Shown: positions 1-40,642 of the stretch, in pieces
Position numbering within the stretch: the stretch's first letter is position 1
Layout of the letters: every line of letters starts with the position of its first letter
From: a virus
Direction: 5' to 3' (one strand)
Length of the DNA stretch: 40,642 nt
IMG/VR virus record: IMGVR_UViG_3300036828_000325
Coordinates: 1-40,642 of that record
Made by a program: the position numbers and the translations under genes
The notes under the pieces: model-generated
The model's database searches: none
Told to the model about the DNA's origin: nothing
What the model saw: only the letters and a program-made list of their open reading frames with translations

Positions 1-1
1 G

Positions 2-175
2 GGCGGTCCGTGGGATGGCAAGATATCCGTTCCGTATCAAGCGGTTGGGCAAGCCTCCATCGGCGCCACGGCGACGAGTCCTATCCGTGCGGCGGTGGTG
101 ATCCTCGATGGCCTCGCGCCTCTGCCCGGCCAGCGCCAGCCCGAAGAACAGCGTTCATCGAACGGGGTTCGGTGA
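2..175 (+). CDS. 3' part of junction-spanning hypothetical gene
   Basis: This is the last 57 codons plus the stop of the gene that is complete at 40184-40564. The reading frame enters at base 2 and ends with TGA at 173-175. It is the same gene seen twice because of the terminal redundancy, not a second gene. The stop codon lies inside the 14-bp repeat array at 139-222, so the array overlaps the coding end. No function is recognised. Confidence 0.8.
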   Translation, partial: GGPWDGKISVPYQAVGQASIGATATSPIRAAVVILDGLAPLPGQRQPEEQRSSNGVR

Positions 176-222
176 ACAATGTTCGGCGACCAGGGTTCGG
201 GGAACGCCGTTCGCCGGGAGGG
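139..222. repeat. 14-bp repeat array with GTTC-N3-GAAC dyads
   Basis: GTTC begins at 153, 167, 181, 195 and 209, exactly every 14 bp. In three units it is followed by three bases and GAAC (153-163, 167-177, 195-205); the unit at 181 has GACC and the unit at 209 has lost the right half. A degenerate unit at 139-152 keeps only GAAC (146-149). Each good unit is a small dyad of 11 bp, so the array could bind a dimeric protein co-operatively. It overlaps the 3' end of the junction gene. The same array is at 40528-40611. Role unknown: iterons, operators and a packaging or processing site are all possible. Confidence 0.85.
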
Positions 223-762
223 TCGGGGGGGACTTAATCCGAACCCCCATCCCCGCACCGGCCGACCCGGCTCCGCGTGCGACCCTGTGACCCGGCAACC
301 CGGTAGCGGTCGCGACCCAATGACCCGTCAACCCTTCGGTTTCCTCCCGTGGGTGCAACCTGATACCCTGTCGAACCCCGGCGCCAATATCAGCCTGCCG
401 CCGGGCCAACTCAGCCGCTCGCCCCTGGCCGTCCCTCCAGACTGTTGCGGGGGCGGGCGGTCCCTTTCTGGAACCATCGCGGCGGATGCAGGTTGTAGCC
501 TGATCCGCTCGGCGCCTGTCGAACCTCCAGTTGGGCGGTGTCTGCCGCCTGCTTCGACGGATAGCTCCCGAAATCCGGATCGGGGCGGGCGGCCTTTTTC
601 AGAAACACCCGAGGAGTCCCAAGCCGCCAGCAATCGGCGGCCCTGGGGGTCGTATACGCGAGGCCGCACCGCCGAGGGTGAGCGCGAGCGCGTGACGATC
701 AAGCGGTGGCCGGGATGGGCGGAGCGGCCCTTGTGGTTGCCGATAGCACAGGACCCTTGGTC
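176..762. other. Long intergenic region ahead of the virion operon
   Basis: No convincing gene is seen in these 587 bases. The left part holds the rest of the 14-bp array, a G7 run at 225-231 facing a C5 run at 244-248 (possible hairpin), and a 23-bp imperfect direct repeat (279-301 and 312-334). A 65-codon minus-strand frame at 411-608 has tolerable codon use but no ribosome binding site and no recognised family. The region probably carries the promoter or leader of the virion operon, but no clear -35/-10 pair is visible. Confidence 0.6.
279..334 (+). repeat. 23-bp direct repeat pair, GACCC-rich
   Basis: The sequences at 279-301 and 312-334 agree at 20 of 23 positions. Both share GCGACCC, then TGACCCG, then CAACCC, and the copies are 33 bp apart, about three helical turns. 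They lie just downstream of the 14-bp array in non-coding DNA. They could be protein-binding sites of a replication or packaging region; nothing in the sequence decides this. Confidence 0.6.
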
Positions 763-1071
763 ATGAATCTCGAAACGGTCGGCCGGTACGCGCTGCTGAC
801 GTTCCTCAATCAGGAGTCGGGGCCGGATTGTCTGGTGGTGGTTGATGTGGAAGGCGATGGGGTTTGGCTTGAGGCGCTGACTCCAGGGGTGCTGATGCAG
901 GCGATGGCGGAGGGCGCTGGGCATTGGTTGCCGGTCGATGGCGAGTTGCATTGCATGGCGCCGGTCCACTGGCTGAAGGCGGCCCTGCCGAAGGCGGTTG
1001 AGGATATCGATTCCCTGGCGGAGCGCAGCCGCGTCCTGGCGAAGGCGAAGGCGAGGGAGCGGCTGAACTGA
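763..1071 (+). CDS. Hypothetical protein at the head of the portal operon
   Basis: A 102-residue protein starting MNLETVGRYALL. It has an alternating hydrophobic N-terminal half (a strand-like stretch LVVVDVEGDGVWLEAL) and a charged C-terminal helix (SLAERSRVLAKAKARERLN). An in-frame GTG at 706 would add 19 residues without clear family character, so the ATG with AGGA about 12 bases upstream is preferred. The stop is one base before the portal ATG, so the two genes are surely cotranscribed. No family is recognised; position suggests a small head-assembly or terminase-associated protein, but this is inference. Confidence 0.7.
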   Translation: MNLETVGRYALLTFLNQESGPDCLVVVDVEGDGVWLEALTPGVLMQAMAEGAGHWLPVDGELHCMAPVHWLKAALPKAVEDIDSLAERSRVLAKAKARERLN

Positions 1072-1072
1072 C

Positions 1073-3271
1073 ATGGCCAACCCGGTCACTGGCCCGCAAT
1101 TCGACGCGCAGAACGCCCCGGTGGTCGCTTCTAGCGACAAGAGTAGCGGCAAGCTGGCCAACCTGCCGGACGATGACGATCTGCTCGTCATGTTTGATCG
1201 GTGGGATGGCCTGCTGACGGCGCATTGGTCTGAATGGATCGAGGACGCCAAAAAGTGGTTCGATTTCCGCGCCGGGACTCAGTGGACCGACGTGGAAACG
1301 TCGCGGATGGAAGAGTCATCCAAGATTCCGGTCACGTTCAATCTGACCGAACCGGCGATTGATGCGGTGAACGGGGCGGAGATTCAGGACCGTCAACAGG
1401 TCCAATACTATCCGAGGAACATTTCGACCAAATCGACCGGCGTGGCCGACGTGCTGACGCAAGGGGCGAACTACATTATCGATCAATGCAACGGCGATCA
1501 GGAGGATACGGACGCCTTTTTGGATTGTCTGACGTGCGGCATTGGTTGGACGGAAACGCGGGTCGAGGTTGAGGGGTCGGTCGCCTCGATTGTGAAAGAG
1601 CGCGTCGATCCATTGCAGATGAAAGCGGACCCGGCGTCGCGAAAACGGTGTTTCGAGGATAAACGCTATCTGAAGCGCGAAATCCCGATGTCGTTGGATG
1701 AATTCGAGGATTTCAAGGAAGAAATCAATCGGCCTGATCTTGAAGAGGACGACATCGATGGCCTCGATGCGGCCGGTAAGCGCCTGACAATTGTGAATCC
1801 ACGTCAACGCTATACGCATGGGATGCTCGGGACCGAAGACGGTGATCCGGAGGTCGTGGTCGCCGAGTGGCAATGGTGGGAGCGCGAACCGGTCAACGTC
1901 GCGCCGATGCCGCATCCGACCGATCCCACGGTGACGAAGCTGACGCCGATGTCAGACTCGGATTATGCCGCCGCGAAGAAGACGAATCCTAATCTGCGCT
2001 CCGTGAAATCGACACATAAGGTTTATTACCGGGCCTTCACCGGCCAAGGGCAAGTGCTGTTCAAGGAACAGATGCCGGAAAACGATTTCCGCTATAAGGC
2101 GATTACCGCGAAGCGCAATCGCAACAAGGGGACCTATTACGGCCTAGTCAAGCCGATGGTCGAACCGAACAAGTTCGTCAATAAGCTGTTCTCTGAAGTG
2201 CTGCATATCGTGCGGACCAACGCGAATGGCGGGATGCTGCTGGAAGAGGATGCGGTCTCGGATATCACGCAATTCAACAAGTCGTGGGCCGACACTCAGC
2301 AAGTGACCTGGGTTAAGAGCGGCGCCCTGTCCGGCGCCCACGGGTCGAAGATGCAGGCGAAGTCGCCGCCTGCTGTGCAACCGGCCTTGTTCCAGTTGAT
2401 GCAGTTCGCCAAGGACATGGTTCAAGCCTGTACCGGCGTGAACGAGGAGATTTTGGGCCTTGCGAGCCGGGAACAGGCGGGGGTGCTCGAACAGCAACGC
2501 AAGCAGGCGGCTTACGGGATTCTGTCGTCGTTCTTCGACGCCAAGCGCCGCTATCAGCGCAATCAGGGGAAGTTGCTGCTGACCATGATGCGGCTCTATC
2601 TGCCGGACGATTTCATGGTGCGGATTGTGCTCGATGGCGAGCAACAATTTGTGCCTATCGCCATGGCCATGGAGTCGGACGAGTACGATGTAGTGGTTGA
2701 CGAGGCGCCTGCGGCCCCGAATACGAAGGCGCGGGTCGCCGCGATCCTGATGCCGCTCGTGAATCAGCTTTTGCAGGCGCAATTGATTTCGCCGACCGTG
2801 TTGGCGAGCCTGTTCCAATATCTCGATATCCCGGCCTCGGTCGCGCAACAACTGTCGCAGGCGGTCACGCAACAAGTGCAAGTGATGTCGCAGCCGAATC
2901 CGGCGGTTGTCGCCAAACAGCAATCGGATTTGGCCAATCAGGACGCCGATACGGCGGAGAAGAAGGCGGCGGCGCAAGCCAAACAGGCGAAGGCGTTCCG
3001 CGACGTTACGGACGCGCATGGCCAACACGTCGGCCTTGGTTTGGGCTTCATGCACAGTACGACTCCTCCTGGCCCCCCGGCGCCGAGTCCCGGCGCCGCG
3101 CCTCCGTCCCCAGCCATGGCCGGGGGCGGGCCGCCACTTGGACCCCAACCGGGCGGCGGCCGGGCGCCCGCGATCCCGCCAGGCGTAACGCCATCAAATC
3201 GGCCGACTGGGGCGCCCATGGCGCCGGGGCCTGGGTCGAACGTCCAACCGGGAGGGCCTGGGCGTGTCTAA
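1073..3271 (+). CDS. Portal protein, P22-like
   Basis: A 732-residue protein that would form the dodecameric DNA channel at one capsid vertex and dock the terminase during packaging. The N-terminal third has the P22-type portal pattern: WFDFRAGTQW, then PVTFNLTEPAIDAVNG and QVQYYPRN (about residues 83-118), followed by GIGWTETRVEV and a KADP segment. The middle carries the long helical core with NKLFSEVLHI and EEILGLASREQAG. The last 90 residues are rich in Pro, Gly and Ala and probably disordered. The length suits P22-type portals. It begins one base after the previous stop and overlaps the next gene by 8 bases; a scaffold gene follows after one small gene, as expected. Confidence 0.92.
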   Translation: MANPVTGPQFDAQNAPVVASSDKSSGKLANLPDDDDLLVMFDRWDGLLTAHWSEWIEDAKKWFDFRAGTQWTDVETSRMEESSKIPVTFNLTEPAIDAVNGAEIQDRQQVQYYPRNISTKSTGVADVLTQGANYIIDQCNGDQEDTDAFLDCLTCGIGWTETRVEVEGSVASIVKERVDPLQMKADPASRKRCFEDKRYLKREIPMSLDEFEDFKEEINRPDLEEDDIDGLDAAGKRLTIVNPRQRYTHGMLGTEDGDPEVVVAEWQWWEREPVNVAPMPHPTDPTVTKLTPMSDSDYAAAKKTNPNLRSVKSTHKVYYRAFTGQGQVLFKEQMPENDFRYKAITAKRNRNKGTYYGLVKPMVEPNKFVNKLFSEVLHIVRTNANGGMLLEEDAVSDITQFNKSWADTQQVTWVKSGALSGAHGSKMQAKSPPAVQPALFQLMQFAKDMVQACTGVNEEILGLASREQAGVLEQQRKQAAYGILSSFFDAKRRYQRNQGKLLLTMMRLYLPDDFMVRIVLDGEQQFVPIAMAMESDEYDVVVDEAPAAPNTKARVAAILMPLVNQLLQAQLISPTVLASLFQYLDIPASVAQQLSQAVTQQVQVMSQPNPAVVAKQQSDLANQDADTAEKKAAAQAKQAKAFRDVTDAHGQHVGLGLGFMHSTTPPGPPAPSPGAAPPSPAMAGGGPPLGPQPGGGRAPAIPPGVTPSNRPTGAPMAPGPGSNVQPGGPGRV

Positions 3272-3479
3272 CGAGGCGATTGTGGTGATCGAGCGGGAAA
3301 TCAACGCGCTGGCGAATGACGAAAAGCGGCTGGATCGCCAGCTAGAGAAATTCGAGCCGGATACGGACGCCTATCGCGGCGCGCATCAGGCGAAGGATGT
3401 CGTGCAAGGTCGAATTAAGGCGTTGCGGATGGCGATTGCGGTCCTGAACGCCAAGCCGTTGGAAGGGTTACGGCGATGA
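3264..3479 (+). CDS. Small coiled-coil protein between portal and scaffold
   Basis: A 71-residue, highly charged protein starting at GTG 3264, which overlaps the portal stop. A GGAGG-like site at 3251-3255 lies about 8 bases upstream. The whole chain is compatible with a two-helix coiled coil (IEREINALANDEKRLDRQL, then a second helix after residue 40). The stop overlaps the ATG of the scaffold gene by 4 bases (ATGA), so translation is probably coupled. Function unknown; the context suggests an assembly factor. Confidence 0.8.
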   Translation: MSNEAIVVIEREINALANDEKRLDRQLEKFEPDTDAYRGAHQAKDVVQGRIKALRMAIAVLNAKPLEGLRR

Positions 3480-4342
3480 GTGCGGAACGTGAAGGCGAAG
3501 GCGCCGACGAAGGCCTGGAAGAGGGCCTGGATCAGGAACAGGAAGGCCAGGAACCCGAAGAGTCGGGTGAAGGCGAAGGCGAGGAAGAGGACGCCGGGAA
3601 ACGGGCGAAGGATTTAGAGAAGCGGGTTCATAACCACGCTGGCCAAGTCGCCCGTGAGCGGTCGCGACGGCGGGCGGCGGAGGCCCGCGCGCAAGAGTAT
3701 GAGAGCCGGATCGCGGACCTTGAGCGGCGCACGGGGCGGCCGACGCAAGAGGATGAATTGCTGGCCCTGATCGGCCAATTGCCGGACACGGAAGATGATC
3801 CGGTCGGGGATATTGCGGCAGTCAAGCGAGCCTTGAAGCTGTATCGGGCGCGTGAGGTCGAGGGAGTGCATCAGAGCGAGCAACAACGCGCTCTAGAGCA
3901 TCAGGTGAACAAGCTGCGGGGCGCGATGACGGAATCCGAGGAGGATTATGCCGTCGATCATCCGGACTATTACGATGCGGCGACCTATTACCGGCAAGCG
4001 CGCATCGATGAATTGCGCGATGCGGGGTACTCGGGCGCCTATCTGGATCGCAAGCTGGCGGATGACCTGTTCGGGGTGGTGCGGATGTCGCTTGAGAGCG
4101 GTCAGGACCCGGCGGAACGGGTTTATGCGCTCGCCACGCGCCGGGGGTTCAAGCCGGGCATGAAACGGGCCGACAAAAACCTCGATAAGCTGAAAAACGC
4201 GACCGAAACCGGAGTCCGGGCGGTCGCCCGGCAAGCGGGCGGGGCGCTTAGCTGGGGTGACGTGGCGAAGTTGGACGGTCCGGCGCGTGATAAGGCCTGG
4301 GCGAAGCTGCGCGAGCGGGAAACAACGCGCCGCTCTCAGTGA
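3476..4342 (+). CDS. Putative scaffolding protein
   Basis: A 288-residue protein. Residues 1-45 are almost entirely Glu, Asp, Gly and Gln; residues 45-85 form a basic Arg/Lys/Ala helix with coiled-coil character (RAKDLEKRVHNHAGQVARER); the rest is charged and helical, with a basic C-terminus (KAWAKLRERETTRRSQ). An acidic N-terminus, central coiled coil and basic C-terminus between portal and capsid genes is the usual organisation of phage scaffolding proteins, which direct coat assembly inside the procapsid and then leave. Sequence similarity to a named family is not certain, so the call rests mainly on composition and position. Confidence 0.75.
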   Translation: MSAEREGEGADEGLEEGLDQEQEGQEPEESGEGEGEEEDAGKRAKDLEKRVHNHAGQVARERSRRRAAEARAQEYESRIADLERRTGRPTQEDELLALIGQLPDTEDDPVGDIAAVKRALKLYRAREVEGVHQSEQQRALEHQVNKLRGAMTESEEDYAVDHPDYYDAATYYRQARIDELRDAGYSGAYLDRKLADDLFGVVRMSLESGQDPAERVYALATRRGFKPGMKRADKNLDKLKNATETGVRAVARQAGGALSWGDVAKLDGPARDKAWAKLRERETTRRSQ

Positions 4343-4385
4343 TTCACCTGATCCCCGCCTCGGGCGCGGGCCGCTATGAAGCGGC

Positions 4386-4619
4386 ATGACCACGCGTGGG
4401 CTGAATATCGCCATGGCAGAGGCTGAAGAGGCCCAACGGCAAGTTGCGGGCCTGCGGGTCGCCGTCGAGTGGCTGCTGAATGTCGAGCGGATGAAACACG
4501 CCTCGATGTGTCCGGCGGACCGCTGCACCTGCGATCTGGAAGAGACCCGAAAACACGCCGTCGATAACGCGGTGTTCGTGCTGCTGACTCTTGATGGCCG
4601 GGCCGATGGCGGTGTGTGA
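4386..4619 (+). CDS. Hypothetical protein with Cys-x5-Cys-x3-Cys
   Basis: A 77-residue protein in the same direction as its neighbours, 43 bases after the scaffold gene. The N-terminal half is a predicted helix (ALEAEEAQRQ-like, MAEAEEAQRQVAGLRVAVEW), followed by a small cysteine cluster (SMCPADRCTCDLE) and a second helix. The cysteines could hold a metal or a disulphide. No family is recognised, and the ribosome binding site is weak. Confidence 0.6.
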   Translation: MTTRGLNIAMAEAEEAQRQVAGLRVAVEWLLNVERMKHASMCPADRCTCDLEETRKHAVDNAVFVLLTLDGRADGGV

Positions 4620-4643
4620 CTTTCGGCCAGGCGGGCGGTCAAA

Positions 4644-5060
4644 ATGATCGGCTTCACGGAAATCAAGTGCGGCCAATGCGGGGAACGTTGGTGCCTGGAC
4701 ACGGCGACCTATGAGACCCTTCAACGGTCATCCGCGACGTTTCATTGCCCGTGGGGCCATCTGCGCCATTTCCCACAAGGCGAAAGCGAAATGGACAAGC
4801 TGCGGCGCGAGCGTGACCGGCTGAAACAGGATGCGGCGCGGCTGGAAGAATGGGCGCGACTGGCGACGGAGGCCCGCGACCGGGCGGACCGGCAAGCGGC
4901 GGCGGCGCGGGGTCAAGTGACGCGGCTGAAAAATCGGGCGGCGGCGGGCGTCTGTCCGTGCTGCAACCGGTCGTTTGAAAACCTGCGCCGACATATGGCG
5001 GTGAAGCATAAGGGCTTTGCCTTGGAAGCGGCGGCGCCGAAAGGGGTGACGGTCCAATGA
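4644..5060 (+). CDS. Zinc-finger/coiled-coil phage protein
   Basis: A 138-residue protein with two metal-binding ends joined by a helix. The N-terminus has C9-x2-C12 with further C17, C35 and H39 (KCGQCGERWC...FHCPWGH). Residues 48-100 are a charged coiled coil (MDKLRRERDRLKQDAARLEE). The C-terminus has a classical C2H2 finger, C104-x2-C107 ... H117-x4-H122 (VCPCCNRSFENLRRHMAVKH). Proteins of this plan occur in many phages and are usually of unknown role; nucleic-acid or protein binding is likely. The stop overlaps the start of the glycosidase gene by 4 bases. Confidence 0.8.
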   Translation: MIGFTEIKCGQCGERWCLDTATYETLQRSSATFHCPWGHLRHFPQGESEMDKLRRERDRLKQDAARLEEWARLATEARDRADRQAAAARGQVTRLKNRAAAGVCPCCNRSFENLRRHMAVKHKGFALEAAAPKGVTVQ

Positions 5061-6103
5061 TGGTGAAGCCGGAGACGAAGGCGACCCTGCTTTTCGAGGA
5101 CGATTTCGATATCCTCGATTGGAACACCTACCTGTCGCGCTGGTGGTATGTGGACCCGGCGGCGCCCGGCTGTAGCCTGCCGTCGAACGGCGAGCTTCAG
5201 CTTTACGTCAATGAAGAGGGGCCGCTAGAGGCGTCGCCCTGGACGGTCAAGGACTCGATCCTGAGCCTTACGGCATCGAAGGTTTCCCCGCCGGTCGATG
5301 ACGGCCACGGCAACCGTTACGGCTACGTCTCGGGGATGCTGAACACCTATCCGTCATTTTATCGGGTGTACGGGTTCTTCGAGGCGCGTCTGAAAATGCC
5401 GCCGGGGGTCGGCATGTGGCCTGCATTCTGGCTGCTGCCGATGGATGGGTCCTGGCCTCCGGAAATTGATGTGGTCGAGTGGCTGGGGCGTGATCCGCTG
5501 ACCGAATACCTCGGCACCCATAGCGGGACCGGGCCAAGCCAAGGCGGCCCCTATGCGATTCCGGACGGATCGGCGGATTTCCATGATTACGGAGTCGACT
5601 GGCAAGCGAACGAAATCGCCTTCTATTTCGACGGGGTTCTAGTCGCGCAGTTTCCGACTCCGCTGGATATGCACAAGCCGATGTACTTGATCTTGAATCT
5701 CGCCATCGGCGGCGGATGGGGTGGCGACCCGGCGCCTGAGACGGTGTTCCCGGCGGCGTTGGAGGTTGATTGGCTGCGGGCTTACGATAGCAACCCTTAT
5801 GCGTCCGGCGGGGGTGGGGGTGGCGTGGGAACCGTCTACGTGATCCCGAACGCCTGGGCCTCGGTCGATCTGCGGCCGGTGTTCAAGCCGGGCGATGTGG
5901 TGGCGTTTGATTTCGAGTATGCCGAACTGCAAATCCTGAGCGATGGCGTCGATAGCCATATCTGGATCAAGACAACCACGACCCTGACCCTCGCCGTGAT
6001 CGTTCCCGGCCATATGACGACGATGGCGACGGTTGGCCCGTCGCGGAAGCGGGGGGAAGAAACGCCGTTCGCGATGGGGGTGCGTATGGAGAAATCGTTA
6101 TGA
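5057..6103 (+). CDS. Glycoside hydrolase family 16 protein, probable depolymerase
   Basis: A 348-residue protein whose residues 10-245 form a GH16 domain, a beta-jelly-roll fold that cuts beta-1,3/1,4 glucans and related polysaccharides. The catalytic signature ExDxxE is complete: E136-I-D138-V-V-E141 in PPEIDVVEWLG, preceded by GVGMWPAFWLLP. The substrate could be host exopolysaccharide. A Gly-rich hinge (residues 251-256) leads to a C-terminal domain of about 90 residues rich in strands, which may bind the virion or the glycan. No signal peptide is seen, so the enzyme is either carried on the particle or released at lysis. It sits between scaffold and capsid genes, an unusual place for a depolymerase. 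Bacterial GH16 enzymes are a plausible source. Confidence 0.88.
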   Translation: MMVKPETKATLLFEDDFDILDWNTYLSRWWYVDPAAPGCSLPSNGELQLYVNEEGPLEASPWTVKDSILSLTASKVSPPVDDGHGNRYGYVSGMLNTYPSFYRVYGFFEARLKMPPGVGMWPAFWLLPMDGSWPPEIDVVEWLGRDPLTEYLGTHSGTGPSQGGPYAIPDGSADFHDYGVDWQANEIAFYFDGVLVAQFPTPLDMHKPMYLILNLAIGGGWGGDPAPETVFPAALEVDWLRAYDSNPYASGGGGGGVGTVYVIPNAWASVDLRPVFKPGDVVAFDFEYAELQILSDGVDSHIWIKTTTTLTLAVIVPGHMTTMATVGPSRKRGEETPFAMGVRMEKSL

Positions 6104-6279
6104 CCATTATCGGCCTTCTCGTCGTTGTGCTGATCTTCGCTATCGTCTGGTGGGTGCTCCAGCAACTCACGCTGCCGCCGCCGGTCCGTATGGTGGTGGT
6201 GGTGCTGCTGGCGATTATCGCCATCCTCTGGCTGCTGTCCCTGGTCGGCGGTCCTGGCCTGGGACTGCGTATCCGATGA
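6100..6279 (+). CDS. Small two-TM membrane protein, Thivi_2564-like
   Basis: A 59-residue protein whose ATG overlaps the glycosidase stop (ATGA) and whose stop overlaps the next start. It begins MTIIGLLVVVLIFAIVWWV and has two hydrophobic spans (residues 3-23 and 31-50) divided by a short LPPPVR turn. This resembles the small Thivi_2564-type membrane proteins found in many proteobacterial phages and prophages. Small two-span proteins include class II holins, so a role in lysis is possible, but no endolysin is recognised beside it and the function stays open. Confidence 0.8.
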   Translation: MTIIGLLVVVLIFAIVWWVLQQLTLPPPVRMVVVVLLAIIAILWLLSLVGGPGLGLRIR

Positions 6280-6680
6280 ACGGCGCGATTTTCGTCTTCG
6301 GCTCCAACCTCGCGGGCCGACATGGCAAAGGCGCGGCGCGCTGGGCGAAGCAACGGCACGGGGCGATCTATGGCCAAGGGGAGGGTCGGCAAGGTTCTAG
6401 CTATGCGATTCCGACCAAGGATGAAAAGCTAAAGACCTTGCCTCTCTTTATAATCGAGAGGCATATCCGAAAGTTCCTTGAATATGCCGAGGAACACCAT
6501 GAATTGACGTTTGAGGTCACGCCGGTCGGGTGTGGATTAGCTGGATATTCAGCCGATCAGATTGCGCCATTGTTCGCCAGCGCCGGGGCGAACGTTGGGC
6601 TTCCCTTGCATTTCCTGGCGGTTCTTTATTCGCGCGGGTATCGCGGGCCGAAGGCTGAGAACGAACCCGGCCGCTCTTGA
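6276..6680 (+). CDS. A1S_2505-type phage non-structural protein
   Basis: A 134-residue protein with the typical start of this family, IFVFGSNLAGRHGKGAARWA, followed by YGQGEGRQGSSYAIPTKDEKL and VTPVGCGLAGYSADQIAPLF. These glycine-rich loops resemble nucleotide or ADP-ribose binding loops, as in macro-type folds, but that relation is inference. Family members occur in many tailed phages and are described as non-structural. The ATG at 6276 overlaps the stop of the preceding membrane protein gene; a longer frame upstream is only the shadow of other genes. The stop codon is part of the recurrent regulatory element at 6676-6697. Confidence 0.85.
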   Translation: MNGAIFVFGSNLAGRHGKGAARWAKQRHGAIYGQGEGRQGSSYAIPTKDEKLKTLPLFIIERHIRKFLEYAEEHHELTFEVTPVGCGLAGYSADQIAPLFASAGANVGLPLHFLAVLYSRGYRGPKAENEPGRS

Positions 6681-6697
6681 CCATTCAAACGAACGCG
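6676..6697 (+). promoter_or_regulatory. Recurrent element TTG-N7-AAACGAACG, copy 1
   Basis: The element reads CTTGACCATTC then AAACGAACGCG and overlaps the stop codon of the preceding gene. The same pattern is at 12999-13020, 32899-32920 and 40147-40168, always on the plus strand ahead of a gene. Here it precedes the capsid gene by about 130 bases and is followed by a hairpin CGAACG-N8-CGTTCG (6690-6709). It could be a phage-specific promoter, an activator site or a processing site. Confidence 0.65.
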
Positions 6698-6826
6698 CCC
6701 AACCGTTCGTCAATTCGCCCGGCTGAGCGGTAATCAGCCTATGCGCCGCCGGGGGCTGTAAGCCCGGCCTCGGGACCGCCGCCACGTTAGAGCGGTGCGG
6801 CAACTATCCGCAAATAGAGCCTCCCG
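6681..6826 (+). promoter_or_regulatory. Leader of the capsid gene with hairpins
   Basis: This 146-base gap is the only sizeable break in the head operon and lies directly before the gene that needs the highest expression. It holds the recurrent element, an inverted repeat CGAACG/CGTTCG with an 8-base loop, and a strong GC hairpin around GGGCT-GTA-AGCCC (6756-6768). The arrangement suggests a separate promoter or a stabilising 5' leader for capsid mRNA. The ribosome binding site of the capsid gene is not strong. Confidence 0.5.
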
Positions 6827-7897
6827 ATGGCCACAACTTCCTACGGAGTCAACGCTCCTGAAGCCGTAAAATTATGGCGGTCTCAACTTGCCCGTGAAGC
6901 CTTGAAGGCGACATGGGTGCAAAAGTTCATCGGCGATTCTTCAGACGCCATTATTCAGGTGTTTGGGGAAACATCGAAATCTTCCGGGGACCGGGTGACG
7001 GTCACGCTGCGAATGCAGTTGAACGGCGATGGTGTACAGGGCGATGCAACCCTTGAGGGAAATGAGGAACCGCTAACCACATATACTGATAATCTGTTGG
7101 TCGATCAGTTGCGCCATGGTGTTCGTTCCGGCGGCAAGATGACTCAACAGAGAATCCCGTGGTCAATTCGAGAGGAGGCAATGCTCGGATTGAAGGATTG
7201 GTGGGCTGGACGGATCGATACTTCGTTCTTCAACTCCGTGTGTGGGTATACGCCGCAAACAGACGTGCGTTATACCGGCATGAACGCGGTCCTGGCGCCG
7301 GATGCGAACCATATTACTCGGCCAAACGCCAAGGCGACGGACGAGTTGCTTGCGGCAGGCGACGAAATGTCCCTGGCCCTGATTGATAAGATGGTGGAAT
7401 CCGCCAAGCTCGGCTCGACCACGGCGACCGGGCCGGTAATCCGGCCGGTGAACGTCGATGGCGAGGATCGATATGTCGTCGTCATGCATACGAAGCAAGT
7501 GACTCAGCTTCGGACGAACGTGAACGCCGGTCAATTTTTGGATATCCAAAAGGCGGCTATGACTGGCGATGGATCGGAAAGAAATCCGATCATGACGGGC
7601 GCATTGGGAATGTATAATGGCGCGGTTCTACATGAATCGACCCGTGTGACCAATGGCGTGAACAGCACAACTGGCGTGCAGGTAGCAACGGCGCGGCGGT
7701 GTGTGCTTCTCGGCGCGCAAGCCTGCGCGATTGGATTTGGCGAAGGCCAATCCTTCAAGTCGTTCGATTGGAACGAAGAATTATTTGACTACGGAAATCA
7801 GCTCGGCGTTGAAGCTGGTGTGATTCACGGGCTGAAGAAGCTTCGTTTCAACGCGGCTGACTTCGGCGTTATTGTCGGCTCTACTTTTACCAACTAG
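6827..7897 (+). CDS. Major capsid protein, N4 gp56 family
   Basis: A 356-residue coat protein, recognised as the N4-gp56 family by the opening TTSYGVNAPEAVKLW, QKFIGDSSDAIIQV, and the very conserved GDRVTVTLRMQLNGDGVQGD and EGNEEPLTTYTDNLLVDQLR, followed by GLKDWWAGRIDT. These are HK97-fold proteins that form the icosahedral shell. The family's usual length is 350-400 residues, so this is complete. It is preceded by its own leader with a recurrent element. Its codons use A and T in third position more often than the neighbouring structural genes, as is common for very highly expressed genes or for a gene of different recent origin. Confidence 0.95.
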   Translation: MATTSYGVNAPEAVKLWRSQLAREALKATWVQKFIGDSSDAIIQVFGETSKSSGDRVTVTLRMQLNGDGVQGDATLEGNEEPLTTYTDNLLVDQLRHGVRSGGKMTQQRIPWSIREEAMLGLKDWWAGRIDTSFFNSVCGYTPQTDVRYTGMNAVLAPDANHITRPNAKATDELLAAGDEMSLALIDKMVESAKLGSTTATGPVIRPVNVDGEDRYVVVMHTKQVTQLRTNVNAGQFLDIQKAAMTGDGSERNPIMTGALGMYNGAVLHESTRVTNGVNSTTGVQVATARRCVLLGAQACAIGFGEGQSFKSFDWNEELFDYGNQLGVEAGVIHGLKKLRFNAADFGVIVGSTFTN

Positions 7898-7908
7898 GAG
7901 GGGCCGAT

Positions 7909-8286
7909 ATGGCGACCGGCGGCCGGAAAACCCAACTTCAAGTCGTTCACCAAATCAGCGTCGCCTTGACGTTCGCCAGTCCGGCGGGCGGGCTGGTCGG
8001 CGTGCTCCCGGCGGGGGCGGTGCTGAACCAAATCCACACGCAAACGTCGGTCGGGTTCAACTCGACCACGAATACGGTTGCGGTAGGAACCGCGCCGGGC
8101 GGCGCGCAAATCCTCGCGGCGACCACGATTGCGGCGGCGGCGCGGAGCGATGCGCCTGTGGCGTTCGGTGTCGCGGGTCCGCTGGCGACCGATACGCCGA
8201 TTTATTTCACCCTGGCTTCGACCGGCGCGGCCCCTACGGCGGGCGCGGCGGCTGTGTGGCTGGATTACGTCGCCGCGCTGGGTTAG
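7909..8286 (+). CDS. Capsid-linked hypothetical protein, possible decoration protein
   Basis: A 125-residue, Ala/Gly/Thr-rich protein with almost no charged residues after the first ten, predicted to be mainly beta-strand (VALTFASPAGGLVGVLPAG, YFTLASTGAAPTAGAAAVW). A very strong ribosome binding site, AGGAGGGG, lies 5-12 bases before the ATG, the best in the region, so the protein should be abundant. It directly follows the capsid gene. Abundance, small size and beta content suggest a head decoration or cement protein. No named family is recognised. Confidence 0.8.
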   Translation: MATGGRKTQLQVVHQISVALTFASPAGGLVGVLPAGAVLNQIHTQTSVGFNSTTNTVAVGTAPGGAQILAATTIAAAARSDAPVAFGVAGPLATDTPIYFTLASTGAAPTAGAAAVWLDYVAALG

Positions 8287-8299
8287 GGGCGGTGGCGCC

Positions 8300-8938
8300 A
8301 TGCCGGACACGCTTGGCGACCTGAAGCAACGGATTCAGGACGAAACGGTTCGTGACGATCTGGCCGATGACCTGTCCGGCGCCCTGGTCACGTGCATCAA
8401 GAAATCCATCGATCATTACGAGTGGGAGCGGTGGTGGTTCAATGAAACCATCGCCACGGTTCCGTGTGTGATCGGGTCTCAGTATGTGACGCTCGATCCG
8501 ATGGTGCTCCGGGTTGACGTGATCCGGGTGATTATCGGCGGGGTGCGCTACGCCATGACCCGGCGCTCCCTGGATTGGATTCAGGCGGCTTACTCGACGC
8601 CCGCGAGCGGCCAACCGACCGAATGGGCGACCCTGGCCTCTCAAGTGATCGTCTATCCGTTGCCTAATCAGGCTTATCCGTTGCAAATGGAAGAGGTGAT
8701 ACAGGTCCAGCCGCCGCTTGATTACACGGATGATTCTTCGTCCAATATATGGACGACCACGGGCGCCGATCTGATCGTATCGCGCTCAAAGCTTCGCCTT
8801 TACCGGGATTACCTGAGCGCGACGAGTCAGGACCCGAGAATGTCGAACGCGGCGATGCAGGAAGACGAGGCTTATACTAAGCTGCGAAGCCAATCGAACC
8901 GCTGGATGGCGGTGGATCGGGTGACTCCGGCATGGTGA
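8300..8938 (+). CDS. Head-tail adaptor (connector) protein
   Basis: A 212-residue protein of the phage adaptor type related in role to P22 gp4. It begins LGDLKQRIQDETVRDDL and has the characteristic helical stretch CIKKSIDHYEWERWWFNE, ending in the FNE motif, then a strand-rich core (YVTLDPMVLRVDVIRVIIGGVRY) and a C-terminal helical hairpin. Such proteins form the ring below the portal and begin the tail. A further in-frame start at 8129 would overlap the preceding gene and is rejected. The ATG lies 13 bases after the previous stop. Confidence 0.82.
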   Translation: MPDTLGDLKQRIQDETVRDDLADDLSGALVTCIKKSIDHYEWERWWFNETIATVPCVIGSQYVTLDPMVLRVDVIRVIIGGVRYAMTRRSLDWIQAAYSTPASGQPTEWATLASQVIVYPLPNQAYPLQMEEVIQVQPPLDYTDDSSSNIWTTTGADLIVSRSKLRLYRDYLSATSQDPRMSNAAMQEDEAYTKLRSQSNRWMAVDRVTPAW

Positions 8939-9198
8939 CAACCCAAAACGTTCCGCCGATCAGCGCGCTTGTCGAACCGGCGGCGCCGATGTGGGCGCAA
9001 CGCATGGTGCTGCGGCTGACGACCTACTTCATGCCGATAGCGTGGCGCCAGCCGTTCCCGATCTGGGCGAGCACGAAGGCGCAACTGCCGCCTGCGGCGG
9101 ATTTTCCCTACTGCGTGGTGGTGGTGAGCGACCAAAACGAATTGGCCCTGTCGCTTGGCGGGGCGTGGCTGAAAATCGTGACAGGAGGGCCGGTGTGA
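8932..9198 (+). CDS. Hypothetical virion-operon protein
   Basis: An 88-residue protein whose ATG overlaps the adaptor stop. Hydrophobic and aromatic residues alternate with turns (MWAQRMVLRLTTYFMPIAW), and the C-terminus reads YCVVVVSDQNELALSLGGAW, which looks like a small beta-sandwich fragment rather than a membrane span. The stop overlaps the next start by one base. No family is recognised; position between the adaptor and the fibre suggests a minor tail component. Confidence 0.7.
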   Translation: MVTTQNVPPISALVEPAAPMWAQRMVLRLTTYFMPIAWRQPFPIWASTKAQLPPAADFPYCVVVVSDQNELALSLGGAWLKIVTGGPV

Positions 9199-9431
9199 TG
9201 GCCAAGGGTTTCAAGGTTCCCGCCAATAATGCGGCGGCCAGGCGGGCGGCCATGTTCGCCAAGGGCGGGGCGGGCGGCTCGCCACGGGGCGCGAAGGGTG
9301 CGCCGAAATCGCTCGGGCTGCTGTCGAAGGTCGGCACGCCGCTCCAGGGCGCCCCGCTGCCTTCGGTCCCGATGATGCCGAAGTCGATGACGCCGAAGAT
9401 GCCGGGCTTTCCACGCAAGCGGGGGTTCTGA
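9198..9431 (+). CDS. Small basic Gly/Pro/Met-rich protein
   Basis: A 77-residue basic protein starting MAKGFKVPANNAAARRAAMF, with a Gly/Ser/Ala-rich middle and a methionine- and lysine-rich end (MMPKSMTPKMPGFPRKRGF). A good AGGAGG site (9183-9188) precedes the ATG, which shares one base with the upstream stop. It has no hydrophobic core and is probably disordered. A second small basic gene follows immediately. Such pairs may bind packaged DNA or the head interior, but this is inference. Confidence 0.7.
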   Translation: MAKGFKVPANNAAARRAAMFAKGGAGGSPRGAKGAPKSLGLLSKVGTPLQGAPLPSVPMMPKSMTPKMPGFPRKRGF

Positions 9432-9432
9432 C

Positions 9433-9615
9433 ATGGCGCCGATCCGGAAAAGCGGGAGCTTCAAGGGCAAATCGAACGCGCTCGGGCATGGCGGCCGGGC
9501 GGCGCAACTGAAGGCGCAAGGGGTTCCCGGCGGGGTAATCGGCAATCTCGCCCGTAAGGCGCACGCGGCTCCTGGCCAGAAGAATTTCCACGGGGGCGGA
9601 AAGCGGAAAACCTAG
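9433..9615 (+). CDS. Small basic protein before the fibre gene
   Basis: A 60-residue protein rich in Lys, Arg, Gly and Ala (MAPIRKSGSFKGKSNALGHG ... GGGKRKT). It starts two bases after the previous stop and ends directly against the fibre ATG. Composition resembles its upstream neighbour: net positive and probably disordered. Possibly a DNA-binding internal head or minor tail protein; no family is recognised. Confidence 0.65.
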   Translation: MAPIRKSGSFKGKSNALGHGGRAAQLKAQGVPGGVIGNLARKAHAAPGQKNFHGGGKRKT

Positions 9616-11307
9616 ATGCCGTCGTCTTACACCGCATCCGCCCGGTTCACCCTTCAAGCGACCGGTGAGAATAACAACACCTGGGGCGTGATCCTGAATC
9701 AGGGCGTGTTTCAGCTTGTCGATGATGCGGAAAACGGGCGGCTGGCGATCAGCCTTTCAGGGCCGCATACCCTGACCGTGAACCTCGGCGCGACCGATGA
9801 AGCGCGCATGAAGTTCATTGACGTGACCGGCGGCTCCGGCGGGGTCCTGACGGCGCCCTCGGTGCCGAAAGCCTACTTCGTCCATAATGGGTCAAGCGGC
9901 ATTGTCGGGCTCTCGGCGGGCGGCGCGACCCTGAATTTCAATCCGGGCGACGCCGGGCCGGTCCACACAGACGGGACAGCCTTCTATCCGGTGCTGATCG
10001 GCGGCTTGACGATCAAGGCTTACACGGACGCCGGGGACGCCGCGCAAAAGGCTTACACGGACGCGCAGATTGCGGGCGCGATCATCAACATGCCGTCTGT
10101 CACGGGGAAGGCGGGGCAAGTCCTGACGAATGACGGGACGAACGCCTTTTGGAGCGTGAGCCTCGCCGGGCCGCTGACGGTCACGGCGCTGACGGCGACA
10201 ACCTACAACGGGTATGTCCCGGTCAAAACGGTGAGCGGTAAACTACCGGACGCGAACCTTGACGTTGACGTTCCGTTTTTCCGCAACCGGATTATCAACG
10301 GGGATATGCGGATAGATGCGCGCCACGCTGGCGCCGCCACAACACCTGTTTCCGGGTTGATTTATGCAATTGATCGTTGGCGGACGGTGTTTTCGCAATC
10401 TGGCAAAGTAACCTTGGGGCGTAATTACAATGCGGCGGCGCTTCCGGTTGGGAGCGGCTTCGTCAATTACCTTGGCGCTATTATCACGGCGGCGTTTACG
10501 GTGGGCGCCGGTGATTATTTTGAAATAAATCAGCCTATCGAGGGGCTGAACATTTCAGACCTGTTGTTTGGCACGGCCAACGCCAAGCCTGTGACCTTGA
10601 GTTTTTGGGCGCAATCGAATGTGACCGGAACCTTTAGCGGCGCCCTTCAAAACGGGACGGCCAACCGAAGTTATCCGTTCACGTTCGCGCTTCCGGCGGC
10701 GAACACTTGGACGAAAATCGTCCTGACAATTCCAGGGGATACGGCGGGAACCTGGGCGATAGATAACACGTCGGGATTAGCGGTCGTTTTCAGCCTTGGC
10801 GTGGGGTCTACATTTGCAGGCCCGGCGGGCGCCTGGGCGGCGGTCAATTACGGCGGCGCGACCGGCGCCGTTAATCTGGTCGCGACGCTGAATGGGACGT
10901 TTTACCTGACGGGTGTTCAGCTTGAGGTTGGGTCGCTGGTCTCGACGTTCGAGCGGCGGCCTAATGATCTTGAGAAACAATTTTGCCGCCGGTACTTCCA
11001 GTCTTTTGACTATTCAATCGCCCAAAGTGGTAACGGCGTCCTGATGCCAGCCTTCACGTTTGGCATAGGACAAGGGATACTCGCAACGCTCTACTTTCTG
11101 GCGTCGATGCGAGTCGCGCCGACCTGTGCGAGTACCTTCACCACGGCTAGGTTTATCGGTAACGTCGGCGGCGGTACTTTCCCGATTGCTGGCATTAGCG
11201 GCAAAATAGACGGACCGCTGTTGTTGTTTTTGACCAACACCACAAATGCGGCGGCCTTCGGTTGGGCGGATACAGCCGGAATCCTGACGGCGGATGCTGA
11301 GCTATGA
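9616..11307 (+). CDS. Tail fibre protein with carbohydrate-binding C-terminal part
   Basis: A 563-residue receptor-binding protein. Residues 1-130 form a beta-rich virion-attachment module (TASARFTLQATGENNNTWG, with LNQGVFQLVDDA). A short shaft contains two AYTDA repeats (AYTDAGDAAQKAYTDAQIA). From about residue 225 the chain shows the pattern FFRNRIINGDMRIDAR and IYAIDRWR, common to phage fibre domains with a galactose-binding-like fold, ending at TGVQLEVGSLVSTFERRPN. The last 110 residues are the probable receptor-specific tip. A small fibre-associated gene overlaps its stop. Confidence 0.85.
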   Translation: MPSSYTASARFTLQATGENNNTWGVILNQGVFQLVDDAENGRLAISLSGPHTLTVNLGATDEARMKFIDVTGGSGGVLTAPSVPKAYFVHNGSSGIVGLSAGGATLNFNPGDAGPVHTDGTAFYPVLIGGLTIKAYTDAGDAAQKAYTDAQIAGAIINMPSVTGKAGQVLTNDGTNAFWSVSLAGPLTVTALTATTYNGYVPVKTVSGKLPDANLDVDVPFFRNRIINGDMRIDARHAGAATTPVSGLIYAIDRWRTVFSQSGKVTLGRNYNAAALPVGSGFVNYLGAIITAAFTVGAGDYFEINQPIEGLNISDLLFGTANAKPVTLSFWAQSNVTGTFSGALQNGTANRSYPFTFALPAANTWTKIVLTIPGDTAGTWAIDNTSGLAVVFSLGVGSTFAGPAGAWAAVNYGGATGAVNLVATLNGTFYLTGVQLEVGSLVSTFERRPNDLEKQFCRRYFQSFDYSIAQSGNGVLMPAFTFGIGQGILATLYFLASMRVAPTCASTFTTARFIGNVGGGTFPIAGISGKIDGPLLLFLTNTTNAAAFGWADTAGILTADAEL

Positions 11308-11498
11308 CGGCCACATATCAAATCTGGAATGACCCGGTGAGTGGCCAACGGGCCGGAGTTAAGCGGTTGAGCGACGGCGCGTTTATCCCGCTCGATCCCG
11401 ACAACCGCGACTATGCCGAATATCTGGCTTGGGTCGATGCGGGCAACACGCCCGATCCGCCTGCGAGTACGGCGAAGCGGAAAGGGCTGTTCCGGTGA
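11304..11498 (+). CDS. Small fibre-associated protein, possible assembly chaperone
   Basis: A 64-residue protein whose ATG overlaps the fibre stop by 4 bases. The segment DNRDYAEYLAWVDAGNTPDP is the motif found at the ends of many tail fibre assembly proteins, where it follows a strand that reads like IWNDPVSG. It may help folding or trimerisation of the fibre. The stop overlaps the GTG of the next gene (GTGA). Confidence 0.7.
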   Translation: MTATYQIWNDPVSGQRAGVKRLSDGAFIPLDPDNRDYAEYLAWVDAGNTPDPPASTAKRKGLFR

Positions 11499-13003
11499 AC
11501 CAGCCGTTCCAGCCGCAACAAGGCCTCTCGACCGATGACACGCTGTTCAACTCGATGGGCCGCTGGCTGAATTCATCGCTGATCCGGTTCTATAACGGGT
11601 CCTGGCAAACGAAGGGCGGATGGGAGCGGTTGACGCTCCAGGCGCTCAAGGGCGTATGCCGGTCGTGCCTTTGTTGGACCGATTTCACCGATATTCAGGC
11701 AGTCGCCTTCGGTGAGCACAACGGCTTAGAGGTTTGGCGTGACGGGCTGATTTATGACATTACGCCGGCGCCTTGGACGGACGGCGAAATCGACGGGACC
11801 GGCGGCCGGGGTTACGGGACCGGCGAATGGAACGTGGGGACCTACGGCACGGAAAGCGCGACCGAATATTATCCCCTGACATGGAGTCTCGCGACCTGGG
11901 GCGACCAACTGATGGCCAACCCGCGAGGGCGCGGTATTTATCAATGGGATGGCACGTCGTCGCATCTGGCGGCCCTGGTCCCGAATGCGCCGGTCGAAGT
12001 GACCTATATGTGCGTGGTTCCGCAACGCCAATGCATCGCCTTCGGCTGCAATGAAGAGGTCTCGGGGGTGTTCAATCCCCTGTGCATCCGTTGGAGCGAT
12101 ATCGAGGACAATACGGATTGGACGACTCTCCCGTCGAACAATGCAGGCGAATACATCCTTGAGAGCTTCGGCCGGATCGTGTGCGCGCGGGTGGTGGGCG
12201 ATTACGTGCTGGTGTGGACTTCGGTGGGCCTGTACCTCGGGACCTTCCTCGGCAATCCCGGCCAGACGTGGAAATTCGAGCACGTGGGCAACAACTGCCC
12301 GGCGATTTCGCCCGGCGCCCCGGTGGTCAAGAATCTGGATGTGATGTGGGTAGCCGATGACCTGACGTTTTGGAGCTACAGCCTCGGCGGCTCGCCTTCT
12401 CAGGTCATTTGTCCGATCCGGAGCAATTTCCTCGATCACATAACGGCGGGCCAGTCGGCCAAAATCGTCGGGAGCGCGGTTTCGACGTTTCAAGAGATTG
12501 GGTGGTTCTATCCCGATGACCGGGACGGATTCGAGTGTTCCCGGCAAGTTTGCCTCGGGCCGGACGGCTGGAATACTGATCTGCTTTCGCGCACGGCCTG
12601 GATCGACGCCGGGCCGCAAAGCAACCCGATAGGGGTGACGCCGACTGGGGCGGTCTACCTACAGGAAAAGGGCAACTCGGCGGACGGCGGCCCGATTACG
12701 GGCTTTATCGAGAGCGCGGATTTCTATTTGGGCGATGCGCCTGGCGGGATTCGGGTCAACGGGATGTGGCCGGATTTCAAAAACCAAATCGGCGCTGTGA
12801 CCATGACCCTGTTCACCCGAAACCATCCTCAGGCGCCGACCGTCTACACACACGGTCCCTACACACTGACGCCGGGGCAAGAGAAACGGTCGTTTCGGGC
12901 TGAGGGGCGTATCGCCCGGTTGCGCTTCGATTTCTCGTCGTCGCCCGCGTTCGTGCGCGGCGGCAAGCCTGAGTTTGATATCGCGCCGGTAGGTGGGCGT
13001 TGA
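11495..13003 (+). CDS. Tail protein, probably P22 gp10-like (beta-propeller)
   Basis: A 502-residue protein starting at GTG 11495, which overlaps the previous stop; an upstream in-frame extension would lie wholly inside that gene. The chain is rich in Trp, Gly and strand repeats: GGWERLTLQALKG, IQAVAFGEHNGLEVW, QLMANPRGRGIYQWDG, DYVLVWTSVGLYLGTF, DVMWVADDLTFWSYSLGG. This spacing of W/G strands suggests a beta-propeller, as in the P22 gp10 stabilisation protein that joins the adaptor to the tail end. Family assignment by eye is moderate. Its stop codon lies in the second copy of the recurrent element. Confidence 0.65.
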   Translation: MNQPFQPQQGLSTDDTLFNSMGRWLNSSLIRFYNGSWQTKGGWERLTLQALKGVCRSCLCWTDFTDIQAVAFGEHNGLEVWRDGLIYDITPAPWTDGEIDGTGGRGYGTGEWNVGTYGTESATEYYPLTWSLATWGDQLMANPRGRGIYQWDGTSSHLAALVPNAPVEVTYMCVVPQRQCIAFGCNEEVSGVFNPLCIRWSDIEDNTDWTTLPSNNAGEYILESFGRIVCARVVGDYVLVWTSVGLYLGTFLGNPGQTWKFEHVGNNCPAISPGAPVVKNLDVMWVADDLTFWSYSLGGSPSQVICPIRSNFLDHITAGQSAKIVGSAVSTFQEIGWFYPDDRDGFECSRQVCLGPDGWNTDLLSRTAWIDAGPQSNPIGVTPTGAVYLQEKGNSADGGPITGFIESADFYLGDAPGGIRVNGMWPDFKNQIGAVTMTLFTRNHPQAPTVYTHGPYTLTPGQEKRSFRAEGRIARLRFDFSSSPAFVRGGKPEFDIAPVGGR

Positions 13004-13020
13004 AATCCTAAACGAACGGG
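12999..13020 (+). promoter_or_regulatory. Recurrent element TTG-N7-AAACGAACG, copy 2
   Basis: GTTGAAATCCT then AAACGAACGGG, overlapping the stop of the preceding tail gene and ending 18 bases before the next ATG. Bases 13010-13030 are identical over 21 positions to 40158-40178. The following CGGGT-TC-ACCCG can form a tight hairpin. Confidence 0.65.
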
Positions 13021-13038
13021 TTCACCCGGCCTCAGGGT

Positions 13039-13464
13039 ATGGATGGCGAACGCATTGATCTTCCATCGGATGACCTGATCGATCTGGCCACAACGGTCGA
13101 TCCGCTGCTCTCGCAATGGTCGCGGTTTCGCGACGGTTTCGCCGAGGCGATGACCGACAACGGCTTTTGGACGATTGACGATCTGGAAGCGCGAGTCGCC
13201 TCGCGGCGGGCGTTTTTCTTCCCCGGCGCCAAGGCGGCGATGGTCGCGCAAATCGAGGCCTATCCCGGCGGGGCGAGGGTGTTTCAAGTCCTGTGGGCGA
13301 CCGGTGATCCGGACGAACTGCTGCGGATGGCGCCGGGGATCGAAAGCCTCGCCCGGATGATGGGTTGCACGGAAACCCTGATCGAGGGGCGCGAGGCGTG
13401 GCGTCGGCTGTTGAAGCCGATGGGTTATGACCTGTTCTCGGTCACGCTCCGCAAGGTGCTCTAG
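13039..13464 (+). CDS. Possible GNAT-fold virion protein
   Basis: A 141-residue protein. After a helical N-terminus (DLIDLATTVDPLLSQWSRF) it shows a strand/loop pattern, MVAQIEAYPGGARVFQVLWATG, and an end, GCTETLIEGREAWRRLLKPMGY, that resembles the last strands of GNAT-like folds, as in T7 gp13-type internal proteins of podoviruses. The acetyl-CoA loop is not clear, so enzyme activity should not be assumed. It lies between tail and ejection proteins and overlaps the next GTG by one base. A recurrent element sits just upstream. Confidence 0.6.
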   Translation: MDGERIDLPSDDLIDLATTVDPLLSQWSRFRDGFAEAMTDNGFWTIDDLEARVASRRAFFFPGAKAAMVAQIEAYPGGARVFQVLWATGDPDELLRMAPGIESLARMMGCTETLIEGREAWRRLLKPMGYDLFSVTLRKVL

Positions 13465-14450
13465 TGTCCAGCAAGAAAACCACAACCAACACAAGCGGGA
13501 CTCAGGCGCAACAAAGTACCTCGACGCCGAATGTCCCTGATTGGATATCGAACCCGACACAGGCGATGGCCGGTCAAGTTGGCGCGCTCCAGGCGGGGGG
13601 TTCGGCGCCCTATACGCCGGGGATGTCGGACCTTCAGACGCAAGCGGTGAACACCGCTGCCGGGCTCGGGCAACCGGCGGGGTACGGTCAAGCGTCAAGC
13701 GTGTTGAACAATATCCCTCAGGTCCAAGGGCAAAGCGTGCTCGATAATCTGAGCGCGTATGAGAATCCGTATCAGAATCAAGTGATTAATCCGGTCCTGG
13801 CGCAATACGATCAGCAAGCCGGGATGACGAAAGCCGCGCAAGCCGCGCAGGCGGCTCAAGGCGGCGCCTTCGGCGGCTCGCGCTACGGGGTGCAGGAAGC
13901 GCAAACCGATCAGCAATTGGCGATGGGGCGGGCGTCCACTCAGGGCGGTCTGCTCAACCAAATGTATACGCAGGCGACCGGGCTCTCCGCGCAGGATGCG
14001 GCGAACCGGCAAGCGGCGTTGCTCGCCAATCAGAATGCGGCGCTTCAACAAGGCGGCCTGTTGACGAACCTGGGGACGGCGCAAGCCGATGTCGCGGGCA
14101 AGAATCTAGAGCTTCAGGACACTATCGGCGGGCAGGCCACGGCGCTGCAAAATCAGGCGAAGCAATATCCGCTGCAATATCAGGCGCAACTCGAAAGCCT
14201 GCTCTCGGGGCTCAATCCGGCGATGTATACCGGTCAATCGACACAAGGGACCGGAAGCGAAACGTCCAAGTCAACCACGGTGCAGGACCCTGGCCTGCTC
14301 GCTTCTATCGGCCAAGGGCTCGGGATAGCGAGCACGCTGTTCGGTGGTGGAGGCGGTAGCGGTGGGTTGGCGAGCATGTTCGGCGGTGGTAGCGGAGCGT
14401 CCACGGCGGGGGCGTCGGGTACTGGCCAGTTGATGCCGGAATTCTATTGA
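13464..14450 (+). CDS. Internal virion (ejection) protein, Gln/Ala/Gly-rich
   Basis: A 328-residue protein starting at GTG 13464, sharing a base with the previous stop. It is rich in Gln, Ala and Gly, has YTPGMSDLQTQAVNTAAGLG, then a long stretch AQAAQGGAFGGSRYGVQEAQ and DAANRQAALLANQNAALQQG, typical of helical internal podovirus proteins that leave the capsid before the DNA and form a conduit across the envelope. The C-terminal 50 residues are Gly-rich and may insert in membranes. The three genes that follow have the same character, so this is the first of an ejection-protein set. Confidence 0.7.
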   Translation: MSSKKTTTNTSGTQAQQSTSTPNVPDWISNPTQAMAGQVGALQAGGSAPYTPGMSDLQTQAVNTAAGLGQPAGYGQASSVLNNIPQVQGQSVLDNLSAYENPYQNQVINPVLAQYDQQAGMTKAAQAAQAAQGGAFGGSRYGVQEAQTDQQLAMGRASTQGGLLNQMYTQATGLSAQDAANRQAALLANQNAALQQGGLLTNLGTAQADVAGKNLELQDTIGGQATALQNQAKQYPLQYQAQLESLLSGLNPAMYTGQSTQGTGSETSKSTTVQDPGLLASIGQGLGIASTLFGGGGGSGGLASMFGGGSGASTAGASGTGQLMPEFY

Positions 14451-14461
14451 AGGCCTGAGCG

Positions 14462-15517
14462 ATGGCGTTGCTCGATAATCTCGACCTGTCGCAATATCTG
14501 GCCCCGGCCGGGTTTACGCCTGATCCGGGTTCGCAATTCAACGGGCTCGGTGTTGGGAACACGCCGAACCTGCCGGGGCCTATTGTCGCGCCGCCGCCGC
14601 TTGCCGCGCCCATGCCTCCGCCAGGCGGGCCGCCGCAATCTCCGCCGCCGATGTCGTTGCTCGGGGGTGGGCCGCCGCCGGGCGCCGGGCCGCCCCCTGG
14701 CGCGGCGATGGCGACACAGGCTGATCCGATGTCGGGCGCCCCGCCGCTCGCCGTGCAGTCGTCACCCTCGGCCGGTCTGCCTTTTGGCATGACGTTAAAT
14801 CAGGGCAACGGGGGCGCCGCGCCGCCTGCGGACGATGGATCGCAGGCGCAAGGTCTGCTGACCGGCGGCGGTCCGGACACGTCGCCTCCGCCACGGCCGG
14901 GGCTGCACGGGCTGCTCGACCGGCTGACGGCGACCGACCCGGAAACCGGGCGAACCTTCAATGATCGGCTGATGGCGATAAGCCAGATTATGCAGGGCGA
15001 TACGCCCGGCGCGCAGGCCTTCCTAGAGCGGCAACAAGAGAAGGTCATCAATCAGCGCGCTATCGCCCTGAAGCAACAAATCGCCCAGCGTCAAGCGCAG
15101 GCGTTCTCCAACAATTTCCGTGCGGATGGATCGTTCGATATGGCCGGGTATGCGCGGGACGTGGGGGGCGCGTTCGATCCGGGTGATCTGGCGAAGCTCT
15201 ATGGCGTGGCTGAGCCGAAAATGCAGACGGTGACGACACGGGAAGGCGATGTTTACAGCTTCGATCCGCGAACGGGGGCAACAAAGCTGATTCAAAAAGC
15301 GACGCCTAAGCTCGATGAAAAAGTCATCATGGGGCCGAATGGCCAGCCGATCCCAAACCCGGCAATGGTGAGCTACGACAAACAAGTCAATCAAACGAAG
15401 GAACAGGATGCGGAGTCGCTTGCCGAAGTGCGGGCGGCGGCGGCGGAACGGCATAGGGCGCCCCCGAAAGCTACAAATACGCCCCCGCGCCCGGTCGCGA
15501 CGGGGCGGCATTTCTAG
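14462..15517 (+). CDS. Internal virion protein with Pro-rich N-terminus
   Basis: A 351-residue protein. Residues 35-150 are dominated by Pro, Gly and Ala and are likely disordered. Residues 150-200 form a helix (DRLMAISQIMQGDTPGAQAF, then QQEKVINQRAIALKQQIAQR), followed by a beta segment with TREGDVYSFDPRTGATKLI, and a charged tail. It lies in the ejection-protein cluster, 12 bases after the previous gene. No named family is recognised. Confidence 0.7.
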   Translation: MALLDNLDLSQYLAPAGFTPDPGSQFNGLGVGNTPNLPGPIVAPPPLAAPMPPPGGPPQSPPPMSLLGGGPPPGAGPPPGAAMATQADPMSGAPPLAVQSSPSAGLPFGMTLNQGNGGAAPPADDGSQAQGLLTGGGPDTSPPPRPGLHGLLDRLTATDPETGRTFNDRLMAISQIMQGDTPGAQAFLERQQEKVINQRAIALKQQIAQRQAQAFSNNFRADGSFDMAGYARDVGGAFDPGDLAKLYGVAEPKMQTVTTREGDVYSFDPRTGATKLIQKATPKLDEKVIMGPNGQPIPNPAMVSYDKQVNQTKEQDAESLAEVRAAAAERHRAPPKATNTPPRPVATGRHF

Positions 15518-15526
15518 GAAAAGGCG

Positions 15527-16387
15527 ATGGCTGGCGGCGGGACGAAAAATCAAAATTTCATGGTCGGTTACGAATACGACCTAGGCAACGGCACGACCGG
15601 GGTTTGGAGCGGCAAGAATTTTGTGTCTGCGAATGACTACTTGGCGCAGAAAGCGGGGGGGAAACGGGACTTTAGCGACAATCAAGCGGACTTGAGCCGC
15701 CTTAATGATGCGGCTGCGATGGCGCAGGCGCATCCAAGCGCAACCGGATTTATGGGTGGCATAGAAAGCGGAGAAGGCGCCCCGTCGTGGTCCCCATTTC
15801 ACGGTATTGGTGGAACGCCGGGCTATAACCTGAATGCTAAAATTCAGCCTGTTCGTTCAAATGCGACTCTCAATGCGATCAAGGAAGCAAAAAGCGGTAG
15901 CGCCGAGGGATCGAGTCCTTTTGCTAAAGTGACCAATTACGAGGCGCAGATTCTTCAATCCAAAGACGCGATGCTAGACACTCGACAATCGCAGGATCAA
16001 TTTGTGGATGAGGTCAATGCGGCGAAAACGGCTCTGATCCGCCATACGCCGGGCCTGCATCCGTCAAACCCGATTGATCTTTCGACGGTCGATCCGAACG
16101 ACGTTCCCGAGGGCGCCTATTGGCGGGCGCCGAACGGCACGGTGTATCAGCAACGCAAGGGGTATGCGGGTGGCCAACCCATTGGGGCCGCGTCCGCGCC
16201 GCCGCCTGCGCCTCCGCCGTCTCGGACACAGAAAAACGCGGCGCTCAACGCCATGTCGCAATCAGCGCGGACGGCAACGGCTCTGCAAAACGCTTCGCCC
16301 GCTGCTCCGCCTGCCGTCCCGGCGCCTGCTGGCGCTGCGGCGCCGACAACCATTGATTGGCTGGGGCGCCCGATTTCCGGGGGATGA
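15527..16387 (+). CDS. Internal virion protein with PVRSN / LDTRQSQDQF motif
   Basis: A 286-residue protein preceded by AGGAAAAGG. The middle (about residues 100-175) reads AKIQPVRSNATLNAIKEAKS, then EAQILQSKDAMLDTRQSQDQF, a helical pattern found in virion proteins of many podoviruses that have a stretch like PVRSN-x(n)-L-x-SxxSLDxxQS. It is followed by GAYWRAPNGTVYQQRKGY and an Ala/Pro-rich tail. The N-terminal 90 residues use more A and T than neighbouring genes. Likely part of the ejection complex. Confidence 0.7.
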   Translation: MAGGGTKNQNFMVGYEYDLGNGTTGVWSGKNFVSANDYLAQKAGGKRDFSDNQADLSRLNDAAAMAQAHPSATGFMGGIESGEGAPSWSPFHGIGGTPGYNLNAKIQPVRSNATLNAIKEAKSGSAEGSSPFAKVTNYEAQILQSKDAMLDTRQSQDQFVDEVNAAKTALIRHTPGLHPSNPIDLSTVDPNDVPEGAYWRAPNGTVYQQRKGYAGGQPIGAASAPPPAPPPSRTQKNAALNAMSQSARTATALQNASPAAPPAVPAPAGAAAPTTIDWLGRPISGG

Positions 16388-16390
16388 TGG

Positions 16391-19225
16391 ATGGCGGCTC
16401 AAGGGATCACGGTTCAACTCCCTGACAAGCGTTATGTCACGGTTCCGACCAATGATCCGCAACTGGCGGCCAAGGCGGCGCGGCGGTTTCTGGCGCGTGA
16501 ATCCCTGGTCAAAAACGCGCCCAATACGTTCGCCGACAAACAAAACGTCTTTGACCGGTTTACGGACCGGGCGGCGGCGGGCGCTACTTTCGGCCTGTCC
16601 GATCTGGTTCCGGCGGCGACTGCGGCCCTTACTACAGGCGTCAAGAATCTGGTGACGCCCGGTCCGCCGTCTTACACGGCGGGCGATGCCTATGCGGTGC
16701 AACGGCAACTGGATAAGGACCGGGCGGATGCTTATGCGAAGGCGCATCCATATGCTGCTGTAGGCGGCGGCCTGCTTGGCGGCCTGGGGGCGCCGGGCGC
16801 GAAACAAATCGGCGGGTTCGTCGCCAAGGGTATCGGGGAAGAGGCGGCGGCCAAGGCGCCCGCGTTCGTGCGCGGTTTGTTGTCGAGCGAGGCGGTTCCC
16901 ACGGCGGCCCTGCGGAGCGTGATACCGGGCGCGGCGACCGGCGGGGTCATGGGCGCGACCGAAGCGGCGCCGGGACAAGAGGTTTCGGGCGCCAAAAAGG
17001 GCGCGATCCTGGGCGGGTTGGTGGCGCCTGCTGTGACAGTCGCGGCGCCCGCTGTCGCCTCTGGCGTGGTCAAGCCGTTGGTCAACACTGGAAAAACCCT
17101 GTTGCGCGGTGCGGGCAATCTAACCGGTCTGCGGACTGTGGACCCGGCGGTATCGGCGAATGCTGAGCTAACCAAGGCGCTACAGGCGGACGGCGCCACG
17201 CAAAAGCAAATGCTCGATGCGCTGGCCGCATGGCGGAAAACCGGGGCGTCGAATCCGTCGCTGGTCGATCTGGCGGCCAAGCTGCCGAGCGGCGGCCCAA
17301 ACACTTTGCGGCTGTTGACCGGGGCGGCGATGAAGGGCGGCGGCCGGGGTGTGGCTGGCCAACACGCGGAGGACGTGGCGACGGCGCTTCCTGAGAACGC
17401 GCAGGATTTGCTTGGGCGGCTGCAACCGGGCGATAAGACGGCCCGCCAGGCGGAAAGCCAAATAACTGGCGAAAAGCGCGCGCAGGCGGCGCAACTGTAT
17501 CCGGAGGCGCATCAAACGCCGGTCAATGAGTACATGACGCCGGATGCGCGGACGGCGCTGGCGGACGATCACGGCGCGGCGGCGATCAATCAGGCGATTG
17601 ATGCGGCGACGGCGGACCGCGATTATGAAAGTGCGGCCCGGCTGAAGGTATTGCTGCCGAATGCGCCAAAGCCGCAAGCGGCGCCCGCGCCGCCGCCTGC
17701 GCCTCCGCCAGCCGCCGCCGGTCCGGCGCCGGAACCGATGAACACGCCTCCGCCGTTCACGCCTCCAACACCGCGAACGCAGGACGTGGTTCGAGCGGAA
17801 GAGGATGCGGCGGTCCTGTCGAACGCAAAGCGGGATATCGCCACCTACGGTCAACCGCGCAAAAACAGCCTGTTCCCCCGGATTTGGGCGGAGGGAGGCG
17901 TAAACCTCGACTCTGGCGGCGCCGACCTGAAACCGCTTGCTGATGGGCTGCGGCTGATGCCGGGGATGGTACATAAGGGCGGCGCCAATATCGAGGACAT
18001 GGCCGGGCGGATGGCCGATCAGGGTATGTTCGGCTGGCCTAGGCCGTGGGACCCGACGCCTCATTTTGCAGCGGCGTTTGAACGCGAGGCCCTGGGCAAA
18101 CCGGTTTATCACCCGGACACTTACGGCTCGGATTGGGAACAACGGGCGCAAGGGTTGGAGCAAGAGCTTTCGGACGCTGGGATACCGGTGAACGAGCGGA
18201 GTAACGTGAAGGCGGCGAAGCTGGCCGCATTCCGCAACGCCGATACAGTCGAGCAACGGGCGGTTGCGGATGAGGCCAACGCCAATGATCCGGCGGGGCT
18301 GGAATTTGACCGGCTGGCGCGGACGCCGGTTCGTGGGCCGCCGCCGCCAGCGCCTCCGCCGCCGCCTGCACCGCCGCCCGAAGCACCAATTCTGGCCGGT
18401 GATCTGGATCGGATTCAACAAGCCATGGGGCAACGCGGCGCGAACCTGCAAGGGGTGGCCGGACAAAGGGACGTGGCGCGCGGCCTGTTCAAACGGCAAA
18501 CCGACCTAAATTCGGTTTTGGAAAACGTGCCTGAACTGGCGCCTGCGCGAGCGAATTACCGGGCCAATATCGCCCGGCAAAATGCGCTTGAGCTTGGGCA
18601 AGCGGGCTTGCGAACCGGGTCTGACGAATACGGCGCCCAACTGGCGGAACATACCAGCATGGCCACGGCGCCGGACAACGCCTATCCGATCAGCGCCGGG
18701 GATATCCGGAATGCGGCGGGGACCGGCTACGTGCAAGCGGCGCGCGAGGCCATCGAGACTCCGCCAGCGGGGTTCACGTCGCCGCTTAGCAAGCTGGCGC
18801 GCTCGCCGCGCCAAATCCTCAATCAGGATGCGACCTTCGATCCGGCGGACGCGGCCAATTTCCGTGAGGGTTTGGGCAATGAACTATTGCGGGCGCGCAA
18901 CGCGAAAATGATTGATCCGACAACAAACTCCGCTTCGGCGGTGCGGCTGGATGCGCTGGCTAATCTGGAAATGCCGAAGCTATCGCTGCACGGGTTGATT
19001 ATGAGCGGGCTTAACAAGGTCTATCAGGGCTCCGCCCTGACGGATGCGGAGCGCACGGCAATCGTGAAAACCGGGCTCGGGTCGGCCGATCCGAACGGCC
19101 TGATTACGAAATTGGACCCGATCACGCATCCGCTGATTCAGGCGTGGTACAAGGCTGGGCAAGCCTCGCCTGCGGGCGTAAGCGGGTCGGTACAGTTGCA
19201 GCCTTCAGACCAAACCGGTCCGTAG
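16391..19225 (+). CDS. Large internal virion/ejection protein
   Basis: A 944-residue protein, the largest of the phage. It starts with a short strand/helix module (ITVQLPDKRYVTVPTNDPQL). Residues 110-240 are rich in Gly/Ala with patterns such as HPYAAVGGGLLGGLGAPGA and PGAATGGVMGATEAAPG that could insert in membranes, as in podovirus ejection proteins. Two poly-Pro stretches (about residues 433-465 and 646-665) separate helical domains. The C-terminal 250 residues are charged and helical. Position at the end of the virion operon and size suit a P22 gp16/gp20- or T7 gp16-like role; no lytic transglycosylase signature is seen. Confidence 0.75.
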   Translation: MAAQGITVQLPDKRYVTVPTNDPQLAAKAARRFLARESLVKNAPNTFADKQNVFDRFTDRAAAGATFGLSDLVPAATAALTTGVKNLVTPGPPSYTAGDAYAVQRQLDKDRADAYAKAHPYAAVGGGLLGGLGAPGAKQIGGFVAKGIGEEAAAKAPAFVRGLLSSEAVPTAALRSVIPGAATGGVMGATEAAPGQEVSGAKKGAILGGLVAPAVTVAAPAVASGVVKPLVNTGKTLLRGAGNLTGLRTVDPAVSANAELTKALQADGATQKQMLDALAAWRKTGASNPSLVDLAAKLPSGGPNTLRLLTGAAMKGGGRGVAGQHAEDVATALPENAQDLLGRLQPGDKTARQAESQITGEKRAQAAQLYPEAHQTPVNEYMTPDARTALADDHGAAAINQAIDAATADRDYESAARLKVLLPNAPKPQAAPAPPPAPPPAAAGPAPEPMNTPPPFTPPTPRTQDVVRAEEDAAVLSNAKRDIATYGQPRKNSLFPRIWAEGGVNLDSGGADLKPLADGLRLMPGMVHKGGANIEDMAGRMADQGMFGWPRPWDPTPHFAAAFEREALGKPVYHPDTYGSDWEQRAQGLEQELSDAGIPVNERSNVKAAKLAAFRNADTVEQRAVADEANANDPAGLEFDRLARTPVRGPPPPAPPPPPAPPPEAPILAGDLDRIQQAMGQRGANLQGVAGQRDVARGLFKRQTDLNSVLENVPELAPARANYRANIARQNALELGQAGLRTGSDEYGAQLAEHTSMATAPDNAYPISAGDIRNAAGTGYVQAAREAIETPPAGFTSPLSKLARSPRQILNQDATFDPADAANFREGLGNELLRARNAKMIDPTTNSASAVRLDALANLEMPKLSLHGLIMSGLNKVYQGSALTDAERTAIVKTGLGSADPNGLITKLDPITHPLIQAWYKAGQASPAGVSGSVQLQPSDQTGP

Positions 19226-19276
19226 CGCCGCCGGGAAGGGCGTCAGAGGCCCTTGCGCGACTGCCCGGCTATGCAA

Positions 19277-19315
19277 GGGCGTCCAGCACATCCAGGGGCT
19301 CCAGCGCCCGTTTTT
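19277..19315 (+). terminator. Probable intrinsic terminator of the virion operon
   Basis: GGGCG at 19277-19281 pairs with CGCCC at 19305-19309 and is followed by G and TTTTT (19311-19315). The loop is long, so the stem is only moderate. It lies about 50 bases after the last virion gene, where a stop of transcription is expected. Confidence 0.5.
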
Positions 19316-19329
19316 CGGGGATTAAGGTC

Positions 19330-19365
19330 GCGGCCCCCCGGCTGAGCATCCAATCGAGGGGCCGC
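19330..19365. repeat. Perfect 8-bp inverted repeat
   Basis: GCGGCCCC at 19330-19337 and GGGGCCGC at 19358-19365 are perfect complements around a 20-base spacer. There is no T-run. It may add to termination after the virion operon or bind a protein. It lies in the 260-base gap between the ejection genes and the small gene at 19487, which otherwise shows no gene. Confidence 0.5.
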
Positions 19366-19486
19366 TAGTCCTGGGCCTCGCTGTTTTGGGGACTGCCCGG
19401 CCGGGGACAAATTGCAAAACCACGTCGCCTGATTTTGGTTCCACGCCGAGGGATTTCCGGCCTACGGTCACGATACGAGGTGCATC

Positions 19487-19708
19487 ATGGCTGACCTGTT
19501 TGCGTGGTTGGTGAAGGAAGAGGACGGACGTGAAGGAATCGTTTGCGTCATCATTCCGGGGCTCGGGTCGAGGGTTATCCCGTTGGTGGCGACGAGCGCG
19601 GCCATGATCGAAACGATGGAGACCTACGCCCGCGATCATGCCGATGGGAGCGGCAAGCCGGTGCGGCTGGCGCGATTCACGGAAGCGGAGACCCTGCGCC
19701 GCCTCTAA
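19487..19708 (+). CDS. Hypothetical protein upstream of integrase
   Basis: A 73-residue protein with GAGG about 9 bases before the ATG. It starts MADLFAWLVKEEDGREGIV, has a strand VCVIIPGLGSRVIPLVATS and a helix ETMETYARDHADGSGKP, and ends RLARFTEAETLRRL. Short proteins of this pattern are common in phages of proteobacteria and have no known function. It is isolated by non-coding DNA on both sides. Confidence 0.75.
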   Translation: MADLFAWLVKEEDGREGIVCVIIPGLGSRVIPLVATSAAMIETMETYARDHADGSGKPVRLARFTEAETLRRL

Positions 19709-19834
19709 CCAACGGTCGCGCTACAGGGCGCCCCCGGTCGGTTAAATTGGTGGAATTGTGTGGTAAACCGGCCACAGAAACCAAAAAGCCTAAGGAAATC
19801 AATGGCCCGGTTATCCTGCACAAGGAAATTTTCG

Positions 19835-19874
19835 GGGTCTAAACGGGTCTACGGCGGTCCAGGGAAGTCCAGCA
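19835..19874 (+). repeat. Four 10-bp tandem repeats, likely integrase arm sites
   Basis: GGTCT at 19836 and 19846, GGTCC at 19856 and AGTCC at 19866 recur exactly every 10 bp, one helical turn, so that all lie on one DNA face. The units are GGGTCTAAAC, GGGTCTACGG, CGGTCCAGGG and AAGTCCAGCA. They lie about 110 bases before the integrase gene. The best explanation is a set of arm-type binding sites for the integrase N-terminal domain or for the AlpA-like protein at 21321-21527. Confidence 0.65.
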
Positions 19875-19944
19875 AGCCGTTGAAAAACAAGATGCATATT
19901 GCACCCGGTCGGTAAGTCGTTCTAATTCCTTCTGAACGCGGTTT

Positions 19945-19959
19945 CACCCATTTTGGGTG
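19945..19959. promoter_or_regulatory. Dyad before integrase gene, possible operator
   Basis: CACCCA-TTT-TGGGTG is a perfect 6-bp inverted repeat, 24 bases before the integrase ATG and just ahead of its ribosome binding site. It could be an operator for one of the phage HTH proteins or a small mRNA hairpin that limits integrase translation. Confidence 0.4.
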
Positions 19960-19983
19960 GAAATTTGGGGAGGAAAGTCGGCC

Positions 19984-21324
19984 ATGGCGATTGAGAAAAA
20001 AGAGTTCAAAGCTCTGATGGGGGACGCGCCGCAAGTGCCGCGCAAAAACGGGCCGTCTCAAGCGACCGGCAAAGTTCCTGACGGTGATGGCCTCTATCTG
20101 ATCGTGGGCGAGAAGGCGCAACGGTCCTGGCTGTTCCGGTTCACGCCGCCGGGCGGTGGGAAGACGGAAGACATGAATCTCGGGTCGGCGCACAAGCTAG
20201 ACCTGAGCGGCGCCCGTAAAGAGCGCGAGCGGTGTGAGGGGCTGATCGCCCAAAACATCAATCCGAAAAGCGAACGCCAGCGGAGCAAGGCGGCGAAGGC
20301 GGCGCCCGATCCGAAGTTGAAACATACGCTCTACGCGGCGGCTAAAATCGCGGTGGCCAAGCTCGGGCCGAAGGGCGACGAACGGAAACATGAGGACGGT
20401 CGGCGCTATTGGCTGAACCGGCTGAAGCCGGAAAACACGGCGGGCCTGGGCGACATGCGACCGGCGGATATCACCCGTATGGACGTGGTTCGCTGCCTCC
20501 AGGCGGTCCGCGAGCGCACGCCGAAGGGCGAGCAAATGCGGAAGGTCGAGCAACAATTGCGGTTGGTTTTCGAGTGGTGCGCGGCCTCGGGCTACATTCC
20601 GGAAAACGCCCCTAACCCGGCGGATTTCAGGGCTGAGCGGTGGCGCATGTTGGTGCCTGACGTGGCGCCGTCCGTGCCTCGTCCGGCCGTCCCCTGGCGC
20701 AAGGTCGGCGCCGTGGTGGCCGATCTGCGGGCGGGCGGCTCGATGTCGGCGCTCTGCACGGAATGGCTGCTGTTGTCGGTCGTGCGGGCGGGTAACGCGC
20801 TGGCGGCGAATTGGTCGGAAATCGACCTAGAGCGGAAGCTGTGGACGATCCCGGCTCACAAAATGAAGGTCAAAAAAGTCGGGCCGCATAAGGTCCCGTT
20901 GACGGCCCGTCATCTGGAAATCCTTCAGCTTGTCATGCCTGAGGGCGGCAAGCCGGAATCCGGCCTGATTTTCCCGTCGCGCATCAACGGCGAAGTTATG
21001 GACGATCAGGCGTTGATCTACATTTTGAAAGAGGCCTATCCGGAACCGGTTGAACAGAGTGACGGGACGTTCGCCAAAGTCGTCCCCCATGGCCTGCGGA
21101 CCACGTTCCGGACCTGGGGCGGTCAACAGAATGACCCGGTTACGAACCTGCCGATCTATCCGGAAAGTGTGCTGGAAGAGTGCATGGCGCATATCGTCGG
21201 CAATGCGGCCCGTAACGCCTACGTCCACGAAACCAACCTACAGGCGCGGCGCACGATCCTAGAGGCGTGGGCGGCCTATGTGAGTAACCCGAACCCAAAT
21301 GTTGTTGCGTTTCGCGTGGCTTAA
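19984..21324 (+). CDS. int: Tyrosine recombinase (integrase), P4/DUF4102 type
   Basis: A 446-residue integrase that would recombine attP with a host attB. The N-terminal DUF4102-like arm-binding part has DGDGLYLIVGEKAQRSWLFR (about residues 33-52); the SAM-like core-binding domain follows, and the catalytic domain begins near 235. Catalytic residues are visible: R268 (SVVRAGNALAANWSEID), a lysine in AHKMKVKK, H369-G-L-R372 (HGLRTTFRTWGG), H403 (MAHIVGN) and Y413 (NAYVHETNL). The common Glu after the first Arg is changed. The ATG at 19984 is chosen because GGGGAGGAAAG precedes it. The stop overlaps the stop of the convergent AlpA-like gene by 2 bases. Confidence 0.93.
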   Translation: MAIEKKEFKALMGDAPQVPRKNGPSQATGKVPDGDGLYLIVGEKAQRSWLFRFTPPGGGKTEDMNLGSAHKLDLSGARKERERCEGLIAQNINPKSERQRSKAAKAAPDPKLKHTLYAAAKIAVAKLGPKGDERKHEDGRRYWLNRLKPENTAGLGDMRPADITRMDVVRCLQAVRERTPKGEQMRKVEQQLRLVFEWCAASGYIPENAPNPADFRAERWRMLVPDVAPSVPRPAVPWRKVGAVVADLRAGGSMSALCTEWLLLSVVRAGNALAANWSEIDLERKLWTIPAHKMKVKKVGPHKVPLTARHLEILQLVMPEGGKPESGLIFPSRINGEVMDDQALIYILKEAYPEPVEQSDGTFAKVVPHGLRTTFRTWGGQQNDPVTNLPIYPESVLEECMAHIVGNAARNAYVHETNLQARRTILEAWAAYVSNPNPNVVAFRVA

Positions 21325-21527
21325 TCGTGCTTTTTAATCCTTTGGGCGGCCTGCTCTCGGGTCGCCCAAAGGTCGGACTTCCACATGACCCGGCGCCCGA
21401 TGATGGTGAGGTGGGTCGGGATGGTTCCGGCCTTAGCCAAGGCGAAGAATTTCGAGCGGCTGATTTTCAGGAACGCGCATATTTCCCTTGCTGACACTTC
21501 TTCGTCGTCTCGATAGCCGGAAGGCAT
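21321..21527 (-). CDS. AlpA-like excisionase / HTH DNA-binding protein
   Basis: A 68-residue protein with a winged helix-turn-helix of the AlpA/HTH_17 type: EEVSAREICAFLKISRSKFF (residues 9-28), ALAKAGTIPTHLTIIGRRVMW and a C-terminal helix. Such proteins act as excisionases or as regulators of integrase. It is convergent with the integrase gene and overlaps its end. A perfect 10-bp inverted repeat lies in its 3' end (21339-21348 and 21363-21372). Confidence 0.85.
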   Translation of the reverse strand: MPSGYRDDEEVSAREICAFLKISRSKFFALAKAGTIPTHLTIIGRRVMWKSDLWATREQAAQRIKKHD

Positions 21528-21538
21528 GTTGAGGGCCT

Positions 21539-22144
21539 TTAGTGGTTCCGCTTGATAAGCGGTTGGATATGGCGCTGAAGGTCGCGCAAGGAGTCGGCCT
21601 GGATATGCTTCGCCTCCAGGGCGTGAATCGTCTCGGGCAAGCGCCGGTCTAACTCTCGGGCGAGACGCATCAACCGGGCGATGATCTGATGCACATTTTC
21701 CGGATCATCGTCGTTGTCGGCTGGGATGATCCCGTCATGAACCTTGTTCAAAACAAGCGCGACAACTTCGCTAATGACGTTCCCTAAGTCGGCCTCCAGG
21801 GTCTCGACAAGCTGTTGTTGGACGTGAAGCCGTTCGGCGAGCCGTGCGACCTGGGCGGCGCACAAGGCCACAAACCCGAAGAGGAAGGGAATCCAGGCCA
21901 GGGCGGCGGGGAAGGCGAAACCGGGTTCGCGGCGGGTGACGATCAGCCATCCGAAAAGGATCGGCGCCACGCCTAACAGGAACACCGCGTCATAGATCGG
22001 GACAATGCGGACAAGCCATCGCTCGGGGATGGCCAATAGCAGGCGGGCAAGCCAGCGGGGGCGCCCTATGCGACTGCTGAAATCCAGGCGGACGGAGATT
22101 TGGATTTGAGGCGCGGGCTGTCGTTCAAATGCTGAATCATCCAT
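21539..22144 (-). CDS. Two-TM membrane protein with cytoplasmic helical tail
   Basis: A 201-residue protein with two hydrophobic spans (about residues 47-69, IVPIYDAVFLLGVAPILFGW, and 76-100, FAFPAALAWIPFLFGFVALC), followed by a 100-residue helical domain with heptad-like pattern (AERLHVQQQLVETLEADLGN) and an acidic loop NDDDPEN. AGAGG lies about 7 bases upstream of the ATG. In a lysogeny block such a protein could act in superinfection exclusion or signalling. A holin role is possible but no endolysin is nearby. No family is recognised. Confidence 0.75.
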   Translation of the reverse strand: MDDSAFERQPAPQIQISVRLDFSSRIGRPRWLARLLLAIPERWLVRIVPIYDAVFLLGVAPILFGWLIVTRREPGFAFPAALAWIPFLFGFVALCAAQVARLAERLHVQQQLVETLEADLGNVISEVVALVLNKVHDGIIPADNDDDPENVHQIIARLMRLARELDRRLPETIHALEAKHIQADSLRDLQRHIQPLIKRNH

Positions 22145-22168
22145 CCCGCGCCTCTTTCCCCTCGCCGG

Positions 22169-23227
22169 TTACGCCGTTCGCGCCGCCCAACCCTTCGGAC
22201 ACGGGGGGAATTTGGCGCCTTTGTTGGTAGCCTCCTGCAAAGTGTCCTTCACGAAAATCGGGGTTTCCCCTGAGGTGGCTGCAATTTGTACCGGAGTCGC
22301 CCCGGTCATGCGGCGGCGAACGATAGCCTCTTTCAAGTCAAGGTAGCCGTCCGGCGTAAGGTTACGTTTTTCGGCGGCGCGGCGAATGGCGGATTGGGTG
22401 CTGGCGCTGAGCGCGTCATAAGGGCCGAAAAACCGCTTGAGCGGGTGAACGGTCGCCGAAGCGGCGTCCTGGCCGTCCTGGGGCTTTCCGGCGGCGCGGG
22501 CGGCCTCTTCACGGAAGTCCATGATCCGCTCGGCATACGGAACGCTGAGTCCGGCGGCGCGGGCGTTGCTGAGCCATAGGCTGACGGACTTCATATCGGA
22601 CTTCGTGGCTTTCTCGATTTCCGGGTATTGGGCGCCCTCCTGGGCCATCTTCACGGCGAGCAACTTGCGGTCGAGATAGGCTTGCGGGCTGATCCCCCGG
22701 CGCCGGGCTGCATCCTCGATCCGGCTGAGGCCCTGGCCGCGCATGGTGTCGAGGGTGGTATGCCAAGCCTTCTGTTCCATCGGCCTACCTCGGGCGCCGC
22801 GAATGTTGGGGAAGGTGATTCCAGCTTTCTTGGCCTCCGCAATCATCTTGTCCACGTGGGAGCGGGGAAGATGGGCGTCGAGGGCGATTTGCTGCGGGTG
22901 CTGGCCCTTCTTGCGGCGCCGGATCACGTCGGCCTCGGGGCTGTCGGCAATCGGTCCCTTGGGGAGCTGGGCGACCTTTTCCGCCTGAATCGGAGGCTCC
23001 GCCTGGTGGCCTGCCGCAATTAGCAGGGGGTCGGCCATGGCGTATTCCGGCGGGGCGTTGCTGTACTGATCCGCGAGGGTGGTCGCGAGGTGGATGACGC
23101 TTTCGCGCATCGGCCCCGGCGGGATACGGCCGAAGGCGTCCAAAAGCTTATTGAGGCCCGGCATGACGATGAAGCGGGCGAAGGTCACGGGGTCGATAGT
23201 CTCGGGCTGAGGGGTGGCTTTACTCAA
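22169..23227 (-). CDS. Protein with three repeated HTH-like units
   Basis: A 352-residue protein counted from TTG at 23227, which overlaps the upstream stop (TTGA) and has AGGAG 10 bases before it; a GTG at 23272 would add 15 residues but lacks such a site. Three units of about 43 residues resemble each other: 98-140 (ADVIRRRKKGQHPQQIALDA ... AGITFP), 187-230 (AVKMAQEGAQYPEIEKATKS ... AGLSVP) and 298-341 (AIVRRRMTGATPVQIAATSG ... KGAKFP). Each looks like a homeodomain-type helix-turn-helix ending in Gly-x2-Pro. Units 2 and 3 are preceded by a shared helix, RRRGISPQAYLDRK and EKRNLTPDGYLDLK. A multi-site DNA-binding regulator or replication-control protein is likely; no known family matched by eye. 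Confidence 0.75.
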   Translation of the reverse strand: MSKATPQPETIDPVTFARFIVMPGLNKLLDAFGRIPPGPMRESVIHLATTLADQYSNAPPEYAMADPLLIAAGHQAEPPIQAEKVAQLPKGPIADSPEADVIRRRKKGQHPQQIALDAHLPRSHVDKMIAEAKKAGITFPNIRGARGRPMEQKAWHTTLDTMRGQGLSRIEDAARRRGISPQAYLDRKLLAVKMAQEGAQYPEIEKATKSDMKSVSLWLSNARAAGLSVPYAERIMDFREEAARAAGKPQDGQDAASATVHPLKRFFGPYDALSASTQSAIRRAAEKRNLTPDGYLDLKEAIVRRRMTGATPVQIAATSGETPIFVKDTLQEATNKGAKFPPCPKGWAARTA

Positions 23228-23427
23228 GGGGGTGGTCTCCTGCGGTGTTTGAAGGGATGGGCTTTGCGCCACGCGTCAAGATCGTCGGTGGCGTATTTGA
23301 TGCGGCGGGGGCCAAGGCTGTAATAGACCGGCCCCCGCCCTGAGAGGCGGAGGCGGGCAAGGGTGGCCGGGCTTGTGTCGAGGTAAGCGGCGGCCAGTTT
23401 TGTCGAGAGGTAACGAATATCAGGCAC
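23224..23427 (-). CDS. Small HTH_17-type DNA-binding protein
   Basis: A 67-residue protein from GTG 23427: YLSTKLAAAYLDTSPATLAR then LRLSGRGPVYYSLGPRRIKYATDDLDAWRK, the standard excisionase/AlpA-like winged helix with the wing motif GPR-x-KY and the recognition helix TSPATLARLR. The end is basic and Pro-rich. It overlaps both neighbours, so the block is one transcript. It may be a second regulator of excision or of early genes. Confidence 0.85.
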   Translation of the reverse strand: MPDIRYLSTKLAAAYLDTSPATLARLRLSGRGPVYYSLGPRRIKYATDDLDAWRKAHPFKHRRRPPP

Positions 23428-23848
23428 GGCGTACCCAAGGCCGATCCCAACCGATAACCGCCATGACCGTGTTGATGGTCACGTTCTGCGGACGGCGAGT
23501 CTCACCGAACATCCAATTCAGAATCGTATAACGGCTAACCTTGTGGCCCGCCTGCTCGGTAGCGATTTCGATCTGCTCTAGCGTCATCCCGCTTTCTTCG
23601 ATGGCGAATTTCACCATGTCCAACTCGGGGTCTTTATCGATCCACGAATACGCCAGCCAACTTTGCGCCGGAATGAAATTCGCGTGGGTCTTGGGGAGCG
23701 GCTTCGCCCATTTGGCATTGCTGCGATGGGCGGCGAGTTGCGGGTTCGTGGTCATCGAGGGTTTGTCTTTCTTCGCGGCCTGGGCGTCGCGCTGCTCTAC
23801 CTTGGCGAGGAAAGCGGAATGATCGGTGATCCTGGCGGCCGATTGCAT
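23420..23848 (-). CDS. HTH transcriptional regulator, possible repressor
   Basis: A 142-residue protein. The N-terminal 60 residues are polar and basic; residues 78-140 form a helix-turn-helix of the Cro/C1 kind, MVKFAIEESGMTLEQIEIAT, then EQAGHKVSRYTILNWMFGET and TINTVMAVIGW. AAGGAA precedes the ATG by about 6 bases. An internal ATG would give a shorter protein starting MTTNPQLAAHRSNAK. Position next to other HTH genes in the lysogeny block makes it the best candidate for the maintenance repressor, although no peptidase or dimerisation domain is seen. Confidence 0.75.
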   Translation of the reverse strand: MQSAARITDHSAFLAKVEQRDAQAAKKDKPSMTTNPQLAAHRSNAKWAKPLPKTHANFIPAQSWLAYSWIDKDPELDMVKFAIEESGMTLEQIEIATEQAGHKVSRYTILNWMFGETRRPQNVTINTVMAVIGWDRPWVRRA

Positions 23849-23868
23849 ATGAGGTTCCTTCTGTGGTT

Positions 23869-24513
23869 TCAGGCGGCTTCGGGTACTAGCAGGCGAGCGT
23901 GAAAGTACGCTTCTGCAAGTTCGTGGATGGCGGCGGGACCTTCGGCCTTAGCCATTTCCCTTAAGGTCGGGAGTCCGGATGCCATGCTTTCAAGAGCTTC
24001 GTCCCTGGTCGCCGGTCTGCCGTGGGCGAACCATTGGACGCGCTCGGGCTGGCCGATGCGGCACAACGGACCTGAAGAGGTTCGGAGCAATGAAAAGCGC
24101 AGGGTCCACCAAATGACGGTGACGCCTGGATTGCGTGAAATCATGATCCCCGGCGGCGCTACGGTCTGGTGCCTCTCAAGACCGTGCTCATTGCGCTTGG
24201 CGAGTGGCCGGGTAAGGAACGGGCAAGCTTTGGCCGCGAAGTCGGCACATTCGGGATGTGACGGCGGTTCTGCGCTGACGCGATTCACGACACACATAGG
24301 TCCGATGACGAAAGCGCGGACGCGCCTGAGCTTACGGCCACATATCCAGCAAAGATTTTGCCTGAGCGCGTCGCGCTGTTTGTTGAAGCCGATCACCCGG
24401 AAATCGGATTGGCCGTTCTCGTCTATGTGGACGAACCACGGGATCGGAAAGCCGCGCTCGTCGCACGGAAGCGCCTGAATCGCGAGCGGTGCGGACGGTA
24501 AATCTGGGCGCAT
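23869..24513 (-). CDS. Cys-rich phage protein with probable zinc site
   Basis: A 214-residue protein. It opens with a strand-rich part (GFPIPWFVHIDENGQSDFRV) and a CxxC (LCWICGRKLRR), then GPMCVVNRVSAEPPSHPECA with ACPFLTRPLAKR. The pattern CxxCG ... C-x2-N-R ... AEPPSHxxCA ... CPFL recurs in uncharacterised phage and proteobacterial proteins, and the conserved Cys and His suggest bound zinc. The C-terminal third is helical and acidic. It lies directly downstream of the methyltransferase gene, but a link in function is not shown. Confidence 0.75.
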   Translation of the reverse strand: MRPDLPSAPLAIQALPCDERGFPIPWFVHIDENGQSDFRVIGFNKQRDALRQNLCWICGRKLRRVRAFVIGPMCVVNRVSAEPPSHPECADFAAKACPFLTRPLAKRNEHGLERHQTVAPPGIMISRNPGVTVIWWTLRFSLLRTSSGPLCRIGQPERVQWFAHGRPATRDEALESMASGLPTLREMAKAEGPAAIHELAEAYFHARLLVPEAA

Positions 24514-24558
24514 TGGAAGCTTCCCCGCAAAGGTCTGTCCAAGCTCAACAGTGGTAAG

Positions 24559-25623
24559 TTACCGCGAGGACAGTATTTTGTCATCCTCCTCGGCGCAATT
24601 GGTAGCTGTACCGTGCTGAGCCATCATCCGAAAAAGTCGAGTTGCGCCGGGAGAGGTTCTAGCAAGCTCTGCTGTAAGAGTGCGGAACGCATGAGCCGCC
24701 GCCAGCGGGACAACACCGCCGCCGAGTAGACGCAACCGGTCCAGGCGTTGGGTTCTGGCGTGTCGCGTCCAATCGCGAGCGCGCTCCAGCCGGGTGGCCA
24801 GTTCATAAGACTTTCCACAAATAACGGGTTCAAGGTGAGGCCAGACCGCAAGGATGGCGTGCCATCCGTCAAGGTCGTCGGGTCCTGGCGGGAATGCAAT
24901 AAAAGGGCCTGTCCCCGGATCAACAGTTCCCCGCTCCGCTCCTTCGACCGGTTCGCCCGGCCGCCCTCGGTATCCGCCACGGTCGGAGTCGCCCATCGCC
25001 CGGCTGCCTCCGATAGTGGGCGGGCATTGCGGACATGCATCTGCGGTGAGGCGTAAACGCTGCGGTGGTCGCGCTCGGTCGGGGTCGGCCAAAGCGTCGT
25101 TGACAGCGAGAAGAAAAAACCGCTCTCGCTCATGAGAACCGCCAACCTCTGCCGCCGTGAATAATCCTCCCGCAACCTGATAACCCATCCGGCGTAATCC
25201 TCGGTGAATCCGGTAAGCGCCGCCCGTGTGGATGATCCCGCCGACGTTTTCGATGAAGACGCTCCAGGGCTGGGCCTGGGCGATGATCCGGCGGGTATCA
25301 GGCCAGAGGTCGCGTTGATCGGCGGCGCCTCGCTGGCGCCCGGCCTCGCTGTGCGGCTGGCACGGGACGCCTCCAAATAGGAGGTCCACGCATCCGCGAA
25401 AGCGTCGGCCTCTGAGGGTTCCGGTATCTGACCATAGAGGCGCCGGAGCCAGATAACCCGCCTCAATCGCTTGAACCAAAGTCGCGGCGGCGAAAGCTTC
25501 CCTCTCCACATACAGGATTGGGCGAAGGCCAGGAATCGCGAGTCCCAAGGCCAAGTCGAGGGCGCCAGACCCGGTGCAAAGGCTGATGGCGGTGAGGTCG
25601 TCGGCCGGGGAATGTAGAACCAC
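24559..25623 (-). CDS. C5-cytosine DNA methyltransferase
   Basis: A 354-residue enzyme that would transfer a methyl group from S-adenosylmethionine to cytosine C5. Motif I is LCTGSGALDLALGL (residues 15-28); the catalytic loop is GGVPCQPHSEAGRQRG with C88; the ENV motif is at 125-127 (SVFIENVGG); GSHERERFFLLAV is the usual next block; and LGGGVVPLAAAHAFRTL is the C-terminal motif X, with Gly in place of the usual Asn. The GTG at 25623 is chosen because GGGAGG lies 7 bases before it. It may protect phage DNA from restriction or alter host methylation. A second, overlapping frame inside this gene carries its own family signature. Confidence 0.9.
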   Translation of the reverse strand: MVLHSPADDLTAISLCTGSGALDLALGLAIPGLRPILYVEREAFAAATLVQAIEAGYLAPAPLWSDTGTLRGRRFRGCVDLLFGGVPCQPHSEAGRQRGAADQRDLWPDTRRIIAQAQPWSVFIENVGGIIHTGGAYRIHRGLRRMGYQVAGGLFTAAEVGGSHERERFFLLAVNDALADPDRARPPQRLRLTADACPQCPPTIGGSRAMGDSDRGGYRGRPGEPVEGAERGTVDPGTGPFIAFPPGPDDLDGWHAILAVWPHLEPVICGKSYELATRLERARDWTRHARTQRLDRLRLLGGGVVPLAAAHAFRTLTAELARTSPGATRLFRMMAQHGTATNCAEEDDKILSSR

Positions 25624-25625
25624 AA
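24624..25625 (-). CDS. Overlapping +1-frame ORF with WPTPT / LNPxFVE signature
   Basis: A 333-codon open frame on the same strand, wholly shared with the methyltransferase gene in another frame. Its second half has motifs known from stand-alone phage proteins often found near cytosine methyltransferases: EDYAGWVIRLREDYSRRQ (143-160), LWPTPTERDHRS (178-189), WATPTVADTEGG (211-222), LNPLFVESLMNWPPGW (265-280) and a hydrophobic/charged end RWRRLMRSALLQQSLL. The first third is low in complexity and may be only a shadow. It could start at TTG 25625, two bases before the methyltransferase start and sharing its ribosome binding site, or at ATG 25133 (169 residues). Whether it is translated alone or by frameshift is unknown. 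Confidence 0.5.
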   Translation of the reverse strand: MWFYIPRPTTSPPSAFAPGLAPSTWPWDSRFLAFAQSCMWRGKLSPPRLWFKRLRRVIWLRRLYGQIPEPSEADAFADAWTSYLEASRASRTARPGASEAPPINATSGLIPAGSSPRPSPGASSSKTSAGSSTRAALTGFTEDYAGWVIRLREDYSRRQRLAVLMSESGFFFSLSTTLWPTPTERDHRSVYASPQMHVRNARPLSEAAGRWATPTVADTEGGRANRSKERSGELLIRGQALLLHSRQDPTTLTDGTPSLRSGLTLNPLFVESLMNWPPGWSALAIGRDTPEPNAWTGCVYSAAVLSRWRRLMRSALLQQSLLEPLPAQLDFFG

Positions 25626-25636
25626 CGGCGCCTCCC

Positions 25637-25954
25637 TCAGCTATCCCAACGGGCTCTAGCGGCCTGCCGGGCAATCTCGCGGCGCCGCTCGGGCGAAAGA
25701 TTTGCGGCGCGTTTGTGGCCTCCCGCCTGGCGGGCGAGGTCAATGCTCCGGATCGGCCTCGGCGCGCATATCAGGAAAAGGACGGCGTGAATCTGATACT
25801 CGGTTCCGGGGTGCTTCTCAGCGCGGGCAATGGCCACGGCGGCGGCGGCCTGGGCGCTAGGCCATTCGCCGGGAATCCATCGGCCGCCGGTTTTCCAGAT
25901 TTTGAAGTAGAGCGGCGCCATGACCCTAACCGGGGGCGGATTGTCGCCGTGCAT
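25637..25954 (-). CDS. Hypothetical protein upstream of methyltransferase
   Basis: A 105-residue protein (94 residues if it starts at the internal ATG, MAPLYFKIWKTGGRWIPGEW). The first half is strand-like with aromatic residues; the end is KRAANLSPERRREIARQAARARW, a short basic motif found at the end of many phage proteins and in small DNA-binding elements. It is the first gene of the minus-strand block and faces the Cro-like gene across a 200-base control region. Function unknown. Confidence 0.7.
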   Translation of the reverse strand: MHGDNPPPVRVMAPLYFKIWKTGGRWIPGEWPSAQAAAAVAIARAEKHPGTEYQIHAVLFLICAPRPIRSIDLARQAGGHKRAANLSPERRREIARQAARARWDS

Positions 25955-26155
25955 TAAACCCGAAATGCTCCGTGGGGCGATAGGTTCACGGGAATGTTAT
26001 GTCGCCGGTGGATGCGTTTTGCAGTGTCCATAAGAGTTCATATCAGTGCGCCCGCGCTCTGCAACGGGGTGCAGATTGTAACCGCTAGTGTAGGAGCGGC
26101 GCGGATTGCTTTTGATCTTGATGTAGACAGCCGACAAGCAAATGATCGCCGCCTT
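25955..26155. promoter_or_regulatory. Divergent control region between regulatory blocks
   Basis: Minus-strand (25954) and plus-strand (26156) gene sets leave this 201-base region in opposite directions, the classical position for lysis/lysogeny control. On the minus strand TTGCAG (26058-26063) and TATGAA (26036-26041) are 16 bp apart; on the plus strand TTGCAG (26020-26025) and TATCAG (26041-26046) are about 15-16 bp apart. CCGCT (26082-26086) and AGCGG (26095-26099) form a dyad that could be an operator. All promoter calls are weak because alphaproteobacterial promoters depart from the E. coli consensus. Confidence 0.5.
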
Positions 26156-26371
26156 ATGCGCTCTCATGCTCAAATCATCCGCGACGCTGGCGGCTACAAG
26201 ATTGTTCACAACAAGCTCCACTGGACCGGCAAATCCCCAACGGTCAAAAGCTGGGTGCTCCGCGACAATATTCCGGCGGAACACTGGCGGGCGCTGGTCG
26301 ATCAGGGGATTTGCAGCCTGGACGAATTGGCGACGTGGGCCTCAACCAAAAAATTCCGGGCGGCGAGCTGA
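26156..26371 (+). CDS. Cro-like HTH protein
   Basis: A 71-residue protein: MRSHAQIIRDAGGYKIVHNK, then LHWTGKSPTVKSWVLRDNIPAEHW and a C-terminal helix. The DAGG ... V-x-SW-x2-R-x2-IP-x-EHW pattern is typical of small Cro-type regulators in alphaproteobacterial phages. The ATG at 26156 gives the usual family length; an upstream extension to 25994 would run through the control region. The stop overlaps the next start (TGATG). It is the first gene of the plus-strand early/replication block and faces the repressor-containing block. Confidence 0.8.
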   Translation: MRSHAQIIRDAGGYKIVHNKLHWTGKSPTVKSWVLRDNIPAEHWRALVDQGICSLDELATWASTKKFRAAS

Positions 26372-26463
26372 TGGATCGACCGCGCATTGATTGGCTGGTG
26401 GTCGCGGCGGTGAGTGTCGCGGCGGTCTGCCTCGGGATGCTGCTGCGGGGGCTGTTCCGATGA
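26371..26463 (+). CDS. 30-residue single-TM peptide
   Basis: A short frame between the Cro-like and resolvase genes, overlapping both by one and four bases. It reads MDRPRIDWLVVAAVSVAAVC and then LGMLLRGLFR: a polar start, a 17-residue hydrophobic span and an arginine-flanked end. The exact fit between overlapping start and stop codons argues that it is translated. It could be a small membrane regulator; no family is known. Confidence 0.55.
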   Translation: MDRPRIDWLVVAAVSVAAVCLGMLLRGLFR

Positions 26464-26978
26464 CAGGGCATTTGATCCTCGGAATCGATCCCGGCCTAGA
26501 TGGCGCCCTGGCGTTCGTTCACGTCGATTCCGGCGCCCTGGTCGCGGTGTTCGATGTCCCGACGCTGAAGCTGAAAAACGGCCGGGTGTTGAATGAGTAT
26601 CAGGTCGGCGCCCTGGTCGATGAATGGCGCGACGGGATCGCTGAGGCCTGGATCGAAAAGGCTTGGCCTCGGCCGGGCGAGGGCGGGGTGAATAGCTTCG
26701 CCTTCGGCAAGAATTACGGCGAGCTTCGCGGCGCCGTAACGGCGAATTTCATCCCGCTTCATGAGGTCGGCCCGGCGCTGTGGAAACGGATCATGGGGGT
26801 GACGGCGGACAAGGACGAGGCCCGCCTAGCGGCGTCGCGGATGTGGCCGCATAGCGCGGCGGAATGGCCGCTCAAGAAACACCATGGGCGCGCTGAGGCG
26901 GCCCTGATCGCCGCCTATGGGCGAAAGCAGTTTCACGTGAAACATCGAGTCGAACCGCTGGGGGTCGCCCATGTCTGA
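26460..26978 (+). CDS. RuvC-like Holliday junction resolvase
   Basis: A 172-residue RNase H-fold nuclease. Motifs: LILGIDPGLDGALAF with D10, EAWIEKAW with E66, KDEARLAASRMWP, and HHGRAEAALIAAYG with E146 near the last catalytic strand; one of the usual acidic residues is His, as in several phage members. It would cut recombination and replication junctions before packaging. Its ATG overlaps the stop of the preceding peptide gene. After the fold ends at about residue 154 there is an extra tail, RKQFHVKHRVEPLGVAHV, and the codons of FHVKH form the parS-like palindrome at 26929-26944. Confidence 0.88.
   Translation: MTGHLILGIDPGLDGALAFVHVDSGALVAVFDVPTLKLKNGRVLNEYQVGALVDEWRDGIAEAWIEKAWPRPGEGGVNSFAFGKNYGELRGAVTANFIPLHEVGPALWKRIMGVTADKDEARLAASRMWPHSAAEWPLKKHHGRAEAALIAAYGRKQFHVKHRVEPLGVAHV
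26929..26944. other. parS-like ParB binding site
   Basis: AGTTTCACGTGAAACA matches the bacterial chromosomal parS consensus TGTTTCACGTGAAACA at 15 of 16 positions and contains the full 14-bp palindrome GTTTCACGTGAAAC. It lies in the tail of the resolvase gene, outside the nuclease fold. A 14-bp exact match is not expected by chance in 40 kb (about 1 in 7,000). A weaker 13-of-16 match is at 30073-30088. The phage has no recognisable ParA or ParB gene, so host ParB would have to bind. Confidence 0.7.
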
Positions 26979-27165
26979 CGTAATGGATAGGGGCGCGGTG
27001 CGCCTGAACGAAATGCTGAAGTGCGCTGAACGAGAATTGGCCATGCGCCGGAATGTGTATCCGAAAATGGTTGCTCGGAAGGCAATGGATCAAAGCGATG
27101 CGGACCGCGAAACGATACTCATGCAAAACATCGTCAATTACCTGAAAGCCGATTTGGAGGCGTGA
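26971..27165 (+). CDS. Small protein, CAExEL-MRRxxYP family domain
   Basis: A 64-residue helical protein: LNEMLKCAERELAMRRNVYP, KMVARKAMDQSDADRETILM, QNIVNYLKADLEA. This pattern, an A-E-x-E-L helix followed by R-x-x-YP and E-x-x-x-M-x-x-I, is common among small phage proteins of unknown role. The same domain is at the C-terminus of the gene at 27189-27827. It overlaps the resolvase stop by 8 bases and is probably translated with it. Confidence 0.75.
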   Translation: MSDVMDRGAVRLNEMLKCAERELAMRRNVYPKMVARKAMDQSDADRETILMQNIVNYLKADLEA

Positions 27166-27188
27166 ACACTCCAAAACAGGAGGATAAA

Positions 27189-27827
27189 ATGTCTGATCCT
27201 GTGCAACTGCGGAACAATAAGCCAGCAAAGCCGCGCGTGACTGAACGCGGATTGGCTTGGCTGAAGGCGCTTCACGCCGGGCCGCGACGAGTCCGTATTG
27301 AAGACTCCGTGGAAAAGCGATTTGTGGCCATTGGTTTAACGGAACGGGCTTTGGTTAAGGGGAATGAGTTGATCGGCCATGCCGCCGCCGGGCGGCGTTA
27401 CGGCAGTCTCGATAGAGCGAAAGCTGAGGGCTGGCACGATTACGGTCATCATCAACTGACTCAAGCCGGGCGAACGGTTGTCGAGGACCGGATTAATAAG
27501 GAACAAACCAAAGAGGCGATTACGGCGCGCTATCGGGAACGGCGTCTGGACCCGGTTCCGGCGCCAGAACCGGAGTTGGAGCCCGCGCCAGAATTGCAGG
27601 TAGAGCTACAACCCGAGTTGCTGCCTGAAATCCCGGTGCTTGAAAAGCCGCCCGAGGCGCGGACTCGCGATTTGCTGATGTGCGCTGAAGAGGAATTGAG
27701 GCGGCGCAATAAAAGCTATCCCGAAATGGTGCGGAAGCGGTGGAGAACCCAAGCATGGGCTGACCACGAAAAATGGCTGATGTCGCAAATTGTCGAGCTT
27801 CTGAACCGGATCGAGTTCGGGGAATAG
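27189..27827 (+). CDS. Hypothetical protein with PE-rich hinge and duplicated domain
   Basis: A 212-residue protein from ATG 27189, chosen for the AGGAGGATAAA site just before it; a GTG at 27162 is possible. Residues 20-115 look like a winged-helix-type domain (RVTERGLAWLKALHAGPRRV ... HDYGHHQLTQAGRTVVEDRI). A hinge of repeated Pro-Glu (APEPELEPAPELQVELQPEL) follows. The C-terminal 50 residues (LLMCAEEELRRRNKSYPEMV ... MSQIVELLNRIEF) repeat the fold of the preceding small gene. Function unknown. Confidence 0.7.
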   Translation: MSDPVQLRNNKPAKPRVTERGLAWLKALHAGPRRVRIEDSVEKRFVAIGLTERALVKGNELIGHAAAGRRYGSLDRAKAEGWHDYGHHQLTQAGRTVVEDRINKEQTKEAITARYRERRLDPVPAPEPELEPAPELQVELQPELLPEIPVLEKPPEARTRDLLMCAEEELRRRNKSYPEMVRKRWRTQAWADHEKWLMSQIVELLNRIEFGE

Positions 27828-27831
27828 GGCT

Positions 27832-28092
27832 ATGGGCGCGCTGCTGAAAGCCCTATCCCGGCCAAGCGCCTATTCGGCGAAGAAAACGCCGATCTGGGAT
27901 GAAATCGAGGACAAGATTGCGGGCGCGCTCTGTCCGCGTGATCTGGATATCGTTGAGGTCTATGTCGAAATCAATGAACTGAATATCCCGCAAGGCTGGC
28001 TGGAACCGATTGAAGAGTTAATCGAGAAACGGCGCGAGGAATTACGCGACGAGGACATTAGCCGGATCATGCTGGATAAATACGATTTCTAG
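27832..28092 (+). CDS. Hypothetical protein
   Basis: An 86-residue acidic protein, MGALLKALSRPSAYSAKKTP then WDEIEDKIAGALCPRDLDIV and a long helix EPIEELIEKRREELRDEDIS. No motif is recognised. It lies 4 bases after the preceding gene and upstream of the SSB-like gene, from which it is separated by a 16-bp tandem repeat. Confidence 0.7.
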   Translation: MGALLKALSRPSAYSAKKTPIWDEIEDKIAGALCPRDLDIVEVYVEINELNIPQGWLEPIEELIEKRREELRDEDISRIMLDKYDF

Positions 28093-28101
28093 TGTGCGTG
28101 T

Positions 28102-28133
28102 GACGTGTGGATGTGAAGACGTGAGGATGTGAC
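28102..28133 (+). repeat. 16-bp tandem repeat before the SSB-like gene
   Basis: GACGTGTGGATGTGAA (28102-28117) is followed directly by GACGTGAGGATGTGAC (28118-28133), 14 of 16 identical, ending just before the ATG at 28135. The tract is T/G/A-rich with many ATG, GTG and TGA triplets. It may hold repeated GAGGATGTGA-type ribosome binding sites or be a slippage product that tunes translation. Confidence 0.6.
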
Positions 28134-28134
28134 G

Positions 28135-28794
28135 ATGGCATTGAACCTGCCGCAAAGGGGTTCCGGCGAAGATAGAACCCCTATCGTGAAATATGACGCC
28201 CGCGCCGGTCGCCTGTTCCGGGTGGATCGGACGCAATCGGATGGAAGCTGGGAGTCGAACACGGTCGAAATCACGCCTGTCTTTCAGGCGGTGTTCGATC
28301 TGGAAAACATTGAACTAGGGTGGCTCTATTTTCCGACAAATGGCGCCCCTGAAATCGATGTGGCCGTCTACGGCAAGCCGCTCCCGGCCAAGCCTTCGGA
28401 CAAAGCCCGGCCCGGTTTCCGAATCCATATGAAACTAGGTAAGGCGTCGGGTGGTGATATTCGCGAAATGGCCGCTAACGCAGCGGTCTCGATCCAGGGA
28501 ATGGACGATCTGCATGACGCCTATTTGAAGGATGCGAAGGCGCATCCTGGGCAACTGCCGGTCGTGCGCCTGGATAAGACAACGCCAATCGTGTCCACGG
28601 GCAAAGGCCAGGACGGCAAGCCGGTATCGAGCCAGAATTATCAGCCGGTGTGGTCAATCGTCGGCTGGGCGGATCGGCCTCCCGATCTGCTGGCGCCCGG
28701 CGTGAGGCCTGCGGAAGGGAAAACCGACCGGGGCGAAAACGTCGTGGATATGGCCAAGCCGGTCACGGTGGCGTCGATTGCTGACGATTTTTAA
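28135..28794 (+). CDS. Probable single-stranded DNA-binding protein
   Basis: A 219-residue protein widespread in alphaproteobacterial phages directly ahead of the primase gene. It has WLYFPTNGAPEIDVAVYGKP then KPLPAKPSDKARPGFRIHMK, a beta-rich core, MDDLHDAYLKDAKAHPGQLP and NYQPVWSIVGWADRP. It ends TVASIADDF: an acidic tail with terminal Phe, as in SSB and T7 gp2.5-type proteins that recruit replication partners. Gene position and tail support an SSB role, but an OB fold cannot be proved by eye. A strong terminator follows. Confidence 0.6.
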   Translation: MALNLPQRGSGEDRTPIVKYDARAGRLFRVDRTQSDGSWESNTVEITPVFQAVFDLENIELGWLYFPTNGAPEIDVAVYGKPLPAKPSDKARPGFRIHMKLGKASGGDIREMAANAAVSIQGMDDLHDAYLKDAKAHPGQLPVVRLDKTTPIVSTGKGQDGKPVSSQNYQPVWSIVGWADRPPDLLAPGVRPAEGKTDRGENVVDMAKPVTVASIADDF

Positions 28795-28809
28795 TTCGCC
28801 GAATGACCT

Positions 28810-28840
28810 AAGGCCGGGGGCAACCTCGGCCTTCTTTGTT
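28810..28840 (+). terminator. Intrinsic terminator with GCAA tetraloop
   Basis: AAGGCCGGGG and CCTCGGCCTT form a continuous 10-bp stem (one G-U pair) closed by a GCAA tetraloop, followed by CTTTGTT. It begins 15 bases after the SSB-like stop and is the clearest intrinsic terminator in the window. It would separate the SSB-like transcript from the primase gene, or attenuate it. Confidence 0.8.
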
Positions 28841-28856
28841 GAGGCGCCCATTGCAG

Positions 28857-30956
28857 ATGAACGGAACATTCGACTCCGAATGGGCGTCGTCCTGCCAATG
28901 GGCGGCGATGTACCGCGAGCTTGGCTTACAGGTCGTCCCCGCGCATCGGCCGGGCGAGGGCGCGCAATGGAAGCGGCCGTTTGGCGATTGGCTGGAATTT
29001 CGTGAGCACCTGAGTTCTGACTCGGTGTTCTCCCGATGGTTCGATCCGGCGACCGGCGAGCACCGCGCCCGGCGGAACATGGGGATCATAACCGGCGCCT
29101 GCTCGGGCGGCCTGTTCGTGATCGATCTGGACCGTAAGGAAGGGTCCGGCGCCTTCGATTGGTGGGCGCGGGTGGTGAACGTCCATGCGGGCGGGGTCGA
29201 GCCGTTGACCTGGGCGCAAGTGACCGGCGGCGGCGGGCGGCAAGTGTTTTTCAAGGCGCCTGCGGGCTGGACTCCGCCGACCTTCAAAACCGGGTTGTGC
29301 GTCGATGTACGGGGCGCGGGCGGGTTCGTGATCGTCCCGCCGTCGCTGCACGCGAGCACGCGAATTTACGATTGGGAAGGCGGCCATGAGCCGTGGGTGA
29401 TCCCGTTGGCGGAAGCGCTGGATTGGCTGGTCGAGGAGGTCGAGGCGCTGCGCGAGGAATACGGCGGCGCGCCAGGCGGGGGGCCGCAAAGCGAACACAC
29501 GGAGTCGCCGGGGGCGGTTAAAAACGCCTTCGGCCGGGATATCGACGGGCGCGAGGACAAGATGCTTCGGGCCGTCTGGGGCGCCATTGTGGACTTGTAC
29601 AGGGAGTCCCCGATCCCGCCGACGCAGGAGACGCAGGACGGCGAAAAGGCGCGGGTCTGGAACCAATACGAGGTGACGACGAAAAGCCGCCTGGAACGGC
29701 TTCCTGGCGAGACGAACGCGCAGGCGCTAGAGCGCGAGGGCCGGGGTTATGCTGAGCTAGAGCGTAAGTGGGCCTATGCGATGCGGTCCTGGGACTCGAA
29801 GGTCGCAGATGCGGCCGGGGAGCCAAGGCCGGGAAAGTCTGAACCGGCGCCGCCGGACTCCCCGGCGCCGGATTCGACTCTCGATGACGCCGACACAAGC
29901 GAACCGATCAGCGCGGCGGACTTCCATGGCCAAGCGCCTGAACAACAATGGCTGGCGCCGGACTGGATCGTTCAGGACGAGGTGAATTCGATGTACGGCG
30001 GTGGGGGCCTGGGCAAAAGCCTCCTGGCGCAACAACTCGCCTATGCGGTGGCGACCGGCGGCGATTGGCTCGGGCTCCACGTGAAACACTGCGCGCACGT
30101 GTTGGCGGTGTTCTGTGAAGATAGGCGGGATGAACTGCATCGGCGGCATGACGCTATCCGGCGGGGCGCTGGCCACGCCATCGGCAACCCCTACGGCGGC
30201 GCTTACCTGTGGCCGCGCTACGGGTTCAACAATTCCCTGCTGAGCTTTGAACAGGACCGGCCAATCCTGGGCGTATTTCATGAGCGGCTGAAACAAACGC
30301 TTGAACGTCTGAATCCCGGCCTGCTGATCCTCGATACAATCCGCGATGTGTTCACGGGTGAGGAACGCGACCCGGCGCAAGTGAACACGTTTTTGAAAAC
30401 GGTCCTGGGCGGCCTGATCCTGGCGCAACTGGAACGCGGCCATAGCCTGACAATCCTGCTGCTTGGCCATCCGTCGAGGGTCGGCAAGCAAGAGGGCGAC
30501 GGACTCTCAGGAACCTTGGCCTGGGAAAACGGGGTGCGGTCGAGGCTGTACCTCAGCAAGCCGGAAACCGGGGATGCGAATGAGCGGACGCTGATCCGGG
30601 GCAAGGCGAACTATGCGGCGAGCGGCGAGCAAACCGCGCTGCGGATGCTGTGGGCGAACGGGATATTCGAGACGTGCGGCGGCGCCGAGGTTAAGGCGGC
30701 GGTGCGCGAACGGAATCTGGTCGAGCTGGTCAAGGACAAGGTTGAATTCGCGTGGTCGAGCGGGCGGCCATACATGGGCCGCTCGGATCATGAGCGCGGG
30801 CTTTACGTGCTGCTTGTCGAACAACTGTGCGGCGGCGTTGGACTCAGCAAGGCGACGGCATTGCAGGCCATTCGCGAGGCGGTTGAGGACGGCGAAATCT
30901 ACCTCAGCAAAAACTCTAACAAGCGCGGCTGGCGGACCGGCAAAGGTGAAGCGTAG
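28857..30956 (+). CDS. Primase-helicase: prim-pol domain plus RepA-like ATPase
   Basis: A 699-residue two-part replication protein. Residues 10-190 are a bifunctional primase/polymerase (archaeo-eukaryotic type) domain: GLFVIDLD with D90-x-D92, a GGGGRQVFF strand and TGLCVDVRGAGGFVIVPPSL. A charged, Pro-rich linker (about 205-350) leads to an AAA_25/RepA-like hexameric ATPase: Walker A GGGGLGKS (381-388), Walker B LLILD (489-493) and ILLLGHPSRVG as sensor. It would unwind and prime the DNA for the host polymerase. ATG 28857 is chosen over TTG 28836, which lies in the terminator's T-rich tail. The origin-like region directly follows. Confidence 0.88.
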   Translation: MNGTFDSEWASSCQWAAMYRELGLQVVPAHRPGEGAQWKRPFGDWLEFREHLSSDSVFSRWFDPATGEHRARRNMGIITGACSGGLFVIDLDRKEGSGAFDWWARVVNVHAGGVEPLTWAQVTGGGGRQVFFKAPAGWTPPTFKTGLCVDVRGAGGFVIVPPSLHASTRIYDWEGGHEPWVIPLAEALDWLVEEVEALREEYGGAPGGGPQSEHTESPGAVKNAFGRDIDGREDKMLRAVWGAIVDLYRESPIPPTQETQDGEKARVWNQYEVTTKSRLERLPGETNAQALEREGRGYAELERKWAYAMRSWDSKVADAAGEPRPGKSEPAPPDSPAPDSTLDDADTSEPISAADFHGQAPEQQWLAPDWIVQDEVNSMYGGGGLGKSLLAQQLAYAVATGGDWLGLHVKHCAHVLAVFCEDRRDELHRRHDAIRRGAGHAIGNPYGGAYLWPRYGFNNSLLSFEQDRPILGVFHERLKQTLERLNPGLLILDTIRDVFTGEERDPAQVNTFLKTVLGGLILAQLERGHSLTILLLGHPSRVGKQEGDGLSGTLAWENGVRSRLYLSKPETGDANERTLIRGKANYAASGEQTALRMLWANGIFETCGGAEVKAAVRERNLVELVKDKVEFAWSSGRPYMGRSDHERGLYVLLVEQLCGGVGLSKATALQAIREAVEDGEIYLSKNSNKRGWRTGKGEA

Positions 30957-30982
30957 CAATCGAAAAGGTCAATGATTTCAAG

Positions 30983-31059
30983 AAGGCGGTCCCTAAGGCG
31001 GTCCAAGCGAAGGCGGTAAGGCGGTCGGCCGAAGGCGGTGCAGATTGTACGAAGGCGGT
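30983..31059 (+). repeat. Six direct AAGGCGGT octamers
   Basis: Starts at 30983, 30995, 31010, 31018, 31032 and 31052; spacings are 12, 15, 8, 14 and 20 bases, so this is a cluster of binding sites rather than a simple tandem repeat. Two inverted copies follow at 31106-31113 and 31128-31135. They may be initiator sites for the preceding primase-helicase or for an HTH protein. Confidence 0.8.
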
Positions 31060-31166
31060 AAAATGGAAAAGCTCAATGAAATCCGATTGATAAGCTGGGC
31101 AGTTAACCGCCTTATGGGGCAACTTATACCGCCTTCGTGCTGCCTGCGCGCATACGCGGGCGGGCG

Positions 31167-31212
31167 CCCCTTTTCCCTCCTTCCCCTAACGGGGAAGGTA
31201 AGGGGGAAAAGG
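31167..31212. repeat. Long pyrimidine/purine inverted repeat
   Basis: A 20-base pyrimidine arm (CCCCTTTTCCCTCCTTCCCC, 31167-31186), a TAAC loop and a purine arm GGGGAAGG-TA-AGGGGGAAAAGG (31191-31212) pair almost throughout with two 2-base bulges. The purine tract continues to 31227. Such tracts can form hairpins or triplex DNA and could help strand opening. Confidence 0.7.
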
Positions 31213-31271
31213 AAAGGAAAAGGGGGAATCGGTGATCCCCGATCCCGCCTGTTTTCCGCCGGTCGAATGGA

Positions 31272-31324
31272 CGGTGAAAGGCGCTGCGTTGCGGGGCTGT
31301 CGGCCCCACGCAACGCCTTCACCG
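31272..31324. repeat. Long imperfect stem-loop
   Basis: The outer arms CGGTGAAAGGCG (31272-31283) and CGCCTTCACCG (31314-31324) pair with one bulged A; the inner arms TTGCGGGGC and GCCCCACGCAA continue the stem to a short loop around TGTCG. About 20 base pairs in 53 bases make this the largest hairpin in the window. It lies just before the ribosome binding site of the next gene. Confidence 0.7.
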
Positions 31325-31370
31325 CCTTCGCCACGGCGGCGGGCGGAAGATGATCCGAGGAGGCTTGGTT

Positions 31371-31751
31371 ATGCAGGGGAAACCTAGAAACCCGGCCCTG
31401 GCGAAGTGGCGACGGGAAGCGGTGAACGGCGGACGCTGGCGCAAGGTCCACACGGCTGATGCGATTGCCCGGCTAGAGCGTCGGCTGTGCAACTCGGTCG
31501 CCCATGTCGTGAAGCCGCGACCGGCGGACTTCGACCGGTGGGAAGCGATGCGGGATCGGATCGATGCGTTACGAACCCTTCTGGCCGGTTTCCATGACGG
31601 CGAGGAACCGCCCGAGATTCCGGCCTCGATCCTGCCCCGGCGGAGCATGTTGCAGGAATTGGATGCGCTGCCGCCTGAGGGGAAATCCGATAGGGCGGGC
31701 GCGGCCCTTTCAGCGGCTAAACGCGGAGGTTTATCCGATGCCAAGCCCTAA
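31371..31751 (+). CDS. Hypothetical protein downstream of the origin-like region
   Basis: A 126-residue basic protein starting MQGKPRNPALAKWRREAVNG, with a helix DAIARLERRLCNSVAHVVKP and a Pro/Glu-rich segment before the end. AGGAGG (31358-31363) lies 7 bases before the ATG, which decides the start over an upstream in-frame codon. It overlaps the next gene by 14 bases. No family is recognised. Confidence 0.75.
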   Translation: MQGKPRNPALAKWRREAVNGGRWRKVHTADAIARLERRLCNSVAHVVKPRPADFDRWEAMRDRIDALRTLLAGFHDGEEPPEIPASILPRRSMLQELDALPPEGKSDRAGAALSAAKRGGLSDAKP

Positions 31752-32409
31752 CGATGCGGCGGTGCTCGGCGCCTACGGTGAAGCGGTTGAGGCGGCCAAG
31801 CGAGAGTGTGAGGCGAAGTGGGGCCTTGGACGGCTGGAACGTCTGGTGGCGCTCGGGAATACCGATCTGTTGGCCCGGTTCCGGCGCCAGCAACAAACCT
31901 GGGCGGCGGCGATAGCGGCGGCCTGGGGCTGTGAGGTGATCCCGGCGGGGGTGCTGGCGTCGGCGCAAGTCAGGGCGGAGGCGATGCAACGGGCATGGTG
32001 GGCGCTGAACGCCTGGGCGGAGGCGGAGGGTCATCGGCCTATCGCGCCTTGGGTGTGGGAGGTCCGGTTAGCGGATGGAACGGTCGCGGCCCTGGTCGAG
32101 GACGATGCGGCGGCGAGCAAGGTGATTGCCGAGGGGCGGGCGGTCGCGGTCTACACGGCGCAAGAGGTCGGGGCGCTGATCGATGCGATTCCGGGGGCGC
32201 TCCAGTTGGCGAAAGCGACGTGGCAAGGGGCGAAGTTCAAGGCGCCGGATGTTCCGAGAAGCAACGGCCAATGGGTCGCGGTGGGCGATGAAATCCCGTT
32301 CGGGGATGCTCCGCCAGGTGGGCTGACACAACCGGATTTAGGCGCGTCTAGCAACGCTTCGATGGCGTCCGCTGCGCTCCCGACATGGCAGGAGGATTTA
32401 GCGCCATGA
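31738..32409 (+). CDS. Hypothetical protein
   Basis: A 223-residue protein, Ala- and Trp-rich, with a helical start (NDAAVLGAYGEAVEAAKREC), RLERLVALGNTDLLARFRRQ and AMQRAWWALNAWAEAEGHRP. The C-terminal part contains EIPFGDAPPGG and is likely loose. GGAGG precedes the ATG by about 8 bases, and the stop overlaps the GcrA ATG (ATGA), so the three genes 31371-32903 form one unit. No function is recognised; in many phages a gene of this type stands before terminase. Confidence 0.7.
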   Translation: MPSPNDAAVLGAYGEAVEAAKRECEAKWGLGRLERLVALGNTDLLARFRRQQQTWAAAIAAAWGCEVIPAGVLASAQVRAEAMQRAWWALNAWAEAEGHRPIAPWVWEVRLADGTVAALVEDDAAASKVIAEGRAVAVYTAQEVGALIDAIPGALQLAKATWQGAKFKAPDVPRSNGQWVAVGDEIPFGDAPPGGLTQPDLGASSNASMASAALPTWQEDLAP

Positions 32410-32903
32410 ACATGACGTGGACGGCGGAACAAACGCGGCTGATGGCGCACGCTTGGCGCGGCGGGGAGTCGGCGGCGCGTATTGGCGCCCTGGTCGGGAT
32501 GACGGCGGCGGCGGTGCGGGGCAAGCGGTTGCGGCTCGGCCTGCCGCCACGGTCGCCCGTGTCGATTGCCGAGGCGTTCCGTGAGCGGGGCGCGTCCCTG
32601 GTCGGGCTGGGGCGCGAACCGCCTCCTGGCCGCCCTGAGGCGGTGTCGGCGCCGCTGTACGGGTCAACACCGCGCCCGTGGGTGCAGCGGATGGATGGCG
32701 AATGCTGCTGGCCGGTCGCAGGCTGGGGCGATGAAACCCTGTCGTGCTGCCTGCCGGTCGATGGGCGGTCGGCTTACTGCACGGGTCATCTGGCGTTGCT
32801 GCGGCGCGAGCCGTGGCCACCTATCGATCCGGAACGGATAAGGCTGCTTGAACGGATGGCGTGGGTGCGGAGTTGTCGGCGGCGGCCCTATGGCTACGCT
32901 TGA
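32406..32903 (+). CDS. GcrA-type cell-cycle regulator
   Basis: A 165-residue protein of the GcrA family, alphaproteobacterial sigma70 cofactors that respond to DNA methylation. The N-terminal HTH reads TWTAEQTRLMAHAWRGGESA, ARIGALVGMTAAAVRGKRLR, LGLPPRSPV. The C-terminal part carries the family cysteines, CCWPVAGWGDETLSCCLPVDG and YCTGHLALL, which contact RNA polymerase in the family. A long Pro/Arg-rich linker separates them. A phage copy could turn host transcription towards phage promoters. Its stop codon lies in the third recurrent element. The family is strong evidence for an alphaproteobacterial host. Confidence 0.88.
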   Translation: MNMTWTAEQTRLMAHAWRGGESAARIGALVGMTAAAVRGKRLRLGLPPRSPVSIAEAFRERGASLVGLGREPPPGRPEAVSAPLYGSTPRPWVQRMDGECCWPVAGWGDETLSCCLPVDGRSAYCTGHLALLRREPWPPIDPERIRLLERMAWVRSCRRRPYGYA

Positions 32904-32920
32904 CCGGTCAAACGAACGGG
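32899..32920 (+). promoter_or_regulatory. Recurrent element TTG-N7-AAACGAACG, copy 3
   Basis: CTTGACCGGTC then AAACGAACGGG, overlapping the stop codon of the GcrA-type gene and followed by GTTGAACGGGCGAGG. It stands 41 bases before the small gene at 32961 and the terminase pair. TTGACCGGTCAA inside it is a 12-bp palindrome. Confidence 0.65.
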
Positions 32921-32960
32921 TTGAACGGGCGAGGGAAGCCGCAACCCTGAGGGCTTTCCG

Positions 32961-33155
32961 ATGTCGAACACGCGCCCGTCAACCCGCGATACGATTACGA
33001 ATCCGCAAAGCGCGTCAACCGGTTCGCCAAAGCGGTCCGATCTGCTGAACGGCAAGCCGCGCACAACTTCGGCCGGGTCCAAGGGTCCGGCGTTCACGCC
33101 GGGCGATGACAAGTCGTCCTGGCCCTGTCCTTCGGACCCGTATGACGACGAATAG
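32961..33155 (+). CDS. Small Ser/Thr/Pro-rich protein before terminase
   Basis: A 64-residue polar protein, MSNTRPSTRDTITNPQSAST and so on, ending SSWPCPSDPYDDE, with no hydrophobic core and probably disordered. It starts 41 bases after a recurrent element, with GAGGG about 10 bases before the ATG, and ends 11 bases before the terminase small subunit gene. Coding is supported by position and spacing rather than by family. Confidence 0.5.
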   Translation: MSNTRPSTRDTITNPQSASTGSPKRSDLLNGKPRTTSAGSKGPAFTPGDDKSSWPCPSDPYDDE

Positions 33156-33166
33156 GGCGACGGGCG

Positions 33167-33631
33167 ATGTCCAAAATTGTCGCGATGCGCCGGGTTGAGC
33201 GGGTCGCCTATAGCGACGAAATCGCGGAAGCGATTTGCGAGGCTATCGCCACCACGCCGAGGGGTATCGATTTTTTGTGTGCGACGCATGAGGGGTTCCC
33301 GGCGGCGCGGACGGTGCGGCGGTGGGAGCGTGAGCGGCCGAATTTCAGGGCGGCTTACGAATTGGCGAAAGAGGCGCAATCGGATTTCCTGGCCTATGAG
33401 ACCTTGGAAATCGCCGACGATTCCGGTCGCGATACGAAGGTGATCCGGCGGAATGACGGGCAAGAGGTCGAGGTCTTAGACCGCGAGTGGGTGCAGCGGT
33501 CGGATATCCGGATCAAGGCGCGGCAATGGCTGTGCAAGGTGCTGAACCCGCGACGGTTCGGCGATAAGCTCGATGCGAACCTGACGATTGGTCATGTCCG
33601 TTACGAGGACGCTATCAGCCAATTGCGTTAG
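33167..33631 (+). CDS. terS: Terminase small subunit
   Basis: A 154-residue DNA-recognition subunit of the packaging motor. The N-terminal HTH domain reads YSDEIAEAICEAIATTPRGI then DFLCATHEGFPAARTVRRWE, followed by FRAAYELAKEAQSDFLAYET and the oligomerisation helices; the conserved end is RIKARQWLCKVLNPRRFGDK. This HTH-helix-KxRxWxxxKxxPxxxGDK pattern is typical of phage small terminases. The large subunit gene follows after 20 bases. Confidence 0.88.
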   Translation: MSKIVAMRRVERVAYSDEIAEAICEAIATTPRGIDFLCATHEGFPAARTVRRWERERPNFRAAYELAKEAQSDFLAYETLEIADDSGRDTKVIRRNDGQEVEVLDREWVQRSDIRIKARQWLCKVLNPRRFGDKLDANLTIGHVRYEDAISQLR

Positions 33632-33651
33632 GCGCGGCCTAGGGTCGGCTC

Positions 33652-35226
33652 ATGGCATTTGTCCAGTTGAGCGACGAGGCCAAGGGAATCCTTCAGCGTT
33701 ACAAGGACGAGCTTCCCCACTATGCGCGGTCGTGCCTGAAAATCAGGACTAAGGCCGGCGACCTGGCGGCGCTCCAATTCAACGGGGTGCAAGATTACGT
33801 CCACGCGCAGTTAGAGGCGCAACGGCGCAATACGGGGCGTGTGCGCGCGTTGATTTTGAAGGCCAGACAAGAGGGCCTGAGTACCTATATCGGGGCGCGG
33901 TTCTACCATCGGGCGATGTTCTGGCACGGGGTGAGCGTCTACATCCTGACGCATGAACAGGACGCGACCGCCCAGCTTTTCGATATGGTGGATCGGTTTC
34001 ACCGGAACATGCCGCCCGCGCTGCGGCCTGAGACCGGCGCGGCGAACGCCAAGGCGCTAAATTTCTCGGCCATGGGGTCCGGCTATAGCGTCGGAACGGC
34101 CGGGTCAAAGGCGGTCGGCCGGTCGAAAACGATCACGCTTTTCCACGGCTCCGAGGTCGCCCACTGGCCGAATGCGCGGGACCATTTCGCCGGGGTCGTC
34201 CAGGCGGTGCCTGATCTGGACGGAACGGAAATCGTGTTGGAGTCGACGGCGGCGGGGATCGGCGGCGAGTTTCACGAAAGATGGCAAGAGGCGGAGGCGG
34301 GCGCCGGGGACTATCAGGCGATTTTCGTTCCGTGGTTTTGGAGCCTGGATTATCAGCGGGCGCCGCCGGTCGGGTGGGAGCCAAACGAGGAAGAGGAGGA
34401 ACAAGGGCGGCTGTATGGGCTGACGATTCCGCAATTGGTCTGGCGGCGGGCGAAGTTGTTGGAGCTAAAGGACCCGGCGCTTTTTCGGCAGGAATATCCA
34501 AGCTCGGCGGCTGAGGCGTTCCAGGCCACGGGGCATGACTCGTTTATCGATTCGATGCTGGTGCTCCAGGCGCGCAAGCGGACCTGTGAGGGTATCGGGA
34601 GCCTGATTGTCGGAGTCGATCCGGCGCGGTTCGGGGATGATGGGTTCTGCTGCTGCTGGCGGCGCGGGCGTCACGTCGAAAAGGTCGAGCGGCGATACAA
34701 GCTCGATACGATCCAGGGCGCCAATTGGGTCCGGTCGATAGTCGAGCGGGACAACCCGGCGAAGGTGTTTATCGATGTCGGCGGCTCGGGCGCCGGGGTG
34801 GTCGATCTGCTCCACGATTGGGGCGAGCCGTGGTCGAAAATCTGCGAGGGGGTCAACTTCGGCGGGGCGCCGCATCAACCGACGCGCACGGGCGCCAGGG
34901 GCGAACTGATTCCAGGGCCTCGCAATAGGCGCGCGGAAATGTGGATGGCGCTGAAGGATTGGCTAGCCGATGTCGGCGGTGCGGACATTCCGGACGATGA
35001 CGCCTTGCACGCGGATTTGGTCTGTCCTGGCTACAAATATGACGCGCGCCAATTCGTGGTGCTGGAGTCGAAAGAGGATATCCGCAAGCGCGGGCTCCGG
35101 TCGCCCGATGGCGGCGACGCGCTGGCGTTGACGCTGGCGGCGCCGGTCGTGGCGAAAAGTGAGGGCGGCGACCGTTACCGGCGCCGCCCTTGGGGCAGTC
35201 TTCTCGATGATATTTGGGGACGCTAG
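33652..35226 (+). CDS. terL: Terminase large subunit
   Basis: A 524-residue packaging ATPase/nuclease. The ATPase part has a deviant Walker A, K70-ARQEGLST78, Walker B ITLFHGSE (161-168) with E168, and the coupling motif LEST (196-199). The RNase H-like nuclease has D323 in LIVGVDPARFGDDG, D375 in VFIDVGGSGAG and D489 in SPDGGDALALTL. It would bind portal and the small subunit, pump DNA and cut concatemers. Length and motifs are complete. It ends the plus-strand block. Confidence 0.95.
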   Translation: MAFVQLSDEAKGILQRYKDELPHYARSCLKIRTKAGDLAALQFNGVQDYVHAQLEAQRRNTGRVRALILKARQEGLSTYIGARFYHRAMFWHGVSVYILTHEQDATAQLFDMVDRFHRNMPPALRPETGAANAKALNFSAMGSGYSVGTAGSKAVGRSKTITLFHGSEVAHWPNARDHFAGVVQAVPDLDGTEIVLESTAAGIGGEFHERWQEAEAGAGDYQAIFVPWFWSLDYQRAPPVGWEPNEEEEEQGRLYGLTIPQLVWRRAKLLELKDPALFRQEYPSSAAEAFQATGHDSFIDSMLVLQARKRTCEGIGSLIVGVDPARFGDDGFCCCWRRGRHVEKVERRYKLDTIQGANWVRSIVERDNPAKVFIDVGGSGAGVVDLLHDWGEPWSKICEGVNFGGAPHQPTRTGARGELIPGPRNRRAEMWMALKDWLADVGGADIPDDDALHADLVCPGYKYDARQFVVLESKEDIRKRGLRSPDGGDALALTLAAPVVAKSEGGDRYRRRPWGSLLDDIWGR

Positions 35227-35254
35227 ATCGCCTTGTTGGCTCCCGTCGCGTCCG

Positions 35255-35267
35255 GCCGCTTTGCGGC
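35255..35267. terminator. Possible bidirectional terminator hairpin
   Basis: GCCGC-TTT-GCGGC is a perfect 5-bp stem between the convergent terminase and lipoprotein genes. There is no T-run on either strand, so termination is suggested only by its place. Confidence 0.35.
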
Positions 35268-35280
35268 TTAGGGTCGGTGA

Positions 35281-35601
35281 TTAGGTCGGGGCGGCGCCCG
35301 AGGAACATTGATACTCAACTGTGACCTGCACCCGCATACAACCGTATTGGTTGCTGAATAGGCATTGCCGCGTGACGCCGCCGAAGGCTTCGGCGTCCTT
35401 GTATCCCCAGGCGAGGCAACGCGCCTTAGCTGTTTCGTGGGCGGCGGCTGGGTCAACAATCGGCTTTTCGAAGGCGCCGTAAGCGAACGCGAGTTTCACC
35501 ACGCCATCGGATCGGCTGCCGCCGATGGCCTGCATGGTCTCGGCGGTAGCGCACGCGCTCAAGAGCGCGCAGGCGGCAAAGATTGCGATGATTTTGTGCA
35601 T
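35281..35601 (-). CDS. YecR-like lipoprotein
   Basis: A 106-residue protein with a lipoprotein signal: MHKIIAIFAACALLSACATA, lipobox LSAC, so the mature protein would be anchored to a membrane by a lipidated Cys18. The mature part matches YecR-like proteins: GGSRSDGVVKLAFAYGAFEK, ARCLAWGYKDAEAFGG and RVQVTVEYQC. The ATG at 35601 is preferred to one seven codons upstream because it places the signal peptide at the start. Phage lipoproteins often block superinfection or alter the host surface (moron-type role); this is inference. It is the last gene of the minus block. Confidence 0.85.
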   Translation of the reverse strand: MHKIIAIFAACALLSACATAETMQAIGGSRSDGVVKLAFAYGAFEKPIVDPAAAHETAKARCLAWGYKDAEAFGGVTRQCLFSNQYGCMRVQVTVEYQCSSGAAPT

Positions 35602-35666
35602 TAGAGAGTCCCCTATTCCCATTGTCCCGGTTACGCGACTGTAGCGGGTTCGTCAAAGCGGTTTCG

Positions 35667-35996
35667 TTAGCGGCGCCTGCGGTTCCTGTCGGGCGATTTC
35701 CAGGGCGCCGGGGCTTCGAGTCCGGCGGCGGCCGTTTGGATAGGCTCGGCCGCCGCAAGGGCCTCTGGCGGGCTTTCCTGGCGGCGGGCGGCCCGGTCCA
35801 GGCGGTTCGCCTCCTTGCGCTCGGCGGCGATGTAGCCAAGGGCCACCACGGCGGGGCCAGGGATCGGGGCGGCGCTGGTTTCCCAACGGCGGACCTGTCG
35901 GCCCTGGTCGCGGCCTTCAAGTTGAAGGAGTCGGCCAAGCTCGGCGGCGCTGAGGCCTAGCCATTGGCGAAGGGATTGCAGTTCGGCGCCGGTCAC
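35667..35996 (-). CDS. HTH DNA-binding protein
   Basis: A 109-residue protein from GTG 35996, chosen because AAGGAGA lies 9 bases before it. It begins with an XRE-like helix-turn-helix, TGAELQSLRQWLGLSAAELG, RLLQLEGRDQGRQVRRWETS, then IPGPAVVALGYIAAERKEAN, in the pattern of plasmid- and phage-type DNA-binding regulators. The C-terminus is Ala/Pro-rich and basic. It could regulate the early minus-strand operon in which it lies. Confidence 0.75.
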   Translation of the reverse strand: MTGAELQSLRQWLGLSAAELGRLLQLEGRDQGRQVRRWETSAAPIPGPAVVALGYIAAERKEANRLDRAARRQESPPEALAAAEPIQTAAAGLEAPAPWKSPDRNRRRR

Positions 35997-36000
35997 GGGC

Positions 36001-36279
36001 TTAGGTCTCCTTCGGGGCGATGGCTTCAAGGTCGTTGTATTCGTTCATGGCGTTGACGAGGGCGCGGGCGAACGACTCTTGGTCGGCGTCGGTCGTGCGC
36101 CACGCTTCGCCTCGTTTGGGGCGCGCGCGCATCGGGATCACAAGCACGGGCGCGTCGTCGCCTTCGTCGTCCAGGCCCATGATAATCATTGAGCCGTCAT
36201 TATGGCGATGGGGCTGGAGTCCACGGTCGCGTGTCGGGACAAGGGCGATGGCGTAGGGGCCTTTATAGTTCGGGTGCAT
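36001..36279 (-). CDS. Hypothetical protein
   Basis: A 92-residue protein. It begins MHPNYKGPYAIALVPTRDRG, has a strand pair SMIIMGLDDEGDDAPVLVIP and an acidic helical end FARALVNAMNEYNDLEAIAP. GGAG is about 8 bases before the ATG. It lies between two genes with gaps of 3-4 bases. No family is recognised. Confidence 0.7.
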   Translation of the reverse strand: MHPNYKGPYAIALVPTRDRGLQPHRHNDGSMIIMGLDDEGDDAPVLVIPMRARPKRGEAWRTTDADQESFARALVNAMNEYNDLEAIAPKET

Positions 36280-36282
36280 CGG

Positions 36283-36750
36283 TTAGGACTCCAGTTCGGG
36301 TTGCGGCCCGGCCTTGTTCAAGGCCTGGGCGATCAAGGCGACGTGCGGGCCGTGGCGAATGGACTCGGCCGTGTTCTCGTTGGTGAAGTCGAGGAAGAGG
36401 GCGTTTAGGGCTTTCCACATATCCGGGGCCGCTTCCTTCAGTTGACGGCGGCGGGCGATGCGGGCGGCTTCGGCGGCCTTCTCGGCGTTGCGCTTGGCCT
36501 TCTGCTCCAGTTCAAAGCGTTGACCGGTGCGGGCGAGGTGGCTGCGATAGCGGCCTAACATCAGGTTGAGCTTTGCGCGGGTGCGGCGCTTGTTCTCGTC
36601 GCCGCGCTGGAAGTAGCTGGATCGGACTCCGGTGGGCGTAACTTTGCCGTCGTCTTCGATAAAGACGAGTTCCCCGGCCCATGTCGGCTCTAGGCCGCTC
36701 ATGTCGCCTTTGAAGCCTAGGGCGGCTTCGACTCGGACTTCGTAGGGCAT
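36283..36750 (-). CDS. Hypothetical protein with basic coiled coil
   Basis: A 155-residue protein. The N-terminal part (VEAALGFKGDMSGLEPTWAG, FIEDDGKVTPTGVRSSYFQR) is mixed, and residues 60-110 form a long basic helix (ELEQKAKRNAEKAAEAARIA) likely to coil. Leader element A (36763-36836) is directly upstream on the minus strand, with AAGGAG before the start. Function unknown. Confidence 0.7.
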   Translation of the reverse strand: MPYEVRVEAALGFKGDMSGLEPTWAGELVFIEDDGKVTPTGVRSSYFQRGDENKRRTRAKLNLMLGRYRSHLARTGQRFELEQKAKRNAEKAAEAARIARRRQLKEAAPDMWKALNALFLDFTNENTAESIRHGPHVALIAQALNKAGPQPELES

Positions 36751-36762
36751 AGCGTGCGGTCT

Positions 36763-36836
36763 CCTTGGTCGGTGGTTCCTACGCCTTCAGGCCCGCCACG
36801 CTTGCGCGTTCGGGCCTTCGGGCGCTAGGGCGCGAT
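36763..36836 (-). promoter_or_regulatory. Structured leader RNA, copy A
   Basis: On the minus strand the RNA reads GCGC-YCTA-GCGC (short hairpin), CCGA, then AGGCCCG-AA-CGC-GCAA-GCG-TGG-CGGGCCT (outer 7-bp stem, internal loop, inner 3-bp stem with GNRA loop), then GAAGGCGTAGGAACCACCG and ACCAAGGAG just before the start of the gene at 36283-36750. Copies B, C and D are at 37461-37531, 38360-38434 and 39313-39376. Confidence 0.8.
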
Positions 36837-36846
36837 GGGCTGGCGG

Positions 36847-37230
36847 CTAGAAATTAGGCTCGGAAAAGTCCGGGTCCTGTAGGTTGTCGATCCATTCGGG
36901 CCGATCCCCGATTTCTACTTCTGGCGCCTCGAAAGTTTCACCCAAGGCGTCGGCTAACTCGCGCAGGCGGTTTTTGAATTCGTCGTAAATCTGGCCGCGC
37001 TCGCCTTCCTGCCATTTCTCGGATTTTTCGTCATAGTAGGACTCGGCGTCGTTGGCCGCGTCTTCCATGATCGCGCAGGCCTCGTTCTGGGCCTCGGCGA
37101 ATTTCTCCAGCAAGGCGGCGGCTTCGGTGGCGAAGGTGTCGGCCAGGGTCAACAATTCGTCAAAGGCTTCGCCCGCGTTGCAGGCATGAACGGAAAGTAG
37201 GGTGAGGTCGGCTTGGGTGAGTTTCAGCAC
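36847..37230 (-). CDS. Acidic hypothetical protein
   Basis: A 127-residue strongly acidic helical protein, MLKLTQADLTLLSVHACNAG, with long Glu/Ala-rich helices (FATEAAALLEKFAEAQNEAC, ESYYDEKSEKWQEGERGQIY) and an acidic tail. AAGGAGG lies 8 bases before the GTG start. Small acidic early proteins in phages often mimic DNA or bind host enzymes; here this is only a suggestion from composition. Confidence 0.7.
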   Translation of the reverse strand: MLKLTQADLTLLSVHACNAGEAFDELLTLADTFATEAAALLEKFAEAQNEACAIMEDAANDAESYYDEKSEKWQEGERGQIYDEFKNRLRELADALGETFEAPEVEIGDRPEWIDNLQDPDFSEPNF

Positions 37231-37233
37231 GGG

Positions 37234-37449
37234 TTAGGCCTCCTTGGGGGTCATGAGGGCGAGGGCGCGAGCGCGGAGGTCGTAGGGATCGGGGCGTCCG
37301 GCGAGGCCAAGCGCGTCCATGGCTGCGAGCAAGGCGGTTTCCGTGTCGTTGTACCCGGCGTGTGCCTGCATCACGCGAGTCATCTGCTGAATCACGGTCA
37401 AGGTGTGCAGCGATTTCGCCACGGGGGTTGCGGGGGTGGGAAGGGCCAT
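37234..37449 (-). CDS. Hypothetical protein
   Basis: A 71-residue helical protein, MALPTPATPVAKSLHTLTVI, QQMTRVMQAHAGYNDTETAL, ending ALMTPKEA. It starts downstream of leader copy B, with AAGGAG about 10 bases before the ATG, and ends 3 bases before the GTG of the next gene, with which it forms a pair. A longer frame upstream is not supported. No family is recognised. Confidence 0.65.
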   Translation of the reverse strand: MALPTPATPVAKSLHTLTVIQQMTRVMQAHAGYNDTETALLAAMDALGLAGRPDPYDLRARALALMTPKEA

Positions 37450-37460
37450 TGTCGGGAGTC

Positions 37461-37531
37461 TCCTTGGTCGGTTGCATGCCTTCAGGCCCGCCACGCTTTC
37501 GCGCTCGGGCCTTCGGGCGCTAGAGCGCGAT
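37461..37531 (-). promoter_or_regulatory. Structured leader RNA, copy B
   Basis: Minus-strand RNA: GCGC-TCTA-GCGC, then AGGCCCG-AG-CGC-GAAA-GCG-TGG-CGGGCCT, GAAGGC, and ACCAAGGAG before the gene at 37234-37449. The inner loop is GAAA where copy A has GCAA, both GNRA. On the plus strand the outer arms are 37484-37490 and 37506-37512. Confidence 0.8.
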
Positions 37532-37541
37532 GCGGCGGCGG

Positions 37542-37775
37542 TTAGCGGGCGGTTGCCCAAGCTAAGGCTTGTTCCTTCGTCTTGTGCGGGCAAGCGGTGC
37601 GGGTGGCGCGGCCGGTGTCCACGTGAAAGCGCGCGTCGCGGGCGGTGTTGGCGCTGACTTCGGCGCTCCAGGCCTCGTAAAAGGTCCAAAGGTCGTTGGC
37701 GTCGGCGAAGGTGGCGAGGGCGCGGCTGCGGCCGGTCCAGTCGGAAAGGACAAGGGCGAAGGGAAGGGTGAACAT
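37542..37775 (-). CDS. Hypothetical protein
   Basis: A 77-residue protein starting MFTLPFALVLSDWTGRSRAL, with TFADANDLWTFYEAWSAEVS and RFHVDTGRATRTACPHKTKE. It appears to be a small mixed alpha/beta protein. It follows the gene at 37788 by 12 bases and ends just before leader copy B. No function is recognised. Confidence 0.65.
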   Translation of the reverse strand: MFTLPFALVLSDWTGRSRALATFADANDLWTFYEAWSAEVSANTARDARFHVDTGRATRTACPHKTKEQALAWATAR

Positions 37776-37787
37776 GTGATTCCGATC

Positions 37788-38348
37788 CTAGAAGATGCGC
37801 GGGAAGGTGGCGATGGCGTTGCGCCCTGCGGGCGTAATGCCGCCATTTGCTTTGCAGTAGCCAAAGGCGTTCAAGCTGACCAACGCCATATCGAAGGCGC
37901 CCGCGTCCACGCCATGGCGGCGGGCCTCGTCGCGGCGGGCGCGGGGGATCAGGCCGTCCAGGCACGCCAACACCACGCGTTCGGCGTGTTCAAGCTCGGG
38001 TGTGTCGGCCTGAGGAAGGAACGGCGCCACGTCGGCGGCGCGGACGAAAAAGGTCACGCCAGAGTCGCGCCCCTGGAACGTCGATTGGCGGGCGATCACG
38101 ACTCCAGCCGGGATCGGGATGCAGCGGTCGCGCTGGCCGAAGTCGAACGGATCGGCGGCGGGCGTTCCGATGCTGACGCTATCGGCAAGGCGGATGGCGC
38201 TGAACAGGTCGCGCGAACCGCCATCCCATAGACCGGCGCCTGCCGGGATGGTGACGCTCTCGCAAATCACGGCGCTGAACGTGCGCCCGGCGAAGTGGCG
38301 TTTCAGGGCGGCGGGGACCTGGGCGGGGGTGAGGTGGATTTCGGTCAT
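37788..38348 (-). CDS. Conserved-type hypothetical phage protein
   Basis: A 186-residue protein. It begins MTEIHLTPAQVPAALKRHFA and GRTFSAVICESVTIPAGAGL with WDGGSRDLFSAIRLADS, a pattern seen in early-region proteins of other proteobacterial phages and of unknown role. The second half is helical (RVVLACLDGLIPRARRDEAR). It is preceded by leader copy C with an AAGGA site. Confidence 0.7.
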   Translation of the reverse strand: MTEIHLTPAQVPAALKRHFAGRTFSAVICESVTIPAGAGLWDGGSRDLFSAIRLADSVSIGTPAADPFDFGQRDRCIPIPAGVVIARQSTFQGRDSGVTFFVRAADVAPFLPQADTPELEHAERVVLACLDGLIPRARRDEARRHGVDAGAFDMALVSLNAFGYCKANGGITPAGRNAIATFPRIF

Positions 38349-38359
38349 GGGAGTCGGTG

Positions 38360-38434
38360 TCCTTGGTCGGTGGTTTCTACGCCTTCAGGCCCGCCAGCGT
38401 TTCCGCTTCGGGCCTTCGGGCGCTAGAGCGCGAT
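38360..38434 (-). promoter_or_regulatory. Structured leader RNA, copy C
   Basis: Minus-strand RNA: GCGC-TCTA-GCGC, then AGGCCCG-AA-GCG-GAAA-CGC-TGG-CGGGCCT. The inner stem is GCG/CGC instead of CGC/GCG in the other copies, a double change on both sides that keeps pairing. It precedes the gene at 37788-38348. Plus-strand outer arms: 38387-38393 and 38409-38415. Confidence 0.8.
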
Positions 38435-38444
38435 GTGAGGGAGG

Positions 38445-38624
38445 TTAGCGGGTGCGGCGTTGGGCAATTCCCCACGCCTTCAGGCGTTCGATTGGATAGG
38501 CGTTATTCGCGGCGCCGACGGCGATGGCTTCGGCCGCGCTTGGCGCCTGAACGGTGAAGAGGTAGCGCGTGGCGCCGTTCTTCAGGGTGAGGTGCAGTTG
38601 GTAACGCTTGGGTTCGAGGGTCAT
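38445..38624 (-). CDS. Small beta-rich protein
   Basis: A 59-residue protein, MTLEPKRYQLHLTLKNGATR, YLFTVQAPSAAEAIAVGAAN, NAYPIERLKAWGIAQRRTR. The strand-turn-strand start followed by a SAAEAI helix resembles small phage proteins with a beta-beta-alpha fold. The ATG is set by CCAAGGA upstream. A hairpin-less relic of the leader element (38625-38661) lies directly before it. Confidence 0.7.
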   Translation of the reverse strand: MTLEPKRYQLHLTLKNGATRYLFTVQAPSAAEAIAVGAANNAYPIERLKAWGIAQRRTR

Positions 38625-38661
38625 TTGGGTCTGTCCTTGGTCTGGTGTGATCTGAGGGAGG
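38625..38661 (-). promoter_or_regulatory. Leader element relic lacking the hairpins
   Basis: The plus strand reads TGTCCTTGGTCTGGTG and directly TGATCTGAGGGAGGTTAG. Copy C has the same two flanks (TGTCCTTGGTCGGTGG and CGATGTGAGGGAGGTTAG) but with the hairpin block of about 45 bases between them. The structured core therefore looks cleanly absent or inserted. It precedes the gene at 38445-38624. Confidence 0.6.
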
Positions 38662-38880
38662 TTAGAGGCGAACCCCTGCCCAACCGTTGCAGGCGTCGGC
38701 GCCGAGGGCGATCCGGCGTTCGGTTTCGCGGCTCCAGCGTTCGGCCTGATAGGTCCACCACTCGACGGCGGCGCCGAATTGGTCGCCACGGTCGGCAAGC
38801 TCGGCGGCCTTGGCGTGGCAACGGGCGATCTGCTTCTCGACGGCGCGGCGCACGGTCTCGATGTCCTGGGGGCGCATCAT
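38662..38880 (-). CDS. Hypothetical protein
   Basis: A 72-residue helical protein, MMRPQDIETVRRAVEKQIAR, AVEWWTYQAERWSRETERRI, then ALGADACNGWAGVRL. It starts 3 bases after the stop of the gene at 38884, so the two are probably coupled. No family is recognised. Confidence 0.7.
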   Translation of the reverse strand: MMRPQDIETVRRAVEKQIARCHAKAAELADRGDQFGAAVEWWTYQAERWSRETERRIALGADACNGWAGVRL

Positions 38881-38883
38881 GGC

Positions 38884-39279
38884 TTAGGCCTTCACGGTGA
38901 CGATATCGGCGTCGATCCAGACGGCGAGGCGGTTGGCGAACCATTCGACGGCGAACCAAACCAATTCGCCCGAAGTCTTAGGGGCGAACCATTCGCCGAT
39001 TTCGTCGTGGTACTCGTCCATGGCGGTGTCGATGCAGTCGAACCAAAGGGCGAATTTTTCGGCGATGTCGGCGGTGTAGATCAGGCCGGGAGGGGCGGAG
39101 CATCCCGCGCAATTGGTTTCTTCCAGACGGCGGACCACGTTGCGGATCACGTCGGCGTCGGTCTCGGCGCCGTAGTCGGCGCCGTCAATCGCCCAATCGA
39201 TCAGAGCGGCGCAAATGGCGTTGTTGTTGTCGAATTGCTCATGCAGGACGGCGAGAACGGGGGCGGTGTCGATGGTCAT
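38884..39279 (-). CDS. Acidic, Trp-rich hypothetical protein
   Basis: A 131-residue acidic protein: MTIDTAPVLAVLHEQFDNNN, AICAALIDWAIDGADYGAET, a CAGC pair in ETNCAGCSAPPGLIYTADIA, and two aromatic helices (EKFALWFDCIDTAMDEYHDE; ELVWFAVEWFANRLAVW). ATG 39279 is chosen with GAAGG 8 bases before it; a TTG five codons upstream is less likely. Leader copy D lies upstream. Its acidic and compact character is compatible with a host-takeover protein, but no evidence is direct. Confidence 0.7.
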   Translation of the reverse strand: MTIDTAPVLAVLHEQFDNNNAICAALIDWAIDGADYGAETDADVIRNVVRRLEETNCAGCSAPPGLIYTADIAEKFALWFDCIDTAMDEYHDEIGEWFAPKTSGELVWFAVEWFANRLAVWIDADIVTVKA

Positions 39280-39312
39280 TGTTTCAGCCTTCAAGGTCGG
39301 CGCCGTTGTGGC

Positions 39313-39376
39313 GCTTCTACGCCTTCAGGCCCGCCACGCTTTTCTGCGCTCGGGCCTTGGGCGGGTTCTCCGCGAT
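39313..39376 (-). promoter_or_regulatory. Structured leader RNA, copy D
   Basis: Minus-strand RNA: GCGG-AGAAC-CCGC (the first hairpin with changed but paired arms), then AGGCCCG-AG-CGC-AGAAAA-GCG-TGG-CGGGCCT. The outer stem is identical to copies A-C; the inner loop is larger. It precedes the gene at 38884-39279, here about 40 bases further from the start. Plus-strand outer arms: 39327-39333 and 39351-39357. Confidence 0.75.
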
Positions 39377-39386
39377 GTGAAGCCGG

Positions 39387-39518
39387 TTAGCGGTTGACGG
39401 CGCGGACTCCGTAGTCGCCGCCGAGGGTGTGGTGTAGGGCGCGAGCCGTGCGGCGAGCCTCTTTCAGGTCGTTGTAGTAGAGGCCAAGGAGTCGGCCGTT
39501 GTGGGTGAGAGCGAACAT
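39387..39518 (-). CDS. 43-residue hypothetical protein
   Basis: A small frame between leader copy D and the first gene of the block. It reads MFALTHNGRLLGLYYNDLKE then ARRTARALHHTLGGDYGVRA and VNR, a plausible small alpha/beta protein. AAAGG lies about 9 bases upstream. Its stop is in the conserved CCGCTAACC context that also stands before leader copies B and C. Confidence 0.6.
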   Translation of the reverse strand: MFALTHNGRLLGLYYNDLKEARRTARALHHTLGGDYGVRAVNR

Positions 39519-39548
39519 GGGGATCAGCCTTTGAAGAGTTGTTGTTGG

Positions 39549-39740
39549 TTAGTGGTATTCGGCGCCGCAATCGCAACCGACTTGTTCCAGTTGGTAATCG
39601 GAGCAAGTGCAGTTGGCGGAACGGAACGGACGGAGGCTTTCGATCAGCGCGGTATACTCGGCGCATTCGGCGTCGAACTGCGCTTTATGCCAAGCGCGGT
39701 GTTCGCGCTCGATTTCTTCTAGGATTTCCTCGTCGGTCAT
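39549..39740 (-). CDS. Small acidic protein with Cys-rich tail
   Basis: A 63-residue protein, first gene after the early promoter. It begins MTDEEILEEIEREHRAWHKA and ends SANCTCSDYQLEQVGCDCGAEYH, with four cysteines (CxC and CxC) and a terminal His that could bind a metal. GGGAGGG lies about 9 bases before the ATG at 39740, which decides the start against an in-frame codon 24 residues upstream that overlaps the promoter. Confidence 0.75.
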   Translation of the reverse strand: MTDEEILEEIEREHRAWHKAQFDAECAEYTALIESLRPFRSANCTCSDYQLEQVGCDCGAEYH

Positions 39741-39776
39741 TTGGGTTTCCCTCCCGCCGTTCCTTAGTGCCTCATC

Positions 39777-39805
39777 TATATACGCCTTCAGGGCGTAGGA
39801 TACAA
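39777..39805 (-). promoter_or_regulatory. Probable early promoter with operator dyad
   Basis: On the minus strand TTGTAT (39800-39805) and TATATA (39777-39782) are exactly 17 bp apart. The spacer contains TACGCC-CTGAA-GGCGTA (39781-39797), a perfect 6-bp dyad that overlaps the -10 box and could be an operator. The first gene starts about 37 bases downstream. The dyad shares TACGCCTTCAGG (plus strand) with the leader elements. Confidence 0.6.
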
Positions 39806-40146
39806 GCAACAAAATGCATCCCTGTGAAAGATTTTTGAGGGCCTTGGATCGCCTGCTGAAAGGCGGCTGTGCGCTCTGCTAGAGCGCGGCTGAGCGGGTG
39901 CGGATTGCAGCGGGGGCCACTGGCTTAGACACACTGCGGACCGTGCTGGTTGCGCGCGATTTTTGGTCGCCGCGACTCTGGTCTCAATCGGCCGTTTCGA
40001 CCTGATTCCCCGCTCGCCAGGTCGCACGCCATTTTTCGGCCGCGTGCTTCGTTCTCCTCGCTCAAGAGAATGAAGACGTTGATTCACAAGGTTTTTCGCC
40101 GCGTCTGGTGATTTTACCCCTGGATTTCAACCCTTGGGCCTCGGTG
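39806..40146. other. Gene-free region with hairpin and T5 repeats
   Basis: No gene is seen here. A perfect hairpin GCGCTCT-GCT-AGAGCGC is at 39871-39887. Three related motifs stand on the plus strand: ATTTTTGGTCGCCGCG (39959), ATTTTTCGGCCGCG (40031) and GTTTTTCGCCGCG (40091), with a weaker ATTTTTGAGGGCC (39831). The region separates the minus-strand early block from the plus-strand junction gene and could hold promoters or sites for both. Confidence 0.5.
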
Positions 40147-40168
40147 CTTGTCGGTTCAAACGAACGGG
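40147..40168 (+). promoter_or_regulatory. Recurrent element TTG-N7-AAACGAACG, copy 4
   Basis: CTTGTCGGTTC then AAACGAACGGG, ending 15 bases before the ATG of the junction gene. Unlike the other copies it does not overlap a stop codon. The bases 40158-40178 equal 13010-13030. GTTC at 40154 and 40168 are 14 bp apart, as in the array at 139-222. Confidence 0.65.
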
Positions 40169-40183
40169 TTCACCCGGCAAGGC

Positions 40184-40564
40184 ATGAAAGAGAAACACGT
40201 CGAGTCTGTAGCGCCTCGGGCGCCCGACCCGAAAGCCGGGAAGCTCTCGACGGCGGAGCAAGCGCAGATAGCCGCCTTCGGCCGCGATGTCTGGAACCGC
40301 CAAGGCGATGGGGACCTAACGGATAGCCTCGGGCGCTGGTGGGCCTTCGGGATCGCCCGCAACCCGCTTGTTGCGCTCTATATCTCCGTGGGCGGTCCGT
40401 GGGATGGCAAGATATCCGTTCCGTATCAAGCGGTTGGGCAAGCCTCCATCGGCGCCACGGCGACGAGTCCTATCCGTGCGGCGGTGGTGATCCTCGATGG
40501 CCTCGCGCCTCTGCCAGGCCAGCGCCAGCCCGAAGAACAGCGTTCATCGAACGGGGTTCGGTGA
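40184..40564 (+). CDS. Hypothetical junction-spanning protein
   Basis: A 126-residue protein from ATG 40184 (MKEKHVESVAPRAPDPKAGK); an in-frame TTG at 40148 lies in the recurrent element and is less likely. The middle is helical (LSTAEQAQIAAFGRDVWNRQ) and followed by strands WWAFGIARNPLVALYISVGG and QASIGATATSPIRAAVVILD. The end is polar. It is isolated, just after a recurrent element, with its 3' end inside the 14-bp array. No family is recognised. A role at the array is only a guess from position. Confidence 0.7.
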   Translation: MKEKHVESVAPRAPDPKAGKLSTAEQAQIAAFGRDVWNRQGDGDLTDSLGRWWAFGIARNPLVALYISVGGPWDGKISVPYQAVGQASIGATATSPIRAAVVILDGLAPLPGQRQPEEQRSSNGVR

Positions 40565-40642
40565 ACAATGTTCGGCGACCAGGGTTCGGGGAACGCCGTT
40601 CGCCGGGAGGGTCGGGGGGGACTTAATCCGAACCCCCATCCC
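40390..40642. repeat. Terminal redundancy, right copy
   Basis: Repeat of bases 1-253 with one silent difference at 40516. See the left copy. Confidence 0.95.
40528..40611. repeat. 14-bp repeat array, second appearance
   Basis: The same array as 139-222, present again through the terminal redundancy: GTTC at 40542, 40556, 40570, 40584 and 40598. It lies about 370 bases after recurrent element copy 4. Confidence 0.85.

Follow-up and report, generated by a model that had tools for sequence, protein, structure and literature searches.

The window analysed here (the whole 40,642 nucleotides of IMG/VR virus record IMGVR_UViG_3300036828_000325) contains an operon of small genes (35281–39740, minus strand, by gene calling) convergent with terL (33652–35226, plus strand). 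No gene of this operon received a PHROG or Pfam assignment above cut-off, and the operon is plausibly early. Four of its intergenic gaps hold the same arrangement of hairpins. What is this repeated element, and what does it do in the operon? A preliminary description had proposed a structured leader RNA with covarying stems, controlling the translation, cleavage or stability of each early gene.

The four minus-strand copies are all present in the gaps where they had been described, with the first hairpin (H1) and the outer stem of the second (H2) as reported. The element (59 nt) consists of H1, then H2 (outer stem, internal loop, inner stem and apical loop), then an unpaired tail; the two stems of H2 are split by an asymmetric internal loop, a 5' A facing a 3' GG. 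Copies A (36779–36837), B (37474–37532), C (38377–38435) and D (39317–39377), all on the minus strand, each start 9 nt past the stop of the gene at 36847–37230, 37542–37775, 38445–38624 and 39387–39518 respectively. Copy A is made of H1 GCGC/GCGC, outer stem AGGCCCG/CGGGCCT, the A/GG loop, inner stem ACGC/GCGT with a GCAA loop, and the tail GAAGGCGTAG. The inner stem is GCGC/GCGT with a GAAA loop in copy B and is inverted in copy C (AGCG/CGCT, GAAA loop), while copy D has H1 GCGG/CCGC, inner stem GCGC/GCGT and a 6-nt loop, AGAAAA. The preliminary description gave the inner stem 3 bp: its pairing stands, but its length is 4 bp, the R-U closing pair included. Similarly, there is a ribosome binding site (RBS) near each copy but the copies do not end at it, the RBS being inside the spacer of 24–37 nt between the conserved element and the next ATG in the window, outside the structure. 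Ahead of the RBS, copy D is followed by an optional third hairpin, H3 (39300–39314, minus strand, GCGCC(ACAAC)GGCGC), which is individually weak (p=0.050). H3-like hairpins, unrelated in sequence and also individually weak, come after most other copies.

The covariance search of phage genomes that had been suggested was run with a model (R1) built on seven copies, and it recovered 40 copies from 17 related IMG/VR phages. Pair statistics were computed on 38 aligned rows of these 40 copies: standard pairs occupy 99.1% of the pair cells and 11 of the 15 pairs show changes on both sides. The covariation is 0.452 versus 0.118±0.014 for shuffled alignments, and at most 0.048 when the alignment is slid. 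H1, outer H2 and inner H2 each covary strongly; across the family the outer stem varies between AGGCCCG/CGGGCCT and AGGCGGG/CCCGCCT, and six or more versions of the inner stem occur. The covariation of the stems far exceeds chance, and the element is a genuine structured RNA under selection, as had been claimed from four copies and is upheld with homologues added. In 24 of 38 copies the inner stem is closed by G-U, which would read C-A on the opposite strand; it is therefore the operon-strand RNA on which selection acts. The H2 supported by covariation comprises 11 bp and the internal loop. A possible extension, P0 (CGCC/GGCG), would lengthen H2 and compete with H1; it is energetically favoured, but its covariation is unsupported (78.7% paired versus 77.8% in shuffles). 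A bistable P0/H1 switch, plausible by energy, was rejected for this lack of covariation.

The position of the element is constrained too. Every one of the 40 copies lies between genes of a single small-gene operon convergent with terL, on the operon's sense strand and shortly after a stop codon. Nothing elsewhere scored convincingly in the phage records that were searched over their whole length, in agreement with a restriction to this operon; a match in the window at 35155–35209 (25 bits, antisense to terL) is outside the gaps and was judged to be chance or a terminator-like hairpin. In 36 of the 40 copies the element starts 8–13 nt past the upstream stop, and its distance to the next start is variable. 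Its position is thus set by the upstream stop and not by the downstream start. This placement is informative: a terminating ribosome, halted at the stop codon, would have its leading edge where the element begins. Readthrough of the stop under the influence of the structure, considered for the 8–10-nt spacing, was set aside because in-frame reading in A and B meets the conserved UGA of the element and never joins the next gene (by eye). Most operon junctions have no element: a copy occurs every one to few genes, with a maximum of four in an operon.

Conserved repeats at gene boundaries are also found in cluster K mycobacteriophages, where the SAS/ESAS sequences have one orientation, about half of them with an inverted repeat; they occur at non-structural genes only and are conserved by gene family (PMC3203893). 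The likeness is in the repetition, the gene boundaries and the single orientation. The SAS, however, spans 13 bp and is anchored to the start codon, while our element is not fixed to a translation start; it is tied to the upstream stop and shows RNA covariation. TM4 searched with the element model gave no match.

Could the repeat act as DNA, as a recombination linker of gene cassettes, a stoperator-like repressor site or a mobile palindrome? Gene content between elements is indeed exchanged among phages, and a 12-mer of the element, CCTGAAGGCGTA, recurs in the palindrome TACGCCctgaaGGCGTA at the operon promoter of the window (39781–39797, minus strand). At the same place the relatives have TACGTC-N5-GACGTA, and the element tail stays GGCGT; since the palindrome changes while the tail does not, the two are different sites, and the repressor-site version was discarded. 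Strict strand bias, G-U pairs and three covarying helices point to RNA, and the repeat is not found outside the operon. We regard a DNA-level function as very improbable.

The term "leader" did not survive the comparison of operon starts. The element is absent from the 5' leader (promoter to first gene) in all 14 phages with a readable operon start, and from most junctions, and it is anchored to stops; leader-type control of each early gene is therefore not retained, and of the functions first suggested the anatomy favours cleavage or stability. In most of the 14 leaders an H3-like hairpin lies close to where transcription is predicted to start. The gene 1 leader of one phage (G007) resembles the 3' tail of the element plus the next hairpin (H3), without H1-H2, which are thus not needed there for translation start.

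The same observations bear on a put/nut-like antitermination or anti-Rho RNA, in which nascent H1-H2 would bind RNA polymerase, directly or via a factor, and suppress its pausing or termination where the operon has untranslated gaps. HK022 put is about 70 nt long, forms two stem-loops and suppresses intrinsic and Rho termination (PMC9378689). Like putL and putR, which are in the phage early region and have an internal bulge (about 60–70 nt; PMC9378689), the element has two adjacent stem-loops and an internal loop in about 60 nt; Rho would load just behind a stop, where the element sits, and the conserved internal loop suggests a specific partner. But put, which binds the beta' zinc domain of RNA polymerase, maps close to the promoter, with a single one in each early operon, whereas the element is missing from the leader and from the promoter-proximal position, and a processive mechanism needs no four copies per operon. 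In the single-copy phages (L075 and L078) the lone copy is mid-operon, before a 71-aa gene, and not where a processive antiterminator would be most useful. The element model finds no similarity in HK022 positions 22000–40700. We consider this function unlikely.

Conservation extends to unpaired nucleotides: among 38 copies the 5' A is kept in 30, the 3' GG in 35, a GNRA loop in 26 and GGCGU in 33, and among the matches listed the tail after H2 is UGAAGGCGU or a close variant. Unpaired positions held constant within stems that covary freely are a typical mark of hairpins recognised by proteins. The element could then be an RNA operator, a phage or host protein binding the A/GG loop, the R-U pair and the GNRA hairpin at several junctions and repressing or activating translation or protecting the mRNA. 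Copies of one phage are more alike than others (0.77 versus 0.65), a figure confounded with phage relatedness. An operator does not explain why the RBS is outside the structure at a variable distance and why the position follows the upstream stop. It also lacks a candidate binder. The 71-aa protein encoded downstream of copy B (37234–37449, minus strand; MALPT..TPVAKSLHTLTV..) is conserved in the phage group, and its gene is found in every element-bearing record covering it, preceded by the element directly or one gene away. Its AlphaFold model (pLDDT 82) has no PDB fold match and the protein no family match, and homologues occur in element-free phages as well; it was rejected as the cognate RNA-binding factor. 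An operator function is accordingly doubtful. Equally unlikely, in our view, is a regulatory RNA of a new class whose A/GG loop, R-U pair and GNRA cap would be recognised by RNA polymerase or by a protein devoted to it; directly behind the terminating ribosome, it would couple the end of translation of one gene to the fate of the remaining operon, e.g. as a local antiterminator.

The preliminary description knew of no named RNA motif that fits, and Rfam 15 indeed has no family matching at gathering scores; up to E = 10 the sole match, at another place in the region, is a fluoride fragment of chance level (E 1.5). The exact element pattern was absent from the GTDB species genomes searched, and a covariance search covering 385 genomes from the class to which an Aquamicrobium genome belongs came back empty; this was a weak test, limited to 14 scored candidates per genome and lacking a positive control there. 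A host repeat or REP-like element was rejected on these bacterial searches, and an intrinsic terminator because no U tract follows H2. INPHARED isolated phages (nearest terL 42% identical) gave weak short matches only, none convincing, and the element is absent from more distant terL relatives. That it is a novel, previously uncatalogued RNA family of an uncultivated phage lineage is well supported.

The element-free terL relatives have strong plain hairpins in 88 of 231 same-strand gaps (12.3 expected), 37 of which start 6–14 nt past the stop, e.g. GGCGCGGC(GAAA)GCCGCGCC at stop+8 in L085 and L089. Simpler hairpins at an equal stop distance would suit a plain intercistronic 3' barrier against exonucleases, or a translation insulator, with neither specific cleavage nor partner, the family likeness coming from copying within one phage lineage. 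The clean presence or absence of the element between similar flanks also agrees with this: the element-free junction at 38625–38661 (minus strand) has the flanks of copy C, TAACCTCCCTCA ... GACCAAGGACA. However, a plain barrier needs no conserved loop, closing pair and tail across strongly diverged copies, and we judge it quite improbable. Intercistronic stabiliser hairpins, e.g. REP in malE-malF and those of the puf operon, are likewise just behind a stop inside an operon; they are not known to preserve an internal loop and a tail while their copies diverge.

We propose instead, with a probability of about 40%, that the element may be an intercistronic mRNA-processing and 3'-capping signal working in the mode of the T7 RNase III sites. 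H1-H2 would fold once the ribosome reaches the stop of the upstream gene, and a host endonuclease, most likely RNase III, would recognise H2 and cut at it or just 3', within the conserved unpaired tail. H1-H2 would stay on the upstream segment as an exonuclease-resistant 3' end; the downstream segment would gain a new 5' end, often followed by H3, much as at the operon transcript's own 5' end. The long mRNA would so be divided into segments of one to few genes, each with a separate stability. The cutting, its site, the enzyme and the effect on expression are what we infer; we counted in their favour the strong covariation of the three helices, the sense-strand and one-operon restriction, the fixed distance to the upstream stop with a variable one to the next start, the leaders with H3-like hairpins and no element (including that of G007), the plain hairpins just after stops in element-free relatives, and the likeness to T7 hairpins.

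Refolded at the RNase III site positions, the T7 early intercistronic hairpins have 9–13 bp and short loops, 7–38 nt past stops. Like the element, R0.5, R1, R1.1 and R1.3 are compact hairpins in early-gene gaps, repeated along one operon, and two of the four start 7 and 13 nt past the stop. R1.1, AAGGUCAUUC(GCAA)GAGUGGCCUU, has the plan of copy A (AAGG...GCAA...GUGGCCU), and the RNase III of the alphaproteobacterium S. meliloti cuts it (PMC6121014). The differences are that the stop spacing is not fixed in T7, that the T7 sites have no H1 and continuous stems devoid of the A/GG loop, and that cleavage is proven there while the element is a candidate site known from sequence. The element is a sense-strand hairpin in intercistronic gaps of an operon, as a T7-type site is, but T7 sites show no detectable homology to its covariance model; the likeness is thus an analogy, and we do not file the element as a T7-type RNase III site. 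Against processing also stand the length of H2, whose 11 bp plus internal loop make a short substrate for RNase III (a T7-type site would be an irregular duplex of about two helical turns), a conservation of the A/GG loop, R-U pair and GGCGU beyond the need of a generic duplex substrate, and the individual weakness of the H3 hairpins.

At this size the element lends itself to direct tests in vitro. Should it prove to be a protein site or an antiterminator, it would count as a new regulatory RNA of phages. Should it instead be a processing signal, then the strategy of T7, to cut its early message between genes, would have arisen independently in another phage lineage, where strong selection on a compact RNA could maintain it.

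The four gaps of the window that the preliminary description took to share one RNA plan do so: each holds on the minus strand a folded element of 59-61 nt (copies A, 36779-36837; B, 37474-37532; C, 38377-38435; D, 39317-39377). Its order from 5' to 3' is CAU, a first hairpin of 4 bp (H1), a linker CC(G)A, a second hairpin (H2) and the conserved tail (U)GAAGGCGU. H2 is composed of a 7-bp outer stem, an internal loop opposing one nucleotide (usually A) to GG, an inner stem closed by a purine-U pair, and a loop that is mostly GNRA. The inner stem exists as described but is 4 bp long rather than 3, its first pair varying between A-U and G-U.

The copies lie in an operon of small genes (gene calling; 35281-39740, minus strand), convergent with terL. 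The 40.6 kb record appears to be a complete virus, with integrase, primase, terL and portal genes. Its ends (1-253 and 40390-40642) form a near-repeat of ~250 bases, the first 100 identical, which fits a somewhat diverged terminal repeat. The terminator of the small-gene operon may be a GC-rich hairpin that lies within the 3' end of terL (35155-35209, minus strand), has a GTAA loop and, read on the operon strand, precedes TCACTTTT. The stretch 38884-39279 (minus strand) matches the Pfam family DUF7222 below threshold (E 1.4e-4, 22.5 bits for a cut-off of 27).

Pattern scans of IMG/VR, protein-based scans and a covariance model built from seven copies gave, once overlapping loci were removed, 40 copies in 17 phages. 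All carriers belong to a single lineage, having terL, portal, primase and other genes in common with the window; their terL, where the record covers it, is at least 68% identical to that of the window. The element was not found in relatives with a terL below about 66%, nor in some at 68-72% (L084, L085, L086, L088 and L089). GTDB species genomes contain no exact match to its pattern, isolated phages no convincing match, and Rfam no match. Relatives of terL at about 60% occur in Aquamicrobium, Aureimonas, Kaistia and Afipia genomes, among others. The element is a new RNA family, of a general kind already known.

With homologues added, the covariation proposed earlier holds, and the observation of a structured, repeated RNA is confirmed and strengthened. 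In 38 structurally aligned copies, standard pairs occupy 99.1% of the pair cells, against 79.1% with shuffled partners, and 11 of the 15 pairs show double-sided changes. Covariation scores 0.452, compared with 0.118±0.014 after shuffling, which does not remove relatedness among copies, and at most 0.048 under any slide of the partners, which keeps relatedness and gives a clear result. The outer stem AGGCCCG/CGGGCCT becomes AGGCGGG/CCCGCCT (L067, L069), AGCCCGG/CCGGGCT (L078, L163) or GGCTCG/CGAGCC (L087); inner stems are ACGC/GCGU, GCGC/GCGU, AGCG/CGCU, GCCG/CGGU, ACCC/GGGU and GCCU/AGGU; H1 is GCGC/GCGC, GCGG/CCGC, GCGA/UCGC or GGGG/CCCC. Variants at most pairs recur in several different phages and thus do not reflect one inherited event.

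Unpaired nucleotides are also conserved: the 5' bulge A in 30/38 copies, GG in 35/38, GNRA in 26/38 and GGCGU in 33/38. In 24 copies the inner stem closes with G-U, a pair that speaks for an RNA of the operon strand rather than a DNA palindrome. When single copies are folded by energy minimisation, an alternative pairing of CGCC(C) with (G)GGCG beneath H2 is often preferred at the cost of H1. This pairing does not covary (78.7% paired, 77.8% when shuffled); H1 is paired in 100% of cells, with covariation at 3/4 pairs, and is taken as supported.

The element starts 8-13 nt past the upstream stop codon in 36/40 copies, the exceptions being L065 (16 nt), L169 (35 nt) and two copies of L069 with an enlarged first hairpin. 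In the latter (15174-15250 and 16075-16151) the same long hairpin, CCGGAACCATCCC...GGGATGGTTTACGG, replaces H1, and the upstream stop is ~47 nt away. Toeprints place the leading edge of a ribosome whose A site holds a stop codon ~9-10 nt past that stop; the element is therefore as near the upstream gene as folding permits. The next start lies at a variable distance, mostly 24-45 nt.

The label "leader RNA" given initially does not hold, the element being absent from the 5' leader in 14/14 phages with a visible operon start; it should be described as an intercistronic, stop-codon-anchored RNA. Common to the operon leaders is a promoter containing a palindrome, TACGTC-N5-GACGTA (TACGCC-N5-GGCGTA at 39781-39797 in the window), which is probably an operator site for a phage repressor. 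Many leaders contain a hairpin resembling the one, individually weak, that follows many elements (H3), and in the related phage G007 gene 1 has a leader that corresponds to the element tail and H3, without H1-H2.

The copies split the window operon into blocks of two or three genes, within which junctions of 3-37 nt carry no element; segments of a single gene occur in other phages. At the junction 38625-38661 the flanks are those of copy C, with no element between them: this junction shares TAACCTCCCTCA / GACCAAGGACA with 38349-38444, where the element is present. Between the two junctions lies a 59-aa gene that seems to have been inserted without altering the distance from stop to element. 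One copy is invariant, the one lying mid-operon before the gene of a small three-helix protein of 71 aa (37234-37449, minus strand; MALPT..TPVAKSLHTLTVxQQV...LGLAGRPDPYGLRARAL). This protein, without family or fold match, is highly conserved across diverse phages (alignment A9), including phages without the element.

An mRNA boundary signal fits best with four features: the element is tied to the upstream stop, is missing from leaders, can recur within an operon where segments meet, and conserves some of its unpaired nucleotides. Our analysis points most to an mRNA processing/3' capping signal (probability about 0.4): an endonuclease would cut the mRNA there, and H1-H2 would be left as a 3' cap. 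The nearest working parallel is the T7 early region, where intercistronic hairpins at the known RNase III site positions have, on refolding, the same size and start 7, 13, 38 and 24 nt past stops. R1.1 of T7, AAGGUCAUUC GCAA GAGUGGCCUU, has nearly the plan of copy A, AAGGCCCGAACGC GCAA GCGUGGCGGGCCU; the likeness is one of plan alone, as the covariance model run on T7 did not detect the RNase III sites. RNase III of an alphaproteobacterium cleaves R1.1 (PMC6121014).

Two other readings are live, since a specific partner could recognise the conserved loop and tail. Antitermination, as by the put RNA of HK022 (PMC9378689), could use such a partner; we consider it unlikely, and a purely processive antiterminator fits poorly with an invariant copy lying mid-operon. 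An RNA operator could be bound in the same way, and is also doubtful.

Simpler hairpins are found in element-lacking relatives (L084-L160 and L194-L200, all operons). Strong stems occur in 88/231 of their same-strand gaps, where shuffling predicts 12.3, and 37 of these start 6-14 nt past the stop, far above expectation; L085 and L089, for example, have in the same operon a perfect GNRA hairpin 8 nt past the stop. Such hairpins are thus widespread in these phages. In one lineage the post-stop hairpin has an elaborate form with conserved sequence, the element; post-stop hairpins may be a general phage trait.
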